Below are positions 1 through 64,000 of a stretch of 64,000 nucleotides of DNA, in pieces (within the stretch, counting starts at the first letter, position 1; each line of letters opens with the position of its first letter). Made by a program: the position numbers and the translations under genes. The DNA comes from Flavisolibacter longurius (GTDB lineage: Bacteria; Bacteroidota; Bacteroidia; Chitinophagales; Chitinophagaceae). The notes below the pieces were generated by a model. The model was not told where the DNA came from. It was given only the letters and a program-made list of their open reading frames with translations, and did not search any database. The stretch spans positions 1 to 64,000 of the forward strand of contig JABUMY010000018.1 in NCBI GenBank assembly GCA_013327885.1, read 5' to 3'.

Positions 1-965
1 GTTTTGTCTCCTGGTTGGATATACTGGATATAAAGCACTGCCTTACTCCTTACATTCTGTTCAAACACTAAGAGAGTATAAAAAGAGTGAGGCTATATCT
101 CGCCAACAGCATACTTTATTTGTTGCTTAGACCCCGGTAGCTCTCACCCTTTTTCACTTTATAACTCAACTTACGCAGCCATTTTTCGTTTTTTCACAGC
201 AAAGTGTATGCTGGGACAGGGTTTCAGCCAAATCTTGTCTAAGTGAGAATTGGCTTATTTTACGTATTTCTCATTCTGTCTATTCTTCAAACCCAATTAG
301 CTTAGACTCCGAACCAGAAAGGCTTTTCACAGATGTCGAGTGCTGAAAGCGTGAATTTGACTGCGTAAGTTGAGTTTATAAGTCAAATCTATTGGTGTAT
401 GCTTTACACGAATAAAAAGAACTATTTCGCTCTAAAAACAAACATAGGAGACCCCGGGAATTTGTTGTTGATGTTTGTTACCCTGGGATCTGCCTACCAT
501 CCCTTCAATTTCGTCCGGCGCTGAAAAGCTTTCCGGATCCCAAATGGTAGTCAACTTTCCAAAAAAAATTTACCCTCACGTTAAACCTCAGCCGTAAAAA
601 CCCATCTATTGCCCCTGACTGCCTTTGTGGTGCCTTTGCACAACAAATCCATCTTCCTACCAAACACCGGCAACGATCCCGGCACATACGAAGCCCCAAA
701 AGAGCCTAAACCAAACCGTTATATGAAAATGATTGGCCGTTACCCAAACAGCAGGGCCCTGGCGCTGTGCTTAAGAGGGGTGTTCTCTTTGCATCCGCTT
801 CCTTACTATTACCTGTATCGAATGCCTTTTGGGCAATGCATGCTGCCTTGCTGGGTAAAAAGACATTTCCTTTTCTCCGCGTGACCTTTGGGAGATTAGG
901 AAAATACCAAATCATTTCACTGCAAAGAAGCCGGGAAACCGGCTTAAATCCTCCTGCCCTGAACA
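1..965. other. Gene-free leading region
   Basis: No open reading frame here has a recognisable product. The short ones overlap each other on both strands and show no signal peptide or domain. The left part is AT-rich and holds the inverted-repeat element at 156-383. A looser partner of its left arm lies further left: an AAAAAGAGTGAGG-like stretch near 77-90 faces CTCTCACCCTTTTT near 141-154. The right part (about 500-960) precedes the GT14 gene and shows no clear TAnnTTTG promoter box. Confidence 0.6.
156..383. repeat. MITE-like element with terminal inverted repeats
   Basis: The ends at 156-178 and 361-383 are inverted copies of one 23-nt sequence. The inner 16 nt (CTGCGTAAGTTGAGTT on the right side) match perfectly, followed by three mismatches and four further matches. 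The enclosed 182 bp has no reading frame. This looks like a non-autonomous transposon or a deletion remnant of an insertion sequence. I see no convincing target-site duplication, and no transposase lies in the window, so the family is unassigned. Confidence 0.5.
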
Positions 966-1946
966 ATGCACATCAACTACATTTTGCTGGCCCACCAGCA
1001 TCCCGCACAGGTAGCCCGCCTCGTAAAGGCACTCACCACCCCCAACACATCCTTTTACATTCACATCGATAAAAAGGTAAACGACGAGCCTTTCCGCCAG
1101 GCACTTGCCGGGCACAGGGCCTGCCACTGGCTCCAATCCCGCCAGCGCTGTACCTGGGGTGACAGCAGTATTGTAAAGGCTTCGCTGGCCGCCCTGCAGG
1201 TAGTTGTTGCTGAAAAAAAAGAAGGCTACTGTGTGCTGCTGAGCGGACAGGACTACCCCCTCCGCTCCAACAACGAGATCGAAGCCTACCTGCAAAAGAG
1301 GGAGGGGACTTGTTTTATCGAGACCTACCCCATGCCACACGAAAGGTGGCCCGACAGCAGGGAAAGGTTATACCATTACAAGTTTGATTTGTCAACCGAA
1401 AAAGGGCACAGCCTACTGATACCTTCTCTCTTCTCCAAAGACTTTTACACCGACTTTGGCAAGCATGCCCGCAATTGCTGGCTTCTTTTGGCCATAAAAA
1501 ATATACTGCCTCTTGTGCTGTTCAAAAAAAGAAAATTCCCTCCTTATTGTAAACCTTATGGCGGCAGCCAGTGGTGGGCTATCCCGGTGGAAATGGCCGC
1601 CGCTATATTGGACTTTCTCCGTCGCCACCCCGGTTACCTGCCTTATTTTAACCATAGCCTCGTTCCCGATGAGACCTTTTTTCACACCATCATCATGCAC
1701 CTATTGAAAGAAAGGGGCCAGCAACCGGCCGATCCGATAACCTATGCCGACTGGGCCCGGAAGGATGTCCCGCTACCGGTGACCTTTACAAGTATTGACT
1801 GTAAGCAACTGCAAGAACTGCCGGAAGGAATCTTCCTCGCCAGGAAGTTTGATGAAACTGTTGATACGGAGATACTCGACTGCATCGACAAACAATTACG
1901 GGTAAGGGGAGAAAAGCTAACGACTGCTGACGAAAGCTTAGGTTGA
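966..1946 (+). CDS. Core-2/I-branching-type glycosyltransferase (GT14 family)
   Basis: The 326-residue product resembles beta-1,6-N-acetylglucosaminyltransferase-type GT14 enzymes, which add a sugar to a surface glycan. The start MHINYILLAHQHP and the following FYIHIDKK strand are the typical nucleotide-sugar end of this family. The central LLSGQDYPLRS and the SQWWAIP and PDETFFHT segments in the second half are its hallmark blocks. There is no signal peptide or membrane segment, so it should act in the cytoplasm. It stands alone; the next gene is convergent. The donor and acceptor cannot be read from the sequence. Confidence 0.85.
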   Translation: MHINYILLAHQHPAQVARLVKALTTPNTSFYIHIDKKVNDEPFRQALAGHRACHWLQSRQRCTWGDSSIVKASLAALQVVVAEKKEGYCVLLSGQDYPLRSNNEIEAYLQKREGTCFIETYPMPHERWPDSRERLYHYKFDLSTEKGHSLLIPSLFSKDFYTDFGKHARNCWLLLAIKNILPLVLFKKRKFPPYCKPYGGSQWWAIPVEMAAAILDFLRRHPGYLPYFNHSLVPDETFFHTIIMHLLKERGQQPADPITYADWARKDVPLPVTFTSIDCKQLQELPEGIFLARKFDETVDTEILDCIDKQLRVRGEKLTTADESLG

Positions 1947-2091
1947 AGTAAAACTGGGTAAACGAAAATACCGGGCTCAAAATTTGCCGGGATACGAGAA
2001 GGGTTTTACAAGTACCCGTTTAGAGAATGGGATGTTAACTACCGGTAACAGCAAGGTATAAATGTAAAAATCTGGTGCGAACCAGTCATCC

Positions 2092-2580
2092 TTACAACAT
2101 CTTCCTGATCTCGGCATCCAGCTTTGCCTTGCTTAGTTCTGTTTCATGAAATTGCCGGTAGCCTTTACGCCGGTTGATGAACAGAGATGCCGGAATGGAC
2201 CCTGACCATGAACTGTCTACCGCCGGTACAAACAGGTCGGCATTCGACTCGTCGAGGAAAACAACGGGTGCAGTGATCTTACGTTTAGCAACAAAGTTTT
2301 TGACCGTTTTTGGAAAGGCTTCTTTCAGGTCAAGGCTCACCAGGATAAGCTTGACGCCTTTTGCCCGGTAGCGGTTGGCCGCTTCCTGGAAATAGGGCAG
2401 CTCGGCAATGCAGGGTTTACAAAAGGTGGCCCAAAAATTCAAGATCGTTGGACCCGAAGCCGTGTCCATCGCTGTTTGCAAGTCCGCCATTTTCCAAACG
2501 GCTATGTCCTGGGTTTGTCCCTTATTGCTTGCCACCGTCATCACCAGCAGCATCACTGCGCTGTAGATTGTCTTCATCAT
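2092..2580 (-). CDS. TlpA-like periplasmic thioredoxin-fold protein
   Basis: The 162-residue protein has an N-terminal signal peptide (hydrophobic AVMLLVMTVA) and a thioredoxin fold. The active-site motif is FWATFCKPC (CKPC) near residue 55, and the cis-Pro region is SIPASLFINRR. TlpA/ResA-like proteins reduce or exchange disulfides on periplasmic or membrane partners, often in cytochrome maturation; the partner here is unknown. Its first 59 bases overlap the 3' end of the trmH-like gene in another frame. The overlap must encode the signal peptide, because no later start would keep one. Confidence 0.85.
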   Translation of the reverse strand: MMKTIYSAVMLLVMTVASNKGQTQDIAVWKMADLQTAMDTASGPTILNFWATFCKPCIAELPYFQEAANRYRAKGVKLILVSLDLKEAFPKTVKNFVAKRKITAPVVFLDESNADLFVPAVDSSWSGSIPASLFINRRKGYRQFHETELSKAKLDAEIRKML

Positions 2581-3157
2581 AATTTCCCCATTGGTTTAGG
2601 AGTGAATTGTAAGCGTCCGCCGAAAGCGATTGCTTTACATACTGGCCGGCCGCCATTTTCTGCCGGTACGCTTCGTACAGTGTCACGGCACAGGCCACGC
2701 TAATGTTCAGCGAACGGATCATACCCACCTGCGGAATGATAAAATTCCCGTCTGCTCTTTGCCGCAAGGCTTCACTCACCCCGCCGTGTTCATTGCCAAA
2801 GACCAGCGCCACGCTGCTCGTCAGGTCCATCTCGTATAAACTTACTGCATCGGTGGACAAATGCGTTGTTAAAAGGCGGCTGTAGTTTTCCCGGATGGCC
2901 GCCACGCAGGCCTCCAGGTCTTCAAACTGGTGCACCGTCACCCACTTGGCTGCACTGCTGCTGCTCCGCGTTCCCCATTTTTTATGGCGGGGGATCTTCG
3001 TGTTCAGCACATAAATTTCCTGTACACCCACCGCATCGCAACTGCGCATCACGGCAGAAACATTGTGCGGGTCAAATACATTTTCAAGAACAACCGTGAG
3101 ATTGCCCTGCCGGTGTGCCAGTACAGATTGGAGCCGTTGCAGCCGTTGCGGAGTCAT
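2522..3157 (-). CDS. trmH: TrmH/SpoU-family RNA 2'-O-methyltransferase
   Basis: The 211-residue SPOUT methyltransferase probably makes 2'-O-methylguanosine at position 18 of tRNA. The family blocks are visible: NVFDPHNVSAVMRSCDAVGV (motif 1), ALVFGNEHGGVSE (motif 2) and GMIRSLNISVACAV (motif 3, the knotted SAM-binding loop). Length fits TrmH. It is the upstream member of a two-gene minus-strand unit, and its last 59 bases also encode the start of the TlpA-like protein. The acidic C-terminal tail lies within this overlap and is unlikely to be catalytic. Confidence 0.88.
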   Translation of the reverse strand: MTPQRLQRLQSVLAHRQGNLTVVLENVFDPHNVSAVMRSCDAVGVQEIYVLNTKIPRHKKWGTRSSSSAAKWVTVHQFEDLEACVAAIRENYSRLLTTHLSTDAVSLYEMDLTSSVALVFGNEHGGVSEALRQRADGNFIIPQVGMIRSLNISVACAVTLYEAYRQKMAAGQYVKQSLSADAYNSLLNQWGNYDEDNLQRSDAAGDDGGKQ

Positions 3158-3254
3158 ACGGGCAAGATAATCAATCGGTCAATGGCGAAGCGCCGGAAAA
3201 AAAGAGAAACAGGAGAGAAAAAACTTTTTCGCGGATCTTTTTAAGAATCATCCT

Positions 3255-3262
3255 TACATTTG
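3255..3262 (+). promoter_or_regulatory. -7 box of tRNA-Pro(GGG)
   Basis: TACATTTG matches the Bacteroidota -7 consensus TAnnTTTG. It lies 12 nt before the first base of the tRNA, a typical distance. A T-rich stretch near 3225-3230 is at about the right place for the -33 element, though it is not an exact TTTG. Confidence 0.7.
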
Positions 3263-3273
3263 CAACCCCGTTT

Positions 3274-3347
3274 CGGGTGGTGGCGCAGCCCGGTAGCGCA
3301 CTTGCATGGGGTGCAAGGGGTCGCTGGTTCGAATCCAGTCCACCCGA
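3274..3347 (+). tRNA. tRNA-Pro (anticodon GGG)
   Basis: A complete 74-nt cloverleaf. The acceptor stem CGGGTGG pairs with CCACCCG. The D arm is GCGC...GCGC. The anticodon stem CTTGC/GCAAG encloses loop ATGGGGT with anticodon GGG, which reads the proline codons CCC and CCU. The T arm is GCTGG-TTCGAAT-CCAGT, with discriminator A. CCA is not encoded. A terminator follows within 10 nt. Confidence 0.95.
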
Positions 3348-3356
3348 CTTAAATTT

Positions 3357-3382
3357 AGGCAGCGAGTAAGCTGCCTTTTTTT
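3357..3382 (+). terminator. Terminator of tRNA-Pro(GGG)
   Basis: AGGCAGC (3357-3363) pairs with GCTGCCT (3370-3376) around a six-base loop and is followed by seven T residues. The GIY-YIG start codon follows immediately at 3383, so that gene has no room for a separate promoter downstream of the terminator. Confidence 0.85.
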
Positions 3383-3658
3383 ATGCCGTATTATACGTAT
3401 ATCCTCCAAAGTGAGAAGACCGCAAAGCTCTACTGCCGGCAAACCGATGATCTCGAACAAAGGCTGCAAAGACACAACGAAGGCAACGTAAAGAGCTCAA
3501 AATATGGCAGGCCCTGGGTAATACATTGTCAGGTTTTATGCATATCACGTTCAGCAGCCATGCAGCTTGAAAGAACGATCAAAGGCAGAGGCATCGCCCG
3601 GTGGCTATCTGAACAATCCAGTTCCTCGGGGGAGCGCTTGGCTGGGGTGTCCCGCTGA
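3383..3658 (+). CDS. Small GIY-YIG nuclease-like protein, probably degenerate
   Basis: The 91-residue protein starts YYTYILQSEKTAKLY, the usual opening of single-domain GIY-YIG proteins (the YVYIL variant of GIY). The second motif, normally YIGQT, reads YCRQT, so the conserved glycine is lost. SRSAAMQLERTIKGRG keeps the later arginine and glutamate region. The C-terminus runs into the tRNA-like sequence and the stop lies in its hairpin loop. The start codon sits directly behind the tRNA terminator with no promoter or ribosome site visible. I infer weak expression at best and loss of nuclease activity. Confidence 0.6.
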   Translation: MPYYTYILQSEKTAKLYCRQTDDLEQRLQRHNEGNVKSSKYGRPWVIHCQVLCISRSAAMQLERTIKGRGIARWLSEQSSSSGERLAGVSR

Positions 3659-3692
3659 GGCGGGACTGGTTCGAATCCAGTCCAGCCGACCA
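3639..3692 (+). other. tRNA-like remnant lacking the D arm
   Basis: TGGCTGG (3639-3645) can pair with CCAGCCG (3682-3688) as an acceptor stem. A normal T arm with loop TTCGAAT follows, then A and CCA. In place of the D and anticodon arms there is a single perfect 7-bp hairpin, GTCCCGC/GCGGGAC with loop TGAG (3649-3666). It cannot be a standard elongator tRNA. It is most simply a partial tRNA copy joined to a hairpin. Confidence 0.5.
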
Positions 3693-3727
3693 AAAAACCT
3701 TCAGTTGATACTGGAGGTTTTTTTATT
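3691..3727 (+). terminator. Rho-independent terminator
   Basis: CCTTCAG pairs with CTGGAGG across the loop TTGATA, flanked by an A run and seven T residues. It closes the GIY-YIG/tRNA-remnant segment. Confidence 0.8.
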
Positions 3728-3833
3728 TCTCAACAAAAAAAGATCACGACTCAAATTTTCCCTTAATTGGTTTTATAATACTTTGCCTATAGATTTTCAG
3801 GAAAAGGGTCTTTACTTTTTCTGCACACGCAAT

Positions 3834-3841
3834 TATATTTG
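3834..3841 (+). promoter_or_regulatory. -7 box of tRNA-Pro(CGG)
   Basis: TATATTTG fits TAnnTTTG and lies 9 nt before the tRNA. A TTTA at about 3811-3814 is correctly spaced to serve as the -33 element. Confidence 0.75.
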
Positions 3842-3850
3842 TCCTCAGTA

Positions 3851-3924
3851 CGGGATGTAGCGCAGCCCGGTAGCGCACGTCGTTCGGGACGACGGGGTCG
3901 CTGGTTCGAATCCAGTCATCCCGA
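3851..3924 (+). tRNA. tRNA-Pro (anticodon CGG)
   Basis: A complete 74-nt cloverleaf. The acceptor CGGGATG pairs with CATCCCG. The D arm is GCGC...GCGC. The anticodon stem CGTCG/CGACG encloses loop TTCGGGA with anticodon CGG, which reads codon CCG. The T arm is GCTGG-TTCGAAT-CCAGT, with discriminator A and no encoded CCA. It is a close relative of the tRNA-Pro(GGG) 577 bp upstream. Confidence 0.95.
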
Positions 3925-3951
3925 CAAAAAGGAAACCCTGGTGGTTTCAAC

Positions 3952-3982
3952 AAAAAGGACAGGCTATTTGCCTGTCCTTTTT
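3952..3982 (+). terminator. Terminator of tRNA-Pro(CGG)
   Basis: GGACAGGC pairs with GCCTGTCC, with five A residues before and a T run after. It is strong and probably works in both directions, including for minus-strand transcripts from the histidine kinase gene. Confidence 0.85.
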
Positions 3983-4132
3983 GTTTTTTAATAGGATACG
4001 ATAGCCGGATATCTCCAATGAAATAGGCCCATCGAATGCAGTAAAGGGTTACTGCAAATGATTTTTTATGAACCAAGAAGATATGTACTAACGATATGGC
4101 AAGTAGTTAAAGCAGGTCACTTAAGTATTCCT

Positions 4133-5590
4133 TTATCCTTCCAGTGGAAAACTTGCTTCCAGCCGGCAACCTTTTCCCGGGGCGCTGTCGATCACCAGGG
4201 TGCCGCCAAGGCTTTCGGCCCGCATGTTCATGTTGGTGATGCCGATGCCGTTGCGTTTTTGGTCGGGGTCAAAGCCTCGGCCGTTATCGCTGATCGCCAA
4301 CCGGAGAAGTTTATCCGTCACCCAAAGGCGAACCGATACCAGGCTGGCACCGGCGTATTTCAGGATGTTGGTGAACTGCTCCTGCAAAATGCGGTAGATG
4401 GCGAGGTGCAGGTCTTCATTTACATCCAGTGTATCTATGGACCCCGTGTCCAGCGTTAATTCAAAGCGCTGCGTGGCGGCAATGGTTTCTGCCAGTTCGT
4501 TCACCGATTCCTGCAGGCGCATATTACCAAGCGTGGGAGCAGAAAGGCGCTTTGATAAGCTGCGGTTTTCATTGATGGCCTGGAGCAGGAGGCCGATCGA
4601 CTTTCGCACCAGCATTTCCCTTTCCTGGTGGTTCGCCAATATCAATTCCTGGTAAAGTTTTACCGAGGTGAGGATCTGGTTGACATTGTCGTGGAGTTCC
4701 CGCCCAATCTCCGCCCGTTCCCTTTCCTGTGCCTGGATGATGGCAGCAGTAGTTTTCTGACGCTGGCGCTGCAGTTCGTGTTCCAGTATCTTTTGCCCGG
4801 TAATGTTTTTCATCACGCCAACCAACCGTACGGCATCACCGTTCTTATCGCGGATAATATTGGTACGATCAAGCGCATGACAATACGGTCCGTTGCAATG
4901 CAGGATCCGGTATTCGCGTTCCCATTCGGTTATTGTAGTATCATGCAGCACCCGGTTGAGCGCCGGCAGGTACTCTTTCCTGTCATCGGGGTGCATCGCC
5001 TCCAGCCATTCGGCTATTTGAAAGGTTTCTGGTCGGTAACCAAAAATATCGAGCAGGGCCTCTCCCCAGATCAATTCATTGGTTTCAATATTCCAGTCGT
5101 AGATAGCATCGGTTTTGGCCGCCAGCCGAAACCGTTCGTTGGCAAGCCGCAGGGCATCGGCACTTTTTTTCTGTTCGGTGATATCACGAAGGAAAATGGA
5201 AAGTCCGGACGGAGACGGATGCGCTGTGGACTGCAGCCAGCGCTGGATGGTGGTATCGTACCGCTCAAACGAAACGGTGATGTTTTCACGTAGTGCCCGA
5301 TGGTAGGCGTCGTAACTGAGTGTTTGCAATAAAAACGGCATGCAGTCCCATAATGTACGACCCAGGCATTCTTCTTTGCTGATTCCCATCAGTCGTTCAA
5401 ACTGCCGGTTCATATAAGTGATTCGCCAGTTTGTGTCAACCGCGTAGAACCCATCAGAAAGACGTTCCAGCATCTCGTTCATTTCCTGCCGCGGACAAGG
5501 GCTGTTCTCACCGTTTCCTTCCGCTAAAGGGAGGTGCTCGCCGGTGGCCGATGCATCGCTCCGTGCTTCAGGGGGTTGCTCTTCTTTCAT
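4133..5590 (-). CDS. Cytoplasmic two-PAS sensor histidine kinase (HisKA_3/NarX-like)
   Basis: The 485-residue kinase has no membrane segment. Two PAS domains lie at about 36-145 and 155-275, the second ending with a PAC-type WEREYRILHCNG...DKNGDAVRLVGV block. A HisKA_3 dimerisation domain follows, with phospho-acceptor His in IGRELHDNVNQ near residue 300. The HATPase domain carries ISDNGRGFDP and NGIGITNMNMRAESLGG. This architecture usually signals to NarL/LuxR-type response regulators. None is adjacent, so it is an orphan and its stimulus is unknown. Confidence 0.88.
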   Translation of the reverse strand: MKEEQPPEARSDASATGEHLPLAEGNGENSPCPRQEMNEMLERLSDGFYAVDTNWRITYMNRQFERLMGISKEECLGRTLWDCMPFLLQTLSYDAYHRALRENITVSFERYDTTIQRWLQSTAHPSPSGLSIFLRDITEQKKSADALRLANERFRLAAKTDAIYDWNIETNELIWGEALLDIFGYRPETFQIAEWLEAMHPDDRKEYLPALNRVLHDTTITEWEREYRILHCNGPYCHALDRTNIIRDKNGDAVRLVGVMKNITGQKILEHELQRQRQKTTAAIIQAQERERAEIGRELHDNVNQILTSVKLYQELILANHQEREMLVRKSIGLLLQAINENRSLSKRLSAPTLGNMRLQESVNELAETIAATQRFELTLDTGSIDTLDVNEDLHLAIYRILQEQFTNILKYAGASLVSVRLWVTDKLLRLAISDNGRGFDPDQKRNGIGITNMNMRAESLGGTLVIDSAPGKGCRLEASFPLEG

Positions 5591-5897
5591 GGTATATACA
5601 AATTAGCAAAAAGGGTGATAAGAAAATCCGTTCTTTTTTTATAAACAAAGTCCCGTTTTGCACTAAGATTTTTAACAGGAAAATCACGCCAGCTTAGGGC
5701 TGTCCAATCAATTTACCAAAGGCAATCTGAGACAATTGAAATTCTTTGCTTTTATCCTTCGGTTCGTTATTTATTTAAAGTAAGTACGAACGTAAATTTT
5801 GTAGGAAGGTTATCTGCTGGTTTCATACAAACCGCATGTTGTTTTCCTACTTGTGGAGTTAATGTCCCTGGAATGGCTACCTGTCAACAATGTCTCC
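5591..5897. other. Intergenic region between recF and the histidine kinase gene
   Basis: This is about 300 bp of AT-rich sequence with no credible reading frame. On the minus strand a GCTAATTTG lies about 9-15 nt before the kinase start; it is one base short of TAnnTTTG and may be its promoter. No clear terminator follows recF. Confidence 0.5.
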
Positions 5898-6983
5898 TTA
5901 CAAAGTGATCAATTGACCTTCCTGCCCGATCCGCTCAAAACCTTCCGCAAGACGCTTGCAGTTGGTATCGGTAATAAAGATTTGCGTTTCGGTATCGCTG
6001 CACACCTGGGCCAACAGGTTGGTGATGCGTTCCTCGTCCAGCTTTTCAAACACATCATCCAGGAGCAGGAGGGGAGAGAAACCTTTTTCCCGTTTAAGAA
6101 TATCCATCTCGGCCAGCTTCAGGGCAAATAACAGGCTTTTGCGTTGCCCCTGCGAGGCAATGCTGCGGAACGTTTGATCTCCCATTTTAAAAAGAAGGTC
6201 ATCGCGGTGAACACCGGCGCTTGTCCGCTGTACCACGGTGTCTTTTTGCCGTGTGATGCGCAGCAGTTCGGCCAGCGAAGCTGTGTGCAGTTCGGAGTCG
6301 TACACCAGCGACATCGGTTCGTCCTGCCCGCTGATCTCGCGGTAACGCCGCTTGGCCAGTGGAAGAAAATCCTGTAGGAAAGCGGCCCGTTTTTGAAACA
6401 CAAGATCACCCTCGCGGGCCAGTTGGCTGTCTAGCACATCCAGCACCGAAAGGTCGCGGCCATACCCATCATGAAGGGAACGCAGAAAAGAATTGCGTTG
6501 CTGCAGGATCTTGGTATAATGAATCAGTGCCTGCAGGTAAAGCGGATCGAGCTGCGAAAGGATGGTGTCGATAAACCGCCGCCTTTCTTCGCTGCCGCCG
6601 ATGATCAGTTCCACATCATCGGGTGCAATGACCACGCAGGGAAAGCGGCCAATGTGTTTCGAAAAACGGCTGTAGGCTTCGTCGTTGAGCGAAAATTCTT
6701 TTTTGCCTGTTTCCCGCAATATGCAAACGGCTTTTTCTTCCTGCCCGTTGAGCTGCAAGTGACCTTCGATACGAAAGCCCTGGCTGCCATGCTTTACATT
6801 GATCGCATCGGTACGACTGAAATAACTTTTGGTAAAACAGAGGTAATGGATCGCATCCAGCAGGTTGGTCTTCCCAGCCCCGTTTCTCCCGCAAATCCCT
6901 ACGATCCGTTTTGTAAACTGGTGCTGTTCAAAATCGTAATTCTTGAACTGGAAGACTGATATGGTGGAGAGAGATAAGGACAA
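5898..6983 (-). CDS. recF: DNA replication and repair protein RecF
   Basis: The 361-residue SMC-like ATPase helps load RecA at gaps through the RecFOR pathway. Walker A is GICGRNGAGKTNLLDAI near residues 28-44. The signature is SQGQRKSLLFALKLAE and Walker B is LLLLDDVFEKLDEER, both in the C-terminal third. Length is normal. The reading frame supports a TTG start, giving MSLSLSTISVFQFKNYDF, which matches the expected short N-terminal strand. A G/T-rich repeat arm overlaps its upstream edge. Confidence 0.93.
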   Translation of the reverse strand: MSLSLSTISVFQFKNYDFEQHQFTKRIVGICGRNGAGKTNLLDAIHYLCFTKSYFSRTDAINVKHGSQGFRIEGHLQLNGQEEKAVCILRETGKKEFSLNDEAYSRFSKHIGRFPCVVIAPDDVELIIGGSEERRRFIDTILSQLDPLYLQALIHYTKILQQRNSFLRSLHDGYGRDLSVLDVLDSQLAREGDLVFQKRAAFLQDFLPLAKRRYREISGQDEPMSLVYDSELHTASLAELLRITRQKDTVVQRTSAGVHRDDLLFKMGDQTFRSIASQGQRKSLLFALKLAEMDILKREKGFSPLLLLDDVFEKLDEERITNLLAQVCSDTETQIFITDTNCKRLAEGFERIGQEGQLITL

Positions 6984-7009
6984 GGTTGAGATTGAGGTTA
7001 AGGTTAAAG
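6982..7009 (+). repeat. G/T-rich left repeat arm beside the four-helix-bundle gene
   Basis: An irregular repeat of AGGTT(A/G)A-like words runs from the recF start codon to the stop of the four-helix-bundle gene. Its imperfect reverse complement is the CCTAAA array at 7403-7430 on the other side of that gene. Confidence 0.5.
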
Positions 7010-7381
7010 TTTGGAAGGTTGGGAAAGGCCTTTGATGATCTTGTTCAATTCTTCTGCCACCTTAAGACATTTTGAATTGACGGATGCTATTTCTTCTTCG
7101 GAATAATAAGCAACCGTAACGCCGGCAAGCAAATGACTTCTCACTTCAAAGCTGCTTCCCCTGGCATAGATGTAGAAATTGATCTTGTCTTTTTGGTGGG
7201 CTCTTCCAAATCCTTCGGCAATGTTCCCGGTAATGCTTACCGCCGCTTCTCTTGTTTGTTCGCGAAGAGAATCATCCTCGGTCCGTGGCAATTTAGCAGT
7301 CAGGGCATACACTTCTTTTACCACTTCGTTTCCCAATTGCCACACAGGCATCTCCGTAAAATCATAATAAGCCATATCCAA
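7004..7381 (-). CDS. Four-helix-bundle protein (S23/bAvd-like)
   Basis: The 125-residue, all-helical product has the family blocks MPVWQLGNEVVKEVYALTAKLP, LREQTREAAVSITGNIAEGFGR and the FYIYARGSSFEVRSHL helix. Relatives are the ORFs inside 23S rRNA intervening sequences and the Avd accessory proteins of diversity-generating retroelements, which bind nucleic acid. Neither a reverse transcriptase nor an rRNA gene is nearby, so this is a stand-alone member of unknown role. It is flanked by a pair of inverted short-period repeats. Confidence 0.85.
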   Translation of the reverse strand: MDMAYYDFTEMPVWQLGNEVVKEVYALTAKLPRTEDDSLREQTREAAVSITGNIAEGFGRAHQKDKINFYIYARGSSFEVRSHLLAGVTVAYYSEEEIASVNSKCLKVAEELNKIIKGLSQPSKL

Positions 7382-7402
7382 AATTTTCTATTTTCTCTTT
7401 TC

Positions 7403-7430
7403 CTAAACCTAAACCTAAACCTAAACCTAT
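7403..7430. repeat. Telomere-like CCTAAA tandem repeat
   Basis: Four full copies of CCTAAA plus CCTA. Read on the minus strand it is (GGTTTA)n with five GG runs, which could form a two-tetrad G-quadruplex. It begins 4 nt beyond the OsmC stop codon in the direction of OsmC transcription and lies about 20 nt upstream of the four-helix-bundle start. Confidence 0.85.
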
Positions 7431-7434
7431 CTCG

Positions 7435-7848
7435 CTAACGCCACTCCCCCCAATCCACCTTCACTTCAATATCAGGATGAATGCTGTGCTGCACCGGGCA
7501 GGTGTTGCCGGTCTGTTTCAGGATCTGCTTTGTTTTTTCATCCACCGATTGGAGCGCTTCCGGAAAATGAAAAAAAAGATTGATGCCACCAACCCGTCGG
7601 GGTTCAGCTTTCATGATCTTTTCCACTTCTACATTAACGCCGTTGAGGTCAAAACCCATGGTGCGGGCCTTGATGCCCATCACCGTTAGCATGCAGGTGG
7701 CAAGCGATGTTGCCATCAGGTCAGTGGGAGAGAACCGTTGGCCTTTTCCATTGTTATCAAGGGGGGCATCGGTTTCAAAATGGTTGCCGGAGCGGAGGTG
7801 TGTACAGGTTGTGCGAAGTTCGCCTTCATAAACCACGGTAGACGTCAT
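7435..7848 (-). CDS. OsmC/Ohr-family protein
   Basis: The 137-residue protein belongs to the OsmC family of thiol peroxidases. The peroxidatic cysteine lies in LMATSLATCMLTVMGIKA and the resolving cysteine in GNTCPVQHSI. I chose the start MTSTVVYEG at 7848 over one ten codons earlier because family members begin close to this strand. The family reduces organic hydroperoxides or is induced by osmotic stress; the substrate is not readable. The CCTAAA array follows the stop codon directly. Confidence 0.85.
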   Translation of the reverse strand: MTSTVVYEGELRTTCTHLRSGNHFETDAPLDNNGKGQRFSPTDLMATSLATCMLTVMGIKARTMGFDLNGVNVEVEKIMKAEPRRVGGINLFFHFPEALQSVDEKTKQILKQTGNTCPVQHSIHPDIEVKVDWGEWR

Positions 7849-7865
7849 ACTTTTTTGCCTAAATT

Positions 7866-7873
7866 TACGTTTG
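7866..7873 (+). promoter_or_regulatory. -7 box for the 7894 gene
   Basis: TACGTTTG fits TAnnTTTG, 20 nt before the GTG start of the next plus-strand gene. No TTTG at the expected -33 spacing is evident. Confidence 0.55.
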
Positions 7874-7893
7874 AACACTATATCTCTATCTAC

Positions 7894-8700
7894 GTGAAAA
7901 AATTAATCGGATTCAGTCTTTTTATTCTATTGGCAGCAGGCAGTTATGCGCAGGACAGCACGGCAAAAACACCCAACCGCACGGAGCGTAAGCAAAACGA
8001 AAGAGCCCGGCGGTCGGCCATCAGCCGGCAGCAGGAAGAAGGGGTGCTGGTCTTTAACAAGCACACCGCTTTTGGCGCACAGGTCCGCACCAACGGGTAT
8101 GGCCTTTTCGTGGAACTGGGCCGCAGCCGGTCGCCCCGCTTTACCAACCTTTATTTACTTGAACTAACAGAAATCAAACATCCCAAGGAAGAAAGGATCT
8201 CCAACGCCAATGCGTTTTTCTCCAACTCATTTATTTTCGGTAAGATCAATAATTTTTACCAGGCAAAGCTGGGTTTTGGCCAGCAATATGTATTTGGACA
8301 AAAAGGAAATAAAAACGGTGTGGCTGTACTGGCTACCGTACATGCCGGCCTGTCGCTTGGTCTTTTAAAACCGTATTACCTGCAAGTACAGGAGCAGTCC
8401 ACAGGCGCTGTTGATATCAAATACGATTCCCCCGACAGCCTTGCCTATCTCGATCTTACCAGGGTAATTGGCGGATCGGGTTTTACCAAGGGCTGGGGCG
8501 AACTGAAAATGAAACCCGGCGCTTTTGTGAAAACCTCTCTTCGTTTTGATTTTGGACGCTTTAACGAAACCATCCAGGCGCTGGAAATCGGCATGAGCCT
8601 CGATGCCTATGCTTCCAAGATTCCACAGTTGGTGTACAACGAACCCAAACGCTTCTTTTTCCAGGGCCACGTTGCCCTTGTTTTCGGGCACCGGAAATAG
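7894..8700 (+). CDS. Secreted or outer-membrane protein of unknown function
   Basis: The 268-residue product starts at GTG with a clean signal peptide (KKLIGFSLFILLAAGSYAQ). A polar, Arg-rich linker follows, then alternating strands rich in Gly, Tyr and Phe (GYGLFVELGRSRSPRF, KLGFGQQYVFGQKG, ending in FFFQGHVALVFGHRK). The pattern and terminal aromatic strand suggest a small beta-barrel or beta-rich envelope protein. A longer upstream start would overlap OsmC and would not begin with a signal peptide. I do not recognise a named family. Confidence 0.7.
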   Translation: MKKLIGFSLFILLAAGSYAQDSTAKTPNRTERKQNERARRSAISRQQEEGVLVFNKHTAFGAQVRTNGYGLFVELGRSRSPRFTNLYLLELTEIKHPKEERISNANAFFSNSFIFGKINNFYQAKLGFGQQYVFGQKGNKNGVAVLATVHAGLSLGLLKPYYLQVQEQSTGAVDIKYDSPDSLAYLDLTRVIGGSGFTKGWGELKMKPGAFVKTSLRFDFGRFNETIQALEIGMSLDAYASKIPQLVYNEPKRFFFQGHVALVFGHRK

Positions 8701-8702
8701 CC

Positions 8703-8710
8703 TAAATTTG
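8703..8710 (+). promoter_or_regulatory. -7 box upstream of lipA
   Basis: TAAATTTG, an exact TAnnTTTG, starts two bases after the stop of the preceding gene. It would give a leader of about 60 nt for lipA. Confidence 0.65.
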
Positions 8711-8778
8711 CAGCTTGCCGTTCCCGGTTGTTATTCGCAACTGCCAACGGTAAACTGTAAACGGTAAACATTCTATCC

Positions 8779-9699
8779 ATGATTGAACTTCCTGTCGTTT
8801 CAAGCGAACAAAAACGTACAAAACCAGATTGGTTGCGTGTAAAACTGCCCATTGGCGAAAGCTACAAGCAGGTGCGCAACCTCGTGGACACCCATAAATT
8901 ACACACCATTTGCGAAAGCGGCAATTGTCCCAACATGGGCGAATGCTGGGGCGCCGGCACGGCAACCTTTATGATCCTTGGCAATGTGTGCACACGGAGT
9001 TGCGGCTTTTGCGCCGTGGCCACCGGCCGGCCGGATGTCGTGGATTGGGATGAACCGCAACGCGTAGCCGAAGCGATCCACTTGATGAAAGTGAAACATG
9101 CGGTGATCACCTCCGTTGACCGCGACGAACTGAAAGATGGTGGCTCCCTTATCTGGCACAACACCATCAAAGCGGTAAAAGCGCTGAACCCCGGTACAAC
9201 CCTGGAAACGCTGATCCCCGATTTCAAGGGGGCCAAAGAAGATATCGGTCGCATTATAGAGGCCGCACCCGAAGTGGTTTCTCACAACATCGAAACCGTG
9301 GAGCGGCTTACAAGACAGGTACGCATCCAGGCCAAATACTGGCGCAGCATGGAGGTTATCACAACCCTTAAGCAGGGCGGCATGCGTACCAAAAGCGGTA
9401 TCATGCTAGGTCTCGGCGAAGCCAAAGAAGAAGTGGTGCAAACCCTGAAAGACCTGGCCAGCGCCGGCTGCGACGTTGTAACCATCGGCCAGTACCTGCA
9501 GCCTACCAAACGACACCTTCCCGTACACCGGTTTGTTCACCCCGATGAATTTGCCGAATACCGTGAGATCGGTTATAGCTTGGGAATTGATTACGTGGAA
9601 AGCGGGCCCCTGGTGCGGTCATCTTATCACAGCGAACGCCATGTTCTTCCCGGTTATGGCAGGCAGCAGTGGGAAGCACAAAAGGCAGCGATGTTATAA
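8779..9699 (+). CDS. lipA: Lipoyl synthase
   Basis: The 306-residue radical-SAM enzyme inserts two sulfurs into octanoyl groups on lipoyl domains. The auxiliary cluster motif is [12 protein letters not shown] (C-x4-C-x5-C). The radical-SAM motif is CTRSCGFC (C-x3-C-x2-C). The C-terminal RSSYHSE supplies the serine ligand of the auxiliary cluster. Length and order are normal. It is expressed alone; no lipB or lipoyl-dependent dehydrogenase is adjacent. Confidence 0.96.
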
Positions 9700-9745
9700 A
9701 CCTTCCGCAAAACCAAAGAGAATTTTAAAACGAAACGATTGATGA

Positions 9746-9780
9746 AAGGGCACACTGTTTTTGCAGTGTGCCCTTCGTTT
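9746..9780 (+). terminator. Terminator of lipA
   Basis: A 12-bp stem, AAGGGCACACTG (9746-9757) with CAGTGTGCCCTT (9764-9775), followed by CGTTT. Confidence 0.8.
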
Positions 9781-9796
9781 GTCCTATATTTAAGGG

Positions 9797-11701
9797 GTGA
9801 ATGCCCGTTACTTCCCTACGCTGTTGACGATTTTGCTTTTCCTGTTTCTGACACCAGCATTTGGGCAATATATCCTCAATGGATCGGCACAAAAAGTTTC
9901 CTGCAACTGTTATACGCTTACCGAAGAAAGGTTGAACGAAAGCGGTTCGGTCTGGAACAGCAACAAGATCAGTCTCACGCAATCGTTTGACTACTGGTTC
10001 AATGTTTACCTGGGCGGCTTTGATGCCAATGGCGCCGATGGTATTGTATTCATGCTGCAGCCCATCAGCACCAGTATAGGGAGCAACGGTGCCGGGATGG
10101 GTTTTGCTGGTGTTGTGCCTTCTGTAGGCGTAGCACTGGATACCTGGCAGAATTTTGACCTGAACGATCCTGACTACGACCATATCAGTATACAGCTTAA
10201 CGGCAACATCAACCATGCGACCGACCTGGCGGGACCGGTAGCGGCATCGGTTACTTCAAACAATATTGAAGACGGCCGGTGGCACCGCTTGCGCATCACC
10301 TGGGATGCCGCTTCCAAAACATTGTCAACTTATTTTGACAACGAATTACGACTGCAAAAAACGGTTGACCTGGTAGCAACGGTCTTTAACAACGATCCCG
10401 CCGTTTACTGGGGTTTTACCGGTGCAACCGGCGGGTCGGTGAACCTGCAGCAGTTTTGCACGGCCCTCGACCCGGTCATCACCACCTCTACCAATGTAAA
10501 TGCTGTTTGCGAAGGAGCGCCCTTGCAATTTTTGGATGCTTCCCAATCCTTTGCACCTATCACCAATTATACCTGGACATTTGGAGATGGCACCACCAGT
10601 TCCGAAAAAGAACCCCAGCATATTTATGCCAGCAGTGGCAGCTATCCCGTCACGCTGCGAATCAAAGGACAGGATGGCTGCGAAAGGGATTCAACTTTTT
10701 CTGTTACAGTCGGTTCGGTACCAAATGGTGTCCTAACGGTAAGGGATACCTGTACGGGCTTTTTGCCGGACGTTGCACTGGCGGAGAACAATACCGCCAT
10801 TTCTTATCATTGGATGCTGGACGGAACGCCCATTTCCACGGAAAAGGTCCCGCAGCTTCCGCAGCTGCAGGCAGGAAACCATACCATTTCTGTTGAACTG
10901 TCTTCCGATTTTTCCTGCGGACAACCAGTTCTGCTTTCCGAAGATTTTGTGATCCAGCCGGCACCGCAACTGCAAGCAGTGGTGGAAGATGGCTGTGTAA
11001 GGGAAAGTCTTTTGTTCCAGGGCACACAAGTGGATACAGAAACGACGATTGCCCGCTGGCACTGGAACTTTGGCGATGGTACAAACGGTATCGGGCAAAA
11101 CCTGTCGCATGCTTACAACACGGCCGGGCAATACACGGTGGAACTTTGGGCAGAAGGCACCAACGGTTGCCAGTCGGATGCCATTCGTTTACCCCTTACC
11201 GTTAATGAAGCCAAAGCGTTTGCCGGCAACGATACTTCTGTTATTAAGGGCCTGCCTTTTCAACTTACTGGCACGGGGGTAGGAAACTTTTTATGGACAC
11301 CGGCAACGGGTCTTTCGGACCCGACAGCCGTGTCGCCGGTGGCTACCCTGGAAGCTGATCAACAGTATATTTTAACCACCACTACGGCGGAAGGCTGCAC
11401 GGCAAGGGATACGGTGCTGATCAAAACATTTGTAGGTCCGGCTATTTATGTGCCGTCTGCCTTTACTCCCAATGGCGATGGGAAAAACGATGTCCTTCGG
11501 CCAGTCTATATTGGTATCAAAGAAGTCAAACAGTTCTCCGTTTTCAACCGGTGGGGACAAAAGGTCTTCGGCACAAAAGACAGCGGCGCCGGCTGGCAGG
11601 GAAAAGGTTTTCAACCAGATAGTTATGTTTGGGTAGTGGAAGCCGTGGATGCCACTGGTAAGCCGATGGTGAAAAAAGGCACGGTGATATTAATAAGGTA
11701 A
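9797..11701 (+). CDS. Secreted lectin/PKD protein with type B T9SS C-terminal domain
   Basis: The 634-residue protein has a signal peptide (LLTILLFLFLTPAFGQ). A bacterial L-type lectin-like domain follows at about 30-215, with GADGIVFMLQ and VGVALDTWQN blocks. Two PKD domains are marked by FGDGTTSSE and FGDGTNGIG. The C-terminal gliding-motility-associated type domain starts at AIYVPSAFTPNGDGKNDVL and contains FNRWGQKVF. The last domain is the type B sorting signal for the type IX secretion system, so the protein is probably exported to the surface or medium. The ligand is unknown; a carbohydrate is likely. Confidence 0.88.
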   Translation: MNARYFPTLLTILLFLFLTPAFGQYILNGSAQKVSCNCYTLTEERLNESGSVWNSNKISLTQSFDYWFNVYLGGFDANGADGIVFMLQPISTSIGSNGAGMGFAGVVPSVGVALDTWQNFDLNDPDYDHISIQLNGNINHATDLAGPVAASVTSNNIEDGRWHRLRITWDAASKTLSTYFDNELRLQKTVDLVATVFNNDPAVYWGFTGATGGSVNLQQFCTALDPVITTSTNVNAVCEGAPLQFLDASQSFAPITNYTWTFGDGTTSSEKEPQHIYASSGSYPVTLRIKGQDGCERDSTFSVTVGSVPNGVLTVRDTCTGFLPDVALAENNTAISYHWMLDGTPISTEKVPQLPQLQAGNHTISVELSSDFSCGQPVLLSEDFVIQPAPQLQAVVEDGCVRESLLFQGTQVDTETTIARWHWNFGDGTNGIGQNLSHAYNTAGQYTVELWAEGTNGCQSDAIRLPLTVNEAKAFAGNDTSVIKGLPFQLTGTGVGNFLWTPATGLSDPTAVSPVATLEADQQYILTTTTAEGCTARDTVLIKTFVGPAIYVPSAFTPNGDGKNDVLRPVYIGIKEVKQFSVFNRWGQKVFGTKDSGAGWQGKGFQPDSYVWVVEAVDATGKPMVKKGTVILIR

Positions 11702-11784
11702 CTTTTACTCTGGTATTTTTCCAGAATTAATTTTTAATTCACCATTGGAGAAATCCCATTTTCATCTACTTACCAAGTCACCAT

Positions 11785-11792
11785 TATTTTTG
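11785..11792 (+). promoter_or_regulatory. -7 box almost abutting a start codon
   Basis: TATTTTTG ends 6 nt before the ATG at 11799. With the usual -7 position, transcription would start at or next to the A of the start codon, giving a leaderless mRNA. Confidence 0.55.
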
Positions 11793-11798
11793 CGCCAT

Positions 11799-12773
11799 AT
11801 GAAATTTATCCTGCTTTCGCTTTTTTTAGCCATCTCTTTGCTATCCTTTTCGCAATGGCAAAATGTAGATTCGCTTTATGGTCCGTTGCCGGCATCGGTG
11901 AAGGTTTTTGTGACCACGCAACGGATCGATACAGCCCCTTTCAAAGCGTATTATGTCATTGCCGACCTGAAGGATAATTCGCTTGACTATACAACCGACA
12001 CCACCCTCGATAGGCGGGCCACACCTTCGCATTTTTATGCAAAGAACAACAACCCGTTACTGGTTGTGAACGGGACATTTTTTTCGTTTCAAACCAACCG
12101 TAACCTGAATGCGGTGATTCGAAAAGGAAAGCTGCTTGCGGGAAATGCACAAACGGTAGCCGGCAGGGGAAAGGATACGCTGACGTATCGCCATACCTTT
12201 CCGAGTGCCATTGGCATAAATAAAAAACGCAAAGCCGATGTGGCCTGGCTTTACACCGATACAATTAAAAAGAAAACCTACGCCGCGCAGTGGCCATTGC
12301 CGCCATTGAAGGACAGTACGGCACAGCATAGCCTGAAAGAAATAGTGACAAATACAAGTCTTATTGCCGGACATAGCGGCAAGTTGTCGCCAACACTGCA
12401 AAAGTGGAAAGTGCAAACGGCCATTGGTGGTGGGCCGGTGCTGGTACAAAATGGTGCGGTGCAGGTGACCAACAACGAAGAGCTGAAATTTGCCGGCAAG
12501 GCCATCAACGACAAACATCCCCGCACCGCTATGGGTTACACCGCTGAGAACAAGCTTGTCATATTGGTGATTGAAGGCCGTACGAAAGAATCAGGTGGCG
12601 CCTCGCTTTTGCAAACTGCGCAACTCCTGAAAGACATCGGTTGCGTGGAAGCACTGAACCTTGATGGCGGTGGCAGCAGTTGTCTTCTGGTTAACGGGAA
12701 AGAAACCATCCGGCCATCGGATAAAGAAGGACAGCGTCCCGTCCCGGCAGTCTTCCTCATAAAAAAGCGTTAG
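11799..12773 (+). CDS. Secreted phosphodiester glycosidase-family protein (NAGPA-like)
   Basis: The 324-residue protein has a signal peptide (MKFILLSLFLAISLLSFSQ). It resembles the domain of N-acetylglucosamine-1-phosphodiester alpha-N-acetylglucosaminidase. Blocks seen are LLVVNGTFFSFQ, AIGGGPVLVQNG, HPRTAMGYT and EALNLDGGGSSCLLVNG, all conserved in bacterial members. The family removes sugar from sugar-phosphodiesters on glycans or exopolymers. A start 18 codons upstream exists but would place a polar stretch before the signal peptide. The stop codon lies in the terminator hairpin. Confidence 0.85.
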   Translation: MKFILLSLFLAISLLSFSQWQNVDSLYGPLPASVKVFVTTQRIDTAPFKAYYVIADLKDNSLDYTTDTTLDRRATPSHFYAKNNNPLLVVNGTFFSFQTNRNLNAVIRKGKLLAGNAQTVAGRGKDTLTYRHTFPSAIGINKKRKADVAWLYTDTIKKKTYAAQWPLPPLKDSTAQHSLKEIVTNTSLIAGHSGKLSPTLQKWKVQTAIGGGPVLVQNGAVQVTNNEELKFAGKAINDKHPRTAMGYTAENKLVILVIEGRTKESGGASLLQTAQLLKDIGCVEALNLDGGGSSCLLVNGKETIRPSDKEGQRPVPAVFLIKKR

Positions 12774-12796
12774 CCGGTTGGGCCAACGCTTTCTTT
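12764..12796 (+). terminator. Terminator overlapping the stop codon of the phosphodiester glycosidase gene
   Basis: AAAGCGTTAGCC pairs with GGCCAACGCTTT with one mismatch; the loop is GGTTG. The gene's own TAG (12771-12773) is part of the 5' stem. Confidence 0.75.
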
Positions 12797-12819
12797 ATAG
12801 ATCGATCATCAAATAAAAA

Positions 12820-13791
12820 TTAATCCCTCAGGTCCCAAACCAGCGCACTGGCGCCAAGGATGGCCGCATCGGCTTCTTTCAGCTCGCTGAACACAAGCCT
12901 TACTTTGTTTTGGAAGATAGGCAACAGGTTTTTCTCCATGTGTTCCCTTGTCGGTACCATAATAAGGTCTCCCGCTTTGATCACCCCACCAAACAAGATA
13001 ATAGCTTCCGGTGAAGAGAACATCACGAAGTTGGCCAACGCTTCGCCCAAAACCTGTCCGGTATAGCGATAGACTTCCAGCGCTATCTTATCGCCGCTTT
13101 CGGCACACTCGTAAACGATCTTCGAAGTAAGATCCTCTGTAGAATAGTTGCGGAGGGTACTTTCTTCCGTACTGTTTTGTAACAACTCAATCGCAGTAAG
13201 AACAATACCGGTTGCGGAGCAATACGCTTCCAGCGAACCGGGAATTTCGGTAGACCAGTGTGGCCGGCCACCGGGACGAATAACCGTATGTCCCAGCTCA
13301 CCGGCAAAGCCATCATGCCCAAGGATCAGTTGCCCGTTGGCCACAATACCGCTGCCTACGCCGGTACCCAGGGTGATCATAATAAAATCACGCATGCCGC
13401 GGGCCGCCCCGTAGTTCATTTCACCAATGGCCGCTGCGTTGGCGTCATTGGTGAGCGCAGCCGGCAGGCTAAATTTTTCTGTGACCAGTTTTGCCAACGG
13501 CACAATGCCTTTCCACGAAAGGTTGGGCGCATAATCAATGGTTCCCGTGTAGTAGTTGCCGTTAGGAGCACCAATACCAATGCCTTTTACATTGCCTTCG
13601 GACTGGTATTTCCGGATCAGCGGTTCCAGTACAGCGTGCAGGGCATCGATGAAGTCTTCCGGATTTTCGTGTATGTCGGTGCGGATATCGCCTTTTTCAA
13701 GTATTTCGCCGCGGTGGTTCACCAGGCCGTACTTTGTGTTGGTGCCGCCAATGTCTATTCCAATCGCAATTTCGTGTGCTAGATCTATCAT
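12820..13791 (-). CDS. ROK-family sugar kinase lacking the usual zinc-site cysteines
   Basis: The 323-residue protein is of the glucokinase/ROK type. The phosphate loop is IGIDIGGTNTKYGLV, the catalytic region is LTNDANAAAIGE, and the second phosphate loop is ITLGTGVGSGIV. GELGHT is kept. The zinc-binding CxCGxxGCxE segment that normally follows is replaced by GRPHWSTEIPGSLEAYCS, with none of the three cysteines in place. It lies 10 bp downstream of a sugar transporter on the same strand, so it probably phosphorylates the imported sugar, perhaps glucose. Confidence 0.85.
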   Translation of the reverse strand: MIDLAHEIAIGIDIGGTNTKYGLVNHRGEILEKGDIRTDIHENPEDFIDALHAVLEPLIRKYQSEGNVKGIGIGAPNGNYYTGTIDYAPNLSWKGIVPLAKLVTEKFSLPAALTNDANAAAIGEMNYGAARGMRDFIMITLGTGVGSGIVANGQLILGHDGFAGELGHTVIRPGGRPHWSTEIPGSLEAYCSATGIVLTAIELLQNSTEESTLRNYSTEDLTSKIVYECAESGDKIALEVYRYTGQVLGEALANFVMFSSPEAIILFGGVIKAGDLIMVPTREHMEKNLLPIFQNKVRLVFSELKEADAAILGASALVWDLRD

Positions 13792-13801
13792 CTTTTAGAG
13801 T

Positions 13802-15304
13802 TTAATGTGCTACCGGCGCTGCTTCATCAAAGTCTACGCCTTGTGCTTTTAAAATGGATTGTGCCCTTACTGCGTAAAAGGCAAGGTAAAGAAAACACAA
13901 CACACCAATTACATACGAGAATTGAATGCCGGTAACATGATCAGCAACAAAGCCTTGCAAAAGGCTGATCACTCCACCACCCATGATCATCATCACCAGG
14001 AAAGCAGATCCCTGGTTGGTATGGCGTCCCAAACCGGCGATGGCCAGGGTAAAAATGCAAGGCCAAAGTGTGGAGCAGAACAGGCCAACGGAGATAAAGG
14101 CATAAACGCTCACCATACCATCGGCTAGCATACCAACGATAAGCGCTACAATTCCAAAAGCTGAAAACAGGAGCAGTTGCCGTGCGGGGTTACCGCGGCT
14201 TAAAAGATCACCGATGATCAGCACAACGATCACTGCGGCATATAAGTAAAACGGCGTGATATCGTGATCGGCAATACGCATCACCAGCAGGAATACGCCA
14301 AAGGCGAGGTAAGGCATCACGAAACGCAGGATCGATTGTGCCTGTTTGCTGATGTTAAACGCTCCAACAGAAGACGTCCAGCGGCCGATCATCAGGCTGG
14401 CCCAGAAAAGCGATACATACGGTGCAATGCTTTCGGTCGGGAAGGGACGGCCATCGGCAGTTTGCACGTGCTGCTTCATAAATTCGGGGAGGTTGGCAGC
14501 AGTGGCCACTTCCACACCCACATATACAAAAATGCCGATCATGCCCAGCCACAGTTGGCCGTAGTCGGTAGCGTTTTTGCGAAGAGCGGGTAGGCTGAAC
14601 TTGCTGGTAACATCGGTAGGGGTGGCTACCTTGCTCACTTCTTTGTCCAGCTCCGTTCCGGGAATGTCTTCTTCAATTTTATTGGGTACCGAAGAAAATT
14701 TAAAGATGATGGCTACAACAATAAAAAGGGCACCCAAAATCAGGTAAGGTGTTTTCACCGCGCTGATGTTGGCATCGCTGCCACCGGCAGCAACGCTGCC
14801 AAAAATGGCAATACTTACCAGGATAGGACCGATAGTTGTGCCGAAATTGTTGACACCACCGGCCATGCTTAACCGTTGTGAGCCTGTTTTGGGGTCACCC
14901 ATAACAATTGCTAACGGGTTGGCCGCGGTTTGCTGAAGTGAAAAGCCAAGGCCAACAATAAAAAGGCCGGTGATCATGAGGCCAAAAGACGCGTTGTTGG
15001 CAGCAGGATAAAAAAGGAGGGTACCCAAGGCCGAAATAACAAGGCCTAAAGCAATCCCGTTTTTGTACCCGATACGGTTCAAAATGTCGCCGCCGCTTGC
15101 CTTGCTGACAAAATAATAAATGAGTGAACCAACGGTATAGGCCACATAAAATGCAAAAGCAATCATTTGTGATTGCGTTTGCGATAAATTCAGTTCTTCT
15201 TTAAAAACAGGAATCAGGATATCGTTACTCGCCGCAACAAAACCCCAGAAAAAAAACACCATGACCAAAACGCCGAATTGCGACCATTTTGTTTGTTGAT
15301 TCAT
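13802..15304 (-). CDS. MFS sugar transporter of the FucP/GluP type
   Basis: The 500-residue, 12-segment major facilitator resembles the fucose/glucose-galactose:H+ symporter family. The first helix contains FFFWGFVAASNDILIPVFK, and later TAANPLAIVMGDPKTGSQRL and AGGVNNFGTTIGP are family markers. A long charged loop occurs near residues 210-240. It is the first gene of a two-gene unit with the ROK kinase (10-bp gap), suggesting uptake then phosphorylation of a hexose. It is divergent from glycogen synthase, so one control region may serve both. Confidence 0.87.
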   Translation of the reverse strand: MNQQTKWSQFGVLVMVFFFWGFVAASNDILIPVFKEELNLSQTQSQMIAFAFYVAYTVGSLIYYFVSKASGGDILNRIGYKNGIALGLVISALGTLLFYPAANNASFGLMITGLFIVGLGFSLQQTAANPLAIVMGDPKTGSQRLSMAGGVNNFGTTIGPILVSIAIFGSVAAGGSDANISAVKTPYLILGALFIVVAIIFKFSSVPNKIEEDIPGTELDKEVSKVATPTDVTSKFSLPALRKNATDYGQLWLGMIGIFVYVGVEVATAANLPEFMKQHVQTADGRPFPTESIAPYVSLFWASLMIGRWTSSVGAFNISKQAQSILRFVMPYLAFGVFLLVMRIADHDITPFYLYAAVIVVLIIGDLLSRGNPARQLLLFSAFGIVALIVGMLADGMVSVYAFISVGLFCSTLWPCIFTLAIAGLGRHTNQGSAFLVMMIMGGGVISLLQGFVADHVTGIQFSYVIGVLCFLYLAFYAVRAQSILKAQGVDFDEAAPVAH

Positions 15305-15414
15305 ACAGTTGGTTATTAAATGATTTTGAGGGGCTGAAAATAATAAGTTTCAGGGTAAAGAAACATTTTGCAGGAAAAGATTTATCTCTAACTTTCAGCA
15401 GGAAGGAATTCGTT

Positions 15415-16833
15415 ATGGAGATTATTCATGTATCGGCAGAATGTTATCCTGTAGCAAAAGCAGGCGGGTTGGGTGATGTGGTTGGCGCATTGCCAAAATA
15501 CCAAAATCAATCGGGTCACAATGCAAAAGTTGTGATGCCCATGTACCGCACTAAATTTTTAGCAGCCAATGAATGGGAAGTGGTACACGAAGGCCACCAG
15601 AACCTGGGATCTTACCATTTTAATTATGCAGTGATCAGGGAAAAAACCAACAAGCTTGGTTTTGAACTATACCTCGTCGATATTTTTGGTTTGCTTGACC
15701 GCGAAAAGATCTATGGGTATGACGATGATACCGACCGCTTCACGGCTTTCCAAATTGCTGTTTGCGATTGGATTGGGAAATGGGACCATCAGCCCGATGT
15801 GATTCATTGTCACGATCACCATACAGGCCTTATTCCCTTCATGCTGAAGTATTGCTATGCTTTTCAGCACATGGCTGGCGTGCCTACGGTTTTTACCATT
15901 CATAACGGGCAATACCAAGGGCAGGTAAGCTGGGACCGCAATAACATTTTACCCGCTTACGACAGTTATAAATGGGGGATGCTGGATTGGCATAACCAAA
16001 TCAATCCTTTGGCATCGGCTGTGCGTTGTGCGTGGAAGGTAACAACGGTGAGCCCGAGTTACCTGGAGGAAATGCGGTACGAAGCGGCCGGCCTTGAAAA
16101 CCTCATGAATTATGAAAGGGGGAAATGCGTGGGCATTTTAAACGGTATTGATGCCGATGTGTGGAACCCATCAACGGATACTTACCTCGTTCGCAACTAC
16201 GACGACCACGATGTAAAAGAAGGAAAAAAGAAAAATAAAAAAGAGCTCTGCAGCACGTTTGGTTTGGACCCCGAAAAACCATTGATCACATTTATTGGAA
16301 GATTGGTTGGCGAAAAGGCCGCAGATGTGTTGCCGGATGCGATTCGCAGTGCCGTTTACCACCATCATGGCAATGCCAGCTTTTTGATCCTTGGTTCCGG
16401 CGACCCGGATGTGGAAAACCGGTTACAGGACCTGCAGCAGCAGTTGGGCGGTTTTGTGAGTACTTATATTGGGTATAGCGAGAGCCTGAGTCACCTGATG
16501 TATGCTGGTGCGGATTTTTTATTGATGCCCAGCAGGGTAGAGCCGTGCGGACTGAACCAGATGTATGCACTGCGGTATGGAACGGTGCCGGTTGTACGAA
16601 GCACCGGTGGCTTAAAGGATACGGTGAAGGATTTTGGCGAATGGCAGGGCTTTGGTATCCGGTTTAACCATGCCGATGCAGGCGACGTCAGCTACAGCAT
16701 TGGAAGGGCCATCGATCTGTACTATAACAAGCGTGACCTGTTTACCTGGATGCGCAGTTATATGATGCACATCGATCATTCGTGGGAGTCGTCGGCGGGA
16801 GAGTATTTGCAGTTGTATGCATCGTTGAAATAA
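15415..16833 (+). CDS. glgA: Glycogen synthase (ADP-glucose type, GT5)
   Basis: The 472-residue enzyme elongates alpha-1,4-glucan from ADP-glucose. The start MEIIHVSAECYPVAKAGGLGDVVGALP contains the KxGGLGDV nucleotide-sugar motif. Later blocks include DVIHCHDHHTGLIPFMLK, TVFTIHNGQYQG, ITFIGRLVGEKAAD and the C-terminal MPSRVEPCGLNQMYALRYG and RSTGGLKDTV. The ATG at 15415 was chosen over an upstream in-frame start because the motif normally lies near the N-terminus. It precedes glgC on the same strand, separated by a repeat-rich gap. Confidence 0.93.
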   Translation: MEIIHVSAECYPVAKAGGLGDVVGALPKYQNQSGHNAKVVMPMYRTKFLAANEWEVVHEGHQNLGSYHFNYAVIREKTNKLGFELYLVDIFGLLDREKIYGYDDDTDRFTAFQIAVCDWIGKWDHQPDVIHCHDHHTGLIPFMLKYCYAFQHMAGVPTVFTIHNGQYQGQVSWDRNNILPAYDSYKWGMLDWHNQINPLASAVRCAWKVTTVSPSYLEEMRYEAAGLENLMNYERGKCVGILNGIDADVWNPSTDTYLVRNYDDHDVKEGKKKNKKELCSTFGLDPEKPLITFIGRLVGEKAADVLPDAIRSAVYHHHGNASFLILGSGDPDVENRLQDLQQQLGGFVSTYIGYSESLSHLMYAGADFLLMPSRVEPCGLNQMYALRYGTVPVVRSTGGLKDTVKDFGEWQGFGIRFNHADAGDVSYSIGRAIDLYYNKRDLFTWMRSYMMHIDHSWESSAGEYLQLYASLK

Positions 16834-16876
16834 AAGTTTGTAGTTAGTGGTTTGTAGTTTGTAGTTCTTTGCCTAT

Positions 16877-17003
16877 CGTTTGACGTTTGACGTTTGACGT
16901 TTGACGTTTGACGTTTGACGTTTGACGTTTGACGTTTGACGTTTGACGTTTGACGTTTGACGTTTGACGTTTGACGTTTGACGTTTGACGTTTGACGTTT
17001 GAC
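16877..17003 (+). repeat. 7-bp tandem repeat CGTTTGA, about 18 copies
   Basis: An essentially perfect array of CGTTTGA runs for 127 bp. As the unit is 7 bp, three units give a 7-residue repeat in translation (SNVKRQT on the minus strand), explaining a spurious frame. Uniformity implies recent expansion by slippage, so copy number should vary between strains. Confidence 0.95.
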
Positions 17004-17047
17004 AGAAATCTATTAAGGTAGGAAAGGATCGTGGTTGGGAACACATC

Positions 17048-17114
17048 GGCTCCGTAGGAGCCACACCTTGGTAGAAAAGCAACGACACCATTATCAACCG
17101 GCCCCGTAGGGATC
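17048..17114. repeat. Pair of CCGTAGG palindromic units
   Basis: GGCTCCGTAGGAGCC (17048-17062) and GGCCCCGTAGGGATC (17100-17114) are two related short units 52 bp apart. I recall similar CCGTAGG units scattered in other Bacteroidota genomes; that is memory, not a search. Confidence 0.5.
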
Positions 17115-17125
17115 GAACTATTTTG

Positions 17126-17194
17126 AACCGCAGAGAAAGAGAGGACGCAAAGGGTTTCGCAGCGTCTATTTGTATTCTCTGCGTCTCTGCGGTT
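17126..17194. repeat. Spaced inverted repeat AACCGCAGAGA
   Basis: AACCGCAGAGA at 17126-17136 and its exact reverse complement at 17184-17194 enclose 47 bp. The arms continue as imperfect AGAGG/GCAGAG words. It resembles dispersed CGCAGAG repeats known from several environmental bacteria. Confidence 0.6.
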
Positions 17195-17357
17195 AAATAA
17201 AAAAGCTGAATAGAATTCCCAGCCGTACAAGTGTGCGACGCAACGGATGCTAAATAGAGTTACTGTTGCCGGAAACAGAAAAGAAAAATTTTGTTGAAAA
17301 CAATCAGCAAGAAGGTAGAATGGAATAATTTTAAAATCAATAAACCAGAACAGGATC

Positions 17358-18632
17358 ATGAGCAAACAAATGTTGTCCGTTATTTTAGGTGGTGGGGCAG
17401 GTACGCGGCTACAACCATTAACCACCAGCCGGAGCAAACCGGCTGTACCCATTGCCGGTAAATACAGGCTGGTTGATATCCCAATTTCCAACTGCCTGAA
17501 CTCCGGTATCACCCGGATGTTTGTACTCACCATGTACAACTCGGCCTCGCTCAACAGGCATATCAAGAACACCTATCACTTCAGTGCGTTCAGCTCAGCG
17601 TTTGTTGACATTCTTGCCGCGGAGCAAACGCCGGACAACCCTGCCTGGTACCAAGGCACGGCCGATGCGGTGCGCCAGGGACTGCGGCACATTGCCCCGT
17701 TTGACAGCGATTATATCCTGATCCTTTCCGGTGACCAGCTTTACCAGATCGACTTCCAGGAAATGTTATTTGCCCATAAAGAAACTGGCGCCGACATTAC
17801 TGTGGCCACCATCCCGGTGACTGCCAAGGAAGCTTCCGAGTTTGGTATCCTCAAAACGGATAACAATATGATCTCTTCCTTTATTGAAAAACCAAAGTCG
17901 GGACTGGAAGACTGGGTGAGCGATACCGGTGATGAAATGCGCAGCTTGGGAAAAGAGTACCTGGCGTCGATGGGTATCTATATTTTCAACCGGCAGTTGC
18001 TGTTTGACATGCTGCAGGATGAATACAAAAACGCAACTGACTTTGGTAAAGAGATCATTCCGCAGTCGATTGGTAAATACAAGGTTGCCAGCTACCAGTA
18101 TGAAGGTTATTGGGAAGACATCGGGAACATCCCGGCCTTTTACCACGCCAACCTGGCACTGACCAAAGACATTCCCGAGTTCAATCTGTTTGACAATACA
18201 AAAACTATTTACACCCGTGCCCGCATGCTGCCGCCGGCCAAGATCAGCGGTACCTTTCTGGAGCATGCCATCATTGCCGATGGTTGCATTGTCAATGCCA
18301 AGCACATCGAAAATTCTGTAATTGGTATCCGGTCACGTGTTGGCCGCGAATCAACCATTATCAGCTCCTATGTGATGGGCAGCGATTTTTACGAAACCAT
18401 CCACGATATCCTGGAAATTCAGGAGCAGGGCATCCCGCAACTGGGTATTGGTAACCGTTGCCATATTCAGAATGTTATCCTGGATAAAAACGTACGTATG
18501 GGCGATGACGTAAAGATCATCGGCGGGCCACATCTTCCCGACGAAGATGCCACGCTTTATACGATCAAAGAAGGTATTATCGTTATTAAGAAAGGTGCCA
18601 TTTTACCCAACGGGTTTACCCTCGGCGCCTGA
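17358..18632 (+). CDS. glgC: Glucose-1-phosphate adenylyltransferase
   Basis: The 424-residue enzyme makes ADP-glucose, the donor for GlgA. The N-terminal nucleotide-binding block is LSVILGGGAGTRLQPLTTSRSKPAVPI. SGDQLYQIDFQ, GILKTDNN...FIEKPK and YWEDIGNIPAFYHANLAL form the catalytic core. The C-terminal third is a left-handed beta-helix (IIADGCIV, ENSVIGIRSRVG, VILDKNVRMGDD), the usual allosteric part. Length is normal. It is expected to be the rate-limiting step of glycogen synthesis. A strong terminator follows. Confidence 0.95.
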   Translation: MSKQMLSVILGGGAGTRLQPLTTSRSKPAVPIAGKYRLVDIPISNCLNSGITRMFVLTMYNSASLNRHIKNTYHFSAFSSAFVDILAAEQTPDNPAWYQGTADAVRQGLRHIAPFDSDYILILSGDQLYQIDFQEMLFAHKETGADITVATIPVTAKEASEFGILKTDNNMISSFIEKPKSGLEDWVSDTGDEMRSLGKEYLASMGIYIFNRQLLFDMLQDEYKNATDFGKEIIPQSIGKYKVASYQYEGYWEDIGNIPAFYHANLALTKDIPEFNLFDNTKTIYTRARMLPPAKISGTFLEHAIIADGCIVNAKHIENSVIGIRSRVGRESTIISSYVMGSDFYETIHDILEIQEQGIPQLGIGNRCHIQNVILDKNVRMGDDVKIIGGPHLPDEDATLYTIKEGIIVIKKGAILPNGFTLGA

Positions 18633-18654
18633 TTTTCAACAGCGGAATCACATT

Positions 18655-18692
18655 GAAGAAGGAAGTGTGTAATTGATACACATTTCCTTCTT
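18655..18692 (+). terminator. Terminator of glgC
   Basis: GAAGAAGGAA-GTGTGTA faces TACACA-TTTCCTTCTT around a short loop, a stem of about 15 bp with one bulge. Confidence 0.75.
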
Positions 18693-18724
18693 ATCTTTCG
18701 GCAATCAAACTCCAATGATTGCTT

Positions 18725-20128
18725 ATGGCTACAGGAACCCATTCCTCCGCACAACCGTTGCTCCGCAGAAAACGGTTATCCTTTTCTGAATTATGGAACA
18801 TGAGCTTTGGATTCTTTGGGATCCAGTTTGGCTTTGCCCTTCAGAATGCTAACGTCAGCCGCATTTTTCAAACCCTTGGTGCTGAACTCGACAACATCGC
18901 TATCCTTTGGATCGCCGCGCCGGTAACCGGTTTGCTGGTGCAGCCGATCATTGGCTACCTCAGCGACCGTACCTGGCACCCGCGGTGGGGCAGGCGGCGG
19001 CCTTTCTTTTTTATCGGCGCTGTGCTGGCTGCCATTGCGCTTTTCCTTATGCCCAATTCGTCGGTGTTGTGGACAGCTGCTGTTTTGTTGTGGGTGCTGG
19101 ATGCATCGATCAATATTTCGATGGAGCCGTTCCGGGCTTTTGTCGGTGACAAACTTCCCAGTACACAACGTACCACAGGCTTTGCATTTCAAACCTTTTT
19201 TATCGGCCTTGGAGCGGTGATCGCTTCACTGCTGCCGTATATGTTCACTAACTGGTTTGGCATCAGCAACACAGCGCCGGAAGGCGTTATTCCACCTTCG
19301 GTAAAATATTCCTTTTACATTGGTGCTTTTGTTTTCCTTGCTGCGGTTTTGTGGACGGTTTTTACTTCCACGGAATACCCCCCGCAGGATATGAAGCAGT
19401 GGGAAGAAGAAAAGCGGAAAAGTAAAGGTGTGCTAAACGGCTTTACCGAAATAGTTCAAGGCATTGGTTCTATGCCCAAGACCATGGTGCAGCTGGCCGT
19501 GGTGCAGTTCTTTACCTGGCTTGCCTTTTTTTCGATGTGGATCTATACCACGCCGGGTGTGGCGCAAAACGCTTATGGTACAACCGATACCACTTCCAAA
19601 GCCTACCAGGATGCGGGTGATTGGGTAGGGGTGATGTTCATGGTGTACAACGGTGTTTCGGCGCTGGCAGCATTTATTTTGCCCATCATCGCTGCCAAAA
19701 CTAGTCGCCGCATGACGCACCTTTTCTGCCTTGTGATTGGCGGTTTTGGATTGATTGGCATCTACCTGGCAAAAGATCCCGGGCTGCTGCTCCTGCCAAT
19801 GATTGCCATTGGTCTTGCCTGGGCTTCTACACTTACCATGCCGTACGCTATCCTTGCCGGTTCGCTGCCGGTGAACAAGATGGGATTTTATATGGGTGTC
19901 TTTAATTTCTTTATCGTTATCCCCCAGATTGTGGCGGCTGCCATTCTTGGTTTTTTTGTCAACAATGTTTTTGGCAACCAAAGCATTTATGCCCTGGCTG
20001 TGGGCGGGGTTTCCATGATCATGGCGGGCTTCTTAAATTTCATCGTAAAAGAAGACACAAAAGAATCTGCCGAAGAGATTGTAGACGAAGCCATGCTAAC
20101 TGAAAAAACACCTACAACATACTCATGA
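18725..20128 (+). CDS. MFS transporter, SLC45-like (probable maltodextrin or disaccharide importer)
   Basis: The 467-residue, 12-helix transporter has the SLC45/sucrose-transporter style loop PIIGYLSDRTWHPRWGRRRPF between helices 2 and 3, and SINISMEPFRAFVGDKLP in helix 4. The ATG at 18725 is preferred over a TTG two codons earlier. Its stop overlaps the neopullulanase start by four bases (ATGA), so the pair is translationally coupled. The context argues that it imports a product of starch or maltodextrin cleavage across the inner membrane. Substrate is inferred from the neighbour only. Confidence 0.85.
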   Translation: MATGTHSSAQPLLRRKRLSFSELWNMSFGFFGIQFGFALQNANVSRIFQTLGAELDNIAILWIAAPVTGLLVQPIIGYLSDRTWHPRWGRRRPFFFIGAVLAAIALFLMPNSSVLWTAAVLLWVLDASINISMEPFRAFVGDKLPSTQRTTGFAFQTFFIGLGAVIASLLPYMFTNWFGISNTAPEGVIPPSVKYSFYIGAFVFLAAVLWTVFTSTEYPPQDMKQWEEEKRKSKGVLNGFTEIVQGIGSMPKTMVQLAVVQFFTWLAFFSMWIYTTPGVAQNAYGTTDTTSKAYQDAGDWVGVMFMVYNGVSALAAFILPIIAAKTSRRMTHLFCLVIGGFGLIGIYLAKDPGLLLLPMIAIGLAWASTLTMPYAILAGSLPVNKMGFYMGVFNFFIVIPQIVAAAILGFFVNNVFGNQSIYALAVGGVSMIMAGFLNFIVKEDTKESAEEIVDEAMLTEKTPTTYS

Positions 20129-21984
20129 AAAAATTGAACGTACTGCTTGCCATCGTTCTGCTGACGATGGCCTCCTTTGCACAGGAACTAACGGCTTACC
20201 CTACCCATTGGTGGGCAGGAATGAAGAATCCAAACCTGCAACTGATGCTGCGGGGAACCGGGATCGCAAACCAGATCCCGCAGTTCAAGCTGCCTGCTGC
20301 CGGCGTTCGCATGGCGGAAGGGGTCACTTTAAAAGCGGTTCACCGCGTTGCCAATCCAAACTATGTTTTTATTGACCTGCAGATTGCTGCCAACGCCAAA
20401 CCGGGTATAAAAGAATTGAAGTTTCCTTCGGGGAAAACAATTCGGTACGAGATAAAAGCCCGCAGTAAAGAAAATGGCAAAACAAGGATCAGGGGTGTGG
20501 ACGCGAAGGACTTTATCTACCTCATCATGCCCGACCGTTTTAGCAATGGCGATCCCTCCAATGATCGGGTGCCCGGCATGCGCGACCAGTCGCTGAACCG
20601 CGATACCATTTTTGAACGCCATGGCGGGGATCTGAAAGGTGTGCAGAACAAGTTGCCTTACCTGCAGGACCTGGGCGTGACGGCCATTTGGCTAAACCCG
20701 GTGATCGAGAACGACATGCCCAGCCGCACGGAACATGGTTATGCATTTACCGATCATTACCGCATTGACAGGCGGATTGGCGGTGAAAAAGCTTACCATG
20801 ACCTGGTGAACGACATTCATGCAAGAGGCATGAAGATCATCCAGGATGCGGTATACAACCATGTGGGCCTGGAACATTTTCTTTTCCGCGACCAGCCGGA
20901 CAGCACCTGGTTTCACCGCTGGCCGAAGTACACGCAAACAACCTACAAGGAACAAACCTTGTTTGATCCGTATGCGTCCAAAACCGACAAGCTGCTGATG
21001 AGCGATGGCTGGTTTGTGCCTTCGATGCCGGATGTAAACCACCATAACCCGCTTTTTGCTACGTTCCTGATTCAGCATGCAATCTGGTCAACCGAAGAAT
21101 TTGGATTGGATGGCTGGCGCATTGACACCTATGCCTACAACGATCTCGATTTTATGAACCGCTGCAACAAAGCCTTGCTGGACGAATACCCGCAGCTTCA
21201 CCTCTTTGGCGAAACCTGGGTGCATGGCGTGATCAACCAGGCTTATTTTGCGGAGAATACATTGAACGTTCCGTTCAAGAGCAACCTGCCTGCGGTGACG
21301 GATTTTCAAACCCATTTGTATGGCATTTTGCCGGCGCTTAAGGAGCCGTTTGGCTGGACCGAAGGCGTGAATAAACTTTACACCACGCTGGCGCAGGATG
21401 TTGTGTACAAAGACCCCATGAAAAACGTAAACTTCCTGGACAACCACGACAAGACCCGCTTTTTCTCCGAGATAGGCGAAGATGTAGACAAGTTCAAAAT
21501 TGGTATTGGCTGGCTGTTAACGGCAAGAGGGATTCCGCAGCTTTATTATGGAACAGAGATCCTGATGAAAGGCGTTGCCAACCCGGATGGCTGGGTGCGG
21601 CTTGATTTTCCCGGCGGCTGGCCCGGCGACAAAGAGAACAAATTTGAGCGGAGTGGTAGAACTGCCACTGAAGATTCGGCTTACAACTGGGTGCGTACCA
21701 TCGCGAATTACCGTAAAAAAACGCCAGCATTGCAAACCGGCAAGTTTACCCAATATGTTCCCGAAGACGGCGTGTACACTTATTTCCGTTACGACAACAA
21801 CAAAACGTTGATGGTTGTGATGAATACAATGGAGAAAGAGCGGTCCGTAAAAACAGATCGCTTTGCCGAGCGGACAAAAGGTTTTTCCAAAGCGAAAAAC
21901 ATTGTTACGTCAAACACACAAAGCCTAGCCGGGCAGTGGAGCATTCCCGCAAAAACCATCTGGATAATGGAGCTGGAGAAATAA
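20125..21984 (+). CDS. susA: Periplasmic neopullulanase/cyclomaltodextrinase (GH13, SusA-like)
   Basis: The 619-residue enzyme has a signal peptide ending at SFAQ. An N-terminal starch-binding/cyclomaltodextrinase domain begins WWAGMKNPNLQLMLRG, the SusA hallmark. The GH13 barrel carries DAVYNHVG (region I), DGWRIDTY (region II, nucleophile Asp), FGETW (acid/base Glu) and FLDNHD (region IV). It should cut maltodextrins or pullulan in the periplasm. It is coupled to the transporter upstream and followed by a very strong terminator. The susA symbol is by homology; no susCD is adjacent. Confidence 0.9.
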   Translation: MKKLNVLLAIVLLTMASFAQELTAYPTHWWAGMKNPNLQLMLRGTGIANQIPQFKLPAAGVRMAEGVTLKAVHRVANPNYVFIDLQIAANAKPGIKELKFPSGKTIRYEIKARSKENGKTRIRGVDAKDFIYLIMPDRFSNGDPSNDRVPGMRDQSLNRDTIFERHGGDLKGVQNKLPYLQDLGVTAIWLNPVIENDMPSRTEHGYAFTDHYRIDRRIGGEKAYHDLVNDIHARGMKIIQDAVYNHVGLEHFLFRDQPDSTWFHRWPKYTQTTYKEQTLFDPYASKTDKLLMSDGWFVPSMPDVNHHNPLFATFLIQHAIWSTEEFGLDGWRIDTYAYNDLDFMNRCNKALLDEYPQLHLFGETWVHGVINQAYFAENTLNVPFKSNLPAVTDFQTHLYGILPALKEPFGWTEGVNKLYTTLAQDVVYKDPMKNVNFLDNHDKTRFFSEIGEDVDKFKIGIGWLLTARGIPQLYYGTEILMKGVANPDGWVRLDFPGGWPGDKENKFERSGRTATEDSAYNWVRTIANYRKKTPALQTGKFTQYVPEDGVYTYFRYDNNKTLMVVMNTMEKERSVKTDRFAERTKGFSKAKNIVTSNTQSLAGQWSIPAKTIWIMELEK

Positions 21985-22005
21985 CTTGTCGAAATACAAA
22001 TGCAT

Positions 22006-22046
22006 AAAGAAGAAATGCTCCTGCCTGCCAGGAGCATTTCTTCTTT
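22006..22046 (+). terminator. Strong terminator after the neopullulanase gene
   Basis: A perfect 18-bp stem (22006-22023 with 22029-22046) closes on the 5-base loop CCTGC. The stem base is AAAGAAGAAA/TTTCTTCTTT, so it can end transcription in either direction. Confidence 0.88.
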
Positions 22047-22139
22047 AAAATGTAAACTTTGATTTCAGTAATAAATAAACGGTATTAAGTAGGTCAAAAA
22101 ATCCCCTCCATTCCCTTTTCCGCTTAAATTGCTCTTTTT

Positions 22140-22541
22140 ATGAATCGGCGCAATAGCTTGATCCCTCTTTTGCTGCTCCTGCTTGTGTTTGCCGTCTTTC
22201 TGGTGAGGCGATGGAATGAGCCGCAGCGAAAAGAGGCGTTTGACCGCGAGCCGCCAACCCTCCATTTTACCGCCAGGGCAAAATGCCAAATGGCTTGCCG
22301 GTATGTAAGCAAGGAGGAGATTGAAGAAATTATGAAAAAAGGGCTTATCAATTTTAATCGTTCCAACCGGCGGCGAAGCCCTTGCCCGGCCTTTGCGATG
22401 CAGGGGCGGACGGCCAGTGGCAAAAGCCTGATGGTCCTTTTTGCACAATGCAAGGATGAAACAACTGTGATGGCTCTTTATAACCTAAAAGATTCTGCAA
22501 GCTGCAATTGCCCGCTTACCGAAAAGGAGGGAGGACGCTGA
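22140..22541 (+). CDS. Membrane-anchored DUF4258-like protein
   Basis: The 133-residue protein has one N-terminal membrane anchor (LIPLLLLLLVFAVFLV). The outer part contains LHFTARAKCQMACRYVSKEEIEEIM, which fits the DUF4258 pattern of H...M..R.I...EI. Four cysteines occur in the C-terminal half, two of them close together as CNC. DUF4258 proteins are small and of unknown function; some are toxin-like. The stop TGA overlaps the ATG of the following acyltransferase (TGATG), so the two are probably translated together. Confidence 0.65.
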   Translation: MNRRNSLIPLLLLLLVFAVFLVRRWNEPQRKEAFDREPPTLHFTARAKCQMACRYVSKEEIEEIMKKGLINFNRSNRRRSPCPAFAMQGRTASGKSLMVLFAQCKDETTVMALYNLKDSASCNCPLTEKEGGR

Positions 22542-23305
22542 TGCGAAAATTGTTGCTTCCGTTCCGGGTGCTTTATGTTGTGTATGCTTTCCTGCTTTTT
22601 TTCCTGCTGATGCTGCCGGTGTTTGTCTGGTCTTTGTTTGCTACGCTTTTTGGTCGCGTTAGGGGCGGTAACCTGGTATATTATAGCTGCATCGCCTGGG
22701 CCGCCATCTGGTTTCCCCTGATCTTTATCCGGCACCGCAACATCTATTTACAAAAACCGAGGAAAGACCAGTCGTATATTTTTGTTGCCAACCACATTTC
22801 GTATCTTGATGCGGCCATTATTCCAACCATCTTTCGCCGGCAATTACGACCGCTTGGCAAAGCCGAAATGGCCAAGATTCCTGTCTTTGGAACTATCTAT
22901 AAAAACGCCATTGTTACCGTTGACCGCAGCAACCCGGCCAACCGGGCTAAGAGCGTGCAGGCCTTAAAATCGCTTTTACGCAAAGGTATCTCCGTGCTGG
23001 TTTTCCCCGAGGGCACGTTTAACGAAACAGGCAAACCGTTAAAAGATTTTTACGAGGGGGCTTTTCGCATTGCCATTGAAACCGGTACGCCGGTGAAGCC
23101 CGTGCTGATCCTTGATATGTACGACCGCATGCACACCCATTCTGTTTTTTCGCTCAACCCCGGCAAGAGCCGCGCTGTTTTTTTGCCGGAAGTGCCAACG
23201 GAAGGATTGACGCTAAAAGATGCGCCAGCGCTGAAAGAAACCGTTTACCGGTTGATGGAAAAAGAATTGATTGCTTACAAGGCTTCGTGGATAAAAGAAC
23301 CGTAG
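22541..23305 (+). CDS. plsC: 1-acyl-sn-glycerol-3-phosphate acyltransferase
   Basis: The 254-residue membrane enzyme forms phosphatidic acid from lysophosphatidic acid. It has an N-terminal hydrophobic hairpin, the HX4D motif in FVANHISYLDAAIIP, and the FPEGTFNETGK motif. The ATG at 22541 overlaps the upstream stop; a start 11 codons earlier would overlap more deeply and lacks support. Length is normal. Confidence 0.92.
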   Translation: MRKLLLPFRVLYVVYAFLLFFLLMLPVFVWSLFATLFGRVRGGNLVYYSCIAWAAIWFPLIFIRHRNIYLQKPRKDQSYIFVANHISYLDAAIIPTIFRRQLRPLGKAEMAKIPVFGTIYKNAIVTVDRSNPANRAKSVQALKSLLRKGISVLVFPEGTFNETGKPLKDFYEGAFRIAIETGTPVKPVLILDMYDRMHTHSVFSLNPGKSRAVFLPEVPTEGLTLKDAPALKETVYRLMEKELIAYKASWIKEP

Positions 23306-23408
23306 TATTTTGCTCCCAAAATCTGTTTGTATACAATGAGTGGAATTGAAACGTGCGGAATGGAATGGATAAGAACGAAAAACCTTTTCGAAACAGGGGG
23401 AGCTGCGC

Positions 23409-25850
23409 ATGTTTGCTGAAGTGCTCATACCGCTTTCATTGCCTAAAAATTACACCTGGCATATTCCGGACAGCATGCTGGCAAGCATCAGCGTGGGCTG
23501 CCGCGTGGAAGTGAACCTGGGGAAAAATAAAAAATACGCAGGTGTTGTCAAGCGCATTCACAACGAAGAGCCCCTGAGCTTTGAAGCCAAGGATATCCTC
23601 AATGTGCTGGACACCGAACCGGTCATTCATCCTTTTCAGTTGAAATTGTGGGAGTGGATGGCCCGCTATTACATGTGCACCGAAGGCGATGTAATGGCGG
23701 CCGCTCTTCCTTCGCATTTCAAGCTTTCCAGCGAAACGATCCTTATCTACAACGAAGAATTTGGCGATGATTTTTCGGAGCTCGACAACGATGAATTTTT
23801 GGTAGCGGAAGCCCTGCAAATAAAGCACGAGTTAAAGCTGACCGAAGTGCAACAGATCCTGGATGTGCCGCATGTTTATCCTATCGTCAACAAGCTGATT
23901 GGAAAAAAAGTTTGTTTTGTGTGGGAATCGCTCAAGCAAGCTTACACCGCCAAGAAAGAAACTTTTGTGCTACTTTCCAACGAATACCACGATGAGGACA
24001 AGCTATCGCAACTGCTCAACAACTGGGGCCGTGCACCCAAGCAAATGGAATTGCTGCTGGCTTACCTGCACCTGGTGAAAACACAAGGTGAAGTGACCAA
24101 AGCCGAATTGCTGAAAAAAGCATCCGCCTCCGATGCACAGTTGAAAGGATTGGTTGACAAGGATATCCTGCGGATCGAAAAACGCAGCATCGATCGCATT
24201 CAGTATGCACCCAAAGATGTGACCATTGATTTCACACTTTCTCCTGCCCAGCAAGAAGCGCTGGATGGCGTGCAGCAATGTTTTGAAACCAAACAAGTGA
24301 CCTTGTTGCATGGCGTTACTTCCAGCGGCAAAACCCATGTGTATGTTAAGCTGATTGAGCAGGCCATTCGCAAAGGCCAGCAGGTTTTGTACATGCTGCC
24401 GGAGATCGCTCTAACGTCGCAGATCATACGTCGTTTGCAAAAGCATTTTGGCGGCTATATTGGTATCTACCATTCCAAGTTCAGCCAGAACGAAAGGGTG
24501 GAGATCTGGAACAAGGTCAAAAGCGGGGAGATGAAAATTGTACTGGGTGCAAGAAGCTCTCTTTTTCTGCCCTACCGCGACCTGGGCCTGATCATTTGCG
24601 ACGAAGAACACGACCCGTCATACAAGCAACAAGAGCCGGCACCCCGCTACCACGGCAGGGATGCCGCTATTTACATGGCTTCGCTTACCGGGAGCAAAGT
24701 GTTGCTGGGCAGTGCCACGCCTTGCCTCGAAACGTATCACAACGCCAAGACTGAAAAATATGGCCTGGTAACATTGGCTGATCGGTTTGGAGAAGTAAAG
24801 CTGCCCACCATAGAATTTATCGACAGTCGCACCGTTGCCAGCAAGCCAGGTGAAAAGGTGATGCTCTCGCCGCCATTGCTTGATGAGATCAAAGGCACGG
24901 TGGGCCGGGGCAAACAGGTTATTCTTTTCCAAAACCGGCGGGGTTATTCGCCTTACCAGTTGTGCACCGTTTGCGGCTGGATCGCCGAATGCCGCAACTG
25001 CGATGTTTCGCTTACCTATCACAAACAATCCAACAAGCTCAAATGTCATTACTGCGGCAACATTTATCCGCCGGTAAATACCTGCGCAGCCTGCGGCAGT
25101 GATAAAATGGTGCAGCGCAGTTTCGGTACGGAGAAGATCGAGGAGCTGGTAGAAGCAAGCCTTAAAGGTGTGAAGGTGAGTCGCATGGATTTTGATTCGG
25201 TAAAAAATAAAAATGCACACGATGTGCTTATCCAGCAGTTCGAACAAAAAAAGATTGATGTGCTGGTAGGCACGCAGATGGTGGTGAAGGGTTTGGATTT
25301 TGACAACGTTGACCTGGTTGGCATCCTGGATGCGGACGGCCTGCTTCATTTTGCCGATTTTAGGGTGCACGAAAGAGCTTTCCAGTTAATGGAGCAGGTG
25401 AGTGGCCGGGCGGGTAGAAGGGCTGGGATTGGCAAGGTGTTGATTCAAACCACTAACCCGGCGCACCCGGTGCTACAGCATGTGGCGCGGCACGATTATG
25501 CAGGCATGTACAACGAAGAAATTGAAAAACGCAAACAGTTTGGTTACCCACCATTTTCACGGATCATCAACCTTCACTTTAAGCACAAGGAACGTGACAT
25601 TGTGTTTGATGCGGCACACAGCTTTGCCAAGCGCATGGATTTCCTGTACCGGAATTATATCGTTGGTCCTGCGGAACCGGTGGTGAACAGGGTGCGGGGC
25701 ATGTTCCTGATGGAAATGCTGCTCAAGCTTCCCCGCGATGCGCAATTGATCGCCCGGTGCAAAGATGATATCATGAAAGAATGTGCGGCCCTGCACCAGC
25801 TCAAGCAGTTTAAGAAAGTTGTGATCTTACCCGATGTGGATGCGCAGTAG
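23409..25850 (+). CDS. priA: Primosomal replication-restart helicase PriA
   Basis: The 813-residue superfamily-2 helicase restarts stalled forks. It has an N-terminal DNA-binding domain (FAEVLIPLSLPKNYTW), Walker A GVTSSGKTHVYVK near residue 300, and a DEEH box in ICDEEHDPSYKQ. The zinc-binding region carries eight cysteines in CxxC pairs (CTVCGW...CRNC...CHYC...CAACGS), between the helicase motifs. GTQMVVKGLDF and GRAGRR are motifs V and VI. Length is at the upper normal range for Bacteroidota. Confidence 0.95.
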   Translation: MFAEVLIPLSLPKNYTWHIPDSMLASISVGCRVEVNLGKNKKYAGVVKRIHNEEPLSFEAKDILNVLDTEPVIHPFQLKLWEWMARYYMCTEGDVMAAALPSHFKLSSETILIYNEEFGDDFSELDNDEFLVAEALQIKHELKLTEVQQILDVPHVYPIVNKLIGKKVCFVWESLKQAYTAKKETFVLLSNEYHDEDKLSQLLNNWGRAPKQMELLLAYLHLVKTQGEVTKAELLKKASASDAQLKGLVDKDILRIEKRSIDRIQYAPKDVTIDFTLSPAQQEALDGVQQCFETKQVTLLHGVTSSGKTHVYVKLIEQAIRKGQQVLYMLPEIALTSQIIRRLQKHFGGYIGIYHSKFSQNERVEIWNKVKSGEMKIVLGARSSLFLPYRDLGLIICDEEHDPSYKQQEPAPRYHGRDAAIYMASLTGSKVLLGSATPCLETYHNAKTEKYGLVTLADRFGEVKLPTIEFIDSRTVASKPGEKVMLSPPLLDEIKGTVGRGKQVILFQNRRGYSPYQLCTVCGWIAECRNCDVSLTYHKQSNKLKCHYCGNIYPPVNTCAACGSDKMVQRSFGTEKIEELVEASLKGVKVSRMDFDSVKNKNAHDVLIQQFEQKKIDVLVGTQMVVKGLDFDNVDLVGILDADGLLHFADFRVHERAFQLMEQVSGRAGRRAGIGKVLIQTTNPAHPVLQHVARHDYAGMYNEEIEKRKQFGYPPFSRIINLHFKHKERDIVFDAAHSFAKRMDFLYRNYIVGPAEPVVNRVRGMFLMEMLLKLPRDAQLIARCKDDIMKECAALHQLKQFKKVVILPDVDAQ

Positions 25851-25884
25851 CCAACACGCAATCAGCAAAACGCAATTGGCAACA

Positions 25885-26544
25885 TCAGGGCATCATGCGG
25901 TTGTATTCGTAAACAAAGATGCCGTCTTCGTTTTGGTGGGAGGCACGCACCATGGCTGCGGCTACATCACGGGCATGGATAGGTTTGTATTTGCGCCAGC
26001 TTCCAACCAGTAAACCGGAAAGAACCGGCATCGCCACCTGCCCAATTTTTTCGGCAGGACGACTCTCCGTTCTGTTTCCCAATAACATGGATGGACGAAA
26101 GATCGCAATTGTTTTTAGTGGCAAAAGCTTGATATCATCTTCCACTTCACCTTTTAGTTTCAGGTAGAAATTGTTGCTTTTGCTATCGGCACCCACTGAT
26201 GATACCAGCAAAAATTGCTGGCAACCGGTTTCGGCACAAAACCGGGCCGCCTGTAGTGGAATATCGTAATCGACTTTTCGATACGCTTCCTTGTCACCCT
26301 TTACTTTTTTTTGCGTGGTACCTACCGCACAGAAAACAGCATCGCTGCCATCGATGGCTAGCTTGAAAGATTCCGGATCCCTGAAATCCACCAGCTTAAT
26401 TTCTGCCTTTGAATGTTTGAATTCAACTGGTCTTCTTACCAGCAGCCGAATCGTTTCAACACTGTTGTCCTGCTGTAACAGGTCAACCAAATAACCGCCG
26501 ATCAATCCTGTTGCTCCAATCACCGTAACTGTTTTTCCGGGCAT
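25885..26544 (-). CDS. NAD(P)-binding Rossmann-fold protein (atypical SDR, TIP30-like)
   Basis: The 219-residue protein has the nucleotide-binding motif VTVIGATGLIGGYLVDLL at its N-terminus. FCAVGTTQKKVKG and FLLVSSVGAD follow, and YLKLKGEVED holds the usual YxxxK catalytic pair region. IAIFRPSMLLGNR is characteristic of the TIP30/YbjT-like atypical reductases. Substrate and role are unknown. It is divergent from murB with only 22 bp between start codons, so the two share a very short promoter region. Confidence 0.82.
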   Translation of the reverse strand: MPGKTVTVIGATGLIGGYLVDLLQQDNSVETIRLLVRRPVEFKHSKAEIKLVDFRDPESFKLAIDGSDAVFCAVGTTQKKVKGDKEAYRKVDYDIPLQAARFCAETGCQQFLLVSSVGADSKSNNFYLKLKGEVEDDIKLLPLKTIAIFRPSMLLGNRTESRPAEKIGQVAMPVLSGLLVGSWRKYKPIHARDVAAAMVRASHQNEDGIFVYEYNRMMP

Positions 26545-26566
26545 AGTATTTTGTATTATTGCGCCT

Positions 26567-27583
26567 ATGCAAATTCGGGAAAATATTTCGCTTCAGCCTT
26601 TTAATACGTTTGGCATTGCTGCTACGGCCCGCTATTTTGCGCTGTTTCAATCCCTCGGTGAACTGGAGGCGATGCTTTACTCCCATAAAAACCAGCAGGA
26701 AAAAACCTTTGTTTTAGGAGGCGGCAGTAATATTTTGCTGACAAAAGATATCAAAGGCCTGGTGATAAAAAATGAGATCGGTGGAATTGATCTTATAAAG
26801 GAAGATGAAGACCATTTTTTTGTAAAAGCAGGCGGTGGTGTCAACTGGCATCAACTTGTTTTACACTGCGTGGAAAACGGTTATGCCGGTGCAGAAAACC
26901 TTTCCCTGATACCAGGTAATGTAGGCGCATCGCCGATGCAGAATATTGGTGCATACGGCGTGGAGATCAAAGATATTTTCCATGAGCTGGAAGCCTATCA
27001 TATTGGTGATAAAAGCATGCAAACCTTCTCTCTTACCGATTGCGAATTTGGCTACCGCGAAAGTGTTTTCAAGCGAAAATGGAAAGGACAATTTATTATC
27101 ACATCCGTTAGTTTTCGGCTCAATAAAAAGCCAATTTTTCATACCAGCTATGGCGCCATTCAGCAGGAGTTGGACAAAATGGGTGTAACAGAATTGAGCA
27201 TCAAAGCCATCTCGGATGCGGTGATCCGTATCCGTTCCGCAAAGCTTCCCGACCCAAAAAGGGTAGGCAATGCCGGCAGTTTTTTTAAGAACCCTGCGGT
27301 GAAAAAGAGCCACCTGGCTACCATTCAGCAAGCCTTCCCTGATGTTCCTGCATTTCCGCTGGATGATGACCATGTAAAGGTGCCTGCCGGGTGGTTGATC
27401 GAGCAATGCGGGTGGAAGGGTTTTCGCAAGGGCGATGCCGGCTGTTATGACAAACAGGCCCTTGTGCTGGTGAATTATGGTAATGCAACCGGAACTGAAA
27501 TTTATAACCTTAGCGAAGAGATTTTGCAGTCGGTGAAAAACAAGTTTGGCGTTATGCTGGAACGGGAAGTGAATGTGCTGTAG
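26567..27583 (+). CDS. murB: UDP-N-acetylenolpyruvoylglucosamine reductase
   Basis: The 338-residue flavoenzyme makes UDP-N-acetylmuramate for peptidoglycan. The FAD-binding block is FVLGGGSNILLTKDIKGLVIKN. NLSLIPGNVGASPMQNIGAYGVEI and GYRESVFKRKWKG are type I MurB signatures. GNAGSFFKNP holds the proton-donor serine. The C-terminal GNATGTEIYNLSEEI contains the second catalytic acid region. Length is that of type I enzymes. Confidence 0.95.
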   Translation: MQIRENISLQPFNTFGIAATARYFALFQSLGELEAMLYSHKNQQEKTFVLGGGSNILLTKDIKGLVIKNEIGGIDLIKEDEDHFFVKAGGGVNWHQLVLHCVENGYAGAENLSLIPGNVGASPMQNIGAYGVEIKDIFHELEAYHIGDKSMQTFSLTDCEFGYRESVFKRKWKGQFIITSVSFRLNKKPIFHTSYGAIQQELDKMGVTELSIKAISDAVIRIRSAKLPDPKRVGNAGSFFKNPAVKKSHLATIQQAFPDVPAFPLDDDHVKVPAGWLIEQCGWKGFRKGDAGCYDKQALVLVNYGNATGTEIYNLSEEILQSVKNKFGVMLEREVNVL

Positions 27584-27620
27584 AAACGCATCTGCTGCAA
27601 GAAATTGGTTAGCTTTAAGA

Positions 27621-28222
27621 ATGGAAATCAAAGACTCTGCACCGGCTTATCAAAAAAAGCATTGGACCATTGAAGAATACCTTCAAATGGAAAACGCTTC
27701 GGATGTAAAGCATGAATATTACAGGGGAGAGATCTTTGCGATGTCTGGGGCGAAGATGCAGCACAATATTATCGCTGTAAATCTTCTTACCGGTTTGGGT
27801 ACAAGACTGCGTACTGGCAAATGCCGGCCATTGGGCAGCGACCAGCGCATCCACATAGAAAAAAACTCGCTGTTTACTTACCCCGATATTTCAGTGGTGT
27901 TGGCGAAATTCAAACCCTCAATAATGATGAATGGAATGTTCTGGACCCAACGATCATCATCGAAGTACTTTCGTCTTCCACGAAAACTTATGACCGTGGT
28001 GATAAATTCAAGCTTTACCGTGATATTCCTACGCTAAAAGAATATGTATTGGTTGATTCCGAATCAATAAACATCGAAGCATTCCGTATCAATGATCATA
28101 GAAATTGGGAACTGATCGAATACAACTCCCTCGCGGACCATCTAATGCTGGAAACGGTGTCGGTTACAATGCCACTAGCTGAAATCTACGATGGCGTTAA
28201 CTGGACGGCGTCAACTATTTAA
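27621..28222 (+). pseudogene. Uma2-family (DUF820) nuclease-like gene, frameshifted
   Basis: Two overlapping frames together give one Uma2 protein. The first part (from ATG 27621) contains [25 protein letters not shown] and TYPDISVV. The second continues [40 protein letters not shown] and KEYVLVDSE. The frame changes at 27900-27901, where two bases stand in place of a codon, so one base is missing. Uma2 is a PD-(D/E)XK-fold family of unknown role, often in many copies. It is a true pseudogene or a sequencing deletion. Confidence 0.85.
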
Positions 28223-28298
28223 TAAATTTATAATTCTACAGGAGCGGTTTTCATTCCTGTCTCATTTCTGTTATGTTCGCGACTGAAAACTTTTGTTT

Positions 28299-28796
28299 AT
28301 GAAGAAATTATTCATTCTTGCTTTTTTTGTGATGGGCTCTCTCGCCGTTTCGGCACAAGGTGTTGAAAAAAAGATGGGCACCTCCGCCAGTGCTTCCCAA
28401 CTCTATTTTGAAGCCGGCGGTTCTGCTATTATTTATTCCCTGAATTTTGATTCCCGGTTTGGCAAAAAAGAGAACGGACTCGGTTTCCGGATTGGAGCCG
28501 GCGGTGCCGGCTCCGAAGGCGTTGGTTATTTCGCTGTTCCTGTGCAACTAAACTATTTGCTGGGCGAAAACGGCAAATACCTGGAACTGGGTGCCGGTGG
28601 AACTTATGTAAATGTTGACAACGATGATTTTCTCTTTGAAGATGGGTCAACGGTTGCCGCCAATATTGTGATTGGTTTTCGCTCACAGCCCTTTGCAAAA
28701 AAAGGCCTGACCTGGCGGATTGCCTTTACCCCTTTTGTGGGTAGCGGCGTAGGTTTCCAGCCGTTTGCCGGAGCTAGTATCGGTTTCCGATTTTAA
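28299..28796 (+). CDS. Small secreted beta-barrel-like protein
   Basis: The 165-residue protein has a signal peptide (KKLFILAFFVMGSLAVSAQ). Short Gly/Phe-rich amphipathic strands (AIIYSLNFDSRFG, GLGFRIGAGGAG, PVQLNYLLGENGKYLELGAGGTYV) end in the aromatic strand FAGASIGFRF. This pattern is typical of a small outer-membrane beta-barrel. The ATG at 28299 is preferred to a TTG two codons earlier. Function unknown. A strong terminator follows. Confidence 0.72.
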   Translation: MKKLFILAFFVMGSLAVSAQGVEKKMGTSASASQLYFEAGGSAIIYSLNFDSRFGKKENGLGFRIGAGGAGSEGVGYFAVPVQLNYLLGENGKYLELGAGGTYVNVDNDDFLFEDGSTVAANIVIGFRSQPFAKKGLTWRIAFTPFVGSGVGFQPFAGASIGFRF

Positions 28797-28810
28797 TAAA
28801 ACAAAACAAA

Positions 28811-28842
28811 CAAAAAACCCGGCAAATTTTGCCGGGTTTTTT
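28811..28842. terminator. Bidirectional terminator between convergent genes
   Basis: AAAACCCGGCAAA pairs with TTTGCCGGGTTTT with practically no loop, flanked by A and T runs on opposite sides. It serves the 28299 gene on the plus strand and the AAA+ ATPase gene on the minus strand. Confidence 0.88.
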
Positions 28843-28844
28843 GT

Positions 28845-30380
28845 TTACCTGAAATCGTCTTCTTCTTCAAATTCGTCGTACGAAGCAGATGACTGTATGT
28901 TGAGCATACTCCCCATGAGGTCTTTAAACTCCACCGAAGTTTCCATGATCTTTTTACTGATCAGGGAATAGGAGGAAAGCCCGTGCAGCACAAATTCCAT
29001 CAGCAGCGCCGCTTCTTTTTCATTTGCATGCGGGAATGTTTTTTTCACCAGGGCATGCAGACCATCCACCTGGTAAAGCTGCGCCATTTTTTCTTTGTCG
29101 CTGGTGCCAAAGAAAAGGTTCAGGTGATTGCCTTTGTCGAACCAAGAGATGATGGAGCGATAAGGATTGTCTACCGGCTGCGGCGTTTCGCCTTTGCGCG
29201 GCGACCGTTTTTTCAAGGTGTCGGGATTGGGAAAATATTGTACAAACTGGCTACGGATCGATTTATCCAACAAATTCATCGCAACCTGGTAGGGACCTTC
29301 CTGCTCACCTTCGTACACCAGTTCAATTTTACCGGTGATGGAAGGAATAATGCCGATCAGGTCCGATATCCAAACCTGGGTTGCTTTCTCTTTGTTTAGG
29401 ATTGCCCTTCTTTCCGCCGCACTGACGGCGTTTTCAAAAGCGGAAATGGTCAGCCTTGCACTCACACCACTTTTCTTGTCAACAAATTCACTGCCTCTCG
29501 CTTCAAACGCAACCTGCTCAATCAGGCGTTTGACAAGGTCGGAAACGGCAACCAATTCTTTCTGGCTTTCTTCCAACCCGGCTTCCTGCTCGGTGATGGC
29601 AAGTGCATTTTCCAGCGACTTGGGATAGTGTGTCAGGATCTGGCTCTGTATCCTGTCCTTCAGCGGCGTTACAATGGAGCCGCGGTTAGTATAATCTTCG
29701 GGGTTAGCCGTAAACACAAACAGGATGTCGAGCGGCAACCGGAGCTTAAAGCCACGTATCTGCACATCGCCTTCTTCCAGGATATTGAAAAGGGCCACCT
29801 GGATACGTGCTTGCAGGTCCGGAAGCTCGTTGATTACAAAAATGCTGCGGTTGCTTTTTGGGATGATGCCATAGTGAATGACCCTTTCGTCGGCAAAACT
29901 CAGGCGCAGGTTCGCTGCCTTAATGGGGTCGATGTCGCCAATAAGGTCGGCAACGCTTACATCCGGAGTGGCCAGCTTTTCGCCGTACCGCTGGCTGCGG
30001 TGCATCCATTCGATGGGTGTGCTGTCACCTTTTTCGTGGATAAGGTCTTTGGAATATTTGGAGATTGGCTTTAGCGGATCATCGTTGATCTCACTGCCGG
30101 CAATCACGGGGATGTATTCATCCAGCAACTCCGTCATTTGTCGTGCCATACGGGTTTTAGCCTGTCCGCGCAGCCCCAAAAAAAGAATATTGTGCTTGCT
30201 CAGCAAGGCCCTTTCCACATCCGGTATCACGGTTTCTTCGTAACCGATAATGCCATTAAAGGTTTCTTCTTTCTTTTTTAATTTTTGAATTAGATTTTGC
30301 CTGATCTCTTCTTTGATGCTCCTGGGTTGATAACCTGACTCTTTTAATTCGCCAAGGGTGTTGATATGTTTGATGTCCAT
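28845..30380 (-). CDS. MoxR/magnesium-chelatase-like AAA+ ATPase
   Basis: The 511-residue ATPase has Walker A LGLRGQAKTRMAR near residue 70 and a Walker B-like segment SIFVINELPDL, in which Asn takes the usual Asp place, as I recall for this subfamily. VFTANPEDYTNRGSIVTPLKDR holds sensor 1. The C-terminal half is helical and ends in an acidic tail. The start MDIKHIN at 30380 avoids overlap with the GxxExxY gene. A VWA protein lies on the same strand beyond that insertion. Such pairs work as ATPase plus metal-dependent adaptor, as in metal chelatases or complex remodelling; the client is unknown. Confidence 0.85.
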   Translation of the reverse strand: MDIKHINTLGELKESGYQPRSIKEEIRQNLIQKLKKKEETFNGIIGYEETVIPDVERALLSKHNILFLGLRGQAKTRMARQMTELLDEYIPVIAGSEINDDPLKPISKYSKDLIHEKGDSTPIEWMHRSQRYGEKLATPDVSVADLIGDIDPIKAANLRLSFADERVIHYGIIPKSNRSIFVINELPDLQARIQVALFNILEEGDVQIRGFKLRLPLDILFVFTANPEDYTNRGSIVTPLKDRIQSQILTHYPKSLENALAITEQEAGLEESQKELVAVSDLVKRLIEQVAFEARGSEFVDKKSGVSARLTISAFENAVSAAERRAILNKEKATQVWISDLIGIIPSITGKIELVYEGEQEGPYQVAMNLLDKSIRSQFVQYFPNPDTLKKRSPRKGETPQPVDNPYRSIISWFDKGNHLNLFFGTSDKEKMAQLYQVDGLHALVKKTFPHANEKEAALLMEFVLHGLSSYSLISKKIMETSVEFKDLMGSMLNIQSSASYDEFEEEDDFR

Positions 30381-30394
30381 AATTTTTTCTTTTG

Positions 30395-30416
30395 CCGGGA
30401 AGGCGGAAAGACGTTT
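30395..30416 (+). repeat. Left inverted repeat of the GxxExxY cassette
   Basis: This 22-nt sequence matches the reverse complement of 30825-30846 at 19 of 22 positions (core AAGGCG...AAGACGTTT). It lies between the AAA+ start and the GxxExxY stop. Confidence 0.75.
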
Positions 30417-30424
30417 AAATAATT

Positions 30425-30814
30425 TTATTCCATACAATATCGCCTGATACCGTTTTTAATTTGAGATACATTAAAATTTATGACAAAACCAACATGGTTG
30501 CCAGTCAGTTTTAAATGACTTAAAACATGTGCCTGCCATAATGGATTTACATTTTCCACTGCATTTAGTTCACAAATAATTCTTTTTTCCACCAATACGT
30601 CAATTCTCAATCCTCCATCAAATACAAGGTTGTCGTAAAGAATAGGCAAGGCTTTTTGTCGTTCAAAGCTTATCTCCTTTTTTGTTAGTTCATGACAAAA
30701 ACAGGTTTCGTAAATTTTTTCCAGTAAACCGGGCCCCAGTTGCTTGTGTACAAGGTAGGCGCAGTCAACTAATTCTTTACAAAGATTTTCTTCAAATGCA
30801 GTCAGTGTGTACAT
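30425..30814 (-). CDS. GxxExxY protein (PD-(D/E)XK-like)
   Basis: The 129-residue protein contains the eponymous motif GPGLLEKIYETCF near residue 26. DVLVEKRIICELNAVENV is the candidate nuclease strand, with the D...ExN arrangement of the PD-(D/E)XK fold. LWQAHVLSHLKLTGNHVGFVINFN completes the family pattern. The function is unknown. It sits alone between two genes that otherwise form an AAA+/VWA unit, is AT-richer than both neighbours by eye, and is bracketed by 22-nt inverted repeats. It therefore looks like an inserted cassette. Confidence 0.88.
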   Translation of the reverse strand: MYTLTAFEENLCKELVDCAYLVHKQLGPGLLEKIYETCFCHELTKKEISFERQKALPILYDNLVFDGGLRIDVLVEKRIICELNAVENVNPLWQAHVLSHLKLTGNHVGFVINFNVSQIKNGIRRYCME

Positions 30815-30824
30815 AAAAAAATCA

Positions 30825-30846
30825 AAACGTCTTATCGCCTTACCGG
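30825..30846 (-). repeat. Right inverted repeat of the GxxExxY cassette
   Basis: The inverted partner of 30395-30416 (19 of 22 identical), placed between the GxxExxY start and the VWA stop. Confidence 0.75.
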
Positions 30847-30850
30847 CTAA

Positions 30851-31948
30851 TCAATAAACCGTTTTTCGTTTGCCACTTTCAAAATCACGGAAGATAAAAG
30901 CACCCAGCCTGTCCAGTGAAGCAAAATAAGCTTTGCCATTATTGGTTTCGGTGAACTCCTGTACAAACCGCTGCAGGTAAGGGTCCGTTGCGATCATAAA
31001 AGTGGTGATCGGGATCTTCAGCTTTTTGCATTGGGCGGCAAGGTTGATACAGCGGTTGGTTACTTTCCTGTCCAACCCGAAACTGTTTTTATAATAGCGC
31101 TTGCCGATCTTCAGGCAAGTAGGCTTGCCATCGGTGATCATGAAGATTTGCTTGTTAGGATTTTTCCGCCGCCGCAAAATATCCATGGCCAGTTCCAGCC
31201 CGGCTACCGTATTGGTATGATAAGGACCAACCTGCAGATAGGGCAGGTCTTTGATCTCTACCGGCCAGGCATCGTTGCCAAAAACAACAATATCCAGCGT
31301 GTCTTTTGGGTATTTGGTGGTGATAAGTTCACTCAGCGCCATGGCCACTTTCTTGGCCGGCGTAATACGGTCTTCACCGTAAAGGATCATGGAGTGGGAG
31401 ATGTCGATCATCAGCACAGTAGAGGTCTGCGATTTAAAATCCGTTTCGCGAATCTGCAGGTCATCTTCCTGCATCGTAAAGGAGTCCAGTCCGTGGTTGA
31501 TCTGCGCATTGCGAATCGATTCGGTAAAATCGATCTGCTCCAGCATATCGCCAAACTGGAATGGCCTTGTGTCCGGACTGACCTCGTCGCCTTGTCCCGG
31601 TTTAAAGGTCTGGTGATCGCCGGTCTTCGTTTTTTTCAGCTTGCCAAAAATTTCTTCCAGGCTGCGTTTGCGAATGCCCTGTTCTGTTTTGGGTGTGATC
31701 TTGATCTCGCCGTTTTGTGCATCATCGGTGATATAGCCTTTTTCCTTCAACTCCTCGATAAAATCACCCATTCCGTATTCATCGTCGGTAAGCTCGTATT
31801 TTTTGTCCAGCTCATTGAGCCATTGCATGGCTTCGCTCACATCGCCACTTGTATAAGTGAGAAGCTGGGTGAAAAGATCCAGCAACTGGTCAAATTTTGA
31901 TTTGCCGCTTTGCCGTGGATCATATTTTGTAAAATGAAAACCAATCAT
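30851..31948 (-). CDS. VWA-domain protein, partner of the AAA+ ATPase
   Basis: The 365-residue protein has a charged helical N-terminal half and a von Willebrand A domain in the C-terminal half. The metal-ion site is complete: DISHS (DxSxS), a threonine in PYHTNTVAG, and MITDGKPT. The start MIGFHFTKYDPRQSGKSKF at 31948 is natural; the longer frame upstream only reads through repeat sequence. No signal peptide or membrane segment is present. It precedes the AAA+ ATPase in transcription and probably binds its client; the GxxExxY cassette now lies between them. Confidence 0.85.
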   Translation of the reverse strand: MIGFHFTKYDPRQSGKSKFDQLLDLFTQLLTYTSGDVSEAMQWLNELDKKYELTDDEYGMGDFIEELKEKGYITDDAQNGEIKITPKTEQGIRKRSLEEIFGKLKKTKTGDHQTFKPGQGDEVSPDTRPFQFGDMLEQIDFTESIRNAQINHGLDSFTMQEDDLQIRETDFKSQTSTVLMIDISHSMILYGEDRITPAKKVAMALSELITTKYPKDTLDIVVFGNDAWPVEIKDLPYLQVGPYHTNTVAGLELAMDILRRRKNPNKQIFMITDGKPTCLKIGKRYYKNSFGLDRKVTNRCINLAAQCKKLKIPITTFMIATDPYLQRFVQEFTETNNGKAYFASLDRLGAFIFRDFESGKRKTVY

Positions 31949-31985
31949 AGGAAAAGTTTTAGTGAAACGCCAGGGGTCAGCTGTT

Positions 31986-32100
31986 AGACGAGAAAGGTGA
32001 AACAGGGAAGCCGTTCGTGCCAACTTTAGTGACAACTTGTGTATTGATTCATTCAATTTCTCCCGTCTCTCATTTCACGTTTTTTGTTTCTCGTCTCACG
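31986..32100. repeat. Inverted G/A-rich and C/T-rich arms upstream of the VWA gene
   Basis: AGACGAGAAA (31986-31995) is the exact reverse complement of TTTCTCGTCT (32087-32096). Flanking GTGAAA/TTTCAC words extend the match imperfectly. Right-arm words such as CGTCTCTCATTTCACG are internally repetitive. The arms enclose about 60-90 bp without a gene. The pair fills most of the gap between the VWA and DUF2723 genes. Confidence 0.6.
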
Positions 32101-32151
32101 TCCTCACAATCTACAATAATTATGCGCTGTTTGTTCAATGCGCTGTTAAAC

Positions 32152-32181
32152 AAAAAACCTCCTGACAAGCAGGAGGTTTTG
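32152..32181 (-). terminator. Terminator of the DUF2723 gene
   Basis: AAAACCTCCTG and CAGGAGGTTTT form an 11-bp stem around ACAAG just beyond the DUF2723 stop on the minus strand, followed in that direction by a T run. Confidence 0.85.
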
Positions 32182-32186
32182 ATTTT

Positions 32187-35100
32187 TTATTGTCCGGAAC
32201 TGTCTGCCGGATTGGCACCGGCGGGCAATTCCTGCACCGGCGGCGTTTTGCCTTCGTACATCTGTTCAAATTGTTTGATGATCTCCAGGAACTGTTGTGC
32301 ATCCTGTTCTTCACCTGCCAGTTGGTAATAGTAATCTTCTTTGTTGGCCCGCAGGTACTGGTAATATTTCACCTGGTCGGTTAGGTCTTTTTGCAAGGCC
32401 GCTTTTACTTTCGCTGCCAGGTCGGTATGACCCGCCTTGTAAGCTGATTCAAGGTAAAGCAATCCTACGCGGTTGTGGTTATTCTGGTTCTGCACCGACG
32501 AAGTCATGGCGTACGGAAACGCTTTGGGATTCATTAGGCTTTCTGCCTTTTGCAACACGTTCACTGCTTCGGTACGATTGCCTTTGTCTGCCAGGGCTGC
32601 TGCCTGGTCGGCATAAATCGAGCGGATGTTCAGCAAATGCCTGCGGTTTTCCTCATCAAAATAAACACCGGGGTTGCTGGCGTTACCACCACGGAACACG
32701 TTCATCAGCAGCTTTTGCGTAGTATCCGTCTCGATATTCCGGCGGCGCTGATTATTGTCGATGGTAGGCACCAACTGGTATACCAGGCCTTGCTGGCGCA
32801 GGAAGGAGCTAAAGCCAAGGCTTCCATCCAGCGAAGTAAAGCAGATCGGACGATTCCAGGCATTGGCTGCAATGATGTTCAGCATGATCAACTGGTCAAG
32901 AGTATAAAAGTTTTTCCCCTGCGGCAGGTTGAACACAAGCTGGTTCAACACGCTGTCCTGTGCTGTTACCACACCGTTGGCTTTGGCGGTAGCCGCATTC
33001 ACCGGAACGCTAACCGTATTCACAGCCGGGAAGTTGCCAATGCGGGGTCCGCGGCCAATAGCATTTTTCATAATGTCCAGCAGGTCGTAAACACCTTCTC
33101 TTGGCGTTTGGCGGTCTTCGGTTGTAATATAAGCCAGTCCGCGAACCTGGTCTTCCGTCCAGATCACATCAATCGGTGCACTTTCGTTCACTTTGTAGCG
33201 CAACTGGTTTACATACCAGTCGATACCCAGTAAGCTTGTATTCACAATGCGGATGTCAGGACGAACGCCTTCCACTTCCTGCGCATACCAAAGCGGGTAG
33301 GTGTCGTTATCGCCGTAAGTAAACAGGATAGCATTGGGCGGACAACTGTTCAGGTAATTTTTTGCCAGGTCAGGCGCCAACAGCTTTTGGCTGCGATCGT
33401 GGTCGTCCCATTCCTGGGCGGCCATCAGTACAGGTACCAGCAGGCAAAGGGCCGAAGCCGTGATACCCGCCGTTTGCCAGCTTGCTTTGCCAAGGGCCCG
33501 AACGGCCAGCGTAATGGCAAGGGAAACACCAGCAAAGAGGATAGCGCCAAGAAGCGCCGCTGTCAGCTTGCCGGTGTTAAAGTTGGCCGCATCGCTCAGG
33601 ATCATAATGAGGAAAGTAGCCAGCGAACCGTAAACCAGTGTATTGAACAACGTCGCCTTGTCTTCTATTTCACGGGCCAGTCGCACAAAACCCACAACGG
33701 CAAGCCCAATCCAAATGGCAAATGCGTAGTAGGAGCCGGCAAAAGCATAGTCCCTTTCGCGGGGCTGGGCACCGGCCTGGTTCAGGTAAAGCACAATGGC
33801 CACACCGGTAAAGAAAAACAGCAGGAAGGTGACGATCCAGTCTTTCCGGTCTTTAAAGAAATGAAAGATGCAACCAAAGATTCCCAGCAAAAAGGGCAGG
33901 AGGAATAATTTGTTGTTGGCCTTGTTCTCCTTCAGGCTTTCCGGCATCATGGCCTGGTCGCCAAGGCGAAGCTGGTCCAGGAAAGAGATACCGGTGATCC
34001 AGTTACCGTCCCGCACATTGCCAAGACCTTGCAGGTCATTCTGGCGGCCGGAGAAGTTCCACATAAAATAACGCCAGTACATGTGGCCTAACTGGTAGGT
34101 AAAGAACCACTCGAGGTTATTGGCAAAACTGGGGATCTGCACGGCAAGGGGCTGGCCTTGCTGCACACCTTGTCCTCGTTGCACCCTTGGTGCATAACCA
34201 CTGGGAATATTGTAGGTGTACTGGCTTTGCTGGCCCGATTGGTTGATCTCTACTACCTGGATGGCACCATCGGTAATGCCGGTAACATAGCTGTTGGCCC
34301 TTGCCGTATAGGTGGGGAGGTTCAGCCATTGAATATAAAAATTGGCGCGGTTAGGATCATTGCCTTCCCATATCCGCGGGAAGAGTTGAATGTCTTTGCT
34401 GTCGTATTCAATTTCGGGTGAAGGCGCATCGTAGGCAATGTATTTGTTCTTCCCTGTTTCAGCATCTTTTCCTTTTGAATACAGCGTTCTTGTTTCACCA
34501 CGGGAACCCTGTGCGAGGAAGTGTGGTCCAAGCAAGATGGGCTGCGAACCATATTGTTCACGTCCGAGGTAATAAACGAGGTTCATGGGGTTGTCCACGT
34601 TGTTCATATCCACCGCAGGGTTGGCATTGGACCGTTCCAGCGTAGTGATGTATGAAGAATAACCCAGCATGATAAAAATGAACGACCAGATGCCAAGACG
34701 CATCAGGTGAAGATTTTGCCGGTTGGCATATCGAAGCCCGATCCAGGTGAGTACACCGAGAAGGATAAAGAAAAACGCAAAGCCGGTAAAGAAGGGCAGA
34801 CCCAGGCTGTTCACAAAAAACAGGTCAAAGCGGCCGGCCAGTTTTACCGACCATTGAATCACCACAACCTGTACCAAGCCGGTGACCAAACAGCCGATCA
34901 CGAACGCCCAGATGGCACCCCAGCGGGTGTAAGGATAGCGGCGGAAATAATAGATCATGACGATCGCCGGGATGGTCAAAAGACCCAGGAGGTGAATACC
35001 AATGGAAAGCCCCATGGTAAAGAAAAGGAAAACGATCCAGCGGTCGGCACGGGCACGCAGCACGGGGTCGGTTCCCGCCGCCTCATCGGCACGTTCCCAT

Positions 35101-35588
35101 TTGAGGATAGCCCAAAAAGCAAGTGCTGTAAACAGGGAAGAGAAAGCATATACCTCCGCTTCCACAGCGCTGTACCAAAATGAATCAGTGAAGGTGAACG
35201 CAATGGCACCAACAACACCGGCACCGATGATGGTGAGGAGCTGGCCACCAACAGGCTCTTCGCGAAAGCCAACAGTAAGCTTGCGTGCAAAATGGGTAAT
35301 GGTCCAGAAAAGAAACAACACGGTAAAGCCGCTAACTAGAGCGTTCATGATGTTCACCGCTTTGGCTGCCGTAGCGCCGTCGTTGCCAAACAACAGGATA
35401 AAAAAGCGGCCGATGAGTACAAAGAGGGGCGCCCCGGGAGGGTGCGGCATTTGTACTTTGTACGCGGCAGCGGTAAATTCACCGGTGTCCCAGAACGAAC
35501 CACTTTTTTCTGCGGTTAATATATACACAAGCGATGCAATGGCGCAGACGATCCAGCCCGAGATGTTGTTGACTTTTCTAAAGTTCAT
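32187..35588 (-). CDS. DUF2723 family polytopic membrane protein (GT-C-like)
   Basis: The 1133-residue protein has many membrane helices in the N-terminal two thirds. The family start [28 protein letters not shown] includes an early acidic residue in the first periplasmic loop, as in GT-C lipid-linked sugar transferases such as O-mannosyltransferases. A soluble domain follows ([29 protein letters not shown]...[10 protein letters not shown]) and then a helical C-terminus rich in Lys and Gln. DUF2723 is widespread in Bacteroidota and probably glycosylates exported proteins; that is inference. The start MNFRKVNN is preferred to a TTG 17 codons earlier. Confidence 0.85.
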   Translation of the reverse strand: [1133 protein letters not shown]

Positions 35589-35901
35589 AAAGGTGGTAAA
35601 ATCGTTTAAAGGCAACCCTATAAGCAGGAAGCCGTGCAAAAATAGGGAAGCGCCTAAATTAAAGGGAAAAGAATAAGGGAATTGTTAAAGCGGATGTGCA
35701 TTAGGCGTTAGGGATTTTGGGTTAGGTGTTTAGAGTTTGGAGTTTGGGGTTGGTTTTACTATTGGTTGGTTTCTCCGCCAGCATTCAAACATTTATTACT
35801 GAAACATAGAGACTGTAAGATTAATATAAACGCACTTGCATAAACAAGATAACACCAAACCCCTAACGCCAAACTCCCAACCGACTCTTATCTTTGTCGC
35901 T
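35589..35901. other. Divergent intergenic region with inverted repeat arms
   Basis: The 313 bp between divergent genes contain a G/T-rich arm at 35701-35754 built from TTAGG/GTTTGGAGTTTGG words. An A/C-rich arm at 35852-35882 is largely its reverse complement; GCGTTAGGG (35705-35713) matches CCCTAACGC (35861-35869) exactly. The right arm ends just before the promoter box of the acyl-CoA dehydrogenase gene. No reading frame is credible here. Confidence 0.65.
35889..35896 (+). promoter_or_regulatory. -7 box abutting the acyl-CoA dehydrogenase start
   Basis: TATCTTTG ends 5 nt before the ATG at 35902. This supports that ATG over an in-frame TTG 22 codons upstream and implies a leaderless or nearly leaderless transcript. 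Confidence 0.65.
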
Positions 35902-37080
35902 ATGGCAACAGACCTCTTTCAGTCACCTGATTATTTTTGGTTAGATGAGTTATTGACAGACGAGCAAAAGCTGATTCGCGAAACGGTTCGCAATTATGTG
36001 AAGAAAGAAATCTCACCCATTATTGAAGATTACGCACAGCGGGCCGAGTTCCCGGAACAGATTGTAAAGCAGCTGGGCGAATTGGGTTGTTTTGGTCCAA
36101 CGATCCCGCCCGAATACGGCGGTGGCGGATTGGATTATATCAGCTATGGATTGATGATGCAGGAACTGGAGCGTGGCGACAGTGGTGTTCGCTCAACTGC
36201 ATCGGTGCAAGGCTCCCTGGTGATGTTTCCCATTTACCAATACGGCAGCGAAGAGCAGCGCAAAAAATATCTCCCCAAGCTGGCAAGCGGCGAATGGCTC
36301 GGATGCTTTGGCCTGACAGAACCCGACCACGGCAGCAACCCGGCCGGCATGCTTACCAATATAAAAGAAGAGGGTGATCATGTGATCCTGAACGGCAGCA
36401 AAATGTGGATCTCCAATGCGCCGTTTGCGCAGTTAGCTGTGGTGTGGGCCCGCGACTGGAATGGCGATATACGCGGACTGGTGGTAGAAAGAGGCATGGA
36501 AGGATTCACCACGCCAACAACACACGGAAAATGGAGCCTGCGTGCCAGCGCTACCGGCGAGCTGGTTTTTGACAATGTACGGGTGCCGAAAGAAAATATT
36601 TTCCCGAACGTAAAAGGATTGAAAGGACCGCTGGGTTGCCTGACAAAAGCCCGCTATGGTATTTCCTGGGGTGCACTGGGTGCAGCTATGGATTGTTACG
36701 ATACGGCGCTGCGTTACAGCAAGGAGCGGATGCAATTTGACAAACCGATTGGTGCCTTTCAGTTACAGCAGAAAAAGCTGGCAGAGATGGTGACCGAAAT
36801 TACCAAAGCACAATTGCTGGTATGGCGACTGGGCTCACTGATGAACGAAGGCCGCGCTACACCGCAACAGGTATCGATGGGCAAGCGCAATTCCTGCGAA
36901 ATTGCCGCCAATATTGCAAGGGATGCAAGGCAAATGCTGGGTGGGATGGGCATTACCGGTGAATACAGCATCATGCGCCACATGATGAACATCGAAAGTG
37001 TGATCACCTACGAAGGCACACACGATATTCACCTGCTCATTACAGGAATGGATGTAACCGGTTTTAATGCATTTAAATAA
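35902..37080 (+). CDS. Acyl-CoA dehydrogenase, glutaryl-CoA dehydrogenase-like
   Basis: The 392-residue FAD enzyme oxidises an acyl-CoA. GCFGLTEPDHGSNPAGM and MWISNAPFAQLAVVWA line the flavin site. RYGISWGALGAAMDCYDTALRYSKERMQFDKPIG and the catalytic-glutamate block ESVITYEGTHDIHLLI match glutaryl-CoA dehydrogenases, which also decarboxylate the product. The start at 35902 is set by the promoter box. The dipeptide epimerase follows after 5 bp, so both are probably co-transcribed. Exact substrate is inferred from these motifs. Confidence 0.87.
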   Translation: MATDLFQSPDYFWLDELLTDEQKLIRETVRNYVKKEISPIIEDYAQRAEFPEQIVKQLGELGCFGPTIPPEYGGGGLDYISYGLMMQELERGDSGVRSTASVQGSLVMFPIYQYGSEEQRKKYLPKLASGEWLGCFGLTEPDHGSNPAGMLTNIKEEGDHVILNGSKMWISNAPFAQLAVVWARDWNGDIRGLVVERGMEGFTTPTTHGKWSLRASATGELVFDNVRVPKENIFPNVKGLKGPLGCLTKARYGISWGALGAAMDCYDTALRYSKERMQFDKPIGAFQLQQKKLAEMVTEITKAQLLVWRLGSLMNEGRATPQQVSMGKRNSCEIAANIARDARQMLGGMGITGEYSIMRHMMNIESVITYEGTHDIHLLITGMDVTGFNAFK

Positions 37081-37085
37081 GCAGC

Positions 37086-38114
37086 GTGAAAGTTTCGCAC
37101 CGTACGTATAACCTGGCCTTCCGTTACCCCTTCACCATTTCAAAGGGAACCAAAACACACCAGCCAACATTTATTGTTGAAGTAGAGCAATGGGGATTGG
37201 TGGGTTATGGCGAGGCGCCGGCCATCGCTTACTACAATATACCGGTTGAAAAAATGGTGGAAGACCTTGAACGCAAAAAGGTCTTTACCGAAAAGTTTGC
37301 CTTCACCGAACCCGAACGCTACTGGCATTACCTGCATCATCTTTTTCCAAACAACTCTTTTTTGGTTTGTGCGCTGGACATAGCGGGCTGGGATCTTTTT
37401 GGAAAGATCAACGGCGCACCGTTGCACGAGTTGTTGCCAAAGGGAAAGAAAACAGACACCATCACTGATTACACCATCGGTATCGATACCATTGAAAAGA
37501 TGGTGGAAAAAATGACGGAGAAACCCTGGCCTGTTTACAAGATCAAGCTGGGAACCGACAGGGATATCGAGATCATTGAATCGTTGCGAAAGCATACCGA
37601 TACACCGTTTCGTATTGATGCCAACGCTGCCTGGACGGCCGACGAAGCCTTGCAAAAAATTGATGCCTTTAAGAGCCTTGGCGTTGAATTTATAGAGCAG
37701 CCCCTGGCAAAAGACGACTGGGATGGCATGAAGCGCCTGTTTGAAAAATCGGCACTTCCCATTTATGCCGATGAAAGCTGTGTTGCCGAAACCGATGTTG
37801 AAAAATGTTACGGGCACTTCCACGGCATCAACATTAAGCTTACCAAATGCAGCGGGCTTACGCCGGCGCTTCGCATGATCGAAAAAGCGAGGAGCCTCGG
37901 CATGGGCGTGATGGTGGGCAGCATGAACGAATCGAGCATCGGTTCGGCAGCCATTGCACATTTGCAATCGCAGATCGATTACCTTGATGCAGATGGTCCC
38001 TTGTTGCTAAAAGAAGATATTGCTACCGGGCTTACCTATCATCCCGATGGCAAGGTGGTTCCATCGGATGAACCCGGTTTGGGCATACATTTTACAGACC
38101 TCTATCAAAAATAA
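37086..38114 (+). CDS. L-Ala-D/L-Glu-type dipeptide epimerase (enolase superfamily)
   Basis: The 342-residue enzyme belongs to the muconate-lactonising/dipeptide-epimerase branch. Metal ligands lie in RIDANAAW, FIEQPL and YADESC. The catalytic lysines are in YKIKLG and NIKLTKCSG. MVGSMNESSIGSAA matches the C-terminal specificity region of dipeptide epimerases. The usual role is recycling of murein peptides, but specificity varies in this family. It follows the acyl-CoA dehydrogenase by 5 bp. Confidence 0.87.
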   Translation: MKVSHRTYNLAFRYPFTISKGTKTHQPTFIVEVEQWGLVGYGEAPAIAYYNIPVEKMVEDLERKKVFTEKFAFTEPERYWHYLHHLFPNNSFLVCALDIAGWDLFGKINGAPLHELLPKGKKTDTITDYTIGIDTIEKMVEKMTEKPWPVYKIKLGTDRDIEIIESLRKHTDTPFRIDANAAWTADEALQKIDAFKSLGVEFIEQPLAKDDWDGMKRLFEKSALPIYADESCVAETDVEKCYGHFHGINIKLTKCSGLTPALRMIEKARSLGMGVMVGSMNESSIGSAAIAHLQSQIDYLDADGPLLLKEDIATGLTYHPDGKVVPSDEPGLGIHFTDLYQK

Positions 38115-38185
38115 AAGCGGGTTTACTGCGTTGAAGGGTGAGGCAGGAACAACAGCAGGCAATACTGCATGCTTCAGTTCGGCCT

Positions 38186-38193
38186 TAAATTTG
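38186..38193 (+). promoter_or_regulatory. -7 box for the outer-membrane protein gene
   Basis: TAAATTTG, an exact TAnnTTTG, 27 nt before the ATG at 38221. Confidence 0.6.
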
Positions 38194-38220
38194 TTAAGCA
38201 GGAGCAAAAACACCGACTTC

Positions 38221-39090
38221 ATGAAACGAACCCTTTTCCTAAGTTTTCTATTTGTTTCGCAGGTTTGTACCGCCCAACGGTTTCACTTAGGTGTTTTTGC
38301 CGGCGGTGCCAATTACCTGGGCGAATTGAACGACAAACTTTACAAACGGACAAAGCTAGCGGGAGGTGTTTCGCTCAATTACGAAGTTTCGGATCGCTTC
38401 ATGCTGCGTGGCGGACTAACACTTGGAAAAGTGGAAGGGGCCGATAAGTACGGCAGTTCCGAAACGGTAAAGCAGATCCGTAACCTTAGCTTTCAATCCA
38501 ACATTACCGAGTTTTCTTTGATCGGCGAACTGACCGCTTTTAATCTTTACAATATTCGCTGGTCGCCTTACGCTTTTGGCGGCCTAGCCGTTTATCATTT
38601 CAATCCTTTTATAACAGATTCGGGCAGCAAAATTTTTCTGCAACCTTTGAGTACGGAAGGGCAGGGGCTGGCGCAGTATCCTGATCGTAAGCCTTACGCC
38701 TTAACGCAACTCTCCATTCCGTTCGGTGGCGGCATCAAATACAACATCAACGAAAATGTGCGCATTGGTTTTGAACTGGGTTTGCGCCGCTTGTTTACCG
38801 ATTACCTGGATGATGTAAGCCAGTCGTATGCCGACGAAGCCCTCTTGCTGGCCGCAAAAGGTCCTGTTGCTGTCAAGTATTCCTACCGCGGCGACGAAGT
38901 GCCTGGTGAAGCACAGGGTTATCCCGATGTTGGCTACCCGGCCAAGGATGCACAACGCGGCAACCCAAAGGCCAAAGACTGGATGTATTTTACGGGTATC
39001 CATCTTACCTTCCGGTTGGGCGGCGGTTATGGAAAGACCAGCGCCAGCGGAAACAAAAGCGGCTATGGTTGTCCCAGGGTACCGATGTAA
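38221..39090 (+). CDS. Outer-membrane beta-barrel protein, DUF6089-like
   Basis: The 289-residue protein has a signal peptide (KRTLFLSFLFVSQVCTAQ). It opens HLGVFAGGANYLGELNDK, the usual first strands of this Bacteroidota porin-like family. Regular amphipathic strands follow, with FELGLRRLFTDYLDDVS late in the chain. The C-terminus reads GCPRVPM, close to the conserved short tail of the family. Function is unknown; an outer-membrane structural or transport role is likely. An upstream extension of the frame overlaps the epimerase and is not used. Confidence 0.78.
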   Translation: MKRTLFLSFLFVSQVCTAQRFHLGVFAGGANYLGELNDKLYKRTKLAGGVSLNYEVSDRFMLRGGLTLGKVEGADKYGSSETVKQIRNLSFQSNITEFSLIGELTAFNLYNIRWSPYAFGGLAVYHFNPFITDSGSKIFLQPLSTEGQGLAQYPDRKPYALTQLSIPFGGGIKYNINENVRIGFELGLRRLFTDYLDDVSQSYADEALLLAAKGPVAVKYSYRGDEVPGEAQGYPDVGYPAKDAQRGNPKAKDWMYFTGIHLTFRLGGGYGKTSASGNKSGYGCPRVPM

Positions 39091-39115
39091 ACATTTTGCT
39101 AACGCTGTGTGTTAC

Positions 39116-39123
39116 TACATTTG
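39116..39123 (+). promoter_or_regulatory. -7 box for the ubiD-like gene
   Basis: TACATTTG ends 9 nt before the ATG at 39133, giving a very short leader. Confidence 0.6.
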
Positions 39124-39132
39124 TAACTACAC

Positions 39133-41061
39133 ATGGCATACAAAAATCAACAGCAGTTTATCGACCTCCTGGAAAAAGAAGGCGAACTGGTACGCATCAA
39201 AGAATACGTCAATCCCCATTTAGAAATTTCCGAGATCACGGACCGCATTAGCAAAACAGCCGGTGGCGGCAAAGCTTTGTTGTTTGAGAACACAGGCTAT
39301 GATTTTCCTGTATTGATGAATGCCTACGGCAGCGAACGCCGTGTTTGCCTGGCGCTGGGCGTAACACACCTCGATGACGTGGCCAAACAGATCGAAGCGC
39401 TGTTCCATCAGCTTTCCTCACCCAAAGAAGGCATTGTTGATAAATTAAAAATGTTGCCCATGCTCGGGCAGTTTGCTTCCTGGATGCCCAAAGTGCGCAG
39501 CGGCCGCGGCGAATGCCAGGAAGTGATTCTCCAGGGAAGCAACGCCGATATTACCAAACTGCCGGTTATCACCTGCTGGCCAAAGGACGGTGGTCCTTTT
39601 GTTACCCTGCCGGTCATTCATACCAAAGACCCCAATTCTGCTACCCGCAACGTGGGCATGTACCGCATGCAGGTATTCGGTCCCCAGTTAACGGGTATGC
39701 ACTGGCACAAACACAAAGTGTCGGCCAAGCATTTCAACGAATACAAAAAGCTGGGAAAACGTATGCCCGTAGCCGTTGCCCTTGGTGGTGACCCGGCTTA
39801 TGCCTATTCTGCCACGGCACCACTGCCCGAAAATGTTGACGAGTACATGCTGGCTGGTTTCCTGCGGAAGAAAAAGGTGGAATTGGTAAAATGCATTACG
39901 CAACCTGAGATTGAAGTGCCTGCCGATGCCGATTTTGTGATCGAAGGTTATGTTGACCCGGCTGATGAATTGATCTGGGAAGGGCCTTTCGGCGATCATA
40001 CCGGCTATTATTCGCTTCCCGATTGGTACCCACGTTTTCACATTACCTGCATCACCCATAAAAAGAACCCCGTGTACCCGGCAACCATTGTTGGCATACC
40101 GCCGCAGGAAGATGCCTGGCTGATCAAAGCATCGGAGCGCATCTTTTTGGCGCCGATGAAAATGACCATGGTGCCCGAAATTCTTGACATGGACATGCCT
40201 GTAGAAGGCGTGGCCCACAACCTGGTGATTGCACAGATTAAAAAAGACTACGCCGGGCAGGGACAAAAAGTGATGAATGCAATGTGGGGTGCCGGGCAGA
40301 TGATGTTTAACAAGATACTGGTGATGGCGGATGAAGGTGTGACGATCCAGGACTACGAAGCGCTGTCAAAATACGTGTTCAAAAATTTGAATCCAGCAAC
40401 GGATATTTATTTTTCCCAGGGACCGATGGATGTGCTTGACCACAGCTGCTCCAAGCTTGGCTTTGGCGGCAAGATGTGTCTTGATGGAACATCGAAGTTC
40501 GACGAAGAAGTGGAAGACAGTTTGCAACTGACTGTGCAAAGTTCAGCCGCTGCCATAGAAGCTGCCCTTGCCCGGTTTGAAGAGATTACCATGGTGAATA
40601 CGTCGCTATTGGAAAAAGAAATGCCGGTGCTGATCCTCTCCATAGAAAAAGGCCGGAAAGGGCATGTGCGTGAACTGCACCAGCAGGTTTGCGAAATGGA
40701 AGAGTTGGAAGGCATCAAACTGGTGCTTTACGTGGAGCATACCGTGGACGCAAACGACCTGCCGGTGGCGCTCTGGCGGTTTTGCAACAACCTCGATCCG
40801 AAGCGGGACGCTATCCTGGTGCAACGGCCATCGAAAAAAGAGACGGACAAAACCTTTGCCTGTTTGGGACTGGACGGAACGATCAAAACAAAGGACTTTG
40901 ATAATTTCCAACGCGACTGGCCCAACATCATTGTCATGGATGATAAGACCATCCAGGCCGTTGATGAAAAATGGAGCCAGTTGGGATTGGGTGAATTTCT
41001 GCCTTCACCCTCACTTAAATTTAAAAGCCAGCTTTACGGTGAAGAAGCAGTTGTTGGATAG
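39133..41061 (+). CDS. UbiD-family prenylated-flavin decarboxylase
   Basis: The 642-residue enzyme is of the UbiD type, which reversibly decarboxylates aromatic or alpha,beta-unsaturated acids with prenyl-FMN. NVGMYRMQVFGPQLTGMHWHKHKVSAKHF is the flavin/metal-binding region. EGPFGDHTGYYSLPDWYPRF and AWLIKASERIFL are conserved, with catalytic Arg and Glu residues expected around these blocks. It is longer than E. coli UbiD and resembles menaquinone-associated members in Bacteroidota. No ubiX partner lies in the window, so its pathway is uncertain. Confidence 0.87.
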   Translation: MAYKNQQQFIDLLEKEGELVRIKEYVNPHLEISEITDRISKTAGGGKALLFENTGYDFPVLMNAYGSERRVCLALGVTHLDDVAKQIEALFHQLSSPKEGIVDKLKMLPMLGQFASWMPKVRSGRGECQEVILQGSNADITKLPVITCWPKDGGPFVTLPVIHTKDPNSATRNVGMYRMQVFGPQLTGMHWHKHKVSAKHFNEYKKLGKRMPVAVALGGDPAYAYSATAPLPENVDEYMLAGFLRKKKVELVKCITQPEIEVPADADFVIEGYVDPADELIWEGPFGDHTGYYSLPDWYPRFHITCITHKKNPVYPATIVGIPPQEDAWLIKASERIFLAPMKMTMVPEILDMDMPVEGVAHNLVIAQIKKDYAGQGQKVMNAMWGAGQMMFNKILVMADEGVTIQDYEALSKYVFKNLNPATDIYFSQGPMDVLDHSCSKLGFGGKMCLDGTSKFDEEVEDSLQLTVQSSAAAIEAALARFEEITMVNTSLLEKEMPVLILSIEKGRKGHVRELHQQVCEMEELEGIKLVLYVEHTVDANDLPVALWRFCNNLDPKRDAILVQRPSKKETDKTFACLGLDGTIKTKDFDNFQRDWPNIIVMDDKTIQAVDEKWSQLGLGEFLPSPSLKFKSQLYGEEAVVG

Positions 41062-41148
41062 TTTGTCGTTCGTAGTTTGTGGTTTATAGTTGTTGGAGAT
41101 GGAAGGTTTATCTACAAGGCTTCAAACCTCGAACCTCAAACCTCGAAC
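41062..41148. repeat. Inverted short-period arms between convergent genes
   Basis: Directly after the ubiD-like stop comes GTTTGTCGTTCGTAGTTTG-like G/T-rich sequence (to about 41093). Its partner at 41121-41148 is A/C-rich: TTCAAACCTCGAACCTCAAA and a further copy of CCTCGAAC. The latter ends a few bases before the cupin stop codon. Read in each gene's own direction, both mRNAs would carry a G/U-rich tail. Confidence 0.55.
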
Positions 41149-41155
41149 ATCTAAC

Positions 41156-41479
41156 TCAAAACTTATAATCCTCTCTTTCGGGATGGAAAACATCCAGGAG
41201 TTTACAATCGGTTAGGGCCTTGCCGCCGTGTTCAACAAGGGGTGGTATCACGGCTACGATCCCCGGTGTCAGTATACGGGTTTCGCCGGCAACTGTCAAT
41301 TCAAATTCTCCGCTCAACACATGCGCTACCTGCTCGTGCAGGTGCGAATGCATCGGCATGGTTTGGCCGGCTTCCACCGTCCAAAACACAAAACTCATGG
41401 TACCGGTATGAATGGTTTGGGCATGATAACCCTTGATGATCTCTTTTGAGGGCAGGTCGTTGGTTAGTATAAACGGCAT
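41156..41479 (-). CDS. Small single-domain cupin protein
   Basis: The 107-residue cupin carries motif 1 as [23 protein letters not shown] (two His and Glu metal ligands) and motif 2 as [18 protein letters not shown] (His ligand). The substrate is not predictable; stand-alone cupins may be dioxygenases, isomerases or sugar-binding proteins. It is convergent with the ubiD-like gene and divergent from the 41555 gene. Confidence 0.83.
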
Positions 41480-41554
41480 AGTGCAAAATAACTTTGTTGA
41501 CCGGTGTAAAAAATCAGATTTCAGGTTTCTTATATTTAAGCAGAAATTTTTACG

Positions 41555-42016
41555 ATGCGGGAAGAGTTTTTCTATTCGTACGGGAAAGTGGTTTTGGAAA
41601 ACGGTATTTTACATATCCGTAAAGTAAAGCCGTCTTATTCCGTCAGCGAAGCCTTGGTTGCCATTTTTCCCCTGACATTCGCTATTCGTTTTGTCATTTA
41701 CCTGTTCGACGAAGTATCGCCCAGACGAAACATGGGCCTGGTCATAACAGGGTTCCTTGTCTTTCTCTATATGTTGCTCAACCTTTCGACCTATTACAAG
41801 TTCATCTTTAAACGAAGTTTTGCCAACCGCATTCCTGTCCAGGCTATTGAATCCTGCCGTGTGGAAGAAGACAACAATGGGCTGGAAGTACATTTACTCC
41901 TCCATCTAAAATCAGGCAGAGAAAGAAAGGTCACATTTCGCAAGCTGGAAAAACAATACGAAGAACTGGCCGTTTCGCTTTCGCATTACAGCCCTGTCGG
42001 CAATTTCGTCTCTTGA
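41555..42016 (+). CDS. Membrane protein with two helices, unknown function
   Basis: The 153-residue protein has a polar N-terminus ([17 protein letters not shown]), two membrane helices ([16 protein letters not shown] and [16 protein letters not shown]) and a C-terminal beta-rich domain ([24 protein letters not shown]...[18 protein letters not shown]). The layout resembles small PH-like membrane proteins of the bacterial PH-domain type, but I cannot assign a family. A perfect palindromic terminator follows. Confidence 0.6.
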
Positions 42017-42050
42017 TTCCAACAAATATTCAAACAAGTAATGATAGCAA

Positions 42051-42080
42051 GAGAAAAGCTGGCAATTGCCAGCTTTTCTC
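42051..42080. terminator. Perfect 30-nt palindromic terminator
   Basis: GAGAAAAGCTGGCAA is followed directly by its exact reverse complement. It lies between the convergent 41555 gene and susD and can serve both strands. Confidence 0.85.
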
Positions 42081-42106
42081 GTTTTCAACGTTATGGTTTG
42101 TTCTGC

Positions 42107-43819
42107 TTAGTAACCAGGGTTTTGATCCAGGTTATTGCCCATTTTCTTGGCAATTTCAATAACCGGGTTGGGTATGGGATAATATTCATTTTTGCCTTTG
42201 GTAAAGCCTGCAGAGGCTTTCAGGTAACCTCTCCTGTCTTTTTCGGGTTGCAAGTAAGCATTCAGTGTTTCCGCGGCAATGCCCCAGCGAACAAGGTCAA
42301 AAAAGCGGTGGCCTTCCATGGCCAGTTCCAGCCTTCTTTCAAACCGAACAGCAGTACGTGCAGCCTCCTGGCTCGCAAATGCCGTTGCATAAGGTTTGAT
42401 CTGGTAATTTGCCGGTGCACCCTGCACCATGCCATCGGGGTTGGCAGCACGGTTCCGTACCCTGTTAATGTACTCCCTTGCTTTGTCGATCGTTCCTGCC
42501 TCAATCTCGGCTTCTGCCGCCATCAGCAGCACATCGGCAAAACGAATGATGTTGTAATTTTTAGCCGTTTGCCTGAAGTTGTTCACGTTGGTGAAATTGC
42601 CCAGGTCCGCGTTTTTGCTCACGTGTTTTTTCGGGCTGTAAGGTCCGGCATAAGCCTGGTCGCGGATCCAGCTACGGCCGGGATGTGCACCATAGTCCCA
42701 ATACGGAACACCTCTGCGGCCAGCCGTCCAGTCAAGCCGGGGATCGAGTGAAGTTGTTACATCATTGGTGAAGGGGTCACTGGAAGTGATACCCTCATCA
42801 CTTTTCAGGTTTTGACTGTTGTAAGAACCATCCAGTAAAGGAAGTCCATTGCCGTCTGTTTTAAAGGCATTCACCAGGTTTTGTGAGGGCTGGAAAAAAC
42901 CGCAGCAACCCCAGACACCGCCGTAAGGATACGCTAATTCATAGGAAGTTTCAGCCGAACCTGTTACCGTGCCGCTTGCCTGTGTTTGTTGCGAGAAAAC
43001 CGCTTCAGCAGAATTTTCAAACGCTACGTCAAAGTTTTTCCAGTACTGGTCCTGCAGGTCATATTTCTTTCCATTTGCGGTTTGGCCGTTTGGAATGATC
43101 ACATCATAAAGCGCCTTGGCATCAGCAAATTTTTTCTGGTACATGTAGGTCTTTGCCAGGTAGGCGGCGGCTGCCCATTTGTTGGCTTTGCCCACCATGT
43201 TCTGGGTTTCAGCAAGGTCATCGTAAGCAGCTTTAAAGTCAGCTTCGATCTTTGGCCAGATGTCGGTTTTGTTATCAAATGTGGTGGTGGCCTCGTCGAT
43301 ATAAGGCACTTTGTTCCACATACGTTTTGCCTCAAAATGGAAATGGGCCCTTAAAAATCTTGCCTGGGCAATGTAGTCTTTCTTTTCTGCTTCGGTCAGC
43401 TCAGGTATTTCTGCGGCAAGCTTAATCACATCGTTTGATCTTGAAACACCTTCGTACAAGGAGAGCCATTTAAAGCGGAAATAAGTGTTGGCTGCCTGCG
43501 AAGCATAGATCTCGATCTCTGTCATCTGCGGCTGGTCACCGGCATCGGTGCCCTTGTAGGCGTCATCCGAAGCCACATCGCCGTACACCCAATTGGTAGC
43601 ACCTACCATCCACCCGCTGGCGCCTGGAATGCCCTGGCCATCGAGCATGCCATACGCACCGATAAGCATACCGTCAATGCCTTTTTTACTTTTAAGTTGC
43701 TCTGCCGAATACCGGCCAAAAGGCTGAGGCTCGAGGTAATCTTTCTTGCAGGCAATCAGGCCAAGCAAGCAAAACGAAAGAAAACTTAGCGTTCTTTTAA
43801 AAACGTTTATGTGTTGCAT
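42107..43819 (-). CDS. SusD/RagB-family glycan-binding lipoprotein
   Basis: The 570-residue lipoprotein has a lipobox-type signal (SFLSFCLLGLIACKKD). The SusD fold is shown by the TPR-rich N-terminal half and by NYNIIRFADVLLMAAEAEIEAG and LAMEGHRFFDLVRWG in the C-terminal half, the most conserved blocks. It lids the SusC channel encoded 33 bp upstream on the same strand. The ligand cannot be read and no glycoside hydrolase lies next to it. The start 43819 (MQHINVFK) is chosen because it sits closest to the signal peptide. Confidence 0.9.
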   Translation of the reverse strand: MQHINVFKRTLSFLSFCLLGLIACKKDYLEPQPFGRYSAEQLKSKKGIDGMLIGAYGMLDGQGIPGASGWMVGATNWVYGDVASDDAYKGTDAGDQPQMTEIEIYASQAANTYFRFKWLSLYEGVSRSNDVIKLAAEIPELTEAEKKDYIAQARFLRAHFHFEAKRMWNKVPYIDEATTTFDNKTDIWPKIEADFKAAYDDLAETQNMVGKANKWAAAAYLAKTYMYQKKFADAKALYDVIIPNGQTANGKKYDLQDQYWKNFDVAFENSAEAVFSQQTQASGTVTGSAETSYELAYPYGGVWGCCGFFQPSQNLVNAFKTDGNGLPLLDGSYNSQNLKSDEGITSSDPFTNDVTTSLDPRLDWTAGRRGVPYWDYGAHPGRSWIRDQAYAGPYSPKKHVSKNADLGNFTNVNNFRQTAKNYNIIRFADVLLMAAEAEIEAGTIDKAREYINRVRNRAANPDGMVQGAPANYQIKPYATAFASQEAARTAVRFERRLELAMEGHRFFDLVRWGIAAETLNAYLQPEKDRRGYLKASAGFTKGKNEYYPIPNPVIEIAKKMGNNLDQNPGY

Positions 43820-43852
43820 AAAATGAGTTGATTTAAGCATTTGCGAAACAGG

Positions 43853-46800
43853 TTAGAAACCGACGTTCAAGCCAAAAATGAATTGCTTAGGTGTTGGATA
43901 GTTACCGGCATCCACACCCAGGTTCCTGTCGGCAAACCGGCGTGTATAGTCATTGCGACCGGTGTTGATCGTAGTGATCTCCGGATCAAGACCTGTGTAT
44001 TTGGTAACCGTAAAAAGGTTCTGTGCCTGTGCATAGACACGAATCCGGTCCAGACCAAACTTCCTGATGGCGTTGGGTGAGATGGTGTAACCCAACTGCA
44101 GGTTGCGCAGGCGCAGGTAGCCACCGGGTTCGATATAATAATCAACCGGCAACGTTCCGCTACGGGTATCGTTGTTATTGATCTGCGGCAGTTTTGCATT
44201 TTTGTTTTCCGGTGTCCAGCTATCGTACAGCACACGGCGGTCCCTGTTGCCCTGGAAGGTGTTGAAATCCGTCCAGTATCTTACGTAGTTGGCAATTTCA
44301 CCACCGGCTTTCCAATATAGGAACGCAGAAAGATCAAAGCCTTCCCAGGAAACACTGCTGTTGAAGCCCATTACAAACTTGGGGTGCGGACTGCCAATAA
44401 AAGTTCTGTCCTCCGGTGTGATCTTGCCATCAGGCTTGCCACCAGGGCCGGAAATGTCTTTGTATTTCCAGCTGCCAATCAGCTTGTTTGGCTGGTCGAG
44501 CGTTGCCAGTTCAGCAGCATCATCGAAAAATCCGTCCAGTACATAACCATAAAAGCTGGAGATTGGTTTGCCCACAACCGAGCGGTTAAACGGATCGATC
44601 CTTGTCCGGTCACCTTCAAAGAAAGGATCGGCCAGGTCCAGCACCTCGTTTTTATACAGGGAGAAATTGGTGCTGAGATCATACCTGAAATCCCTGGAAA
44701 CATTACCCCGGTAAGAAACAATGAGGTCAATGCCCTTGTTGTTCATTTTACCGATGTTGATCGGCTGCCGGGCTACGCTGCCACCGTAAAGACTCGGGTC
44801 CAGTTCACGTTCGAACAGTAGATCCGTTGTTGTACGGTCGTACAGGTCAAGCGAAACGTTCATGCGGTTGTTCAACAAGGTTGCATCGATACCAAACGTG
44901 GCGGTTGTTGTTTCCTCCCACTTGATATCAGGGTTAGCAATGGTTTGGTGACGAACACCGGGGTTGAAGTTGGTATTGCTGCCGTTCAGCGGATAAGAAG
45001 CATCGTTATTGATGGTAAAGAAATTAAAGAAGCCAAGAGGACTGATGTTATCGTTACCGAGAACACCGTAGCCAAAGCGTAGCTTCAGATCATTCACCGT
45101 GCGGCCTTTGGGAAAGAAGGATTCTTCCGAGATCCGCCAGCCTATGCTAAAGGCGGGGAAGTTACCATACTTGTGTGTGGGACCGAAAGCGTCGGAAGAA
45201 CCGTCCCTGCGGAAAGAAGCAGAGAAAAGGTATTTGTCCATCAGCCCATAGTTTACCTGGGCAATAATGGGGGAATACTTCCGGCTACGGAATTCACTGC
45301 TGGTACCAAAAGGCGTAGGGCTAAGGGTAGCACCTAATTGCCAAAAGTTCCGGTCAAGATTAAAGAAATCATTGGCATTGCCCGACAGGTTGCGTCCCTG
45401 GTTTTGCACCACCTCGGTACCGATCACACCGGAAAGCTCGTGAATACCTTTAAAGTTTGCCGCGTATTGCAAGGTGTTGTACCAGGTCATCTGGTAGCCA
45501 TAGCTCTGGGCTTCGTTAAACGTGGCAATGTTGGTGCGGCCCTCGGCGCTTTCGTAAAAACCTTTTACAAAAGCAAAGCTGTTGTTATTGCCATAATCAA
45601 TACCCAGGTTGGAGCGGAAGGTGAAATTTCGCAGGAATTTCACTTCGGCAAAGATGCTACCGATTACGCCTAACCGTTTTTCTTTGGCATCTTTCCGGCG
45701 ATCGAGGTTGGCATAAGGGTTATGCGCATTACCAAGGTTGGCGCCACGGGTACCGGCATAGTTACCGGCAATATCAAAAACCGGAACAATGGGCTGCATC
45801 CGGTAAGCAAATGAAATAGGATTGCCTTCGTCCTGGTTGGTGAAGCCCTGCACGCCGTTCCTGTCGGTGAAATAAACTTGGAGGTTCTCACCAATGCGAA
45901 CGGCTTTTTTGATGGTAAAGCTGGTATTGGAGCGTAAGGAGTAACGTTTGTACTGGGTGGTGTAAACAATGCCTTTCTGGTCAAAATAATCAAGACCAAA
46001 AAGGTAGTTAGCATTTTCGGATCCGCCAGAAACACTTACTTGGTGGTTCATCATGGGCGCATCCTGGAAAATGGCACCCAGCCAATCCGTTCCCTGCTTG
46101 TTGGCCGGAACAATCAGGTAGGTACCGGGTCCGTTCACGTCAAAAGGATCATATTTGTAACGGGAAGGGTCAACTGATGGGTCGCCGGCGAAAATGGCAC
46201 CGCTCTTGCCACCCGTTTGGCCGCCACCTGCATAGATGTAGTCAGGAACGATTGGCTTGTTGCTGACCCCTGTCGGACCGGCATATTGCCCATGCTTGAA
46301 ATTACCCTGGGCATCCAACAGGCCCGCATTTTTTTGCAGCAGAAAAAGATATTCGCCGTATTCTGTTGTATTGAGAAGGTCCAGTCTTTTGTTGAAATTT
46401 TGCCGGCCATAATAAGCATCGTACGATACCCGGGGTGCGCCTTGCTTTCCTCTTTTTGTTGTGATGATAATTACACCTCCTGCTGCCGCCGAGCCGTAAA
46501 TGGAAGCGGCTGAGGCATCTTTCAACACCTGTAAGGTTTCAATGTCGTTAGGGTTCAACTCTGTGATGGAACCCACGCGGGTACCATCTACTACGTAAAG
46601 TGGTTCGTTGTTGCCAAACGTGCTATAGCCATGCACCCGAACGTTTGAGCCGGCCCCCGGGATACCGGAAGTGCCGACGGTAACGCCGGCTGCTTTTCCC
46701 TGCAACATGTTTTGAACGTTGGAGCTTGGGTTGGCCACCATCTCTTTCACATTCACAACCGACACAGAGCCTGTAATGTCTTTTTTGGCCTGGGAAGAAT

Positions 46801-47137
46801 AACCTGTCACCACGATCTCGTTCATGGTGCCGCCATTTTCAGTAAGGCTGATGCTGATGTTATTTTTCCCGCTGACGGCTACTTCCTGCGAACCATAGCC
46901 AACAAAAGAAAAGACCAAAATGCTCTGGTCATTGGGCACGGCGATTGAATATCGCCCCTGGACGTCGGTTGTTGTTCCGTTGTCAGTTCCTTTTACAACC
47001 ACCGAAGCACCGATGATGGGCTGCGCACTGGCATTCGTGACAATCCCGGTAACTGTTTTTTGAGCGTTTGCCGACAATGCAAACAAAAAAATGAGTGAGA
47101 GCATCACCCATTTTCGCAGAGTAGAGTTTACAAGCAT
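43853..47137 (-). CDS. SusC/RagA-family TonB-linked outer-membrane transporter
   Basis: The 1094-residue receptor has a signal peptide (LSLIFLFALSANAQ). A carboxypeptidase-regulatory-like domain (TVTGIVTNASAQPIIGASVVVKG) is followed by the TonB-box region and plug (EIVVTGYSSQAKKDITGSVSVV, PLYVVDGTRVG, ASIYGSAAAGGVIIITTKRG). A 22-strand barrel ends in FIFGLNVGF. It imports a ligand in partnership with the SusD-type lipoprotein. No regulator (ECF sigma/anti-sigma, HTCS) or degradative enzyme is adjacent. Confidence 0.93.
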   Translation of the reverse strand: MLVNSTLRKWVMLSLIFLFALSANAQKTVTGIVTNASAQPIIGASVVVKGTDNGTTTDVQGRYSIAVPNDQSILVFSFVGYGSQEVAVSGKNNISISLTENGGTMNEIVVTGYSSQAKKDITGSVSVVNVKEMVANPSSNVQNMLQGKAAGVTVGTSGIPGAGSNVRVHGYSTFGNNEPLYVVDGTRVGSITELNPNDIETLQVLKDASAASIYGSAAAGGVIIITTKRGKQGAPRVSYDAYYGRQNFNKRLDLLNTTEYGEYLFLLQKNAGLLDAQGNFKHGQYAGPTGVSNKPIVPDYIYAGGGQTGGKSGAIFAGDPSVDPSRYKYDPFDVNGPGTYLIVPANKQGTDWLGAIFQDAPMMNHQVSVSGGSENANYLFGLDYFDQKGIVYTTQYKRYSLRSNTSFTIKKAVRIGENLQVYFTDRNGVQGFTNQDEGNPISFAYRMQPIVPVFDIAGNYAGTRGANLGNAHNPYANLDRRKDAKEKRLGVIGSIFAEVKFLRNFTFRSNLGIDYGNNNSFAFVKGFYESAEGRTNIATFNEAQSYGYQMTWYNTLQYAANFKGIHELSGVIGTEVVQNQGRNLSGNANDFFNLDRNFWQLGATLSPTPFGTSSEFRSRKYSPIIAQVNYGLMDKYLFSASFRRDGSSDAFGPTHKYGNFPAFSIGWRISEESFFPKGRTVNDLKLRFGYGVLGNDNISPLGFFNFFTINNDASYPLNGSNTNFNPGVRHQTIANPDIKWEETTTATFGIDATLLNNRMNVSLDLYDRTTTDLLFERELDPSLYGGSVARQPINIGKMNNKGIDLIVSYRGNVSRDFRYDLSTNFSLYKNEVLDLADPFFEGDRTRIDPFNRSVVGKPISSFYGYVLDGFFDDAAELATLDQPNKLIGSWKYKDISGPGGKPDGKITPEDRTFIGSPHPKFVMGFNSSVSWEGFDLSAFLYWKAGGEIANYVRYWTDFNTFQGNRDRRVLYDSWTPENKNAKLPQINNNDTRSGTLPVDYYIEPGGYLRLRNLQLGYTISPNAIRKFGLDRIRVYAQAQNLFTVTKYTGLDPEITTINTGRNDYTRRFADRNLGVDAGNYPTPKQFIFGLNVGF

Positions 47138-47453
47138 AACGTTTAAATTTTAGGAATATTTAACAAATTACATTAAACATTGATGAGAGCGAAGTTTTTA
47201 AATCGATAATTTTTTTTGTTGAAAACATGTTTATAAAACATATGATCCTTTCATAAATTATTTTTTCTCTACAGGTTTATACTAATGAAGTCGAAAGGGT
47301 TTGTTGCAAGAAGCAGATTAAAATGACGTGCGCAGGGCCACCAAAAACAAGTATAAATTCCTTACTCGACAGCGCTTATATTGATGGTGTATCCATCTGA
47401 AAAAGAAAACCTACCGTTTCCTTTGACTGTATCTTGCAAACAAACCTTCGTAT
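47138..47453. other. Divergent intergenic region between susC and the ATP-grasp gene
   Basis: About 316 bp, AT-rich near susC, with no reading frame. Reading toward susC, a GTAATTTG-like word (one base short of TAnnTTTG) lies about 25-35 nt before its ATG. Toward the ATP-grasp gene, GTATCTTGC precedes its ATG by about 20 nt, also near-consensus. No repeats or operator palindromes stand out. Confidence 0.45.
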
Positions 47454-48491
47454 GTGAAAAACGCAGTTCATGTTTTAATGACCGGTGCCGGTGCACCCGG
47501 TGCCGCCGGTATCATTCAGTGTCTTATGCAGGAACCAACCATACTGCTTTCGGTTGCCGATGCCGATGAAAATGCTGTAGGAAGGCATTTGCACGACCGA
47601 TTTTTTATCCTGCCAAAAGGCGATGCAGAAAACTTTACCGAGGAAATATTGGCCCTGTGTAAAAGGGAAAACATTGACATGGTGCTACCGCTTGTCACCA
47701 AGGAACTGCTTCCCCTTTCCCGCGAAAAGGAAAAATTTGGCGAAGCAGGCGTAAAGGTTTTGGTTTCATCTTACAGCGCTATTCAAATCGCCAATGACAA
47801 AGGCGCCTGTTACCGCTTTTTATCAGAGATAGGTATCGCGGTTCCTCAATTTCACCTGGTAAGTAGCACGGAAGGATTTATTCATGCTGCATATGAGTTG
47901 GGGCACCCGCAACAGTCGTTTTGTTTTAAGCCGACAATGGCCAACGGCAGCCGTGGTTTTCGCATTGTATCGGACAGCATCAACGAAGCGGAGCACCTGT
48001 TCCATGCAAAGCCTTACAACACCTTTATTACGTATACCCATGCCCTTAAGATATTGTCGTCGCAACCGTTTCCGCCACTCCTGGTAACCGAATACCTGCC
48101 TGGTGATGAATACTCGGTGGACTGTGTTGCGAACAAGGGAAAAGCTTTGTTGGTGGTGCCCCGCCTCCGGCAGAAAATGATAAATGGTATTAGTGTGCAG
48201 GGACGGTTTGAAAAAGACGAAGCCATCATCGCCTATTGCACCCAAATCATTGAAGCCATTGGCCTTCACGGCAACATTGGCATCCAGGTCAAGCGTAATG
48301 CTAATGGGCAGCCACTCCTGCTGGAGATCAATCCGCGGGTACAGGGCACCATCGTTGCGGGATTGGGGGCTGGTGTAAATCTACCAGTGCTGGCTATTAA
48401 GAACGAGATGGGTTTGCCACTCGCTGAAGAAGCCATGCAGGTAAAATGGGGAAGATCTTTTATGCGACACTGGACCGAAGTTTTTTACTGA
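47454..48491 (+). CDS. ATP-grasp protein, carbamoyl-phosphate-synthase-like fold
   Basis: The 345-residue protein starts with a Rossmann-like pre-ATP-grasp domain (VLMTGAGAPGAAGIIQCL). The ATP-grasp core follows with FCFKPTMANGSRGFRIV, LVTEYLPGDEYSVDCVANKGKAL and the metal-binding PLLLEINPRVQGTIVAG. Enzymes of this type ligate a carboxylate to an amine. Stand-alone members act in cell-wall, cofactor or glycan biosynthesis, so the substrate here is unknown. No biosynthetic cluster surrounds it. Confidence 0.83.
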   Translation: MKNAVHVLMTGAGAPGAAGIIQCLMQEPTILLSVADADENAVGRHLHDRFFILPKGDAENFTEEILALCKRENIDMVLPLVTKELLPLSREKEKFGEAGVKVLVSSYSAIQIANDKGACYRFLSEIGIAVPQFHLVSSTEGFIHAAYELGHPQQSFCFKPTMANGSRGFRIVSDSINEAEHLFHAKPYNTFITYTHALKILSSQPFPPLLVTEYLPGDEYSVDCVANKGKALLVVPRLRQKMINGISVQGRFEKDEAIIAYCTQIIEAIGLHGNIGIQVKRNANGQPLLLEINPRVQGTIVAGLGAGVNLPVLAIKNEMGLPLAEEAMQVKWGRSFMRHWTEVFY

Positions 48492-48549
48492 GGCTGTTAA
48501 AAACAGTCATTCTGCACCGCTTCCCCAAATTCTTCAGTATTTTGCCTGT

Positions 48550-49488
48550 ATGAAAAAATGTTTGTGTATGATAGCCCTGGCCATTTGTGCCGGCCTGGTG
48601 GTAAATGGACAAAAACAAAAACAAAAAGCAGCCCCGCAACCAACGGTGAACAATACCCTGTTATGGCGCATCAGTGGTAAAGACCTGCAAAAGCCTTCTT
48701 ATCTTTTTGGTACCATGCACATGATTTGTGCTGATGACATTGAGCTAAGCGATAGCCTTCGGTTGGCCATCCAGCAAGCCGACAATGTGTACCTTGAAAT
48801 AGACATGGAAAACCTGTTTGAAATGATGGGCGCCATGCAAAACATGGGTATGCGCAACGATACCACGCTATCTGATCTTCTTACCACAGAAGAGTACAGC
48901 CGCATCAAAAAACATTTTGAAGAAAAAGGGTCGATGCTTCCGTTTTCCATGCTGGAAAAATACAAGCCGCTGCTCACGGCATCGATGCTGGCAGAGCAAC
49001 AGGTAAGTTCCTGCGACCACGTGATCTCGATGGAACAATTGATTATGAAAGAGGCCAAGCGCAACAGCGTCGACATTCAAGGCCTTGAAACAATGAAGTT
49101 CCAGTTGGGTATTTTTGATAAGATTCCTTACCAACTACAAGCAAAGCAATTGTATAAAATGATTGTGCAGGCAGGCGACAGTGGCGCCGACAGCACCATG
49201 AAAATGCTGACAGATGCCTATCGCAAGCAGCAATTGGAAAAGCTGGAAGAGATCACCAAGCAGGAAGACATGGGTATTCAGAATTTTACCGATTTGCTGC
49301 TGTACAGTCGGAATATTGCCTGGGCTGAAAAACTGCAGTCGCTGATGAAAGAAAAAGCCCTTGTGATAGCCGTGGGTGCCGGCCATTTACCGGGGAAAAA
49401 AGGTGTGATCAACCTGCTGCGCCAGGCGGGTTACAAAGTAGAGCCGGTGAAGAATGAAATGATACGGAAGATGGTGAAAGAGATTTGA
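48550..49488 (+). CDS. TraB/GumN family protein
   Basis: The 312-residue secreted protein has a signal peptide (MIALAICAGLVVNGQ). The domain opens with LLWRISGKDLQKPSYLFGTMHM, containing the GTMH motif, and closes with ALVIAVGAGHLPGKKGVINLLRQAGY, containing the GxGHLPG motif. These His and Glu clusters match the Tiki/TraB metalloprotease-like fold. The substrate is unknown. A -7-like TATTTTG lies 5 nt before the ATG. A G/T-rich repeat arm starts right after the stop codon. Confidence 0.85.
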   Translation: MKKCLCMIALAICAGLVVNGQKQKQKAAPQPTVNNTLLWRISGKDLQKPSYLFGTMHMICADDIELSDSLRLAIQQADNVYLEIDMENLFEMMGAMQNMGMRNDTTLSDLLTTEEYSRIKKHFEEKGSMLPFSMLEKYKPLLTASMLAEQQVSSCDHVISMEQLIMKEAKRNSVDIQGLETMKFQLGIFDKIPYQLQAKQLYKMIVQAGDSGADSTMKMLTDAYRKQQLEKLEEITKQEDMGIQNFTDLLLYSRNIAWAEKLQSLMKEKALVIAVGAGHLPGKKGVINLLRQAGYKVEPVKNEMIRKMVKEI

Positions 49489-49730
49489 GGTTGGTTGGTT
49501 GATAAGTTAATAGGTTGATAAGTGTTAAATGGTTGACTGGAAGGATTGTATTGAAAACCGTCTTTTTTCGACTAAAAAGAGGAGCTCTCAAAAGGGTTTT
49601 AAACGCAATGAGACTTGCCAATTTGCAAACAATCTGCATCACCTGTTAGAATAAAAAGAGGCTGTCTCGGACTTTCGGGACAGCCTCTTTCACTTATTAA
49701 CTTATCAACCAATCAACCTATCGACTTGCC
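49489..49730. repeat. Long inverted repeat spanning the traB-like/ndk gap
   Basis: TTGGTTGATAAGTTAATA at 49495-49512 and its exact reverse complement at 49695-49712 form an 18-bp perfect inverted repeat. Imperfect extensions reach both stop codons. The enclosed 182 nt contain a terminator. Both arms are built from the words GGTTGATAAG and GGTTGGTTGG. Confidence 0.85.
49653..49690 (+). terminator. Terminator between the traB-like gene and ndk
   Basis: AAAGAGGCTGTCT pairs with the matching AGACAGCCTCTTT-type 3' strand (GACAGCCTCTTT). Five A residues precede it. It sits in the loop of the larger inverted repeat and can act on both convergent genes. Confidence 0.8.
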
Positions 49731-50147
49731 TCAAAACTGCTCCAGTCCGCTGAAGAAAAAGTCGCCTTCAATCTTTGCGTTCTCGTCGCTGTCGCTGCCG
49801 TGTACGGCATTCTCACCAAGAGAGGTTGCGAACTGTTTGCGAATGGTTCCTTCGTCGGCTTTGGCCGGGTCGGTAGCGCCAATCAACGTTCTGAAATCGG
49901 CTACGGCATTGTCTTTTTCAAGAATAGCGGCGATGATAACACCACTGCTCATAAATTGTGTCAGTTCACCGTAAAAAGGTCTTTCCTTGTGCACAGCATA
50001 AAACTCACCGGCTTTTTCAAGGGAAAGCTTGGTTTGCTTTAAAGCCACCACACGAAAACCTGCTTTAATGATCTTATCCAGGATAGCACCGGCATGTCCG
50101 TTGCGCATGGCATCGGGCTTTATCATGGTAAATGTTCTGTTACTCAT
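49731..50147 (-). CDS. ndk: Nucleoside diphosphate kinase
   Basis: The 138-residue enzyme transfers the gamma-phosphate from ATP to other nucleoside diphosphates. The N-terminus [21 protein letters not shown] and the active-site block [12 protein letters not shown], with the phospho-histidine, are canonical. Length is typical for Bacteroidota. It is convergent with the traB-like gene. Confidence 0.96.
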
Positions 50148-50197
50148 TGCTCAAAAATTTTGGGCGCAAAAATAGGGGTTTTGTTTAGACAGTCCGC

Positions 50198-50232
50198 CAC
50201 ACCAAACAGGTCTCTAAGACCTGTTAGGTGTG
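50198..50232. repeat. Palindromic repeat between ndk and the TonB-receptor gene
   Basis: CACACCAAACAGGTC pairs with GACCTGTTAGGTGTG (14 of 15 positions) across the loop TCTAA. It ends 3 nt from the receptor's stop codon on the minus strand and may terminate that transcript, although no T run follows. I recall similar ACCTGTTAGGT palindromes as dispersed repeats in other Bacteroidota. Confidence 0.65.
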
Positions 50233-50235
50233 TTA

Positions 50236-52299
50236 CTAAGGCTTGGCGGTAAACAATTGCAACAGGATGGACGCATAATAATTACGGCCTTGTGCCGCGT
50301 TGTAAAAGCGTCCGCCAAATCCGTTGATGTCATTTCCCAAACTGTATTGTTGGTCAAGCAGGTTGTCGGCGCCGGCAACGATCCGTAGTTTTTGTCCCTG
50401 CTTGAAAAGCAGGTCGTAGCCTATCCTTGCGCCCAGTACATGAAAAGCGTCTGCCTTTTCCGTATTGGCGTCATTTAACGGAATGCGGCTGTTGTAGTAA
50501 TACGTAACTGATCCGAGAAAACCGTTACGAAGGAAAAAATCTGCACCGGCTGAAACCACATGCGGCGCCACACCCGGTAAGGCTTTCCCCGAAAAATCGC
50601 CGCTAACCGGCCGGAAATCTTTGTACCGGAAATGATGATAGGTATGGTTCAGCCAAAGCGTTGACTGGCGCAAGGCCGGGCTGTTTTGCCACAGGTTATA
50701 CTGCACGCTTGTCTCCAATCCTTTTTGCGATGTTTTTCCTGCATTGATAAAATAGTCACCACCACCGGCATCACGTCTTTGGACAATAGTATTTTTTAAT
50801 CGGAAATAAAACGCGTTGACATCTACGTTCAACCCGTCAAAGAAAGTTCCGCGAAAACCAAGGTCGTAGTTCGTGCCTTCTTCCGCTTCCAGTTCCAAAT
50901 TGATATTGCTCCCGCTCGGCAACAGTTCGGCCGAGGTAGGCGGCGAAAACCCCCTGGAGACACTGGTATATACAGTGAAGCTGGCAAACTTGCGGGCAAT
51001 GGCGAGGCGTGGTGTAACCTGGTCATTCAGCGTTCGGTCCTGGCGGGGGAGGGGACGTGGCGCCAGCCGCCGGAACTGAAGCTTCGAACCATTCAGCGAT
51101 GCACCGGCGGTAAATTCCCATTCTTTCAGGGAAAGGTTACCCTGTAAAAAAACAAAGGACTGTCCAATGCGGATGTCATCCTCCGATTGAATGCTGTCGG
51201 CTTCGCCACCCACGTTTTTATATACAGTAGACGTGGAAAAATTCTGTTGCAGCTCGCCACCCAGTGAAAGGTCAAGGACAGCACCTGTCCAGTTTTTTTT
51301 CGCTGTAAATACCGTACGGCCACCCACATGCGGTTCTACTCCTTTTCCGTAATTACGGATGGTGGGGTTACGCAATTCTGTAAACGAAGCATACGCCACC
51401 GATTGGTTGGTAATGCCGGCCGTTAGTTTTTGGGTCAGGCTGGCGCCTGCCAAAAATGTTTTCTGGTAAATGGCTGCCCTGCTTTGTGCGGCACTGGGAA
51501 AACCGCCGCCGCCCGGCCGCGATGCACTTGGATTGGCGTCATATTCAGCCTTGGTAAGAGCACCCGGTGTCTGGTAATAAAGATCGCTATAAAGAAAGGT
51601 GGTTTTCAACACCTGGCTTTCGCCGAGTTTGTGGTGCCCCGACCAGCTCAGGATGTTTCGCCGCAAGGCAGAATGGTCGCGGTAGCCATCACTTTGCTGG
51701 TGCTGAAAACCAAGCCGGCTTCTGTTTTCGCCGCTACCTGTTGTAATGCCGGCGTAGGCATTGTGCAACCCAAAACTTCCAGTGGTGTATTCGGCCGTTA
51801 CGTTGGGTCTTTCATTTGGGCTTGCCCCTTCAATCAGGAGCACACCGCCCGTTCCGGCGCCGTACAAACTGCTGCCCGGTCCTTTCAGGATCTCAACAGA
51901 ATTAAAATTGTAATAACCCAGTCCGTTAAGATAGGTATGTCCGCCCGGGTCGGTAAACGGGATGTCGTTGTAATAAACTTTTACGTTCCGCACACCAAAA
52001 GGCGATCGCAACGAACTGCCGCGAATGTTAAAACGATAACTTCCCGGCGACCTTTCTTCCATGCGAACACCTGCAACCGTATTCATAGCGGCTACGGCTG
52101 ATGCCGGGCTAAAGCGGTTGAGCATTTGCTTGTTGATGAAGCCTACAGCCGCTGGCACGTCTTTTAATTTTCGCACCTGTCCGTAGGCTGAAACTTCTAC
52201 TGTTGACAAGGTAGTTACGGTAGAGTCGTCTTGCTGCGCAAATAAGATCGGGGAAAAAGAACTGCCTAAAACGAGAAGGACAAATTTTCGAATGAGCAT
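50236..52299 (-). CDS. TonB-dependent outer-membrane receptor (siderophore-type)
   Basis: The 687-residue receptor has a signal peptide (FVLLVLGSSFSPILFAQ). The plug domain carries VEVSAYGQVRKLKDVPAAVGFINK, RMEERSPGSYRFNIRGSSLRSPFGVRN and VEILKGPGSSLYGAGTGGVLLIE. The barrel ends with a terminal aromatic strand (NYYASILLQLF). It lacks the SusC-type N-terminal extra domain, so it belongs with iron-siderophore or vitamin receptors of the FecA kind. The ligand is unknown. The ATG at 52299 is preferred because the signal peptide begins there. Confidence 0.88.
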   Translation of the reverse strand: MLIRKFVLLVLGSSFSPILFAQQDDSTVTTLSTVEVSAYGQVRKLKDVPAAVGFINKQMLNRFSPASAVAAMNTVAGVRMEERSPGSYRFNIRGSSLRSPFGVRNVKVYYNDIPFTDPGGHTYLNGLGYYNFNSVEILKGPGSSLYGAGTGGVLLIEGASPNERPNVTAEYTTGSFGLHNAYAGITTGSGENRSRLGFQHQQSDGYRDHSALRRNILSWSGHHKLGESQVLKTTFLYSDLYYQTPGALTKAEYDANPSASRPGGGGFPSAAQSRAAIYQKTFLAGASLTQKLTAGITNQSVAYASFTELRNPTIRNYGKGVEPHVGGRTVFTAKKNWTGAVLDLSLGGELQQNFSTSTVYKNVGGEADSIQSEDDIRIGQSFVFLQGNLSLKEWEFTAGASLNGSKLQFRRLAPRPLPRQDRTLNDQVTPRLAIARKFASFTVYTSVSRGFSPPTSAELLPSGSNINLELEAEEGTNYDLGFRGTFFDGLNVDVNAFYFRLKNTIVQRRDAGGGDYFINAGKTSQKGLETSVQYNLWQNSPALRQSTLWLNHTYHHFRYKDFRPVSGDFSGKALPGVAPHVVSAGADFFLRNGFLGSVTYYYNSRIPLNDANTEKADAFHVLGARIGYDLLFKQGQKLRIVAGADNLLDQQYSLGNDINGFGGRFYNAAQGRNYYASILLQLFTAKP

Positions 52300-52366
52300 T
52301 GGTGTGGCACAATTCATGTTCAAATGATAAGGGAGATAATCTTTAAAACATCAAAAATACATTCAA

Positions 52367-52567
52367 ATGGCAGGACGTGGAGATAACAACAAAAACGGTA
52401 CGTCGGGCAGCGGTGCCAGCAATCAAAGCATGCAAGGCATGAAAGGTGGCCAACAGGAAAAAGCATCACACGGAAAGCAAACAAGTGGAAAGCCTTCCGT
52501 TCCGCAAAAGGAGAGTCGCGACCAGGATGCTAACCGCAACACAAGTGTTCAGCCCGAAAACGACTAA
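52367..52567 (+). CDS. Small disordered hydrophilic protein
   Basis: The 66-residue product is rich in Gly, Ser, Asn, Gln and Lys and has almost no hydrophobic residues. It contains MQGMKGGQQEKASHGKQ, somewhat like the KGG motif of small stress-response proteins, but I cannot assign it to that family. It is followed by a clean terminator, which supports a real transcript. Confidence 0.6.
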   Translation: MAGRGDNNKNGTSGSGASNQSMQGMKGGQQEKASHGKQTSGKPSVPQKESRDQDANRNTSVQPEND

Positions 52568-52589
52568 CACAAAAGAATAACAAGGTTTG

Positions 52590-52616
52590 GTCCCGCCGCC
52601 CTGGCGGGACTTTTTT
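52590..52616 (+). terminator. Terminator of the 66-residue gene
   Basis: GTCCCGCC and GGCGGGAC pair across GCCCT and are followed by six T residues. Confidence 0.88.
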
Positions 52617-52644
52617 ATGGTAACCGAAAACGAAACAGTAAGTT

Positions 52645-53319
52645 TTGCGATTTGTAGCAATTTCCGATACGCATTGCCGGCACCGCAGCCTCAAACCTCC
52701 GAAAGGGGATGTGCTCCTGCATGCCGGTGACATTTCTTACCGAAGTACCCGGCAAGAGATCATTGATTTTTTAGATTGGTTTGGCAAGCAACCTTTCGCC
52801 TATAAAATTTTTATTGCCGGCAATCACGACTATTTTTTCGAACGCCAACAGCGTGCCCTTATCCAGGGGTTGATGCCCAACGGTGTTTTTTATTTAAAGG
52901 ATGAAGGGATGACGATAGAGGGAGTCCGCATCTGGGGTTCTCCCTACACACCCTGGTTTTACCGGTGGGCCTTCAACAAGCAGAGAGGACCCGCTATGGC
53001 AAAACACTGGAATAGCATTCCATCAGAAACCGATATTCTTTTGACGCATGGCCCGGCCTATGGCTTACTTGACCAGGTGCTGAACGAGCAGCATGCCGGT
53101 GACCGTGATCTGTTGAAAAAGATTCTGGAAATAAAGCCCAAAGTGCATGTGTGCGGGCATATACATGAGGCCTATGGCGTGACGAACCGGTTTGGGATCA
53201 AGTTTATCAATGCCTGCATCTTAAATGAATCCTGTGAACTGGCTAACAAACCAATTGTGTTTGAACTGGCGGCTCATCTGCCCGGGAAACCAAAATCTGA
53301 ACTTCCCGAAAAGGCGTAA
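52645..53319 (+). CDS. Calcineurin-like metallophosphoesterase
   Basis: The 224-residue phosphoesterase has metal-binding motifs FVAISDTHCRHR (DxH), LLHAGDISY (GD), IAGNHDYF (GNHD), LTHGPAYG (H) and VCGHIHEAYG (GHxH). The frame supports a TTG start at 52645, right before the first strand. Proteins of this subtype resemble the UPF0046/MPPED group. The substrate is unknown. Confidence 0.86.
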   Translation: MRFVAISDTHCRHRSLKPPKGDVLLHAGDISYRSTRQEIIDFLDWFGKQPFAYKIFIAGNHDYFFERQQRALIQGLMPNGVFYLKDEGMTIEGVRIWGSPYTPWFYRWAFNKQRGPAMAKHWNSIPSETDILLTHGPAYGLLDQVLNEQHAGDRDLLKKILEIKPKVHVCGHIHEAYGVTNRFGIKFINACILNESCELANKPIVFELAAHLPGKPKSELPEKA

Positions 53320-53424
53320 AACGGTTTTATATGCATACATAGTGGCCAACTTTTTGCAAAAATATGGATGAACACTTTGTCGATGTTCAAACATTGATTA
53401 GATTTACCCACTAAAACCAACATT

Positions 53425-53955
53425 ATGGCAATTACCTGGACATTAGACCCTGCGCACTCGGAAATTCAGTTTAAGGTGAAACACTTGATGATCACTACCG
53501 TTACCGGTTATTTCAAAAAGTTTGACCTGCAGGTGGAAACAGAGACCGATGATTTTACCACGGCCAAAAAAATTGAGTTCACCGCCGACATTGACTCGAT
53601 TGATACCAACAATGACCAACGGGATACGCACCTGAAGTCTGCAGATTTTTTTAATGCCGAAGAGCACGGTCAGCTTCGTTTTGTGGGGAAAGGATACAGT
53701 GCTGATGGCGATGAAGGCACGCTGGAAGGAGACCTGACCATTCGCGGTACAACAAAGCCCATCAAATTAAAAGTAGAATACGGCGGCATTGTGGTTGACC
53801 CTTATGGGCAAACCAAAGCCGGTTTTACCGTTACAGGCAAGATCAGCCGGAAAGAATACGGGCTAACCTGGAATGCCGTGACCGAAGCCGGGCAGGTAGT
53901 GGTGAGCGACGACATCCGCATTCTTTGTGAAATTCAGCTTGTTAAGCAAGCATAA
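53425..53955 (+). CDS. YceI-family lipocalin-like protein
   Basis: The 176-residue protein starts MAITWTLDPAHSEIQFKVKHLMITTVTGYF, the classical YceI opening, and follows with GDLTIRGTTKPI and EYGLTWNAVTEAGQVVVSDDI. It has no signal peptide, so it should be cytoplasmic. YceI proteins form an extended lipocalin barrel that binds isoprenoid or amide lipids. A stem-loop terminator follows. Confidence 0.92.
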   Translation: MAITWTLDPAHSEIQFKVKHLMITTVTGYFKKFDLQVETETDDFTTAKKIEFTADIDSIDTNNDQRDTHLKSADFFNAEEHGQLRFVGKGYSADGDEGTLEGDLTIRGTTKPIKLKVEYGGIVVDPYGQTKAGFTVTGKISRKEYGLTWNAVTEAGQVVVSDDIRILCEIQLVKQA

Positions 53956-53962
53956 ATAAGGG

Positions 53963-53997
53963 AAAAGCGGTATCGCCGATGGGCAGCCGCTTTTTTT
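53963..53997 (+). terminator. Terminator of the YceI-family gene
   Basis: AAAGCGG pairs with CCGCTTT, with an imperfect inner stem, followed by seven T residues. Confidence 0.75.
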
Positions 53998-54047
53998 AAC
54001 ACAACTAATTTTCACCAAATAAACGCAGAACCTTACCTTAGCCCGCT

Positions 54048-54320
54048 ATGACAGTAGAACAAATCGAGCAATTTCTGAGCAGGGAAGAAGTTCCTCAAGG
54101 AAAAATCATCCGTTTTGAGATGAAGAAACGTAACCCCGTTCGCGGATTGATCGTAAAAGGAAAAGATTACAACGAATTAAAAGGCAAAAACTTCTGGCGC
54201 ATCGTTACCCAGACGCACCTGCAGGAGTACGGCAAAACGCAAAACATCAACCTCGCAAAGATTTTCAGCGGTACTGAATTTGCCAAGCTTTCTTTTGTCA
54301 GCAACAAAGCCGAAGAATAA
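54048..54320 (+). CDS. Small conserved-looking protein, unknown function
   Basis: The 90-residue soluble protein has alternating charged and hydrophobic residues (IIRFEMKKRNPVRGLIVKGKDY, ELKGKNFWRIVTQTHLQEY), suggesting a small SH3-like or beta-rich domain. It has no signal peptide or cysteine. A lone gene between YceI and the desaturase. I do not recognise the family. Confidence 0.6.
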   Translation: MTVEQIEQFLSREEVPQGKIIRFEMKKRNPVRGLIVKGKDYNELKGKNFWRIVTQTHLQEYGKTQNINLAKIFSGTEFAKLSFVSNKAEE

Positions 54321-54374
54321 GCTCTTTCCCTTTCCGGGGCATAGGCAACCATGCCGAATATGCCTGTTTGCACC

Positions 54375-54382
54375 TATTTTTG
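54375..54382 (+). promoter_or_regulatory. -7 box for the desaturase gene
   Basis: TATTTTTG, an exact TAnnTTTG, 71 nt upstream of the ATG at 54454. Confidence 0.55.
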
Positions 54383-54453
54383 TGCCTGCTAAAAAAGTAG
54401 GTAGTAACAGGCTTGTGCAAATGCAAGGCTTGTTACCCTGACAATATATCGCC

Positions 54454-55188
54454 ATGGTTGTTATTCTCATTTTTTTTGTACTGCACTGGTACCTTTCCCT
54501 TTTTGCACAAACCTTTTTCCACCACCGGTATGCAGCGCACCGCGCCTTTACCATGAGTAAAGGCTGGGAGTGGTTTTTCTTTGTGTATTCGTATATCACG
54601 CAGGGCTCTTCGTATATGAGTCCAAGGGTTTACGCCATTCTGCACCGCATTCACCATGCCTATACCGATACGGAACATGACCCGCATTCGCCGCAATACG
54701 ACAAAAACCTGGTGAGCATGATGGTGCGTACATCGGTGACGTATGTAAAGATCATGAAGAACAAGTTCCCGGTGGAAGAGCGGTTTTTAAAAAATGTACC
54801 GCAGGTAAACTGGCTCGACTGGTGGGGCAATACCTGGTATTCCCGCATTCTTTGGTCGGCGGCTTACACCTGGTTTTACGTGGCATTTGCCCCGTCGGCC
54901 TGGTGGTATATTCTGATTCCCGTTCACATCCTGATGGGCCCAATCCATGGTGTTGTCATTAACTGGTTTGCACATAAATATGGTGAGGTGAATTTTGAAA
55001 CCGACAATACTTCTAAAAACCTCTTTAAAGTAGATATGCTGATGCTGGGAGAGGGGTACCACAACAATCACCACAAATACCCGAGCCGCAGCAACTTCGC
55101 TGCCAGGCGGGGTGAATTCGACCCAGTGTATCCCATTATTCGCGTATTGAATAAATTAAAGGTGATACGGATCATCAATCCTGCTTAA
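54454..55188 (+). CDS. Acyl-CoA desaturase-type membrane fatty acid desaturase
   Basis: The 244-residue di-iron enzyme has the three histidine boxes: HHRYAAHR, HRIHHAYTD and HNNHH in GEGYHNNHHKYPSR. Hydrophobic segments alternate with these boxes. It probably introduces a delta-9-type double bond in membrane acyl chains. Its 3' end overlaps the convergent ypdA-like gene by 14 bp. Confidence 0.9.
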   Translation: MVVILIFFVLHWYLSLFAQTFFHHRYAAHRAFTMSKGWEWFFFVYSYITQGSSYMSPRVYAILHRIHHAYTDTEHDPHSPQYDKNLVSMMVRTSVTYVKIMKNKFPVEERFLKNVPQVNWLDWWGNTWYSRILWSAAYTWFYVAFAPSAWWYILIPVHILMGPIHGVVINWFAHKYGEVNFETDNTSKNLFKVDMLMLGEGYHNNHHKYPSRSNFAARRGEFDPVYPIIRVLNKLKVIRIINPA

Positions 55189-56152
55189 CACCAGTTGCTT
55201 CGATTGCTGCTATAATTTTTTCGGCGTGCTCCCTTGAGTTTTCAATAAACAGCCGATGCGTGTTCATGCCACCGCAGATAACACCTGCCAGGTAAATGCC
55301 GGGTACATTGGTCTCGTGTGTTTCTTCGCTATACGTTGGTTTGCGTACAGGGTCGTCACTTAATTCAATTCCCAGTTTTTGTAAAAAAGAAAGATTGGGC
55401 TGGTAACCTGTCAGCGAAAGCACCCAGTCGTTTTCCAGCGTAATAACGCCGCCCGGTGTTTGCACCACAATTTCATCTTCCCTTATCTCTGTTACCATCG
55501 AGTTGTAATAAGCTTTAATGGAACTTTCGGCAATACGGTTTTCAATGTCGGGTTTTACCCAGTACTTTACCCGCTTGCCAATTTCCGGTCCGCGAATGAT
55601 CATGGTAACGTCGGCCCCTTTGCGCCAGGTCTCCAGTGCCGCATCCACGGCCGAGTTTTGCGCACCTACAACCGCCACTTTTTGAAACGCATAATAGTGC
55701 GGATCATCGTAGTAATGTTTCACCTTCGGCAGGGTTTCGCCAGGTATATCCAGGAGGTAGGGAATATCATAAAAGCCGGTAGCCACAATAATGGCCTCTG
55801 CTTCGTAGGTAGTTTTATTGGTTTTAATTGAGAAATGATCTTCTTTGTTGACAGCCACCACTTCTTCAAACAAGTGGATATTAATTTGATGATCCTGCGT
55901 CACCCGCCGGTAGTATTCCAGGGCCTCGGCACGCTTTGGTTTGGGATTGTTGGAGATGAAGGGAACGCCACCAATTTCCAGTCGTTCCGACGTGGAAAAA
56001 AAGGTCATGTTTACCGGGTAATTGTATAATGAATTGACCAGCGTTCCTTTTTCAAGCACTAAATAACGAAGGCCTCTTTTTTTTGCTTCTAGCGCACAGG
56101 CCAGGCCAATAGGGCCGCCGCCAATAATGATCACCGAATACTGCTTGCTCAA
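55175..56152 (-). CDS. ypdA: YpdA-family flavoprotein disulfide reductase
   Basis: The 325-residue enzyme has an FAD-binding motif IIIGGGPIGLACALEAKK at the N-terminus and an NADPH-binding motif VAVVGAQNSAVDAALETWRKG. It lacks the CxxC pair of thioredoxin reductase. This matches the YpdA family, which reduces bacillithiol disulfide. The link to bacillithiol is by family only; no bsh gene lies here. It is followed 14 bp into the desaturase and preceded on its strand by a DUF2071 gene. Confidence 0.85.
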   Translation of the reverse strand: MSKQYSVIIIGGGPIGLACALEAKKRGLRYLVLEKGTLVNSLYNYPVNMTFFSTSERLEIGGVPFISNNPKPKRAEALEYYRRVTQDHQINIHLFEEVVAVNKEDHFSIKTNKTTYEAEAIIVATGFYDIPYLLDIPGETLPKVKHYYDDPHYYAFQKVAVVGAQNSAVDAALETWRKGADVTMIIRGPEIGKRVKYWVKPDIENRIAESSIKAYYNSMVTEIREDEIVVQTPGGVITLENDWVLSLTGYQPNLSFLQKLGIELSDDPVRKPTYSEETHETNVPGIYLAGVICGGMNTHRLFIENSREHAEKIIAAIEATGVKQD

Positions 56153-56163
56153 ATCCTTTCTTT

Positions 56164-56895
56164 TTATGAAGATACGGGTGGAAAAACTTTGGCTCCTTTC
56201 ATCACGGTTACCGGTGAGCCATCGGCAAGGAAAACGGATTGCGGTAGTTGCGAAAGTGCTTCGGCAAACTGCGGACCATACAAGGCTTCGGTATGGCAGT
56301 TAATGGAAAAGCGGCGCACCTTGTGTATGCCCCAACTGGGATGTAAAACTTGGTAAGTGCCGGAGCATGTTTGGTCTACAAACGTATAGCCCCAGTAGTG
56401 TTCGGTGATGAACTCTTCTTCGGAGCCCTGCACAAGCGGCGACGCTGTTTTATCGGCAACGGCTTCCATGTAATTCCATTCATTCCCCACCTTCCACTGG
56501 TAATTGACGGTAAGGCCATCGGCACCCAGTGTCCAGTGGTGCTTCATCGGGTGGGTGGCGTACCTCTCACCATAAAATGTATTGGCCACAAACGTAATGG
56601 CGCTTTTGGGAACGATCTCCTTGATAAAAACAACACCGCGTTTCCAGCCGCCGTCTTCTTTGTACCGCACATAAAAGCGCAGGTTCACTTCTTCAAAGTT
56701 GCGGTGAAAGGGGATGGGCATTCCCAACAGCTTTGTGTTGGCAAATAAAAATCCTACGAGGCTCACATAATGGTTACCGTTATGTGTGTCCAATTCGGTG
56801 GCACAGGGAAGAAAGGGTTTCAACACGGCCGGATCGATTAGATAATTAGCCATCAGGAGGTTTCGCCACTCGGCCGTTAAAAAGGGTTTGGGCAT
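56164..56895 (-). CDS. YqjF-like DUF2071 protein
   Basis: The 243-residue cytoplasmic protein starts with AEWRNLLMANYLIDPAVLKPFLPC and contains YVSLVGFLFANTKLLG and EVNLRFYVRY, the typical DUF2071 blocks of an acetoacetate-decarboxylase-like fold. Function is unknown. It is the first gene of a minus-strand pair with the ypdA-like gene (11-bp gap). Confidence 0.8.
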   Translation of the reverse strand: MPKPFLTAEWRNLLMANYLIDPAVLKPFLPCATELDTHNGNHYVSLVGFLFANTKLLGMPIPFHRNFEEVNLRFYVRYKEDGGWKRGVVFIKEIVPKSAITFVANTFYGERYATHPMKHHWTLGADGLTVNYQWKVGNEWNYMEAVADKTASPLVQGSEEEFITEHYWGYTFVDQTCSGTYQVLHPSWGIHKVRRFSINCHTEALYGPQFAEALSQLPQSVFLADGSPVTVMKGAKVFPPVSS

Positions 56896-57074
56896 GGCGC
56901 AAAGTTAGCACAGGAGAGAGGTGGCGAAAGAGGAGAGTAGCGAAAGTTGTTTTTTGATCGCCGGCGGGAAATTGCCGTGCCAACAGGCAATGCAGGCGTT
57001 ACAAAACTTGTTAAGCCTGTTTTAACATTGTAAAAAACAGGCCATCAGGCCATTGCCATATTGTCCTGAAAGCT

Positions 57075-57082
57075 TACTTTTG
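57075..57082 (+). promoter_or_regulatory. Promoter -7 box of rpsO
   Basis: TACTTTTG fits TAnnTTTG; a CATTG at 57051-57055, 19 nt upstream, is a fair -33 element. The leader of about 60 nt could hold the S15 autoregulatory site known for this gene elsewhere, but I could not recognise its structure. Confidence 0.65.
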
Positions 57083-57145
57083 CCGCCAAATAAAGTAAAA
57101 AACAAAAACCGGCATCTATCCGGGGTGCCTACAAAATTGTTAACG

Positions 57146-57415
57146 ATGTCATTAACCACAGAAAAAAAAGCAAGCATTTTCACCCAGTTTGGCGGTGCGG
57201 CAAACAACACCGGTTCTATCGAAGGACAAATTGCCCTGTTGACTGAGCGTATCTCTCAAATCTCTGCGCACCTGCAGCAGAACAAAAAAGACTTCTCTAC
57301 CCACCGCGGATTGATGCAACTGGTTGGTAAGCGTCGTCGCTTGTTGAATTACTTATCCAAGCACAACCTGCAGGGATATCGCCAATTGATCGAGAAATTA
57401 GGTATCAGGAAATAA
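57146..57415 (+). CDS. rpsO: 30S ribosomal protein S15
   Basis: The 89-residue protein is full length, with the helical core GSIEGQIALLTERISQISAHL and HRGLMQLVGKRRRLLNYLSKH, which binds the three-way junction in 16S rRNA. The ATG at 57146 gives the universal length; an upstream frame extension of 31 codons is leader. As in many bacteria it is followed by pnp. Confidence 0.97.
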   Translation: MSLTTEKKASIFTQFGGAANNTGSIEGQIALLTERISQISAHLQQNKKDFSTHRGLMQLVGKRRRLLNYLSKHNLQGYRQLIEKLGIRK

Positions 57416-57434
57416 GCACTATATTCAGCAGAAA

Positions 57435-57460
57435 CCCTTCCGCAACCGGAAGGGCTTTTT
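57435..57460 (+). terminator. Terminator of rpsO
   Basis: CCCTTCCG pairs with CGGAAGGG and is followed by CTTTTT. Because pnp follows at 57562, it may act as a partial terminator or attenuator. Confidence 0.8.
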
Positions 57461-57561
57461 GCTTTACATACCTCATTTTGCCTGCTGTAATCACAACATC
57501 TGTTTGCGTTCCCGGGAGCCCTGTGCTCTCTCCAACCAAACGCCAACCCCAAACCTGAATC

Positions 57562-59871
57562 ATGTTAACGCAAAAATTCTCCAAAACATTTGATATTGGT
57601 GATGGCCGCGAGATAACGATCGAAACCGGTCGTTTGGCCCGCCAGGCTGATGGCGCCGTAACGGTGCGCATGGGCAACAGTATTTTGCTGGCAACCGTTG
57701 TTGCCACCCAAGAACCCAAAGAAGGCCAGGACTTTTTCCCGTTGAGTGTCGACTACATGGAAAAAATGGCCTCTGCCGGTCGTATTCCCGGTTCTTTCTT
57801 TAAACGCGAAGGCCGCCTGAGCGAATCTGAGATCCTTATCTCAAGGTTGATCGACCGTGCCCTTCGTCCCCTTTTCCCCGAAGATTACCTCTGCGAAGTG
57901 CAGGTGATTGTAACGCTGATCTCTTCCGACGAGCAGATCCTGCCCGATGCCATGGCTTGCCTGGCCGCTTCGGCAGCCCTGGCGGTTTCTGATGTTCCCA
58001 TTAAAGAAGTGATCTCTGAAGTAAGGGTTTGCAAGATCAACGGCGAATACAAGATCAATCCTTCCCGTACCGAAATTGAAAGCGCTGAACTGGACTTTAT
58101 TATTGCCGCCACGCAGGACAACATCATGATGGTGGAAGGTGAAGCCAAAGAGTGCAGCGAAGACGAACTGGTAAAAGCCCTCGAAGTGGCACACGATGCC
58201 ATTCGCATCCAGATCAAAGCGCAGCAAGATCTCCGCGAAATGGTTGGCGTTACCGGCAAGCGTGATTATCCAAAACCGCCGTCTAACGACGACCTGCAAA
58301 AGCGGGTGTACGAACTGGGTAAAGAAAAAATGGAGCAGTTGTCAAAAGGCAATCTGCCCAAGCAGGAAAGAAAAGAAACCTACAAGGCTATCGGCGAAGA
58401 GATCCTGCTGACACTGGCCAAAGAAGCCAACCTGCCTGAAGGCGAGGAAGTGGCTTCCGATGTGAAAAAGCTTGTCAAAAAATACCTTTCTGACCTGCAA
58501 TATGATGTGGTTCGGGACATGATCCTGAATGACCGTGTTCGTCTCGATGGCCGTGGCTTGGAAGACGTTCGTCCGCTGGACATGGAAGTGGACATCCTGC
58601 CCACGCCACACGGCGCTGCTCTGTTTACAAGAGGAGAGACCCAATCGCTGACAACTGTTACCCTGGGTACGCCGCTTGATGAACTGCTGGTAGAAACTGC
58701 TGGTAAGTCTTTCGATTCCAAATTTTACCTGCATTATAATTTCCCTCCCTTTTCAACAGGTGAGGTAAAGTTTCTTCGTGGCGCCAGCCGCCGGGAAATT
58801 GGTCACGGTAAACTGGCCGAACGTTCCCTGAAGCAAATGATGCCGAACGAAGAATATCCGTACACCGTTCGTGTAGTGAGTGATATCCTCGAGAGCAACG
58901 GTTCGTCTTCAATGGCGACGGTTTGTGCCGGTTCGCTGGCCCTGATGGATGCTGGTGTTCCTCTGCCCAAGCACGTTGCCGGTGTGGCCATGGGACTGAT
59001 CACCAAGGAAGGAAAGTACGCGGTACTGACCGATATCCTGGGCGACGAAGATCACCTGGGTGATATGGACTTTAAAGTGACGGGTACACGGGATGGCATT
59101 TGTGGTATCCAGATGGATATCAAAGTAGATGGCCTGAGCATGGAGATCATGCGCAATGCCCTGGAGCAAGCCCGCCGTGGCCGTATGCACATCCTGGATG
59201 CCATGTATAACTGCATGCCGGAAGCCCGCAGCGATGTGAAGCCGCATGCACCGCGGATGGTGAAAATGTTCATCGACCGTGAGTTCATTGGCGCCGTGAT
59301 CGGGCCTGGTGGTAAGATTATCCAGGAGATCCAGCGTGAAACCGGAACGACCATCAACATTGAAGAAAAGAACAACCAGGGTGAGGTTAGCATCTTTGGT
59401 ACCGATAAAGAAAAAGTAGACAAAGCACACAGGTGGATACTGGGCATTGTAGCTGTTCCGAATGTGGGTGATGAATACGAAGCGATTGTAAAATCGATCA
59501 TGCCCTATGGTGCGTTTGTAGAATTCCTGCCGGGCAAACAAGGCTTGCTGCACATTTCAGAAGTAAGCTGGAAGCGGCTGGATACGCTGGAAGGTGTGCT
59601 GAACGAGAACGACAAGATCAAAGTGAAACTGACAGGCACCGATCCTAAGACCGGTAAGTTCAAGCTTTCCCGCAAAGTATTGCTTCCAAAACCTGAAGGC
59701 ATGCAAAGCAGTGGCGACAGGGGAGAAAGAGGTGAAAGAGGCGAAAGGGAAAACCGTGAATTCCGGGAACGTCCAAGACTGGAACGCAACCAGGGTGGTG
59801 GCAACGGCCAGCGACGCGAAGAAAAAGGCGAGCAAAGACCCCAGCAAGATCCTGAACAGGAAAACCAATAA
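57562..59871 (+). CDS. pnp: Polyribonucleotide nucleotidyltransferase
   Basis: The 769-residue exoribonuclease has two RNase PH domains (starting GREITIETGRLARQADGAV, and the second with LFTRGETQSLTTVTLG). A KH domain follows (FIGAVIGPGGKIIQEIQRETG) and then an S1 domain (IMPYGAFVEFLPGKQGLLHIS). The last 60 residues form a low-complexity RGE/Arg-Glu-Gln tail that is probably disordered and may bind RNA. Length is otherwise normal. It degrades mRNA 3' to 5' with phosphate. Confidence 0.96.
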   Translation: MLTQKFSKTFDIGDGREITIETGRLARQADGAVTVRMGNSILLATVVATQEPKEGQDFFPLSVDYMEKMASAGRIPGSFFKREGRLSESEILISRLIDRALRPLFPEDYLCEVQVIVTLISSDEQILPDAMACLAASAALAVSDVPIKEVISEVRVCKINGEYKINPSRTEIESAELDFIIAATQDNIMMVEGEAKECSEDELVKALEVAHDAIRIQIKAQQDLREMVGVTGKRDYPKPPSNDDLQKRVYELGKEKMEQLSKGNLPKQERKETYKAIGEEILLTLAKEANLPEGEEVASDVKKLVKKYLSDLQYDVVRDMILNDRVRLDGRGLEDVRPLDMEVDILPTPHGAALFTRGETQSLTTVTLGTPLDELLVETAGKSFDSKFYLHYNFPPFSTGEVKFLRGASRREIGHGKLAERSLKQMMPNEEYPYTVRVVSDILESNGSSSMATVCAGSLALMDAGVPLPKHVAGVAMGLITKEGKYAVLTDILGDEDHLGDMDFKVTGTRDGICGIQMDIKVDGLSMEIMRNALEQARRGRMHILDAMYNCMPEARSDVKPHAPRMVKMFIDREFIGAVIGPGGKIIQEIQRETGTTINIEEKNNQGEVSIFGTDKEKVDKAHRWILGIVAVPNVGDEYEAIVKSIMPYGAFVEFLPGKQGLLHISEVSWKRLDTLEGVLNENDKIKVKLTGTDPKTGKFKLSRKVLLPKPEGMQSSGDRGERGERGERENREFRERPRLERNQGGGNGQRREEKGEQRPQQDPEQENQ

Positions 59872-59892
59872 GCTGGTTTCTCATAAAACTTC

Positions 59893-59921
59893 AAGGCTGC
59901 CGCAAGGCAGCCTTTATTTTT
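59893..59921 (+). terminator. Terminator of pnp overlapping the prmA promoter
   Basis: AAGGCTGC and GCAGCCTT pair across CGCAAG. The following T-rich tail (TTATTTTT) is also the -7 box of the next gene. Confidence 0.8.
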
Positions 59922-59922
59922 G
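59915..59922 (+). promoter_or_regulatory. -7 box of prmA inside the pnp terminator tail
   Basis: TATTTTTG starts 2 nt after the pnp terminator stem and ends 4 nt before the prmA ATG, implying a leaderless prmA mRNA. Confidence 0.55.
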
Positions 59923-59926
59923 CAGC

Positions 59927-60742
59927 ATGAAGCACATTCAACTCCAGATCATTGCCAACGAACACCAGCAGGAAGAACTGATTGCACTGCTTGATGATTA
60001 CCATCCAACAGGCTACGAGCAAACCGAAGAACACCTGCATGCGTATTTTGAAGAAGATGGCTTTGAGGAGGCTTCGGTGAAAGAAGTGCTTTCCGGTTAT
60101 ACGTACACGTTAACCGAGATCGATGAGCAAAACTGGAACGCTGTATGGGAGCAGAATTTCCAACCCGTGGTGGTGGATGATTTCTGTGCCGTCCGTGCAC
60201 ATTTTCACCAACCCATCACCGGTGTTGCCCACGAAATACTCATCACGCCTAAAATGAGTTTTGGAACAGGCCATCATGCCACAACCTACATGATGATGGC
60301 ACAAATGCGTGATATCGATTTTAAAGAGAAAACGGTTTTCGACTTTGGCACCGGTACCGGTATTCTTGCCATATTAGCGGAAAAGTTGGGTGCCGAAAAT
60401 ATTACGGCTATCGATGTGGATGACTGGAGCATTGAGAACACAAAAGAAAACAGTGAACAAAATAGCTGCAGCCGCATTTCGGTTTCGTTGTCATCACAAC
60501 TTCCAAACGAACAATTCGATATAATTCTTGCCAACATCAACAGGAATGTATTGCTGGATTATATGCAAGGCCTGGCTGCCATCAGCAAAAAACAATGCAT
60601 TGTTTTATTGAGTGGCTTGTTGCAGGCCGATGAAGAAGTGATCATGCAAGCAGCCGCTTCTCATGGCTTTCAATTGAAAAAAAAACTTGACCGTAACGGT
60701 TGGATATCCCTGCTGCTTTTGCACAGTGATGAGGCGGTTTGA
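59927..60742 (+). CDS. prmA: Ribosomal protein L11 methyltransferase
   Basis: The 271-residue SAM-dependent enzyme methylates ribosomal protein L11. The substrate-recognition domain lies at 1-60 and the catalytic domain carries MSFGTGHHATTYMMM, the SAM motif FDFGTGTGILAILAEKLGA and ILANINRNVLL (the NxN-type active-site strand). The ATG at 59927 was chosen because of the promoter box and normal length; the longer frame overlaps pnp. Confidence 0.92.
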   Translation: MKHIQLQIIANEHQQEELIALLDDYHPTGYEQTEEHLHAYFEEDGFEEASVKEVLSGYTYTLTEIDEQNWNAVWEQNFQPVVVDDFCAVRAHFHQPITGVAHEILITPKMSFGTGHHATTYMMMAQMRDIDFKEKTVFDFGTGTGILAILAEKLGAENITAIDVDDWSIENTKENSEQNSCSRISVSLSSQLPNEQFDIILANINRNVLLDYMQGLAAISKKQCIVLLSGLLQADEEVIMQAAASHGFQLKKKLDRNGWISLLLLHSDEAV

Positions 60743-60771
60743 AATTAACACCATTTCCTCGCAGGTTTGGT

Positions 60772-60779
60772 TATCTTTG
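60772..60779 (+). promoter_or_regulatory. -7 box of plsY
   Basis: TATCTTTG, an exact TAnnTTTG, 21 nt before the ATG at 60801. Confidence 0.65.
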
Positions 60780-60800
60780 CCGTTCAACTAGGCATTGCAC

Positions 60801-61454
60801 ATGAATGAGATTTTCCTGATCGTATTGGCTTATTTAATAGGCAGTATCCCTACTGCTGTATGGACAAGCAGGGCATTCTTTGGAATCGATATTCGTGATT
60901 ACGGCAGCGGTAACGCGGGTGCCACCAACACCTATCGTGTGCTTGGCGCCAAGTGGGGCACATTTGTAATGATTGTTGACATGCTCAAAGCCCTTGTAGC
61001 CGTAAAGCTTGCTTTCTTTCTTCCTTACGAAGCCCACGGAGAATTTTACCTGATCAACATGCAACTAGGCCTGGGCCTGGCCGCGGTTGTCGGTCACATC
61101 TTCCCGGTTTGGGCCGAATTCCGGGGCGGTAAAGGCGTTGCCTCACTTTTCGGAATGGTTCTCGGCATTCAGCCCAACGTAGCGCTTTGCTGTGTGGGTA
61201 TTTTTATCCTTGTATTGTATGCAACTCGCTGGGTTTCGCTTAGCTCTATCCTGGCCTCCGTTGCTTTCCCCATTTTTATCCTGTTTATTTTTAATGAGCC
61301 CGAAACGCTCTACCGCGTGTTTGCCATTGCCGTTGCTTTATTGGTATTGCTTACGCACCAAAAGAACATCGGCCGTATCATCAAAGGCAACGAGAACAGG
61401 CTTCCTATCTTAAAGCACCGCGACCGCCGTCGCCAGCGTGACCAGCAGGAATAA
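60801..61454 (+). CDS. plsY: Glycerol-3-phosphate acyltransferase PlsY
   Basis: The 217-residue membrane enzyme acylates glycerol-3-phosphate from acyl-phosphate, the first step of phospholipid synthesis. Motifs are LIGSIPTAVW, RDYGSGNAGATNTYRVLG (motif 1) and FRGGKGVASLFG, with several membrane helices. The C-terminus is basic (KHRDRRRQRDQQE). The ATG at 60801 is used rather than a TTG two codons earlier. Confidence 0.94.
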   Translation: MNEIFLIVLAYLIGSIPTAVWTSRAFFGIDIRDYGSGNAGATNTYRVLGAKWGTFVMIVDMLKALVAVKLAFFLPYEAHGEFYLINMQLGLGLAAVVGHIFPVWAEFRGGKGVASLFGMVLGIQPNVALCCVGIFILVLYATRWVSLSSILASVAFPIFILFIFNEPETLYRVFAIAVALLVLLTHQKNIGRIIKGNENRLPILKHRDRRRQRDQQE

Positions 61455-61590
61455 GCTTCTCTACAGAAGGTCTTTTCAGGCAGGATTACGCCAACCTATA
61501 ATGCTAATTAACAGATGACCCCGTTTCGGTCAGTGTAGGGTATTTTCTTTTGGTATAATCATTGGATTGGACAACTATAAATCATAAGAA

Positions 61591-62403
61591 ATGGTACGCA
61601 GAATTTTGACCCTATTTGTAGCAGCAGCCACAGTCGTTGCCTGTTCTACAAACCAGATCACTGGTAGAAATCAACTTAGCCTTGTTCCTGCCGAACAGCT
61701 CAACCAAATGGCGCAGCAGGAATATCAATCTTTTCTCAGCCAGAACAAGGTGGTAAATGCTTCCGCCGATAAAGACGCTGCGATGGTACGCCGCATCGGC
61801 AACCGTGTCGCCAGCGCCATTACACAATATTTCAGCAGCAAAGGCCAAAAGTTGGAAGGATACAACTGGCAATTTAACCTCATTGCCGATAATTCGGCCA
61901 ACGCCTGGGCCATGCCTGGTGGTAAGGTGGTAGTTTACACCGGTCTTTTACCCATTACCCAAAATGAGGCCGCATTGGCAGTAGTTATGGGGCATGAGGT
62001 TGCACACGCCGTACTGGAACATGGCGGCGAACGCATGAGCCAGGGACTGGTGCAGCAACTGGGTGGTGTAGCCCTCTCGGTGGCACTGGCCAACAAACCA
62101 GCCGCTACGCAAAACCTGTTTTTACAAGCGTATGGTGTAGGATCCCAGGTAGGTGTGTTACTGCCTTTCGGCCGCAAGCAGGAGCTGGAAGCCGACCGCT
62201 ACGGGTTGATCTTCGCAGCGATGGCCGGTTACAACCCAAGGGAAGCCATTCCGCTGTGGCAACGCATGGAAGCCGCCAGTGGTGGCAACAAACCCCCGGA
62301 ATTTATGAGTACGCACCCTTCGGAAGGCCGCAGGATCGAACAATTACAGAAATACATGCCGGAAGCTTTGCAATATTATAAGCCTGGAACTGCCAGTCGC
62401 TAA
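61591..62403 (+). CDS. M48-family metalloprotease lipoprotein
   Basis: The 270-residue protein has a lipoprotein signal with lipobox-like VVAC near residue 18. The zinc motif is GHEVAHAVLEHGGERMSQG (HExxH), with the third ligand region in RKQELEADRYGLIFAA. STHPSEGRRIEQL is the usual end of the M48 peptidase domain. Relatives (BepA/YfgC-, LoiP- and Oma1-like) control outer-membrane protein quality. It is a single gene with its own terminator. Confidence 0.92.
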   Translation: MVRRILTLFVAAATVVACSTNQITGRNQLSLVPAEQLNQMAQQEYQSFLSQNKVVNASADKDAAMVRRIGNRVASAITQYFSSKGQKLEGYNWQFNLIADNSANAWAMPGGKVVVYTGLLPITQNEAALAVVMGHEVAHAVLEHGGERMSQGLVQQLGGVALSVALANKPAATQNLFLQAYGVGSQVGVLLPFGRKQELEADRYGLIFAAMAGYNPREAIPLWQRMEAASGGNKPPEFMSTHPSEGRRIEQLQKYMPEALQYYKPGTASR

Positions 62404-62418
62404 GGGCCTTAACAAGCT

Positions 62419-62455
62419 AAAAATCCCGCCAAATCTAGGTTTGAGCGGGATTTTT
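62419..62455 (+). terminator. Terminator of the M48 protease gene
   Basis: AAAAATCCCGC pairs with GCGGGATTTTT (11 bp) across a 15-base loop. Confidence 0.85.
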
Positions 62456-62467
62456 AATGTATTCTAA

Positions 62468-62499
62468 TTTGGAAGGGGGGGTGGAATGTACTATCTTTG
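62468..62499 (+). promoter_or_regulatory. Complete Bacteroidota promoter
   Basis: TTTG at 62468-62471 and TATCTTTG at 62492-62499 are 20 nt apart, the ideal -33/-7 arrangement. This is the best promoter in the window and gives a leader of about 60 nt for the 62565 gene. Confidence 0.85.
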
Positions 62500-62564
62500 C
62501 ACAACATTTCGAAAAAGTTCTCAACGTTCTTTTCTTTATTGATTGTTAACCAATAAAATTACGT

Positions 62565-63011
62565 ATGTCTCAAACAATTTTAGACAAACTCGCTCTAAAA
62601 AACGAAAAAAACATTTTAATCCAAGGTCTACCCTCATCAATAGAAAAGCAATTCGCAAAACTCTCTTTCGCAAAGAATCTCACTCCGCTCTTAAAATCAC
62701 GTAAGCTTGATTTTGCGCTGATCTTTGCTGTTAGCGAAAACCAGTTGAACAGTATCCTCACGGATATCATGGGCGCTGTAAAAGATGAAACCCGCCTTTG
62801 GGTGGCGCATCCGAAGGTAACGTCCAAAATCAGTACCGACCTGAACCGTGACAGCAGCTGGAGCCGCCTGAATGATATTGGTTACGAAGCAACAGAAACC
62901 ATTTCACTCGACCACGTTTGGCAGGCTATCAGCTTTATCAAAGGGGAAGTGGAACTGGTAGAAGAGATCAAAGTAGAAACGAAAAAAGCAAAAAAGGCAG
63001 TCGCTGCTTAA
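62565..63011 (+). CDS. DUF3052-like protein
   Basis: The 148-residue cytoplasmic protein has LALKNEKNILIQGLPSSI, LDFALIFAVSENQL, ETRLWVAHPKVTSKISTDLNRDSSW and ISLDHVWQAISF. These match the pattern of DUF3052 (a strand, an acidic helix and a WVAYPK-like segment followed by DLNRD). It ends in a Lys-rich tail. Function is unknown. The very good promoter suggests solid expression. Confidence 0.72.
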   Translation: MSQTILDKLALKNEKNILIQGLPSSIEKQFAKLSFAKNLTPLLKSRKLDFALIFAVSENQLNSILTDIMGAVKDETRLWVAHPKVTSKISTDLNRDSSWSRLNDIGYEATETISLDHVWQAISFIKGEVELVEEIKVETKKAKKAVAA

Positions 63012-63029
63012 TAGATTCGTCAAAATGAA

Positions 63030-63060
63030 AAATGACCACCAATCGGTGGTCATTTTTTTT
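63030..63060 (+). terminator. Terminator of the DUF3052-like gene
   Basis: AAATGACCACC pairs with GGTGGTCATTT, with a 4-base loop AATC and a long T run. Confidence 0.9.
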
Positions 63061-63080
63061 ATAATGTGGCAGAACTGGTC

Positions 63081-63332
63081 TTAGTTGTCAAGGTTTGAAA
63101 GGAAAAATCCTTCCTTGTGTAAGATTGTTTGTGCCGGGATGGGCGTCAGAAGCGAATCCTTCAGGAGTTTCTCAACAAGCCGCAGTTGCTGATCCTGGTC
63201 GCCGGATTGTGCGATCAGTTTCCAACTCTCAATTTTCATGAGGGCACGCTGGCTGGTTTTCGTCACGTGACGTTCCAGCCATTCGTAACGTTCGGCAAGG
63301 TACAATTGATGATTTCTAAAATAAGCATGCAT
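63081..63332 (-). CDS. Small helical protein, unknown function
   Basis: The 83-residue protein has clear amphipathic helices (LYLAERYEWLERHVTKTSQRALMKIESWKLI and QQLRLVEKLLKDSLL) and no signal peptide or cysteine. Codon use looks normal. No family is recognised. It lies downstream of the EF-G gene terminator on the same strand. Confidence 0.5.
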   Translation of the reverse strand: MHAYFRNHQLYLAERYEWLERHVTKTSQRALMKIESWKLIAQSGDQDQQLRLVEKLLKDSLLTPIPAQTILHKEGFFLSNLDN

Positions 63333-63435
63333 AGGTAGAAGATTTGTGTGTGTCTATTATCGGAACAAATTAAACAGAAAAAGTTTAATTCCACACTGCT
63401 AAAATGCAAACAAGGCCCTGACTTAGCCCAACGCA

Positions 63436-63466
63436 GAAAAAAGCCTGATGAAATCTCACCAGGCTT
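63436..63466 (-). terminator. Terminator of the EF-G gene
   Basis: AAGCCTG (63441-63447) pairs with CAGGCTT (63460-63466). In the minus direction a run of T residues follows. It lies about 110 nt beyond the EF-G stop codon. Confidence 0.65.
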
Positions 63467-63574
63467 CGATGTATCACCAAATAAGGGAAAAGTGCACCAT
63501 CTTTTTAGTAAAATGACATTTTACAACGAGCAATCGGGCAGTTGAAAGAATGTCAGCAAATGTTTTCTTCCAAC

Positions 63575-64000
63575 TTACACCATCGCTTCTTCTGCCGACC
63601 TGTTATACTCTTCTGCAAGTTTACGCTGCAGTTCATAGCTTACCGGCTGGTAACTGTCAAAGTGCATCTTAAATTTGGCCCTGCCCTGTGAAATGGAGCG
63701 CAGGGTAGAGGAGAAGTCGTGCATTTCTGCCAGCGGCACTTTTGCAATTACTTTTTGAAAATGGCCCTCGGTATCAATCCCTTCCACCATGCCCCGCCGG
63801 CTTTGCAGGTCACCCATCACACCGCCGGTCAAGTCTTCCGGACAAAGTACCTCAACTTGGTAAATAGGTTCCAGCACCTGCGGATCGGCTTTTTGAAAAG
63901 CATCCTTAAAGGCCATAATGCCGGCAATCTTAAACGATATATCGTTGGAATCAACCGGGTGCATTTTGCCATCGTATACGCAAACCCTCACATCCCGCAC
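63575..64000 (-). CDS. Elongation factor G paralogue, C-terminal end (partial)
   Basis: Only the last 141 codons are in the window; the gene continues past 64000. The segment covers part of domain IV (VRVCVYDGKMHPVDSNDISFKIAG) and domain V (EPIYQVEVLCPEDLTGGVMGDLQSRRG). The end MHDFSSTLRSISQGRAKFKMHFDSYQPVS differs from the canonical EF-G tail and is more like the second EF-G type of Bacteroidota. No rpsJ or other str-operon gene follows, which also points to a paralogue. Confidence 0.82.
   Translation of the reverse strand: MRDVRVCVYDGKMHPVDSNDISFKIAGIMAFKDAFQKADPQVLEPIYQVEVLCPEDLTGGVMGDLQSRRGMVEGIDTEGHFQKVIAKVPLAEMHDFSSTLRSISQGRAKFKMHFDSYQPVSYELQRKLAEEYNRSAEEAMV

Follow-up and report, generated by a model that had tools for sequence, protein, structure and literature searches.

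A small gene of the GxxExxY family in Flavisolibacter longurius lies between a gene for a VWA-domain protein and a gene for an AAA+ protein and is enclosed by inverted repeats. To our knowledge, the nuclease-like GxxExxY family has no assigned role, and the arrangement raises the question of whether the gene and its repeats form an element that disperses as a unit. An earlier note on the 64,000-nucleotide stretch of contig analysed here (hereafter the window) had suggested that the gene moves in this way.

Results

Inverted arms around the GxxExxY gene

The earlier note had described inverted repeats matching at 19 of 22 positions around a gene that lies between AAA+ and VWA genes of the same direction. 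Both observations hold: the segment 30394-30415 and the reverse complement of 30826-30847 agree at 19 of 22 positions, and all three genes are read from the minus strand (Table 1). The 22-nt repeat belongs, as its core, to a longer inverted pair of 46 nt with 35 matching positions, whose VWA-side arm crosses the VWA stop codon and extends to the GxxExxY start codon.

Table 1. Coordinates in the window of the GxxExxY gene, its arms, the adjoining genes and an S23 gene with comparable flanks
Feature	Position	Strand	Remarks
S23 gene (PF05635)	7004-7375	-	inverted AGGTTTAGG-type arms 6983-7005 / 7406-7428
AAA+ gene, downstream	28845-30380	-	PF07728, 29.1 bits; host gene of the junction
Arm, AAA+ side (3' of the GxxExxY gene)	30383-30428	+	class D; core 30394-30415; 35/46 matches
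GxxExxY gene	30425-30814	-	129 aa; PD-(D/E)XK family; matches to TIGR04256 and PF13366
Arm, VWA side (5' of the GxxExxY gene)	30813-30858	-	core 30826-30847; overlaps the VWA stop codon
VWA-domain gene, upstream	30851-31948	-	PF13519, 38.6 bits; host gene of the junction

When two 90-nt segments were held at the spacing found at the gene and moved along the 64 kb in steps of 20 nt, the score of the window arms (37) was reached by 1 of 3165 equally spaced placements, and the runner-up, with a score of 26, fell at the S23 gene near 7 kb. A scan of 124 kb of the contig covered 94 ORFs of 120 aa or longer, and four of them have inverted flanks above all 40 shuffles: the window GxxExxY gene, a second GxxExxY gene, an S23 gene and an ORF without Pfam match, the last being probably spurious. 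The arms often stand just behind stop codons, as ordinary transcription terminators would, and this reading, or that of chance complementarity, was considered; we regard both as barely credible. The single terminator-like site within 30300-31000, at 30916-30936, lies outside the arms, and an Rfam scan of 12 loci returned nothing but a tRNA gene beside one hairpin, which disfavours terminators; chance is ruled out by the shuffles, the control genes described below and the 3165 placements, and the same unit recurs in many phyla.

The encoded protein is probably an inactivated nuclease

In profile searches the window protein scores 123.3 bits against TIGR04256 (cut-off 35) and 118.8 bits against PF13366, PDDEXK_3 (cut-off 22), and thus exceeds the curated GxxExxY score as a plain member of the family. 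PDDEXK_3 is the sole family that it matches, and it does not qualify as a Y1 (HUH) tyrosine transposase. The assignment of GxxExxY to the PD-(D/E)XK superfamily comes from Pfam. The structure was predicted with a mean pLDDT of 96, and VIA-align places the model closest to the Cas4-like SSO0001 (Z 9.2 over 101 residues, 4.5 Å), followed by a Wolbachia CinB chain (8.1), BglII (7.5) and the Holliday junction resolvase Hjc, 1gef (7.2), where values under about 8 perhaps indicate a shared arrangement only and a family missing from the list is not thereby ruled out. Foldseek gave nothing at E <= 0.001 against the PDB (best E 0.044, with lambda exonuclease and SSO0001 in the top ranks), and a PDB sequence search retrieved no relative of the protein (best E 0.22).

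An alignment of 48 GxxExxY proteins revealed that E32 and D72 are invariant (48/48), while E82 and K84 are each conserved in 47 proteins and Q96 in 46; these residues may resemble the RecB/Cas4 type with a QxxxY motif. The family overall keeps a complete PD-(D/E)XK active site, which is incomplete in the window copy: this copy has N84 in place of K (codon AAT), alone among the 48 proteins, and H96 in place of Q (codon CAT), and is therefore probably inactive. We propose that it is probably a nuclease relic that has lost its active site, judging from these substitutions, and a decayed, perhaps long-resident example of the element.

The VWA/AAA+ junction in relatives

The junction was surveyed in 58 genomes, 47 of which have a VWA match, and 30 loci were compared, L014 and L036 among them not being assessable. 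The earlier note had suggested looking in related genomes for AAA+/VWA loci free of the insert, and such loci prevail: 22 of the 30 have a spacer of 11-264 nt without GxxExxY gene, several of these spacers carrying gene-less quasi-tandem repeats, and they include the three loci of highest VWA identity, with gene-less spacers of 40, 32 and 34 nt. The subfamily of the window copy occupies the junction at three loci (L009, which is the window itself, L021 and L028), a different GxxExxY subfamily with other arms is found at L020, and other ORFs fill the junction at L013 and L031. The window subfamily with class D arms is also present at the junction of L039, from a member of the Chitinophagaceae, while L040 (Parafilimonas terrae) has the same DNA sequence as L028, so that four species carry this subfamily at the same place. 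The arms of L028 are of a CACAAAG-like class, unlike those of the window.

Two of these loci show further features. In L031 (G029), two small ORFs downstream of VWA resemble a toxin-antitoxin pair by eye and have a class-D-like repeat on one side only; in L028 (G023), the GxxExxY gene is preceded by a tandem array of three gene-less hairpin units, ~95 nt each.

Among the matches listed, the closest GxxExxY relatives of the window copy (71% and 67%) sit at the VWA/AAA+ junction of other species. At L021, L028/L040 and L039, a GxxExxY identity of 67-71% stands beside a VWA identity of 83-90%, which would point to a GxxExxY gene that evolves faster than its neighbours. Because the same subfamily recurs at the same junction in other species, the order of the three genes could be long established in the family, with frequent loss of the GxxExxY gene. 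If gene and arms were ancestral here and lost many times, their presence or absence would be uninformative on movement, and we give this account of the window site an even chance. The recurrence of the subfamily at L021, L028/L040 and L039 and the decay of the window copy argue for it. On the other side, the VWA tree, which leaves out L039 and L040, requires a minimum of three separate gains, as against about 13 losses by our own count under a single origin; L020 carries another subfamily and other arms, and L028 arms of another class. The account bears on the window site alone and leaves the general pattern untouched.

A recent insertion at the window site is not provable, since the spacers of the relatives do not align and the subfamily is resident in other species. 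For the same reason of alignment no target-site duplication is readable, and the gene-less copies likewise have no readable one. The proposal that the gene moves as a small unit is thus sustained in so far as gene and arms are present or absent as a block, but an inward move of the window copy is not supported. The earlier note had held that the cassette idea would fail if the gene order were ancestral and the repeats absent in relatives; an ancestral order is possible, but the repeats are not absent, for the GxxExxY copies of the relatives have arms as well.

The architecture recurs across phyla

To place the window copy among its relatives, 118 GxxExxY loci were assembled: the best 80 of 551 relatives, which are genome-contig loci found by a search through the GxxExxY motif itself, the eight of the window's genome and 30 from Bacteroidota, these last, like the 30 Bacteroidota S23 loci used below, being among the best-scoring and not a random sample. 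Inverted flanks exceed all 60 dinucleotide shuffles at 92 of the 118 loci, from many phyla, and at none of 27 VWA control genes (three shorter ones of the 30 loci were omitted). The remaining 26 do not exceed their own shuffles, and 36 of the 118 exceed them as direct repeats. Mismatched flank pairs were also tried as a null (95th percentile 34, 99th 42, true median 35.5) and 26 of 88 loci reached the 99th percentile; this null was dropped as too strict because the motif is common to many genomes, and shuffles and control genes were used instead. Broken GxxExxY frames were met at 6 of the 88 loci of the first survey.

The arms consist of quasi-tandem units of about 8 nt. At 89 of the 92 armed loci (three with broken frames were omitted), labels assigned by crude regular expressions were CACNRAG in 56 cases, CGCNRAG in 18, CAACGG or CGACGG in 4 and others in 11. 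Arm similarity correlates with protein identity (r 0.355, 0 of 2000 permutations), and does so equally when only between-phylum pairs are considered (n = 1946, r 0.353, 0 of 3000 permutations with arms permuted within phylum; 88 loci, one of uncertain phylum omitted), phylum labels being read off the record titles and Ignavibacteria and Chlorobi placed with Bacteroidota. Shared ancestry of the hosts is not an easy explanation for a covariation that extends between phyla. The nearest protein neighbour has the same label in 62 of the 89 cases, as against a permutation maximum of 59, and outside the main arm class in 14 of 33 only.

Seven records are plasmid-borne copies, that of a Bacteroides finegoldii plasmid lying between radA and the gene for an FAD-dependent protein; these copies yielded no pair with an empty site. 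At L330 (G280:C122) the GxxExxY match is part of a 565-aa open frame that may represent a fusion or a long read-through frame.

S23 genes share the architecture, since 19 of the 30 Bacteroidota S23 loci exceed all shuffles. Two of the 30 (L229, L230) have arms of the CACAAAG class otherwise typical of GxxExxY, and arm classes can therefore be common to both gene families.

Both kinds of gene tend to lie in the sense of the longest upstream open frame, as seen for 92 of 110 assessable GxxExxY loci and 35 of 38 S23 loci, compared with 56 of the 92 ordinary ORFs scored on this contig. This bias would reflect selection for read-through expression or an insertion tied to transcription. It would also be expected if the arms acted in RNA, pairing in the transcript and being processed (e.g. 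by RNase III) as in 23S rRNA intervening sequences, a reading that we hold to be improbable. Its extension, by which such processing would make the element tolerable inside operons and let it spread at or through the RNA level, seems to us just as improbable. The window arms do pair with each other in the predicted fold of the transcript, and S23 is the protein of rRNA intervening sequences, whose stem-forming ends are cut by RNase III according to the available part of PMC4990558. The sense bias is, however, equally expected from a need for read-through transcription, and the gene-less hairpins described below, together with the predicted nuclease fold, indicate DNA.

Other elements of the same genome

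The genome of the window holds eight PF13366 genes, and the inverted flanks of seven exceed all 60 shuffles, the exception being L004. Their arm classes, named by eye, are the CGCAGAG type (L001, L002), the CACAAAG type (L003, L006), the TGAACTGnGAT type (L004, L005), the ACGAATT type (L007) and the GCCGGTAAGGCG type of the window copy. With at most two mismatches, the class D arm of the window has 12 matches in this genome, including both arms of the window copy, where the reversed control has 1, and 11 matches in G028, where it has 0; the background is not nil, because the reversed control reaches 7 in other genomes. Gene-less inverted pairs occur among the class D matches (L258-L262), and the two further pairs examined in the window's genome, L258 and L259, are of this kind. 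The earlier note had asked whether other copies of the 22-nt repeat flank GxxExxY genes: further arm copies are present, but the pairs L258 and L259 enclose no gene and the remaining GxxExxY genes of this genome carry arms of other classes.

The same genome has ten PF05635 (S23, 23S rRNA IVP) genes, eight of which, as judged by eye, have arms made of other quasi-tandem units about 7-8 nt long. The site of the 7-kb S23 gene is occupied in G006 by an S23 gene that is very different and whose arms are different too. The junction of L003 holds a GxxExxY gene in the window's genome and in G009, an S23 gene with other arms in G006, and in G003 a spacer of about 70 nt without element. G006 and the window's genome have about 80% DNA identity, and where the two share a site with a gene-less hairpin, the hairpin is of a different class in each. 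Since the arm classes of the two genomes differ at shared sites and elements are swapped there, both arms turn over together at one site; such joint turnover may be replacement by new insertions or concerted change.

Other repeats were recorded in these two genomes. Intergenic gene-less inverted repeats of other classes lie at 17119-17199, 31983-32099 and 49501-49722 of the window, and G006 has repeats of different classes at the matching sites. A perfect heptamer microsatellite (CGTTTGA x18, 16877-17003), with a unit as long as those of S23 arms, lies beside a gene-less hairpin. A GGTGAGT-type gene-less hairpin (e.g. L203, G006:C21), of the class of the S23 gene L124, occurs in many places of G006 and accounts for most of its 31 matches in the L003-junction search.

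Eight Y1 transposase matches of the window's genome (L129-L136) served as positive control for flank scoring, and five have REP-like palindromic inverted flanks scoring at least 50, with sequences different from the GxxExxY arms. These RAYTs were considered as movers of the hairpins and set aside, as their repeats differ, although they could still be supplied in trans.

Gene-less repeats accompany the gene

The earlier note had called the family widespread, and indeed PF13366 is found in 101 of 198 sampled Bacteroidota genomes as well as in many other phyla. One class of repeat, the pattern CCACNRAGRCACNRAG, was counted in these genomes, matches beside the genes themselves included. Carriers of PF13366 (101 genomes) account for 221 matches and the 97 genomes lacking it for 4, while the reversed control pattern has 9 and 14, respectively. 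At least two matches occur in 23 of the 101 genomes with the gene and in none of the 97 without (P = 0.003 with genome family held fixed). S23 genes are present in 157 of the 198 genomes, and among genomes bearing S23 the corresponding figures are 23 of 94 with GxxExxY and 0 of 63 without. Fewer than two matches were counted in 78 of the 101 carriers, including all 7 that have GxxExxY but no S23. In 32 carrier genomes of other phyla, the pattern has 719 matches on one strand and 760 on the other, compared with 23 for the reversed control, and 25 of the 32 have at least one.

G256, the genome of L067, contains compact gene-less hairpins of 50-60 nt flanked by unrelated sequence; L314 is a GxxExxY-bearing relative, matched in pieces only, with arms of like kind. 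A gene-less unit occupies eight places (L248-L255) in G258, the genome of L078, and retains both termini of a GxxExxY gene that is intact in L264; L256 has another deletion. The GxxExxY units of G258 (L286-L305) are nested in larger dispersed repeats with the ends GGGTGTGCGTCAAA / TTTGACGCACACCC and CCCTAACCCGGACGAGCC / TTGTCAGATACTAA, and the partly deleted copies of the second G258 family are likewise inside a larger repeat. The multiplication of repeats in G258 was abandoned as a clean proof of autonomous movement when wider flanks revealed the larger nesting repeats; the deletions inside the gene are real despite the nesting.

These data bear on the main rival, in which the hairpins themselves move or convert through a host process or another enzyme and GxxExxY and S23 are passengers of the loop; S23 would have to be a passenger if it lacks its own mechanism. 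Two unrelated families of small proteins share one architecture, GxxExxY (in the window's genome and G009) and S23 (in G006) substitute for each other at one junction, the class of gene-less hairpins differs between the window's genome and G006 at the same sites, and the GxxExxY units of G258 lie inside larger repeats with other ends, all of which a passenger would allow. Still, arm class tracks the GxxExxY protein across phyla, the repeat tracks GxxExxY and not S23 across genomes, and the RAYTs of the window's genome have different repeats. We consider the passenger explanation rather unlikely.

Discussion

We propose that the window copy is a member of a widespread, hairpin-bounded dispersed element working like REP/RAYT, a proposal to which we assign about equal weight for and against. 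The element would consist of one GxxExxY ORF between two inverted arms of ~8-nt quasi-tandem units, with gene-less hairpins of matching arm class dispersed elsewhere. The PD-(D/E)XK protein may bind the arm units and cut the hairpin, in extruded or single-stranded form, and host replication and repair would then help to copy the hairpin-bounded DNA, with or without the gene, or to re-insert it at intergenic positions. The ORF would rely on transcription of its operon, whence the sense orientation. Arms, generality, covariation, the coupling of repeat and gene, dispersed gene-less hairpins and element-free sites count for this element, as do the sense orientation, the conserved PD-(D/E)XK residues of the alignment and, as far as a confident model may tell, nuclease-like nearest folds. 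Against it we count that S23 genes share the architecture, and at L229 and L230 even the CACAAAG class, yet encode no nuclease, that the subfamily of the window copy looks resident at its junction, that Foldseek gave no PDB match at E <= 0.001, the 26 of 118 loci that stay within their shuffles, the 36 of 118 that exceed theirs as direct repeats, the 78 of 101 carriers with fewer than two matches, the nesting in G258 and the label agreement of 14 of 33.

RAYT ORFs, in the available part of PMC2817692, are flanked by inverted REPs with which they coevolve, their presence correlates with repeat abundance, and the gene evolves rapidly. Similarly, the GxxExxY ORF lies between inverted palindromic repeats (92 of 118 loci), repeat and protein vary in concert, the repeat is more abundant where the gene is present (for the one class counted), and gene-less repeats are scattered between genes. 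However, GxxExxY is a putative PD-(D/E)XK nuclease whereas RAYT is a Y1/HUH transposase, the arms consist of quasi-tandem ~8-nt units, and they differ from the repeats of the RAYTs in the same genome. By analogy, the best-supported reading is a hairpin-directed nuclease system that would work like REP/RAYT and not be a member of it.

The 23S rRNA intervening sequences offer a second comparison, for they too have a small ORF within a long terminal inverted repeat, and the S23 genes of the window's genome also have the hairpin architecture; the accessible text of PMC4990558 further reports tandem heptamers beside their ORF. The window element, in contrast, lies between the protein genes VWA and AAA+ and not in rRNA, and GxxExxY, with its predicted nuclease fold, is unrelated to S23, a four-helix protein. 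The gene-less hairpins resemble MITEs, some being internal deletions of the gene-bearing form, but no transposase parent was found and no target-site duplication is readable. In the open-access literature searched, the family name GxxExxY is mentioned in PMC8934634 and PMC12085832, once in each, and we found no account of its hairpin setting there, most subscription journals and bioRxiv preprints lying outside the search.

A wider claim, which we put forward tentatively and with less than even confidence, is that GxxExxY proteins drive a so far unrecognised class of transposable element in >10 phyla, with the CACNRAG palindromes as its offspring and S23 as a parallel class. If so, dispersal would require no more than one PD-(D/E)XK nuclease and a hairpin built of quasi-tandem units, and mobile DNA could run on such a nuclease with no transposase; the many CACNRAG palindromes between genes of environmental genomes would be non-autonomous offspring, and rRNA intervening sequences a special case of the same phenomenon as the S23 and GxxExxY elements. 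The link with S23 bears on how rRNA intervening sequences arose and spread, and the tie between GxxExxY and abundant intergenic palindromes gives a testable function to the family and to the palindromes alike. Taken together, the usual placement of GxxExxY genes between mirror-image repeats that also occur without the gene suggests an undescribed kind of small dispersed DNA element.
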